From IMG/VR virus record IMGVR_UViG_3300007541_009563, positions 1-22,374 of that record: a DNA stretch of 22,374 bases. One strand, 5' to 3'. Shown here piece after piece: positions 1 through 22,374 of this stretch. The notes under the pieces are model-generated. The model saw nothing but the letters and a program-made list of their open reading frames with translations. It did no database searches and was not told the origin of the DNA. Position 1 is the first letter of the stretch, and each line of letters starts with the position of its first letter. Source of the DNA: a virus. A program made the translations under genes and the position numbers.

Positions 1-774
1 ACTAGCTTTATTATAAATTACAGAATTTGGAAAATAATGTTGTACAATGTAAGCTCCCCAAATATCATCCATTCTACCGACATGAGGGAGTACCGCGTAA
101 TAAGGCAATACTTTACGTGCTAAAAACGTATTTTGTGAATTAAATGGAGCAACCTCACATGAACCAAATGGAGCAAATCTATCAAATTTAGCAACTGGTT
201 TTTTACTTAGACGGCATAAAGCATCAATATCAGGGTCACCATCCCAAAAATCAGCTTGAATTAATACCTCACGATAAACCTTACCTAAATATTCAATATC
301 ATTTTTTCTAGGTACGTATTCGATTGGGTAACCTCTATGCCACAAATCATTATGATTAGTAGGAGAAATAGGATCAAACACATCGTATTCTCTATGACTA
401 TAATTATCAATTTCAATAGTTTGACCTACAAACAATTCATCACCCCAATTGTCATAAGGAATATTATCATCATCAATTGTAGCTACAATATCGGCTCCTT
501 GGTCATAGGCAAATATAAAGCCAATATTTCTACGTTGAATACTTCTCCAACCAATTGTTTCACTGAGTTCAGGGTAGAATAGTGATTGAGTATCTGGGTG
601 GAGATAAATTACACATTCACCAAATTCATCTTCTAAAGCATTGTACATTTCATGAGGTGTTTTTGTATCACCTACAATTACAAATGTCCAATCTTTTTCT
701 TTTGCAATTTTACAAAACCTACGAGTTGCTAAAGTAGGAATATTGATAGTTGTTGTAACTATAAATTTTTTCAT
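1..774 (-). CDS. STELLO/DUF288-like glycosyltransferase, 3' end cut by window
   Basis: The ATG is at 774 and the frame stays open to the window edge, so 258 residues are visible and the C-terminus is missing. The protein opens with MKKFIVTTTINIPTLATRR, followed by FVIVGDTKTP (about 31-40), RRNIGFIFAYDQGAD (81-95) and an acidic DDDN at 101-104. This series (VTT-N-PT, VGD-KTP, RKNIG, TDDDN) is the pattern of the STELLO/DUF288 glycosyltransferase-like family, best known from plant Golgi proteins. DDDN probably acts as the DxD-type nucleotide-sugar/metal site. It would be soluble, since no signal peptide or membrane segment is seen. It is the last visible gene of the glycan cassette, 14 nt after the methyltransferase stop, with an A-rich leader and no Shine-Dalgarno. 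The family assignment is from remembered motifs; donor and acceptor cannot be told. Confidence 0.72.
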   Translation of the reverse strand, partial: MKKFIVTTTINIPTLATRRFCKIAKEKDWTFVIVGDTKTPHEMYNALEDEFGECVIYLHPDTQSLFYPELSETIGWRSIQRRNIGFIFAYDQGADIVATIDDDNIPYDNWGDELFVGQTIEIDNYSHREYDVFDPISPTNHNDLWHRGYPIEYVPRKNDIEYLGKVYREVLIQADFWDGDPDIDALCRLSKKPVAKFDRFAPFGSCEVAPFNSQNTFLARKVLPYYAVLPHVGRMDDIWGAYIVQHYFPNSVIYNKAS

Positions 775-788
775 AGATTTTATTTTGT

Positions 789-1406
789 TTACATAGGTTT
801 TTGTAAAACAAAACATCCTACTCCATAAGCTTTATGAGTGTATAAAATATCAGTCATATTCTCTGGGTTGTCAATTCTCCATTCGCCTTCAAATTCATGT
901 AAACGGTATGTGTAAGATTCTACAATATTAGAACCTTCAGTTAAATTTAAAATACCAGGCCAATCATAGTTTTGGTGGTAAGGTTGCCAAACAAATTTAC
1001 CAAAGGGAACAGTTAGGAGAATATAACCTCCGGGTTTTAAAATTGAAAGTGCTTTTTGATAACCTAATTTATCATACCCATGACGATAAACAACATCAGA
1101 TTCAGTACATTGGGGAAAATGTTCCAAAGATGATAAGAAAATAGCCATATCGAACTTTTCATCTTTAAAATCATATTGAACAAAATCACCAGGATAATTA
1201 CAAGGTCTAAAATCACTAACTCTATAATCTACTCGATTTTCTGTAAGAAAATTATAAAATTTAGATAAATGGGCACTATTTGTAGGAATACCCCCAATAT
1301 CTAAAACAACATTTCCTGGGGTATAGTATTTTTTAACGTATTCTTCAATAAAAAGAACTTCAACACTACGTTCACTTCCTAAATTATTTGATATTACAGA
1401 TTCCAT
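789..1406 (-). CDS. class I SAM-dependent methyltransferase
   Basis: This 205-residue protein has the class I Rossmann methyltransferase order: motif I VLDIGG (34-39), an acidic residue at the end of strand 2 (SD, about 64-65), FDMAIFLSSLEHF (85-97) for the motif II/strand 4 region, and LKPGGYILLTVPFG (123-136) as the post-II/III motif. It should bind S-adenosylmethionine and methylate a small molecule or sugar; the DxGG variant and the LEHF segment are common in methyltransferases of polysaccharide clusters. Its ATG overlaps the stop of the upstream dehydratase by one base (TAATG), so the two are probably translationally coupled. The neighbours suggest O-, N- or C-methylation of a sugar or glycan, but the substrate is inferred from context only. 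Confidence 0.82.
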   Translation of the reverse strand: MESVISNNLGSERSVEVLFIEEYVKKYYTPGNVVLDIGGIPTNSAHLSKFYNFLTENRVDYRVSDFRPCNYPGDFVQYDFKDEKFDMAIFLSSLEHFPQCTESDVVYRHGYDKLGYQKALSILKPGGYILLTVPFGKFVWQPYHQNYDWPGILNLTEGSNIVESYTYRLHEFEGEWRIDNPENMTDILYTHKAYGVGCFVLQKPM

Positions 1407-2383
1407 TATGATAATTTTTTAAGCCAGTAATTTAACAAATCTTCCATAGTTTGTTCAATTGAGATTTTAGGTTCCCAACCTGTTAATTCTTTTAATTCTT
1501 TACTATCTCCTATTTGAACTTGGATATCAATAGGTCTGTAGAAAGGAGCATAAATTTCTTGTTTAATTTCATCGTATTCAAATTTAGATGATTTAATCAA
1601 TAAATCTGTATAATGTTGCATTTTATGAACTTCATCTCCGCACACATTAAATACTTTACCCTTACTATCAGGATTAAGCATAAGAAGGTAGTAAGCATTA
1701 ACACAATCTCTAACATCAATTACTACTCGTTCAGTTTGAAGATTACCAACTTTTAATACAGGTTCTTGAAGACCTAATTGCATTTTAGCAATTTGGTAAG
1801 CATCAGAGCTAATACTAAAAATTTTCCCCCTACGAGGACCGGTATGACTAAATGCTCGAGTCACAAACCCATCTAAGTAACCATTTGCTGTTCTTTCTTG
1901 AACATACAAATCAATTGCAGCTTTAGAAGAACCATAAGGATTACTTGGGGCCAAAGGAGTATCAACTGATAATAGACCTACATCTTTACAAGTATCACCA
2001 TAAACTTCACTTGTAGAACAGAACATAAATCTAGTTTTAGTACCCTCTAAAGCAGTGATTAAATTAACAGAAGCGTTAACATTTTCTTCCCAAGTTAAAA
2101 TAGGGTCTTTAAAACTTGTTGGGGGGTGAGATTGAGCTGCTAAATGAAACACCCCATCATATTTTTCGGCATCCAACAACTTAGATACACTATGATACAT
2201 TTTTAAATCCAAATAATGGAATTTAATAGCATCTAACTCTTCTAAAGTTAAAATATCTAAAAGGTCTGTTTCACGACCATTTGCTGTTCTAACAATGCCA
2301 TGAACTTCATGACCTTCTTCCAACAATAATTTAGCTAAGTTAGGGCCAGCAAATCCCGTAATTCCAGTAATTAAGTATTTCAT
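1406..2383 (-). CDS. GMD/RMD-like NAD(P)-dependent nucleotide-sugar dehydratase/reductase
   Basis: This 325-residue protein is an extended short-chain dehydrogenase. It has the nucleotide-binding GxxGxxG at residues 7-13 (GITGFAG), the FHLAAQSHPPTSF segment (79-91), the catalytic STSE (123-126) and the YxxxK pair Y150/K154 (PYGSSKAA). The segment SHTGPRRGKIFS (179-190), followed by GNLQTERVVIDVRD, is typical of GDP-mannose 4,6-dehydratase and GDP-6-deoxy-mannose reductase. Family members convert GDP-mannose to GDP-4-keto-6-deoxymannose or reduce it to GDP-rhamnose. I cannot separate the two by eye: the SSE triad favours a dehydratase, while the NLQTERVVIDVRD stretch also fits RMD. Length is near normal for both. 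It lies between methyltransferase-like genes, and a GDP-mannose 3,5-epimerase lies two genes upstream, which supports a GDP-sugar pathway. Confidence 0.85.
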   Translation of the reverse strand: MKYLITGITGFAGPNLAKLLLEEGHEVHGIVRTANGRETDLLDILTLEELDAIKFHYLDLKMYHSVSKLLDAEKYDGVFHLAAQSHPPTSFKDPILTWEENVNASVNLITALEGTKTRFMFCSTSEVYGDTCKDVGLLSVDTPLAPSNPYGSSKAAIDLYVQERTANGYLDGFVTRAFSHTGPRRGKIFSISSDAYQIAKMQLGLQEPVLKVGNLQTERVVIDVRDCVNAYYLLMLNPDSKGKVFNVCGDEVHKMQHYTDLLIKSSKFEYDEIKQEIYAPFYRPIDIQVQIGDSKELKELTGWEPKISIEQTMEDLLNYWLKKLS

Positions 2384-2389
2384 TTTATA

Positions 2390-2998
2390 TTATAGTTTTG
2401 GAGTTGCAAATAAAAATCCTTGATGTTGTAATTTAACTTCACAATTATGGGTTAATTCAAACTCACCTATAATTTGTGAAGAATTAGTGACTAATCCAAG
2501 TTCTTCTTGAAGAGATTTATAAGCCCACCCTGGCATTTCATAATTAAGGGTATCATCGTATAACTTCCAATCATCAATAATAAAAACATCTTTAGAAATA
2601 TCTCTATGTTTTTTAATTATTTTAATTTCATTTAATAGAGGAAATGCTTCTTCTTTAAATTCTCTAATAGATTCCTCATAACTTATTTTATGAAAATCTG
2701 CTCCTGGGAAGTGAGCATCTAGAAAAAATAAAACTGGAGTATTTTTAGGGAGGGTTGGGACTAATTCTTCTAATCCTTTAGATGAATAATTATGGATTAT
2801 ATTAATATTTTCTTGTGGAAAATTTCGGTTAGCAGCTTCTACTAACTCACCATCTAACTCAATAGAATAAAAATTATCAAAATTAAATTTAGAAGCATGT
2901 CCTAAACATACTCCCATCCCCGTTCCGGTTTCTACATAAGTTTTACAATTGTATTCACTTATATAGGGGTTTAAATCAAAAATTACTAATTCTCCCAT
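2390..2998 (-). CDS. Rossmann-fold methyltransferase-like protein
   Basis: The 202-residue protein has a motif-I-like YVETGTGMG (21-29), a strand-2 acidic end in FYSIELD (43-49), a strand-4-like VLFFLDAHFPG (89-99) and FIIDDWK further on. This is the layout of class I SAM methyltransferases and of the FkbM/TylF-like proteins common in glycan clusters. The LDAHFPG and IIDDW acidic residues could bind metal, as in TylF/CmcI-type enzymes. The ATG at 2998 abuts the stop of the upstream gene at 3000, so they are probably coupled. No membrane segment is seen. Function beyond a SAM-binding fold is not recognisable, and it might be a non-catalytic relative. Context suggests modification of a sugar or glycan. 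Confidence 0.62.
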   Translation of the reverse strand: MGELVIFDLNPYISEYNCKTYVETGTGMGVCLGHASKFNFDNFYSIELDGELVEAANRNFPQENINIIHNYSSKGLEELVPTLPKNTPVLFFLDAHFPGADFHKISYEESIREFKEEAFPLLNEIKIIKKHRDISKDVFIIDDWKLYDDTLNYEMPGWAYKSLQEELGLVTNSSQIIGEFELTHNCEVKLQHQGFLFATPKL

Positions 2999-2999
2999 A

Positions 3000-3755
3000 T
3001 TATAAATTATAATGCCAATTGGCTTTGAATATATGTTTAATGTGTTTGTAATCTGGAGGTGTAAATCTAGAGTATATTTCTAATTTACCCTTAGGATTAA
3101 GTTTATCAATAATGTAATTAATTGAAGTATCAACGGTATGAATTTCTTGGGCGTTTTCTATTACTTTACACCAATCAAAAATAGTATAACCTTCTATATA
3201 AGACATTTCAACAATATTTGTAAATTGGGAAATATCAATATATGGACTAATTCTAGTGTCAGGAGGACTACCAAATTGTTTGTTAACTAAAGTATATTCA
3301 CTCTCATCAGTTAATCCTAAAACCTCGTAATATAACTTATTTTCTTTTTCACTATTTCTTTCAAATTCAAAAAATTCTTGCCAGTTATCTGGGTCTAGAT
3401 TAACTAACTTATACTTAGCATCCATCACAGATATTTCAGGAAATACCCAATCAGCATGTTGTAAAGGAACTAAAAGATATTTATTTCCATTTTCTTCAAC
3501 TTCTAAAATAGTAATATTAGGAACTATACCTGAAAATAAAATTCTATCTATTTGATGTTTTAAAGGATATTCATCTTCTTGAGATACAAATTCAATAAAA
3601 GGAAATTTAATGTAATCTTTAATCCATTTGTATTGAGGTATAACAGGCCAAATAATATCACACCCTAACCCTTTATGAAAGGTGTATGCTAGTTTAAGGC
3701 AGAAAAATATATCCCCTAACCCAGCGGGTTGTTTTATAATTACTTTACTATACAT
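3000..3755 (-). CDS. GT9-like (GT-B fold) glycosyltransferase
   Basis: I start the gene at the ATG at 3755 (MYSKVIIKQPAGLGD), which overlaps the epimerase stop as ATGTATAG. A longer frame exists but would need a TTG at 3782 and a 35-nt overlap. The N-terminal KQPAGLGDIFFCLKLAYTF resembles the GxGD entry motif of heptosyltransferase-like GT9 proteins. The C-terminal HTVDTSINYIID matches the donor-site segment that usually reads VDTSxxHLA in that family. At 251 residues it is shorter than normal GT9 enzymes (over 300), so it may be a compact or diverged form. The likely role is sugar transfer from a nucleotide sugar in the cytoplasm; the nucleotide is unknown. The call rests on two short motifs and on the cluster around it. 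Confidence 0.6.
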   Translation of the reverse strand: MYSKVIIKQPAGLGDIFFCLKLAYTFHKGLGCDIIWPVIPQYKWIKDYIKFPFIEFVSQEDEYPLKHQIDRILFSGIVPNITILEVEENGNKYLLVPLQHADWVFPEISVMDAKYKLVNLDPDNWQEFFEFERNSEKENKLYYEVLGLTDESEYTLVNKQFGSPPDTRISPYIDISQFTNIVEMSYIEGYTIFDWCKVIENAQEIHTVDTSINYIIDKLNPKGKLEIYSRFTPPDYKHIKHIFKANWHYNL

Positions 3756-4884
3756 TGTAAACCTGTGAGTGAATCCACTCAAAAGTTTTTTTCATACCCT
3801 CATAAAGTGGTTGTGTAGGTTCCCAACCAATTTTTTCCTTATAAAGTTTATTATCTGAATTGCGGCCTCTAACTCCTACAGGGCAACTAAAACCATACTT
3901 AGTTTGGAATTCTTCCCCAGCAATGTTTTTAATGTATGATCTTTCTTTTTTATCAGCAATCTCAAGTGCCATTTCAGCTAGTTGGTTAATTGTAACCATT
4001 TCTTCAGAACCAATATTTACGGGTCCTAGGAATTCATTTTGATTCATGAAACGACGTACAGCTTCAACACACTCATCAATATAAAGGAATGAACGTGTTT
4101 GTTGACCATCACCCCATACTTCAATGTATTCATCCATTCCTACTAAAGCTGCTTTACGGCACATGGCTGCTGGTGCCTTTTCTTTACCACCTGTCCAAGT
4201 TCCGTATGGGCCAAAAATGTTGTGGAAACGAGCAACTCTAACATCTAAACCATAGTTACGATTAAATGCTAGGAACAAACGCTCACTAAACAATTTTTCC
4301 CAACCATATTCTGAATCTGGGTTTGCTGGGTAAGCACTTGATTCTTCACAATTAGGATTATCTGGGTCTAATTGGTTGTGTTCTGGGTACATGCAAGCTG
4401 AGGAACTATAGAATACTTTTTTAACTCCTTTAATAGAACATTCATGTACTACATTTAAGTTAATCAATGCCGAATTGTGCATTACATTAGCATCGTTTTC
4501 ACCTGTAAAGATATAACCAGCACCTCCCATATCGGCAGCTAGTTGATACAATTCATCAGCTTCACGCATAATAACTTTTGATACAACTTGGGGATCCCTC
4601 AAATCACCAATAATAAAATCATCAGCAAAAGTTTCCCAATGTTCAGGATATTTTAAATCAACTCCTCGAACCCAATATCCTTCATCCTTAAGTCGTTTTA
4701 CTAAATGAGAACCAATAAACCCACCAGCTCCTAAAACAATAGCTACCTTTTTACCATTAATTGGTTGTGAAGATTTATTACCTACAAACTCTTTATCAGT
4801 TTTCCCAAATAAACGTCTAAATAATGTTTTACCATTATCAGGGGATTCATAAATGTATTGATCTTTAAAACTTTTTCGTGCCAT
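3748..4884 (-). CDS. GDP-mannose 3,5-epimerase (GME-like)
   Basis: The 378-residue protein has GAGGFIG (52-58) for NAD binding, LAADMGGAGYI (115-125), SSSACMYPE (160-168), EYGWEK (192-197) and FHNIFGPYGTW followed by GGKEKAPAA (232-240). These match plant GDP-D-mannose 3',5'-epimerase. The catalytic residues known there (C145, Y174, K178, K217 in Arabidopsis) appear here as C164, Y193, K197 and K236, all with the same offset of 19. The enzyme should convert GDP-D-mannose to GDP-L-galactose and/or GDP-L-gulose. The first 43 residues (basic, RRLFGK) are an extension before the fold. It is followed at once by the GT9-like gene (8-nt overlap) and preceded by a GT2. The family identity is strong; in vivo product and acceptor are inferred. 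Confidence 0.9.
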   Translation of the reverse strand: MARKSFKDQYIYESPDNGKTLFRRLFGKTDKEFVGNKSSQPINGKKVAIVLGAGGFIGSHLVKRLKDEGYWVRGVDLKYPEHWETFADDFIIGDLRDPQVVSKVIMREADELYQLAADMGGAGYIFTGENDANVMHNSALINLNVVHECSIKGVKKVFYSSSACMYPEHNQLDPDNPNCEESSAYPANPDSEYGWEKLFSERLFLAFNRNYGLDVRVARFHNIFGPYGTWTGGKEKAPAAMCRKAALVGMDEYIEVWGDGQQTRSFLYIDECVEAVRRFMNQNEFLGPVNIGSEEMVTINQLAEMALEIADKKERSYIKNIAGEEFQTKYGFSCPVGVRGRNSDNKLYKEKIGWEPTQPLYEGMKKTFEWIHSQVYNV

Positions 4885-4885
4885 T

Positions 4886-5515
4886 TTACATTAATTTAGA
4901 ATATAACTCATTTTGTTTTTCCTGCCTTTTAATATCTTTATGGTGAAGAATGCAAATTTCTTCAGCATTAGGGAATATACCAAAAAATTGGTGCCCAACC
5001 AACGTTTCGTGAACTTTATTTTTCCACTTTACGTTTCCGTTGTTAACATAAACCCTTTGCTGCAAATCAGGAAAATTAATCCAACCATAATCATTTACAT
5101 TCCACCCCCATTTTTGGATATGTTCTTGAGTTAATCCTTCTACAGTATTAATTCTAGGAACAAAAAAAGCATGCATTTCAGGATTTAATTTAATAGATTC
5201 TTTTACATACTGGATAAATGATTTACCTATCATCTCATCAGCGTCCAATTGAACAATCCAATCTCCACTACAAAATGAAGTTAAATAATTTTTCATATTA
5301 GCAAAATGTCCATCAAATTCATAAGAATGCCATTGAAATAATGTTTTTTCAACATTCATTTTACGGAGATAGGTTTCGATTTGTTTGTCTCCATTTTTAG
5401 AATCCCACAACACAACAATTTCATCTTCTTTATCTTTATTTTCTAAAAGAAAAGTAAGTAATCGTTGAATTTCTACAAATTCATCTTTTACAGGAATAGC
5501 AAAACTTAATTTCAT
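4886..5515 (-). CDS. glycosyltransferase family 2
   Basis: A short GT-A fold protein (209 residues). It begins with LSFAIPVKDE (3-12), the usual GT2 start in which the nucleotide base is held. It then has DEIVVLWDSKNGD (31-43) and the metal/nucleotide-sugar motif DADE at 91-94 (GDWIVQLDADE). A C-terminal histidine-rich ILHHKD could serve in acceptor or metal binding, as in other short GT2 members. It has no membrane helix, so it should act in the cytoplasm. The downstream epimerase starts 2 nt after its stop, and it sits 2 nt after the zinc-ribbon gene. The sugar and acceptor cannot be read from sequence. Confidence 0.85.
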   Translation of the reverse strand: MKLSFAIPVKDEFVEIQRLLTFLLENKDKEDEIVVLWDSKNGDKQIETYLRKMNVEKTLFQWHSYEFDGHFANMKNYLTSFCSGDWIVQLDADEMIGKSFIQYVKESIKLNPEMHAFFVPRINTVEGLTQEHIQKWGWNVNDYGWINFPDLQQRVYVNNGNVKWKNKVHETLVGHQFFGIFPNAEEICILHHKDIKRQEKQNELYSKLM

Positions 5516-5517
5516 AA

Positions 5518-5967
5518 TTATTTTTTTTCAAAAACTCCAATGTATTCTAAAGCATCCATATAATCACGCTCATTAAAATGTTTAATATTTTCCATATCCA
5601 TTTTATATTCGTAATTTTTTCCTTTTTCAGCAAATTTAATTTTTTCTTCTTCGGGCATAGGAATTGCTTTTACAGCACTCCAACCCCAATTATTTTTATC
5701 GGTACCATTAACAAAAACCATACCCATAGTAGGAATATTTACAGTTGAAGGCATCCAAAGACAATTATCAACATCCTCAAATAATAAATCTTTATAAAGT
5801 TCAGGAAGAATTTCTAATTGTTCTTTTGTAAAATCTGAATCAGGTTTCATTAATGAATTAGAGATAAAACCACAACCCATACACTGGTAATTAGTAATTG
5901 ATTCATTTACTTCTTGGGCGTAACAGGCATCACTACCACATCTTTTGCAAATAACTAATTTATCCAT
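5518..5967 (-). CDS. zinc-ribbon protein of unknown function
   Basis: A 149-residue protein with an N-terminal zinc ribbon made of two knuckles, C7-x2-C10 (CKRCGS) and C29-x2-C32 (CMGCGF), separated by 18 residues. The rest has no motif I recognise; it is rich in acidic residues and tryptophan (LWMPST, NWGWSAVKAIPMPEEEK). No signal peptide or membrane segment is seen. The ribbon could bind DNA, RNA or a protein partner. It lies between a GT2 and a GT4 gene with 2-nt spacings, so it is cotranscribed with the glycan cassette, though its job there is not evident. The zinc ribbon is visible in the sequence; everything else is open. Confidence 0.75.
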   Translation of the reverse strand: MDKLVICKRCGSDACYAQEVNESITNYQCMGCGFISNSLMKPDSDFTKEQLEILPELYKDLLFEDVDNCLWMPSTVNIPTMGMVFVNGTDKNNWGWSAVKAIPMPEEEKIKFAEKGKNYEYKMDMENIKHFNERDYMDALEYIGVFEKK

Positions 5968-5969
5968 TA

Positions 5970-7250
5970 TTATTGTTTTTTAGGTAATTCAATTTTCTTT
6001 AATTGAGGTAATTTTAATTTTACCTCAGTAGCAAACATAGGAACATATTGTTCTAGATATGCTACTAACTTTTCATGCATTTTATCCCAACTAAAGTTAT
6101 TTTTACTATGATAAGCTTGACGAACTCCTAGTTCTTCATACTTTTTGTAGTTTTTAAAGATGTCTTTCATTTTAGTTCCTACTTCCATAGTATTAGGACT
6201 AAACCATTGACTTTCTCTTAAAATCATTTTTTCAACTACTGCACTAGGGTGAACATTTTTTAATTCTCCTTTAAAGTATACATAACAATCAGGTTTTAAA
6301 AAATCACTATGTCCAGACCACCCTGATACTAAAATAGGTTTTTTACTTAAACTAAATTCTAGTAAGGGGCGACCAAAACCTTCTCCTTTAGTTAAGCTAA
6401 TCATTGCTTTTACTTTGGGGTGATTATACAATTCATTCATTTCATTATCAGAAAGTTCACCATGAATTATATAAACGTTAGGCAAATTACCTTTAACAGT
6501 TGATTTAATTTTATTATAACGCTTTAAAATGTATTCTTTATCTGAATACGAGGCACCTGCACCTGATGTTTTCAAAATTAAAGCAGGAGCATTCTGAGTG
6601 TTTTTAAATGTTTCTAAAAATGATTTGATTAACAAACCAATATTTTTTCTGTCTTCACCTAAATCTCCTTGCATCCAGTGTCCTACAGATAAAAATGCAA
6701 ATGATTCTTTAATTTGAGAAAGGTCAAAACTAGATTTGGTAGGTTTGTAAATGTCAATATTAGCACCTTCAAATAAAACTTCAATAGGTTTTTCTAATTT
6801 AGTCATCCCCATTTTTTGTCCTTGGGGGCCAATTTTTTCATAAATTGAATTTTTAAAGCTTTGTACCGAGTGATTTGAAGAAACAAAATTAACATCCATG
6901 CGATTCATTCCTTCGATCCAAGTACCATCTACTAAAGTAGTTTCCATACCAGCAGTAACACCAATATTATACTTACCAAAAGGTTGAAATTCATTAGGTA
7001 CAGTAATTTGCATCCAAATATCTGGTTGACGATTTTGATCGTCTGGAGACATTAAGTGGTTAGTTAAAAATCCCCATTCCTCAAAATGATCTTTAATAAA
7101 TCCCCAAGGAGTCATCCCCCATCTTTGTGATAAAAGTTTTACATCATATTTCTCACTTTTAATGATGGATTTAATAATATCTCTAGAACGAGCACCATAC
7201 CCTGAGTAGGTATCAAAAGGTGCACTAATTACAAATAAGGACTTATTCAT
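5970..7250 (-). CDS. glycosyltransferase family 4 (GT-B)
   Basis: This 426-residue protein opens with FVISAPFDTYSGYGARSRD (6-24), the usual GT4 acceptor-side loop with a GYG turn. A central segment FLSVGHWMQGDLGEDRKN (187-203) begins the second Rossmann domain, and LTKGEGFGRPLLE (286-298) is the EGFG-x7-E donor-nucleotide motif of GT4 retaining enzymes. Length is normal for the family. It should transfer a sugar from a nucleotide donor, retaining anomeric configuration, in the cytoplasm. Its ATG overlaps the stop of the upstream GT4 gene by one base (TAATG), so the two GT4 enzymes are probably made in equal amounts and may add successive residues. Donor and acceptor are unknown. Confidence 0.88.
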   Translation of the reverse strand: MNKSLFVISAPFDTYSGYGARSRDIIKSIIKSEKYDVKLLSQRWGMTPWGFIKDHFEEWGFLTNHLMSPDDQNRQPDIWMQITVPNEFQPFGKYNIGVTAGMETTLVDGTWIEGMNRMDVNFVSSNHSVQSFKNSIYEKIGPQGQKMGMTKLEKPIEVLFEGANIDIYKPTKSSFDLSQIKESFAFLSVGHWMQGDLGEDRKNIGLLIKSFLETFKNTQNAPALILKTSGAGASYSDKEYILKRYNKIKSTVKGNLPNVYIIHGELSDNEMNELYNHPKVKAMISLTKGEGFGRPLLEFSLSKKPILVSGWSGHSDFLKPDCYVYFKGELKNVHPSAVVEKMILRESQWFSPNTMEVGTKMKDIFKNYKKYEELGVRQAYHSKNNFSWDKMHEKLVAYLEQYVPMFATEVKLKLPQLKKIELPKKQ

Positions 7251-8680
7251 TAATATAACAATTTATGATTTATAACATCTACTGAATATTCATTAGCATC
7301 AATAATTTCGTAATGCTTTCGAGGTTTCCAGGTTTCAAATAATTTATCTAGGTTTTTAATAACTCGATTTCCCATATGTTGAGCTGTGAATCCAGCTTCA
7401 CTACCAATAGCCCATTCTCTACCTTTTAATCCTCGGGCTTTACGTTCTTCTTTAGATAAACTATACAATTCCATAATTTGTTTAGCAGCATCTTCAGCTG
7501 AACATCTATCATCCCAAATGTATGGAGTTTTAGGAGAACCTTGTAGTGAACGATTATTAGGGAATACTGGGAATGCCCATTCACCATGTTTTTTATATCT
7601 ACCTGTATGATTTGAAGGAACCTCAGCATCTGGGGTAAACCAATTACCGTCTTCATCTTCAAAACGCATTTGGTCTTGCATACCACCTGTTACGTTGGCA
7701 ATAATAGGATTTCCTACCATTAATGCTTCTGTAAGTGATAATCCCCAACCTTCATTTGAACTCAACAAAATCTGTGCATCACAACTATTGTAAAGTAAAT
7801 TCATAAAATCAACTTGAATTCGAGCAGTCGAAAATACTATATTTTTATAATCAGGACCAAAAATATAATCTCTAACAGCATACAAATCAGTACCAGCTTC
7901 ATCTACAGGTTGAGTGTGAATTACTAAGAAACACTTTTCGGCTTCTTCTTTAGGCAACTGGTCAGTAAAATATTTCCAAGCTAAGAAAGTATCTGGAATT
8001 TGTTTACGACGAATATTTCTTGAATTAAATAATAAAGAAAAACTAACATCTTTATTTTCAAAAATTTGTCGTTTGAAATCTTTCAGACCTGGGTTTTCAG
8101 GGTCAATAGGGAAGAAATATTTTGAATTAATACCATGAGGAACATAATCAATGATTTTAGATTCAGCTTTATCCCTCAAAACAAGTTTATTGATGTTAAC
8201 AGTTTGTTTTGAAATACCTAACAACACATCACAAGATTCATAAAATGCTTTATTATAAGCAGGGGCGGGATAATCATCCCAAATGTTTAGATAAACAATT
8301 GGAACATGTTTACGAATTTCATTTTCAATCTGGAAAAGCCACTCAAAATATCTTGGGTCAGTAATAAGAAAAATAGCATCTGGTTTTTCTATATTGAGCA
8401 TATTTCTCAAAAAATTAGAATCCCCATAACCACTATTAGGATAGATAATTACTGAGGAATCTTCAATACCAGCTTCTTTATTAGTATCTAAGCTTAAATC
8501 AAAACGTTTTCCTTTATCAGGGTGATCTAAAGCAACCCCAACATTAACCCAGTTATATCTGTGGGCTGTATTAATTACTAGGTCGCGTCCTACATTCCCT
8601 ACACCTGAGGGTAATCTGATGTCATCCGCAATCAAAAGAATTTTTTTCCTTTGATCTTTAGGTAAATAACCTTCTTTCAT
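7250..8680 (-). CDS. glycosyltransferase family 4 (GT-B)
   Basis: The 476-residue protein has KKILLIADDIRLPSGVGN (12-29) as the N-terminal GT-B strand and loop, VPHGINSKYFFP (180-191) in the interdomain linker, LLFNSRNIRRKQIPD (216-230) as the start of the C-terminal domain, and SSNEGWGLSLTEAL (307-320), the E-x7-E donor motif. It is a second GT4 enzyme in tandem with the next gene but clearly divergent from it. The spacer DQMRFEDEDGNWFTPDAE and later loops make it longer than average. It starts 4 nt after the ribbon-helix-helix gene and begins the glycan cassette proper. The reaction is transfer of a nucleotide-activated sugar; acceptor and product are unknown. Confidence 0.87.
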   Translation of the reverse strand: MKEGYLPKDQRKKILLIADDIRLPSGVGNVGRDLVINTAHRYNWVNVGVALDHPDKGKRFDLSLDTNKEAGIEDSSVIIYPNSGYGDSNFLRNMLNIEKPDAIFLITDPRYFEWLFQIENEIRKHVPIVYLNIWDDYPAPAYNKAFYESCDVLLGISKQTVNINKLVLRDKAESKIIDYVPHGINSKYFFPIDPENPGLKDFKRQIFENKDVSFSLLFNSRNIRRKQIPDTFLAWKYFTDQLPKEEAEKCFLVIHTQPVDEAGTDLYAVRDYIFGPDYKNIVFSTARIQVDFMNLLYNSCDAQILLSSNEGWGLSLTEALMVGNPIIANVTGGMQDQMRFEDEDGNWFTPDAEVPSNHTGRYKKHGEWAFPVFPNNRSLQGSPKTPYIWDDRCSAEDAAKQIMELYSLSKEERKARGLKGREWAIGSEAGFTAQHMGNRVIKNLDKLFETWKPRKHYEIIDANEYSVDVINHKLLY

Positions 8681-8684
8681 AAAC

Positions 8685-8873
8685 TTATTTTAAATCTAAA
8701 TTGTTGTGGCTGTGAATTTGTTTTCTAAATTCTTCATCGGTAAGATACAAATGAATTGCTCGGTCGGCAAGTTTTTGGAAAGAAAACTTATGTCTTACAC
8801 AAGAAACTTTGAACTCGTCGAACAAGTCTGTCTTAATCTTAACACTTGTTAATGTTTGTTCATTTTTATTCAT
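8685..8873 (-). CDS. small ribbon-helix-helix (Arc/CopG-like) protein
   Basis: A 62-residue protein. The stretch TSVKIKTDLFDEFK (9-22) has the alternating strand of a ribbon-helix-helix fold, followed by a first helix, a turn and a second helix KLADRAIHLYLTDEEFRKQ. RHH proteins bind DNA as dimers through the strand. It has its own 36-nt gap upstream, one of the few in this window, and lies immediately before the glycan cassette (4 nt), so it may regulate those genes or be a small DNA-binding phage factor. The fold is inferred from the pattern; the target is not known. The gap before it carries TATATTTA, resembling the -7 box before the chaperone genes. Confidence 0.62.
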   Translation of the reverse strand: MNKNEQTLTSVKIKTDLFDEFKVSCVRHKFSFQKLADRAIHLYLTDEEFRKQIHSHNNLDLK

Positions 8874-8909
8874 AATCTTAATTTAATTATATACGTCAAT
8901 AAATATATG

Positions 8910-9854
8910 TTAATTAGAAAAAGTTGCGGAGCAAAGGTGAGTTTTAAAGAAAGGACACCATTTACAAGTATCACTAACTTTTTCTTTATGTTCTTTTTCT
9001 AAATAACCTTCAGAATTAAAACATTCAGAGATGAATTGTTCTAATGTTTGAGTAGCTTTATTTAATTTAACTTTACCTGAAGCTGGTTTAAATAATTGAA
9101 CACGACCAATGGGATAATCAGGGCTATCCCATACTTTTCTTCTTACAATAAAAAATTCAATGTTAATATTATCTATAGGAACATTAAATTGTTCACTAAA
9201 AAACTTTTTATAAAGAACAAGTTGAAATTGTTTTAATTCATCCTTTTTTTCTTTTTCACTCCACCCTTTAGTAGATGTTTTTATATCAATTATTTTAAAG
9301 GTATTTGTGGGTTCATGATATAACACAACATCAATAAAACCTTGGTATATAACGTTTCTATAACGTTTATTAGGCGTTATAATAATAGGTACTTCACAAC
9401 CTGCAAGGTACCAACCACGCTTACTAAAATATTGATTTCGTTTCTTTTTAATAAAATTAATTATCTCTACTCCATCTTCAAAAAATTCTCTTAATTGTTC
9501 AGGAGTACTATAATGTTGTTTATTATTTTTTAAATAACCTTCTCCGTAAGTTTCTCGTAGACGATCTTCAAAATATTCTATTAAATCAATTCTATCAGCT
9601 TCAGCTCCACTTTTTTCATACATTACATCTAAATAATATTGTAAAGTTTCATGGAGAGCTGTACCAAATGTTGAATGAATACTTTGTTCATAGGTTTTAT
9701 GACCATCTCGATATTGCAATGCCCATTTTTTAGGACATTGGCTGTACATCGAATACTGAGAATAAGATACATTTTTCTGATAAGCATAATTAATCTCATC
9801 AGGTTTATATTGTTTAATCTCTTTTACTATTTGGGGAATTTTTTTCTTAGCCAA
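8910..9854 (-). CDS. PD-(D/E)XK nuclease, Cas4/RecB/AddB-like, with probable 4Fe-4S cysteines
   Basis: A 314-residue protein with the order SYSQYSMYSQCPKKW (30-44), FGTALHE (63-69), E154, FIDVVLY (173-179), IIDIKTS (188-194) and QFQLVLY (209-215), then DTCKWCPFFKTHLC (295-308). D175, D190 and K192 would form the nuclease active site, H68 and Q211 support it, and C40, C297, C300 and C308 make the four-cysteine set that holds an Fe-S cluster in AddB and Cas4. It should cut or resect DNA ends, perhaps in phage recombination. The start is unusual: no ATG precedes residue 36, so I use TTG at 9854, because starting at the ATG at 9749 would remove part of the conserved SYSQ segment. The frame is the same as the upstream methyltransferase, separated only by its TAA and one codon. 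Confidence 0.82.
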   Translation of the reverse strand: MAKKKIPQIVKEIKQYKPDEINYAYQKNVSYSQYSMYSQCPKKWALQYRDGHKTYEQSIHSTFGTALHETLQYYLDVMYEKSGAEADRIDLIEYFEDRLRETYGEGYLKNNKQHYSTPEQLREFFEDGVEIINFIKKKRNQYFSKRGWYLAGCEVPIIITPNKRYRNVIYQGFIDVVLYHEPTNTFKIIDIKTSTKGWSEKEKKDELKQFQLVLYKKFFSEQFNVPIDNINIEFFIVRRKVWDSPDYPIGRVQLFKPASGKVKLNKATQTLEQFISECFNSEGYLEKEHKEKVSDTCKWCPFFKTHLCSATFSN

Positions 9855-9857
9855 AAC

Positions 9858-10463
9858 TTATTTTCTTTTTAAAACAGTAAAGCCGGGCCAGCTAGGAAGT
9901 GATTCCCATAATTCCCATTCTAAATGTGAAGATAAAAACTCTGTAATAGCAGGCCAAATCCCAACATTGTCATCATCAAAACCACCATATCTAAAAGAAG
10001 TAGTATCATGAAGCATAATATATTTGTTGGCTTTAGAATGATATGCTTCTAATTCTTTTTTTACTTGATCGTAAGTATGGAGAGTATCAATAAAGATAAT
10101 ATCAAAATTAGGTAAACTTCTAATAATTCTATAATCTAAATCATCAGCTTGGATAAACTGAAAATCAATGTTTCGTTGTTCTGCTCCTTTTTTAAGTAAT
10201 TCATAGGCTGTAGTGTCCCAGACATCAATATGATCAATATCAATACCCACATATTTTTTAGGTAGATGATAATCTTTATTTTCTTCTCTTAAACCATAAA
10301 GAAATGCCCAAGTACCAGTAACCCATCTTACTCCTAATTCTAGGACAGAATCACATTCACGGGTGTATTTTTCAATAACAGGAAAAAATTCACTCATATC
10401 AGAAGTAACACTTCTTAAATAGTGATATTTTTCATCAATAATTCTTCTATTCCAAGGTTCCAT
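9858..10463 (-). CDS. CmcI/TylF-like class I SAM methyltransferase
   Basis: The 201-residue protein has motif I VLELGVRWVTGTW (40-52), YVGIDID (71-77) with an acidic strand-2 end, FDIIFIDTLHTYDQVKKEL (120-138) and KYIMLHDTTSF (147-157). The FIDxxHxYxxVKxEL and MLHDT segments are characteristic of the CmcI/Methyltransf_24 group, which methylates hydroxyls of small molecules or sugars and is common in glycan clusters. The ATG overlaps the sulfotransferase-like stop by one base (TAATG). Length is somewhat short but complete. Its substrate is unknown; neighbours suggest that a glycan or nucleotide-linked compound is modified by both methyl and sulfo groups. Confidence 0.78.
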   Translation of the reverse strand: MEPWNRRIIDEKYHYLRSVTSDMSEFFPVIEKYTRECDSVLELGVRWVTGTWAFLYGLREENKDYHLPKKYVGIDIDHIDVWDTTAYELLKKGAEQRNIDFQFIQADDLDYRIIRSLPNFDIIFIDTLHTYDQVKKELEAYHSKANKYIMLHDTTSFRYGGFDDDNVGIWPAITEFLSSHLEWELWESLPSWPGFTVLKRK

Positions 10464-11050
10464 TATTTTGTTTTAATTAAATTATTCCAAACCTTATTAA
10501 AATTGGATTTAGGTATTTCCTTTATGAATTTATTTAAGGTTTCAAAAACTATATCTTTGTTTTCTAGTAAATCAGGATAGGTATATTTTATAAAAGGAAT
10601 TTGTTTTTCTTTTAAATAATAGTCAAAATATTCATTATGTAAATAAAGTAAATCTTTACTTTGACGAGTCCAAAATTGACCTTCATTTTGACCCTTTTCA
10701 ATTAACCTGTTTGCTGATTCTAATACTAAGGAAGGTTTTCTATACATCCAGATTACTTTAAGTTCTGGAAAATGGCGTTTAATATAGTGGAGATTGTTGT
10801 TGTATAAAAATCTAGGATCTTTAAATAAACCTATATATCTGTAATAGGGGATATTACTTACAAACCAACCTACGGCTTCTTCTACTTTACCCCCAGACCA
10901 CAAATCATTAAATCTAACTATTGAAGGATGTTCTAGACCAGCATCCATTTTATCATTAAAATTAGCTTGCAGGTTAATATTATACAATTGACTCAACAAT
11001 TGAACCATTAAGCTAGTTCCACTTCTACCTGTGCCGGTGACTATGATCAT
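10463..11050 (-). CDS. sulfotransferase-like P-loop protein
   Basis: With the ATG at 11050 (MIIVTGTGRSGTSLM) the protein has 195 residues and its start overlaps the upstream stop as ATGA; a longer frame would need GTG at 11059. The N-terminal TGTGRSGTS (5-13) is the 5'-phosphosulfate-binding loop of PAPS-dependent sulfotransferases. YRKPSLVLES in the middle matches the 3'-phosphate motif (RxPxxxxxS). It is shorter than most sulfotransferases, and no distinct acceptor site can be named. The expected reaction is transfer of sulfate from PAPS to a sugar, lipid or protein. A kinase-like P-loop is less likely because of the second motif. It is followed by a methyltransferase with one-base overlap. 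Confidence 0.75.
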   Translation of the reverse strand: MIIVTGTGRSGTSLMVQLLSQLYNINLQANFNDKMDAGLEHPSIVRFNDLWSGGKVEEAVGWFVSNIPYYRYIGLFKDPRFLYNNNLHYIKRHFPELKVIWMYRKPSLVLESANRLIEKGQNEGQFWTRQSKDLLYLHNEYFDYYLKEKQIPFIKYTYPDLLENKDIVFETLNKFIKEIPKSNFNKVWNNLIKTK

Positions 11051-11424
11051 TTTTTCCACTTACCTTTCATTACTAACATAGCAATAATACCATAGTTAGC
11101 AATATCTAAAAAACTATCAACCATAGGTTCATTTTCAACGTAATTTTTACCTTTACGTTTCAATAAATTTTTTAAACGATTGATTTTATCATTAATACGG
11201 AGCCAAATACCTGTAAGTGATAATTCAATATCTTCTTGATCTTCAAGATTTGACCCTAAAGCAATATTTGAAAGTCCATAATCCATCATTTTCTTAGCAA
11301 ACAACCTGTATTGTTCTTCTTGGGTTTCTTTCCAAGCTTTTGCTAATGTTGGATATGTTTTTTCAAAATCACGAATTGCTTTTTCCTCACCTGTGTGAGA
11401 ATTATAACCTACTTGTTCTTCCAT
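11047..11424 (-). CDS. Nmad1 (DUF1599) nucleotide-modification-associated protein
   Basis: A 125-residue all-helical protein. The segments FAKKMMDYG (42-50), LTGIWLRINDKINRLKNLL (70-88) and SFLDIANYGIIAMLVMKGKW (104-123) match the DUF1599/Nmad1 family, a MazG-like helical group found in phages and in operons that modify nucleotides. The conserved acidic and basic residues (KKxxDYG, RxxDKxxRLxNL, DxANY) would form the nucleotide and metal site. No enzymatic activity is established for the family as far as I know. The gene lies directly after the small clamp-loader subunit (1 nt apart), and its TGA overlaps the ATG of the sulfotransferase-like gene. This placement next to the replication genes is consistent with acting on nucleotides or DNA. 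Confidence 0.8.
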   Translation of the reverse strand: MEEQVGYNSHTGEEKAIRDFEKTYPTLAKAWKETQEEQYRLFAKKMMDYGLSNIALGSNLEDQEDIELSLTGIWLRINDKINRLKNLLKRKGKNYVENEPMVDSFLDIANYGIIAMLVMKGKWKK

Positions 11425-11425
11425 T

Positions 11426-11860
11426 TTATAACTTTGCTTCTTTAATTAATTTGTCAGTTTGCTTATTATCTACTCCCATTTCCCAAAGAATATTTCGTAC
11501 ACCTGTTTCTCTGATTATGTCAATATAATGTTCAGCTTCACCTAAACTACATTCAAAATACTCAGCTACATATTGAGCTAATTCTTGATAATTTTTTTTG
11601 TTTTCGTTTTTAATGTACTTGAGCCAGAGTTTCTTTTTTGGGATCATTTCTCGATAGATGGTATAAATTTGTTTCTTACTTTGTGGATTAATCTTTTGAA
11701 CATAGTTTACGATATCAATATAATCTATATACATCGATACGTATCTGTGGATCATGTAAGAATTAAATTTATCCCATGACTCTTCGCTGATTTTTTCAGG
11801 AGATGTTTTATGGAGCATTATTTCATCCAACCAATCAAAGAGTGTCTTGGGCGAACTCAT
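11426..11860 (-). CDS. 62: clamp loader small subunit (T4 gp62-like)
   Basis: The 144-residue protein begins FDWLDEIMLHKTS (8-20), then SWDKFNSYMIHRYVSMYID (29-46), followed by a basic helix PKKKLWLKYIKNENKK (74-89) and VAEYFECSLGEAEHYID. The opening pattern of a short helix, a lysine-rich link, then FxxYxIHRxxS is what T4-like marine phages carry in gp62. The gene lies in the same block as gp44 and gp45, as in T4. gp62 joins four gp44 ATPases to load the gp45 clamp on primer ends. The start at 11860 lies inside the preceding gene (26-nt overlap). The alternative ATG is residue 15, which would lose the conserved N-terminus. The assignment rests on motif memory plus position. Confidence 0.75.
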   Translation of the reverse strand: MSSPKTLFDWLDEIMLHKTSPEKISEESWDKFNSYMIHRYVSMYIDYIDIVNYVQKINPQSKKQIYTIYREMIPKKKLWLKYIKNENKKNYQELAQYVAEYFECSLGEAEHYIDIIRETGVRNILWEMGVDNKQTDKLIKEAKL

Positions 11861-12080
11861 CTCGCAAATCTTTAGGTAACATTTCTTGAACTACTTCACC
11901 AGTCTGGACATCATAAAATACAGGAATAGGCATAATAGCATCTTCAGCTGTACCTGCTACAAATTTAGATACTTTACGAAGAATTACTCCCTCAGCAAAT
12001 ACTTTCCCACCTGTAGATGATGTTACAGGTTGTGTGTTTTTTAAATCAATGTTAACATTGAGGTTAGGTTGTTGTGCCAT
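11835..12080 (-). CDS. small conserved phage protein of unknown function
   Basis: An 81-residue protein of unrecognised family. It has a polar N-terminus (MAQQPNLNVNIDLKNT), then GGKVFAEGVILRKVSKFVAG, PIPVFYDVQTGEVV and an acidic tail LPKDLRDEFAQDTL. The strand-rich middle and the lack of cysteines or membrane segments suggest a small beta-rich soluble protein. The gene has an A-rich leader with ACAAAAAATG and no Shine-Dalgarno. It overlaps the previous gene by 17 nt and the gp62-like gene by 26 nt, and sits between the two clamp-loader genes, so it would be made along with the replisome. It may be a replisome accessory factor, but nothing in the sequence proves that. Confidence 0.7.
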   Translation of the reverse strand: MAQQPNLNVNIDLKNTQPVTSSTGGKVFAEGVILRKVSKFVAGTAEDAIMPIPVFYDVQTGEVVQEMLPKDLRDEFAQDTL

Positions 12081-12264
12081 TTTTTGTTTGTTTATAATCT
12101 AAATAAAATCCAATCGCTACTAAAATATTCATACCTACACTAGCGATTATTTCGTGTAAGTCTTGATAAACATTTAATGATAGATGAACGTGTCCAATCA
12201 TCCAGAAAGGTATGGAAAGATTTTGACTAATCCAAATTATTAAAAATTTTAAAAATTGCTTCAC
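12064..12264 (-). CDS. small membrane protein, GTG start
   Basis: A 66-residue protein with two hydrophobic stretches, FLKFLIIWISQNLSIPFWMI (4-23) and IIASVGMNILVAIGFYLDY (about 39-57), and a polar basic tail KQTKNGTTT. It probably spans the membrane twice. The start is GTG at 12264, which overlaps the gp44-like stop (GTGA). A later ATG at residue 22 would leave one membrane segment. It overlaps the following gene by 17 nt. No family is recognised. Its place within the clamp-loader block suggests simple cotranscription rather than a known replisome role. It could be a membrane anchor or a superinfection or host-takeover factor, which is speculative. Confidence 0.6.
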   Translation of the reverse strand: MKQFLKFLIIWISQNLSIPFWMIGHVHLSLNVYQDLHEIIASVGMNILVAIGFYLDYKQTKNGTTT

Positions 12265-13184
12265 AATACTTGTGGTTTAGCTAATTCAATTAATTTAGCT
12301 ATTAAAGCTATAACATTGATTTCTTTATCGATACGAAAATTAGATTGATAGCTATATTCATTAATGTATACTGCTACCATACCTTCTTTCCCTCCAGCGT
12401 ACATAGAAGCGTTCTCGTAAAGGTAGCGGTATAGTTCTTCAAAATCTTGAACATTAGCATTTACAATAATTTGTCTAATATTATTAAAACTAGGTTTCTT
12501 TTGGGTAAGTTCTTTTAATACTTGAGTCATGTAATTAGATGATACAAGTATTGATTTATCAATTACAAGTTTATTATCTTGAGTTGATAATTGAATAGTA
12601 TTAAGACATTTACGAACGTCTGGATAGAATTGGTTTACAATTGTTTTTAGGTCTTCACGTTCAAATGAAATACTTTCTTTCTCCATAACCCCAACAATAT
12701 GAGCAGCTACTTCAGCTTTTGATGGGGGTACAATCTTCAGGACTTGACAACGAGATTGTAAAGGGTCAATAATACGTTCCACGTAGTTACACGTCAAAAT
12801 AAAACGTGTAGTACGTGAAAATGTTTCAATTACGTTGCGGAGAGATGCTTGGGCCTGAATTGTTAAAAAATCAGCCTCATCTAAAATAACTATTTTAAGA
12901 GGTTTGAACGAAGCTGTTGAAGCAAAGCCTGACACCTTTTCCCTAATAGTTTCAATTCCTCTTTCGTCTGAGGCATTGATATAAAGATAGTCACAATCAA
13001 GGTTGCGAACAATGAGCTTAGCAAGAGTAGTTTTACCGGTACCAGCAGGTCCATAGAATATTAAGTTTTGAATATCGTTCTGTAATAAATACTGAGCGAT
13101 AGTTTTTTTAATATTCTCATTACCTACATATTCGTCTAATGTTTTAGAGCGATATTTTTCAACTAATAGTGAATGTTCTTTCAT
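12261..13184 (-). CDS. 44: clamp loader large subunit ATPase (T4 gp44-like)
   Basis: From the ATG at 13184 the protein has 307 residues. It has the AAA+ Walker A GPAGTGKT (45-52), Walker B ILDEAD (100-105), sensor-1-like FILTCNYVERIIDPL and the SRC motif (144-146), which carries the arginine finger in clamp loaders. The N-terminus LVEKYRSKTLDEYVGN is typical of gp44 and RFC small subunits. It loads the sliding clamp with the gp62-like protein using ATP. A longer frame would begin at TTG at 13187, but the ATG is preferred. The start lies inside the previous small gene (26-nt overlap), and the stop overlaps the membrane protein start. Family and function are secure. Confidence 0.95.
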   Translation of the reverse strand: MKEHSLLVEKYRSKTLDEYVGNENIKKTIAQYLLQNDIQNLIFYGPAGTGKTTLAKLIVRNLDCDYLYINASDERGIETIREKVSGFASTASFKPLKIVILDEADFLTIQAQASLRNVIETFSRTTRFILTCNYVERIIDPLQSRCQVLKIVPPSKAEVAAHIVGVMEKESISFEREDLKTIVNQFYPDVRKCLNTIQLSTQDNKLVIDKSILVSSNYMTQVLKELTQKKPSFNNIRQIIVNANVQDFEELYRYLYENASMYAGGKEGMVAVYINEYSYQSNFRIDKEINVIALIAKLIELAKPQVL

Positions 13185-13371
13185 CAAAGTATGCTTTTAT
13201 AACTTGTGGGGCTGGGATATTTAACCATCCTCCTTTATCTTTTAATGCAATATACAAAGCTCCTGTTTCAAAGACACGCCAAGTTCCGTCTATTGTGTAT
13301 TTTTTTGTATTAAAGATTACTTCTTTACCTAACAAAAAATCATAGTCATCTACTCTATCAGCGTCTCTCAT
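13159..13371 (-). CDS. small hypothetical protein
   Basis: A 70-residue protein, MRDADRVDDYDFLLGKEVIF and so on. It has strand-like segments KEVIFNTKKYTIDG and ALYIALKDKGGWLNIP, and no cysteine, membrane segment or known motif. It is probably a small beta-rich soluble protein. Its ATG overlaps the previous stop as ATGA, and its 3' end covers the first 26 nt of the clamp loader ATPase, so translation of the ATPase is likely coupled to it. I do not recognise a family. The tight packing and the coherent amino-acid composition support a real gene. Confidence 0.65.
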   Translation of the reverse strand: MRDADRVDDYDFLLGKEVIFNTKKYTIDGTWRVFETGALYIALKDKGGWLNIPAPQVIKAYFDERTFTIS

Positions 13372-13625
13372 TCGAAATCTCCGTATATGTTAAATTTCTT
13401 AGGAGGTTCAGGTTTAACTTCGACTTCTTCAGTACGAATAACATACAATTTACTATCAAGAGGTGCTAAACGAAATTCTGCTTTTTCACCTGTTTTACTA
13501 AACCAAGCTTCAAGTGTTTCAGTAAGTGAATTATGTATAACTTTATCCCCCACAAGTACCCAAGAATCACCTGGAGGGTGTCTTGTTGCTATGACTTCTA
13601 AATGTTCTTTAGTTTCTACACTCAT
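13368..13625 (-). CDS. small hypothetical protein
   Basis: An 85-residue protein starting MSVETKEHLEVIATRHPPGD, then SWVLVGDKVIHNSLTETLEA, WFSKTGEKAEFRLAPLD and KLYVIRTEEVEVKPEPPKKF. The middle looks like a strand-helix-strand unit and the tail is proline/glutamate rich. No family is recognised. The first 17 nt lie under the end of the HNH endonuclease gene, which may mean that the endonuclease was inserted just before it and extended over its start. The stop overlaps the next ATG (ATGA). It is probably part of the original replication operon upstream of the clamp loader. Confidence 0.65.
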   Translation of the reverse strand: MSVETKEHLEVIATRHPPGDSWVLVGDKVIHNSLTETLEAWFSKTGEKAEFRLAPLDSKLYVIRTEEVEVKPEPPKKFNIYGDFE

Positions 13626-14340
13626 ATTGAATTTTATCTTCTTTTTTCAGTTTATAAAACATATATTCACTCATTCCTGTTACCTCTAATAAAGATTTTT
13701 TTGTAGAGAATGTTTTACCTTGATATGTTACTTTTTTCCCAGCAAAATTATTACTAGAACCTTTATGTTCTTCTAAATGTAATAATTCTCCTTCGAATTT
13801 CCAAATATAGCCATAAGCACTTTTTTGTTTTAATTTACAACAAGCAACAATATTGCTATGTAATTCTTTCCAATGAACACCAGGCTTATTATTTATGTAC
13901 CTTTCGGCTTCTATAGCTGAGGGGAATTCTGCTATTTTATTTCCTTGAAAATCGTATTGAATAACTTTTTTAGAATTTCGTTTACCTATTTTTTGTTTAT
14001 GCCTTTCAGAAATTTTAGTTCCTTTTTTACTTTCACTAACTTTTAATCTTGTTCTTTCGTAATCTCTACTGGTAACATGATATGGAGGTAAACCTTTCCA
14101 ACGTTTCTTCCCTATAGCCATCATCCATAAAGCCCACAACAATTTATGTTCATTAGGATAAATTTCAACTAACAATTTATGGGCTAAGAAATGTTCTTTA
14201 GCTGTTAGTTTTACTAAGTTTTCATCAGTATCTTTCCCTCCTATACATTTAGGAATGATATGATGTGTTTCATTATAACCTTGTAAAGTACGATTTTGAG
14301 CTTTTGATATAAGTTGGTTGTAAATTTTAGAGTAATCCAT
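13609..14340 (-). CDS. HNH homing endonuclease with NUMOD-type DNA-binding tail
   Basis: Read from the ATG at 14340 (MDYSKIYNQLISKAQ) this gives 243 residues; a longer frame would need TTG at 14346. ETHHIIPKCIGG (24-35), followed by ENLVKLTAKEHFLAHKLL (40-57), is an HNH fold with H26/H27, N41, H50 and H54. After a basic linker with KKGTKISERHKQK, the segment KKVIQYDFQGNKIAEFPSAI, then NIVACCKLKQKSAYGYIWKF, is the NUMOD1/IENR-like DNA-binding repeat of phage homing endonucleases. It would nick or cut a target site so that the gene is copied into it. It is free-standing, 24 nt after the hairpin that ends the chaperonin genes, and its stop lies inside the next gene. No intron or intein is seen around it. 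Confidence 0.88.
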   Translation of the reverse strand: MDYSKIYNQLISKAQNRTLQGYNETHHIIPKCIGGKDTDENLVKLTAKEHFLAHKLLVEIYPNEHKLLWALWMMAIGKKRWKGLPPYHVTSRDYERTRLKVSESKKGTKISERHKQKIGKRNSKKVIQYDFQGNKIAEFPSAIEAERYINNKPGVHWKELHSNIVACCKLKQKSAYGYIWKFEGELLHLEEHKGSSNNFAGKKVTYQGKTFSTKKSLLEVTGMSEYMFYKLKKEDKIQYECRN

Positions 14341-14363
14341 AATCAATTATTTAATTATAAATA

Positions 14364-14396
14364 TCACCGGGGGACTAAAAATTAATCCCCCGGTGA
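14364..14396 (-). terminator. GC-rich hairpin between groEL and the HNH gene
   Basis: An 11-bp stem (CACCGGGGGA on the left, TCCCCCGGTG on the right, plus one T-A pair) with an 11-nt AT-rich loop lies 13 nt after the groEL stop. Its GC-rich stem stands out in this AT-rich DNA. On the minus strand it is followed by ATATTTATAATTAAATAA, which is AU-rich but not a clean U-run. It may therefore terminate only partly or protect the 3' end of the chaperonin transcript, letting some transcription through to the downstream genes. Confidence 0.68.
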
Positions 14397-14408
14397 AATA
14401 CTCTTTCA

Positions 14409-16328
<1,920 letters not shown>

Positions 16329-16332
<4 letters not shown>

Positions 16333-16631
16333 ACGCTAATTTTACTAAAAAGTTTATCAATAATTTCTTGTTGGACATTCCATTCTTCAAGATAACTTTG
16401 AATAGAATTATATTCACCTCCCTTAAGATCAATTTGAGCTTTAGCAATTGCTTTCAAAGCAGAGCCAAAATTTCCATAATGTCCTAGAGGTTTTTGGTAA
16501 TCTTTACCTTTACTTCCTACTTCTAAGTTATCTTTATCAGGAGTAACGGTTTCATATACTGTATAACAGTATTGATCTTTTGAAATGTGAAACGGCTCAA
16601 TAGCCGGATCTTTAATAATTGTATAACTCAT
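16329..16631 (-). CDS. small phage protein of unknown function
   Basis: A 100-residue protein, MSYTIIKDPAIEPFHISKD. It has the segments YCYTVYETVTPDKDN, KGKDYQKPLGHYGNFGSALK and a helical C-terminus YLEEWNVQQEIIDKLFSKI. The order strand, strand, YxxFxxALKxI helix, then a tail resembles a group of short phage proteins of unknown function, but I cannot name the family with confidence. It is the first gene after the promoter-like gap and overlaps groES (ATGA), so it leads the chaperonin operon. Its ATG at 16631 has an A-rich leader (AAAACAAAGTTATG) without a Shine-Dalgarno. Confidence 0.7.
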
Positions 16632-16648
16632 AACTTTGTTTTATAATG

Positions 16649-16679
16649 TAAATATACGAACTTTTTTTAACAAAACCAA
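16649..16679 (-). promoter_or_regulatory. Bacteroidetes-type promoter candidate before the chaperonin operon
   Basis: On the minus strand a TTG (16679-16677) is separated by 20 nt from TATATTTA (16656-16649). This fits the Bacteroidetes pattern of TTG/TTTG, about 20 nt, TAnnTTTG, with the last base A instead of G. It lies in a 66-nt gap, and the box is about 18 nt before the ATG of the 100-residue gene, so the leader would be very short. The sequence is AT-rich, which makes a chance match possible. Confidence 0.45.
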
Positions 16680-16689
16680 CTTTAGGGAG
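16666..16689 (+). repeat. left arm of an inverted repeat flanking hsp20
   Basis: The plus strand here reads TTTAACAAAACC, then AA, then CTTTAGGGAG. The same sequence with a 2-nt insertion is found in opposite orientation at 17185-17210, so the two arms face each other across hsp20. The left arm lies in the gap downstream of hsp20 and overlaps the chaperonin promoter candidate. Confidence 0.7.
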
Positions 16690-16697
16690 CGATTTAT

Positions 16698-17129
16698 TTA
16701 CTTAATTTTAATTGCTTTTGGTTTAGCTTCTTCAGCAAATGGGATTCTAATTCCTAGCAATCCATTTTCCATCATTGCCTCCGTTTTAGAGAGGTCAAAT
16801 TTAGAAGCAATTTTATAACCTAAATTAAATGAACGCTTAGCAATTCCTCTGTGAATGTAATTACACTCATTAGTTTCACAACAAGCTTCATCTTTGGGTT
16901 TATTGTAAGAAATTCTAAGAACGTCTCCTTCGATATTGATTTCAATATCGGATTTAGAAAGACCAGTACAGGCAATATCAAAATGTAGCCCGTGCTTGTT
17001 CTCAAAAATATCTACTGGGTGGGAAATTTTGGCTTGTACAGCCGGTTGGAAATCAAGTTCCGACTTAAAAAAGTCTCTAAATAATAGATCAAATGGTGAG
17101 ACATATGTCTCATTAAATAATGTACTCAT
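16698..17129 (-). CDS. hsp20: Hsp20 small heat shock protein
   Basis: A 143-residue alpha-crystallin-domain protein. The N-terminal arm (MSTLFNETYVSPFDLLFRDFF) is followed by HPVDIFENKHGLHFDIACTG (37-56), SDIEINIEGDVLRISYNK and the ACD signature ENGLLGIRIPF (120-130). It ends in KPKAIKIK, whose IKI serves as the C-terminal IxI anchor. It should form oligomers that hold unfolding proteins in the phage-infected cell and may hand them to the GroEL/ES pair encoded downstream. Small Hsp20 genes are known in T4-like cyanophages. The gene stands alone between two gaps with promoter-like boxes and an inverted repeat, unlike the tight packing elsewhere. Confidence 0.95.
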   Translation of the reverse strand: MSTLFNETYVSPFDLLFRDFFKSELDFQPAVQAKISHPVDIFENKHGLHFDIACTGLSKSDIEINIEGDVLRISYNKPKDEACCETNECNYIHRGIAKRSFNLGYKIASKFDLSKTEAMMENGLLGIRIPFAEEAKPKAIKIK

Positions 17130-17144
17130 ATCATTAAAATTTGT

Positions 17145-17161
17145 GCTGTCCGAAGATCAGC
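17145..17161 (-). promoter_or_regulatory. cUUCGg hairpin in the hsp20 leader
   Basis: The minus strand reads GCTGATCTTCGGACAGC. GCTG pairs with CAGC and TC pairs with GA around a UUCG tetraloop closed by C-G, with one bulged A. This is a short but stable hairpin 15 nt before the hsp20 ATG. It may set leader structure or act as a temperature-sensitive element, but no Shine-Dalgarno is hidden in it. Confidence 0.45.
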
Positions 17162-17175
17162 GGGTTAAACATTTA

Positions 17176-17214
17176 CAAAACTAACTCCCTAAAGTATCGG
17201 TTTTGTCAAATATA
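17176..17214 (-). promoter_or_regulatory. hsp20 promoter candidates
   Basis: Two exact matches to the Bacteroidetes -7 box TAnnTTTG lie on the minus strand: TATATTTG (17214-17207) and TAGTTTTG (17183-17176). A TTTG (17210-17207) lies 23 nt before the second, which could be its -33 box although the spacing is long. The first lacks a clear TTG upstream. Either would give an hsp20 leader of roughly 40 to 75 nt that contains the UUCG hairpin. Confidence 0.42.
17185..17210 (-). repeat. right arm of the inverted repeat flanking hsp20
   Basis: On the minus strand it reads TTTGACAAAACC, then GATA, then CTTTAGGGAG. It matches the left arm (16666-16689, plus strand) with one substitution in the first block and a small difference in the 2-4 nt spacer. 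Within this gap ACAAAAC (17175-17181) and GTTTTGT (17200-17206) also form a hyphenated palindrome that could be an operator. Confidence 0.7.
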
Positions 17215-17220
17215 CATATA

Positions 17221-17955
17221 TTAAAATTCAGTTTCTGCTTTTCTTATCATAAAATATTCACTAGAAATATTATCTGAAGTAAATTGAAGACAAATTAATC
17301 CCATATCACTCATAAATAACTTTCCACCATCTGCATCTTTATTAGCTTGAAGAATGGTTTTAAACATATCTGAATTAAATGGGTTTTTAAGGTCTAATTT
17401 ATCAATTTTACCTGAGATTTGGTAAGTAATTTTATTAATGTGACCTTTTTCATCTCCAAAAATAAATTCACAAACATTTTCATCATCTAGGTTAGTAGTA
17501 GTTGAAACAATCATATTATCAACCCCAGATAAAGCACTTTTAGCTTTAATTAGATTATCAACATCTTCTGATGATAAATCTAATTCTACAACCCATTCAG
17601 GAACATTAACAGTTCCTACTTTATTAATGAGTAAAGGATCTGATAAAGCATAAGTCAAGTTGAAATTCATATCTGAGATTTTCAATTTTGTAAATACTTT
17701 ATTAATTTTTTCTAGTTCAAGAAGCAAATCACCATTACAAATACTAATCAAACTTTGTAATTTTTTAGTATCATAAACAGCTAATTGGCTATCTTCTAGT
17801 TCAAAATCACTACAAATTACATTACCAATAACATCTTTATTAGGAGTCATAAAATGGATTTCTAAATTATTATTAGTAATATTCCATTTTACTTTTTCAT
17901 TCAGCCCCAAATAATATTTGTTAATAATAGACTGTAGTACTAATTTGTTTATCAT
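17221..17955 (-). CDS. 45: DNA polymerase sliding clamp (T4 gp45-like)
   Basis: The 244-residue protein has gp45-type segments: MINKLVLQSIINKYYLGLNE at the start, DFELEDSQLAVYDTKKLQSL in the first domain, NVPEWVVELDLSSEDVDNLIKA in the middle and a C-terminal FMSDMGLICLQFTSDNISSE. Length is close to T4 gp45 (228). It should trimerise into a ring around DNA, tether the split polymerase and serve late transcription. In T4 gp45, gp44 and gp62 are adjacent; here the chaperone module and other genes lie between gp45 and gp44. The ATG has an AATTAAGTTATG leader without a Shine-Dalgarno. Confidence 0.85.
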   Translation of the reverse strand: MINKLVLQSIINKYYLGLNEKVKWNITNNNLEIHFMTPNKDVIGNVICSDFELEDSQLAVYDTKKLQSLISICNGDLLLELEKINKVFTKLKISDMNFNLTYALSDPLLINKVGTVNVPEWVVELDLSSEDVDNLIKAKSALSGVDNMIVSTTTNLDDENVCEFIFGDEKGHINKITYQISGKIDKLDLKNPFNSDMFKTILQANKDADGGKLFMSDMGLICLQFTSDNISSEYFMIRKAETEF

Positions 17956-17981
17956 AACTTAATTTTATATTAAGATAAAAA

Positions 17982-18779
17982 TTATTTTTGAAGAATCCAC
18001 TCGTAAGGGAAAAGTTTATAAAGTTTATTATAATCTGGTCCAAAAATAATATTTTTAGCAAGTTCATAAGGAGTTAATCCTTCATGGGGGACTGGTTGAT
18101 GGTAACTATAGTACATAAATTCTTCATTTATATACACCATTTTATACTTTTCATAAGTACCTTCAGTACTATTAGAAGGACCTATCTCATAATTAACATA
18201 ACATCCTTCATCTCCAATTAAATTAACTATATTTAAATCTGGGAATAGGTTTTTAATAGTATCTGAGTGTATACTTTCAATAGCATGATTATCAGATTTC
18301 CAATGGCTGATGTAATCATGACACGCTTCAACATATTCTATATGATCTTTTATAGGCATAGAAGGATCTAGATAAAAATGAACAGTTTTTCCATATGGAT
18401 TAAATTCATTTGAATATACTTTAAGTAATTCTCCTTCATGAAATTCAAAAGCTTCAATAACCCAGTTAGTATGCCATTGTCTTATAGTTTCAAAAAAAGT
18501 ATTAGGTTGTTGGTAATGCCATTGAACCGCTAAATTTTCATTATTTACTTTATTATGTAAATATAATAACACCGGAGCATTTCCTTCAGATGTAAATCTT
18601 ACCCCAACATTTCGAATATTATATTCAATAAAAAAATTATTAGGTTTTTGTATTACTTTAGGAACACTAGCTCTAGGTACAAATTTAACTTTACTAGAGT
18701 CAAAATTTTCTACTCTAATTGCGTTTTTAACTTGAGGGTTAAATTCTGCTAAAGGGATAGATTTAAAGGCATTTTTCAT
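17982..18779 (-). CDS. unknown protein paired with the carbamoyltransferase
   Basis: A 265-residue soluble protein that I do not recognise. Visible are a strand-rich N-terminal half (NFFIEYNIRNVGVRF, APVLLYLHNK), a Trp/His-rich middle (AVQWHYQQP, IRQWHTNWVIEAFEF), EFNPYGKTVHFYLDP, an acidic/aromatic segment EGCYVNYEIGP and a C-terminal LAKNIIFGPDYNKLYKLFPY. No cysteine pairs, P-loop or membrane segment is seen. The ATG overlaps the carbamoyltransferase stop (ATGA), so the two are probably coupled and may work on the same substrate. The aromatic and histidine content would suit ligand or metal binding; this is only a guess. Confidence 0.65.
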   Translation of the reverse strand: MKNAFKSIPLAEFNPQVKNAIRVENFDSSKVKFVPRASVPKVIQKPNNFFIEYNIRNVGVRFTSEGNAPVLLYLHNKVNNENLAVQWHYQQPNTFFETIRQWHTNWVIEAFEFHEGELLKVYSNEFNPYGKTVHFYLDPSMPIKDHIEYVEACHDYISHWKSDNHAIESIHSDTIKNLFPDLNIVNLIGDEGCYVNYEIGPSNSTEGTYEKYKMVYINEEFMYYSYHQPVPHEGLTPYELAKNIIFGPDYNKLYKLFPYEWILQK

Positions 18780-20410
18780 TTTTTCTTATAAATTTTATTA
18801 CCAGCAATCAAATAATCAATAGTACCTCTCATAAGGTGATTAAATGCTTGGTCAGGAGCATTAATGATAGGTTCCCCATGACCATTAAATGAAGTATTTA
18901 ACATAACAGGAATACCTGATAATTTATAATACTCATTTAAAATATTCCAAAATACAGGATTTTTATGTTTATAAACAATTTGAGGGCGACCTGTATTATC
19001 TACTCGGTGAATTACAGCTGGAATTTTATCTTCCCATTCAGGGCGAACAGTATAACACATAGTCATAAATTCAGCAGTATGTTGAGATTGAGGGACATCA
19101 AATACAATATCAGCATACTCAGCTAACACAAAAGGAGCAAAGGGCATAATTTCATGTCGTTCTAATCTTGTGTTAAGTACCTCATGTGTTTCAGCATCTG
19201 TGGGTCTTACCATTACTGAACGAGCGCCTAATGCTCTAGGACCAAATTCAAATCGACCATTAAATAAAGCAATAATATTACCTTCATGAATTAGGCGACC
19301 TGCTTCAGCATAATCTAAAGGTTTTGATTCTACTGGGATATAAGAAGCATATTTGTCTATTTCTAGTTGAGAATATTCTAAACCAAGAAAAGAATTTTCT
19401 AATTGCTTAACTCCTTTCCAATCACCTGCTAAAATAGAACCATATACAGCCGAACCGAAACTAATACCATCATCACCCATAGCTGGGAAGATGAACATTT
19501 TATCATAAAGCCCAGATTCATTAATTACTTGGTTAAGTTTTACATTGGCAAATAGTCCTCCGGCTACTGCTAAATTTCTGTATTCAGGATATTTAGCTGA
19601 TACATCTCTAAGGTATTCCATAAAGATATCTTCAGTATATTTTTGTAGATTAAAAGCAAAATCTTGTCGTTTTTCTTTAGTTTCAAACCATCCCTCCTTT
19701 CTAAGTTGGTCATAAAGAAAACTAATCCTTTCACCATTTTCAGGATAATCAAACATTAAATTACCTTTATATTTAATGCCGCTTTTAAATGCATTATAAA
19801 GATATTCATTATAATGACCATGACCTGCCATCCCCATAATTTTACCTTCGTCTTTAGTACCTCTCCATCCAAAGAAACCACAGGCGTGAAACCACATATT
19901 AGCAATAGAACCTTGAGTGTGGAGATTTACTGAATGAACTCTATCCATTTTTCCATTCTCAGCTAACCAAATACCTCCATATTCTTTTTCATAAGACCCC
20001 CCATCTGAAGTCAAAACTAAAGTTTTTTCAGTAAACCCAGATGAATAGTAAGTACTATAGGCGTGGGCCTCATGGTGGTTAATAAAATGTACTTTATCTT
20101 TTATAGAAATTAAACGGTCTTTTAAATCTAAAATTAATTTATCATTAGCGGGATCTCCTGTAATATTTTCTCTAAAGGTAAGATTAAACAAAGTAGGATC
20201 ACCTATAACAACAATATCAGCTTCTTCAAGTTTAATTTTACTAGCTTCTTCAATAGCTGCTAAAGAATGTACAGGTGGTTCCCACCAACTCCATCCAGAT
20301 TTTTTTCGAGTAATTCTCTCATCTTCGATAGCATATTTTACTTCACCATCTACAATTAATGTAGTTGAGTGACCATGTGCTCCTAAAAATATTCCGTATA
20401 CTTTAGCCAT
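18776..20410 (-). CDS. NodU/CmcH/TobZ-family carbamoyltransferase
   Basis: A full-length 544-residue enzyme. FLGAHGHSTTLIVDGEV (8-24) and the metal motif NHHEAHA (111-117), with D136 in TSDGG, form the N-terminal domain that makes carbamoyl-AMP (H112, H116 and D136 expected as metal ligands). GRFEFGPRALGARS, with MLNTSFNGHGEPI later, is the C-terminal YrdC-fold-like signature of the family. It should use carbamoyl phosphate and ATP to carbamoylate a hydroxyl of a sugar or other small molecule. It lies 2 nt after the gp43 C-terminal piece and overlaps the next gene (ATGA), between polymerase and clamp. Nearby modification genes raise the possibility of base or glycan carbamoylation, but the acceptor is unknown. 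Confidence 0.93.
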   Translation of the reverse strand: MAKVYGIFLGAHGHSTTLIVDGEVKYAIEDERITRKKSGWSWWEPPVHSLAAIEEASKIKLEEADIVVIGDPTLFNLTFRENITGDPANDKLILDLKDRLISIKDKVHFINHHEAHAYSTYYSSGFTEKTLVLTSDGGSYEKEYGGIWLAENGKMDRVHSVNLHTQGSIANMWFHACGFFGWRGTKDEGKIMGMAGHGHYNEYLYNAFKSGIKYKGNLMFDYPENGERISFLYDQLRKEGWFETKEKRQDFAFNLQKYTEDIFMEYLRDVSAKYPEYRNLAVAGGLFANVKLNQVINESGLYDKMFIFPAMGDDGISFGSAVYGSILAGDWKGVKQLENSFLGLEYSQLEIDKYASYIPVESKPLDYAEAGRLIHEGNIIALFNGRFEFGPRALGARSVMVRPTDAETHEVLNTRLERHEIMPFAPFVLAEYADIVFDVPQSQHTAEFMTMCYTVRPEWEDKIPAVIHRVDNTGRPQIVYKHKNPVFWNILNEYYKLSGIPVMLNTSFNGHGEPIINAPDQAFNHLMRGTIDYLIAGNKIYKKK

Positions 20411-20412
20411 TA

Positions 20413-21345
20413 TTAATCAAAATTAAAAAACATTTCTTGGTAAGGATTTAAATTAAGGTTCCACCCCAAATCATTATAAAAACCTTCTAGTTTATTCAAC
20501 AAAATTGTATCAAAAATTTTCTTTCTATCTGCGTATTCTTCAATAAATTTATAAACTTTATCTGGTAAATCAAAGTCAAGGAAAGCGATTGCTTCAATTT
20601 GGTATACATTAGGTTTAAGATAAATCCATTTAATTTTATCACCTTGAACAATGTAACTATGTTCATTACTTAACTTCCAAAAACGAAGCAAATCATTATA
20701 AACAATAGCAGCCCTGACTGAAGCAGGAGCTCCTTTAGCTACAACTGAAAACATTTCTCCGGCTTTGGCAGAACGTTCAATATATTTGTTTAATGTTTTT
20801 ACAGACGTAGGATTACCTAACTCAGTGAGGGATATGTCTCCATTAAGAATTTGCGATTTAAACGTTTTAACACGCGCATCAATGTCTTTTTGTTTAGCAC
20901 CTTTTAACACATCTACAAGTGCTTGTTTAAAGAAATTACCTAGTACTGGGGGGAAATTTGCTTTTTTAAATTCAAGACCTTTAACATCAAGTGATTCTTT
21001 TGTAATACCTTCTTGCTTAGTAATCCACTGAGCATAACGACGAGTAGCTCTAAAATAAGCTGAACGAATAACACATTCAGTTTTCATTTCAAGTCTATGC
21101 TCTTGAACATTAAAACAATTTCTAGCTAAATCATTATAAGAATTAGTAATAATATCTTGATACTTAAGAGCAACTTCTTCTAATTTATTATCTTTATCTT
21201 CACTTGACATTTCCTCAAAATTAGGATAAAGATAACGTAATAGAGGTTCAGCATGAATATAAATAGAGTCTGTATCAGAGTATGCTACAAAATTTGTATC
21301 ATCAGGATCACAAATCCACCAAGGAGTATCTTCTATATGTTTCAT
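20413..21345 (-). CDS. 43: DNA polymerase gp43, C-terminal piece (motif C, thumb)
   Basis: The 310-residue piece begins at its own ATG and reaches the family B motif C YSDTDS (22-27) within the first 30 residues, with D24 and D26 as catalytic metal ligands. Then come the rest of the palm and the thumb (KTECVIRSAYFRATRRYAQW, DVKGLEFKKANFPP). The C-terminus QEMFFNFD is a hydrophobic peptide like the gp43 tail that binds the clamp. It lacks motifs A and B, which are on the separate N-terminal piece two genes upstream. The two pieces must assemble for activity, as in the split gp43 of some Aeromonas phages. The ATG overlaps the stop of the DUF2452 gene (ATGA). Confidence 0.9.
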   Translation of the reverse strand: MKHIEDTPWWICDPDDTNFVAYSDTDSIYIHAEPLLRYLYPNFEEMSSEDKDNKLEEVALKYQDIITNSYNDLARNCFNVQEHRLEMKTECVIRSAYFRATRRYAQWITKQEGITKESLDVKGLEFKKANFPPVLGNFFKQALVDVLKGAKQKDIDARVKTFKSQILNGDISLTELGNPTSVKTLNKYIERSAKAGEMFSVVAKGAPASVRAAIVYNDLLRFWKLSNEHSYIVQGDKIKWIYLKPNVYQIEAIAFLDFDLPDKVYKFIEEYADRKKIFDTILLNKLEGFYNDLGWNLNLNPYQEMFFNFD

Positions 21346-21713
21346 ATTTTAATCCACTTTTGATCACTATTTAATTTAAATGAACCGATATGTTCCATAT
21401 CCCATTCATTTGGTGCTATTAAAGATAAGAAAGGCTTTCCATCTCTCCCAACGTAAAGGTGATAAGTTTCACCAATAATTGGTTCGTAGGAAAATTTAGC
21501 TTGGTATACTAATTCATTCCATCTATATTCTTCAACTAATTTAAGATACTCTTCTTTAAGTTCATTAAATTTAGTTTCAATTTGTTTATTTACTTTATGA
21601 ACACCTCTAAGTTTCCAATCATCAATATTATCAGGACGAATAACAGGAGCACTTACATTACTTGCATAAGGTAAGAGTCCAGGATTATCAGCTACATTAT
21701 CTGGTTTTTTCAT
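21342..21713 (-). CDS. DUF2452 protein inserted between the two gp43 pieces
   Basis: A 123-residue protein with the DUF2452 pattern: NPGLLPYASNVSAPVIRP near the start, a charged helix (KQIETKFNELKEEYLKLVEE), then EPIIGETYHLYVGRDGKPFL, SLIAPNEWDMEHIGSF and a final KLNSDQKWIKI. The C-terminal half (YHLY...FLSLIAPNEW...G-F-L..D..W) matches the family also known from human C1orf50. No function is established. Both ends are exact ATGA overlaps with the polymerase pieces, so all three are translated as one unit. It lies where a homing endonuclease splits gp43 in some T4-like phages, but it is not an endonuclease. The AGGGGAG upstream is probably just codon use. Confidence 0.82.
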   Translation of the reverse strand: MKKPDNVADNPGLLPYASNVSAPVIRPDNIDDWKLRGVHKVNKQIETKFNELKEEYLKLVEEYRWNELVYQAKFSYEPIIGETYHLYVGRDGKPFLSLIAPNEWDMEHIGSFKLNSDQKWIKI

Positions 21714-22374
21714 AATGTAACTTCTCCCCTAATAACTTTATTCATGTGACGATTTGCTGCTAAAGCACTTTCTTGAATAATACGTTGACCACTCAAAGTA
21801 ATTGCTTCAGATAAAATAACATTACCATAACGGAAACTACCAAGAGCAGTTGCACCATATAAGCTATTCAACAAAATCTTCATAGTGTATTGTTTCATGT
21901 GATATGAAGCCCCTAATTCAGGATCATTTAATTTCTTATATGCTTCCTTCATTTTATTCTTATACAAAACACGTTCATCAAACCATTTTTTTAGAATAGT
22001 AGACAATACTGATTCTCTATCTGTTCTAAAGAATACACCATTAGCTGAAACTGCTAGGTTCATATCTTTAATCAGATTTATTAAACCAGCTACTTTGATT
22101 TTAGTGCGTTTACGTTTAGCATTTTCAATTGTAAGTTCCTCTTCAGGATTTTTAGCAAGCAAATCATTTAAACCTAAACGATTGTTTCTATCATCAGCAT
22201 CAATAATACGACCAACCATTGTTTCCTTACCAATGTTAACAGTCATAATAATTGAAGGGTATAGTGAGGTCAAATCCTCATCAAACATGTAATTGTAAAT
22301 ACCTGCTTTAGGACAAAACAAATAACCACCTGCATAATTTTTCTTTGAAAGTGGATTACGATCTTTAGCAGGAG
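21710..22374 (-). CDS. 43: DNA polymerase gp43, N-terminal piece, 5' end cut by window
   Basis: The frame is open to the window edge, so the start is outside; 220 residues are visible. It reads NPLSKKNYAGGYLFCPKAG, then motif A DEDLTSLYPSI and motif B MKILLNSLYGA, and ends ANRHMNKVIRGEVTL just before the point where T4 gp43 continues into motif C. The exonuclease and N-terminal domains should lie beyond the window. The Leu in GYLF is encoded by TTG and is internal, not a start. The stop overlaps the DUF2452 ATG (ATGA). Together with the 310-residue piece it carries all polymerase motifs, so no conserved part seems lost. Confidence 0.92.
   Translation of the reverse strand, partial: PAKDRNPLSKKNYAGGYLFCPKAGIYNYMFDEDLTSLYPSIIMTVNIGKETMVGRIIDADDRNNRLGLNDLLAKNPEEELTIENAKRKRTKIKVAGLINLIKDMNLAVSANGVFFRTDRESVLSTILKKWFDERVLYKNKMKEAYKKLNDPELGASYHMKQYTMKILLNSLYGATALGSFRYGNVILSEAITLSGQRIIQESALAANRHMNKVIRGEVTL

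Follow-up and report, generated by a model that had tools for sequence, protein, structure and literature searches.

Why should a gene for a DUF2452 protein lie between two halves of a phage DNA polymerase gene, joined to each by overlapping codons, and do the halves constitute a working polymerase? The locus that raises these questions is at one end of a stretch of 22,374 bases, here termed the window, which is one complete IMG/VR record. Three minus-strand ORFs are present there, and the proposal of the first-pass annotation that T4-type gp43 is broken between its motifs B and C is borne out by both profile matches and motifs. The features concerned, with two neighbors further along the same strand, are as follows.

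21710..22372, minus strand: gp43 N-terminal piece, with palm motif A and motif B/fingers (DNA_pol_B, 2.5e-23; phrog_262 positions 375-567)
21710..21713, minus strand: ATGA overlap of the N-piece stop and the DUF2452 start
21342..21713, minus strand: DUF2452 gene (PF10504, 2.3e-11), 123 aa, the cargo of the slot between the halves
21342..21345, minus strand: ATGA overlap of the DUF2452 stop and the C-piece start
20413..21345, minus strand: gp43 C-terminal piece, 310 aa, with motif C (DTDS) and thumb (phrog_262 positions 565-849, 1.2e-45)
18776..20410, minus strand: carbamoyltransferase gene, after the gp43 C piece (PF16861, 6.2e-53; PF02543, 4.1e-31)
17221..17955, minus strand: gp45-type sliding clamp gene (phrog_223, 5.8e-7)

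As had been described, the N piece carries motif A (DLTSLYPS) and motif B (KILLNSLYG) and has GEVTL at its end, 23 residues precede DTDS in the C piece, and the gap is occupied by a full-length DUF2452 gene, and by that alone, with an ATGA overlap at either side (TTATGAAAAAACC and AAATATGAAACAT), the three genes forming one overlapping set. All three PolB motifs (DLTSLYPS, NSLYG and DTDS) are thus kept across the pieces, and the spans of the two on the PHROG 262 profile show them to be consecutive. On alignment with RB69 gp43, residue 214 of the N piece falls at RB69 residue 609 and residue 11 of the C piece at 608, which places the break in the B-C loop at around residue 609, roughly twelve residues ahead of motif C, with some 16 residues around it in the window pieces that are extra to RB69 gp43. 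The start of the N piece is missing from the window since its ORF is open at the contig end. The end of the C piece, QEMFFNFD, presumably resembles a clamp-binding tail. The DUF2452 assignment is secure by Pfam standards (43.8 bits against a gathering cut-off of 25).

Other features of the window are of separate interest. The carbamoyltransferase gene is another passenger, present in some relatives only. An HNH homing endonuclease-like gene (13609-14346; phrog_655, 4e-46) lies beside the GroEL gene of a cluster (14409-17129) that encodes a phage GroEL, a GroES-like small protein and an Hsp20-like protein, and whose order is kept among relatives. A sulfotransferase-family protein is encoded at 10463-11059 (PF13469, 1.5e-9).

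Recurrence of the break among relatives

With the C piece of the window as bait, a scan of viral contigs yielded 421 relatives, and scans with other baits yielded more. Removal of identical copies left 155 distinct loci that hold both gp43 pieces (two loci, L077 and L085, were left out because the de-duplication key merged three loci whose N ends are very short). In every one of the 155, which come from many metagenomes, gp43 is broken at one common place, and dN/dS values of 0.03-0.18 for the N and C halves reveal purifying selection. The N piece of relatives is about 560 aa and includes the exonuclease domain (3′-5′, DNA_pol_B_exo1 at 1.1e-14 in relative L060), the window N piece being 5′-incomplete; their C piece is mostly 308-311 aa.

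In a related group, at about 35% identity, gp43 is intact in 80 of 80 loci. A tree of 126 polymerases, made by a quick method that involves no bootstraps and with outgroups that are very distant (about 35% identity or less), puts the split rows on one side of a branch, with support of 100, and five intact rows on the other. The tree suggests that the split arose once, with a single origin in the clade. The clade has no member in a collection of 50,697 isolate phage records, where the top hits of the C piece share about 34% identity with it.

Departures at individual loci are also on record. The N piece of L062 (2220-4001) has a tail of about 33 residues, ending PGERMTVVGTSFSLGTSESLER, ahead of a TAATG junction, and N-piece tails are likewise variable in L003 and L136. 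One contig alone, L130 (4001-4939), has TAAGCA inside motif C of its C half (YSDT-stop-A-DS), whether as an error or as a second break. In jumbo phage LR756508 (L140:2999-4864) a 621-aa ORF contains the match to the gp43 C piece, and that ORF gave no match to the window N piece; possibly this is another arrangement of the polymerase.

The junction and its occupants

What lies between the halves varies greatly. No insert is present in 71 of the 155 loci, counting both 57 where the slot is simply empty and 14 whose slot is likewise empty but which carry DUF2452 immediately after the C half. A small protein here termed K (about 80-90 aa, KQSIRKG family) is alone in the slot in 31, accompanied by an Smr-domain gene (Smr) in 24 and by Smr and DUF2452 in 10. 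DUF2452 is the sole occupant in 6 and Smr in 4, mixed pairs are present in 3, and among the contents of the other 6 are a block of sugar genes and genes for an epimerase, a cupin and cysteine synthases (one of the six, that of L334, is a divergent K on visual inspection). In relative L077, which is not among the 155, the slot holds a gene for a SegE-like GIY-YIG endonuclease (L077:167-995; phrog_314, 3.5e-23), the second half of which is apparently degraded. Where there is no insert, the junction is ATGA in 58 cases and TAATG in 9, the rest being a few bases apart; in most slot-free relatives, in other words, N is joined directly to C by the same ATGA that flanks the insert of the window. The window and L011 share TTACATTATGAAAAAACC on the N side and AAAATATGAAACA on the C side. 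Both the DUF2452 gene and the C gene start ATGAAA, a short homology that could aid clean entry and exit of passengers.

The explanation that very probably holds is that of an old split of gp43, fixed in one clade and coupled by stop-restart, with the junction serving as a landing site for cargo genes. The gp43 gene of an uncultured T4-like clade, probably infecting Flavobacteriia, would have undergone an ancient break in the B-C loop, probably in a single ancestral event, by an endonuclease or another insertion. The break would then have become fixed, with the halves as separate proteins that are translated in turn via the overlapping stop and start codons (ATGA or TAATG) and that assemble, with no linker, into a single polymerase. 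From then on the junction could act as an intergenic position tolerant of insertion within an essential replication operon, which passengers enter and leave, perhaps via a short shared sequence such as ATGAAA. The present passenger in the window, a DUF2452 gene of host type, would not be needed for the halves to join. Translational coupling is suggested by the form of the stop-start overlaps. Reassembly into an active polymerase is to be expected both from conservation and by analogy with Aeromonas phage 25, whose split gp43 pieces co-purify and have polymerase activity (PMC2988022).

As to how the break came about, it is possible, if rather doubtful, that the junction was a homing site, an endonuclease having split gp43, with DUF2452 and other genes later replacing or accompanying it. 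The SegE-type gene in L077 is in keeping with this, as is the standing of gp43 as a known target of seg-type endonucleases, and a split may come before the arrival of an endonuclease, which may enter a gene already divided (PMC2988022). On the other hand, an endonuclease is present in only one of the loci inspected, most slots being empty or with non-mobile genes, an Rfam scan of the window gave no match to an intron or structured RNA, and the sequences seen carry no record of how the split arose. The earlier suggestion that DUF2452 replaced an endonuclease is possible, with one relative in its favor and the many empty or otherwise filled slots against it. Such an origin of the split is a possible one and compatible with the use of the junction by cargo.

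K, whose occurrence is almost limited to the split clade, would be a better candidate than DUF2452 if the split polymerase has a small partner protein at all. K is the commonest slot gene and is usually first after the N half. Every one of the six split-clade records of at least 130 kb has K, either in the slot or next to queC, whereas the ten intact records of at least 110 kb all lack it. However, this difference between clades may reflect one historical event, and among the six long records three are near-copies. Some long but partial split records (95-98 kb) lack K, one smaller intact record (G043) carries it, and no fold or family match for it was found. That K, rather than DUF2452, is a dedicated partner of the split polymerase of the clade is improbable. 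Equally improbable is the fuller version, where the clade would depend on a B/C-split replicase with K as its own fixed partner, moved between the slot and the queC side, and with the slot a standing cassette site. In two split phages with an empty slot, K adjoins a queC-like gene (L395:6423-6647 and L396:6430-6651).

The other candidate partner is DUF2452 itself, in which the first-pass annotation had seen a possible third subunit holding the two halves together, and for which there is now very little likelihood. ATGA overlaps do flank it on both sides, it occupies the slot of 18 split loci and in another 14 follows the C half directly, and it is under purifying selection (dN/dS about 0.09-0.15). 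Nevertheless the same split in related phages without DUF2452, named beforehand as telling against a functional role, is what most of the clade displays: 137 of the 155 loci have no copy in the slot, including the nearest relative on the tree, L059 (92% identical), where the slot is empty and the halves are joined directly by ATGA. The near-complete 164-kb records L097, L099 and L102 have no PF10504 match anywhere. Conversely, DUF2452 is present in phages with intact gp43, just behind the clamp gene (in L004, and in L013 as a Smr-DUF2452 pair), and at other sites away from gp43, beside clamp-loader genes and near other nucleotide-metabolism genes.

Its distribution and divergence are equally unhelpful to a subunit role. 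On the polymerase tree the placement of DUF2452 in the slot is random, its 12 changes (at least 10 forced by the starred branches) being compared with a shuffled mean of 12.6, and 177 of 500 shuffles being as low; K and Smr are strongly clustered (10 changes against 40 shuffled, and 12 against 30, respectively). Distances for the N and C halves correlate at 0.89, and those for DUF2452 and the C half at 0.52. The window DUF2452 is 93% identical to the copy in L002, with C halves 63% identical, and 88% identical to that in L004, whose gp43 is intact and 35% identical. Together, distribution and sequences demonstrate gain, loss and horizontal transfer of DUF2452 among these phages. Since slot occupancy is random on the tree and divergence tracks that of the polymerase poorly, the third-subunit option is unsupported by presence, place, tree or sequence. 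Given the residual correlation with the C half and the frequent proximity to gp43 or gp45, a role linked to replication and independent of the split is conceivable. DUF2452 is one of several small passengers that use the slot.

The source of this passenger is also pertinent. Its closest bacterial counterparts are in Flavobacterium and other Bacteroidota, at 56-64% identity, which makes Flavobacteriia the likely host. The PF10504 family has cellular members (human C1orf50 and the Flavobacterium homologs), and the window protein, which passes the Pfam cut-off and is about 60% identical to those of Flavobacterium, differs from them in being phage-borne cargo. We know of no function for the family, and the open-access papers searched hold no account of a phage DUF2452 or of DUF2452 function, a weak form of absence. 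An AlphaFold model (mean pLDDT 77) has a long helix at residues 30-71 and C-terminal strands. Its best Foldseek match in the PDB, a phage tropism determinant, is weak (E 0.075), VIA-align 2 gave a Z of 5.5 at most, to long helices, and only two viral models matched at E below 0.001, the better being another DUF2452; a sequence search for relatives in the PDB gave nothing significant. Inference of function from fold was set aside, no structural match being informative.

The weakest alternative, an assembly join at the window locus or a decaying polymerase pseudogene, has the single-contig view of the window as its sole point and next to no chance of being correct, given the same-site break in 155 distinct contigs from many metagenomes, dN/dS far below 1 for both halves and intact catalytic motifs.

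Relation to known split phage genes

This clade adds a second, seemingly far larger example of a replicative polymerase, essential as it is, that is permanently in two pieces. The break point is a new one, next to the catalytic Asp motif, and the natural variants with and without passengers make the reassembly of a PolB palm from two chains directly testable. Use of an essential phage gene as a cargo site also helps explain why, in phages from metagenomes, unrelated small genes overlap those for replication. The open-access papers searched gave no description of gp43 split between B and C, an absence that is weak with the key 2010 paper by Petrov et al. outside the search.

The obvious comparison, already drawn in the first-pass annotation, is with Aeromonas phages, and it is apt in kind and not in place. 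Phages 44RR2.8t and 25 (43A/43B; PMC2988022), like the window clade, have the T4-type PolB as two proteins. In 44RR, however, the break separates motif A from motif B: within its 43B, motifs B and C are found at residues 51 and 108, respectively. Identity of the two break points was considered and is ruled out, motif B being in 43B there and in the N piece in the window. The gap in the Aeromonas split gp43 can be untranslated DNA or hold an endonuclease (PMC2988022), and that of the window has neither. Compared with the Aeromonas cases, the window clade is distinguished by the B-C break, its fixation in a large clade, the ATGA gene overlap, and cargo (DUF2452, Smr and K).

A further parallel is the nrdA gene of Aeromonas phage Aeh1, split by insertion of mobE (PMC2988022), in that there too an essential enzyme is in two pieces, and Aeh1 nrdA stays functional. 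The difference is again in the gap, which in Aeh1 nrdA still holds its endonuclease, whereas for the gp43 slot an endonuclease is present in one relative only.
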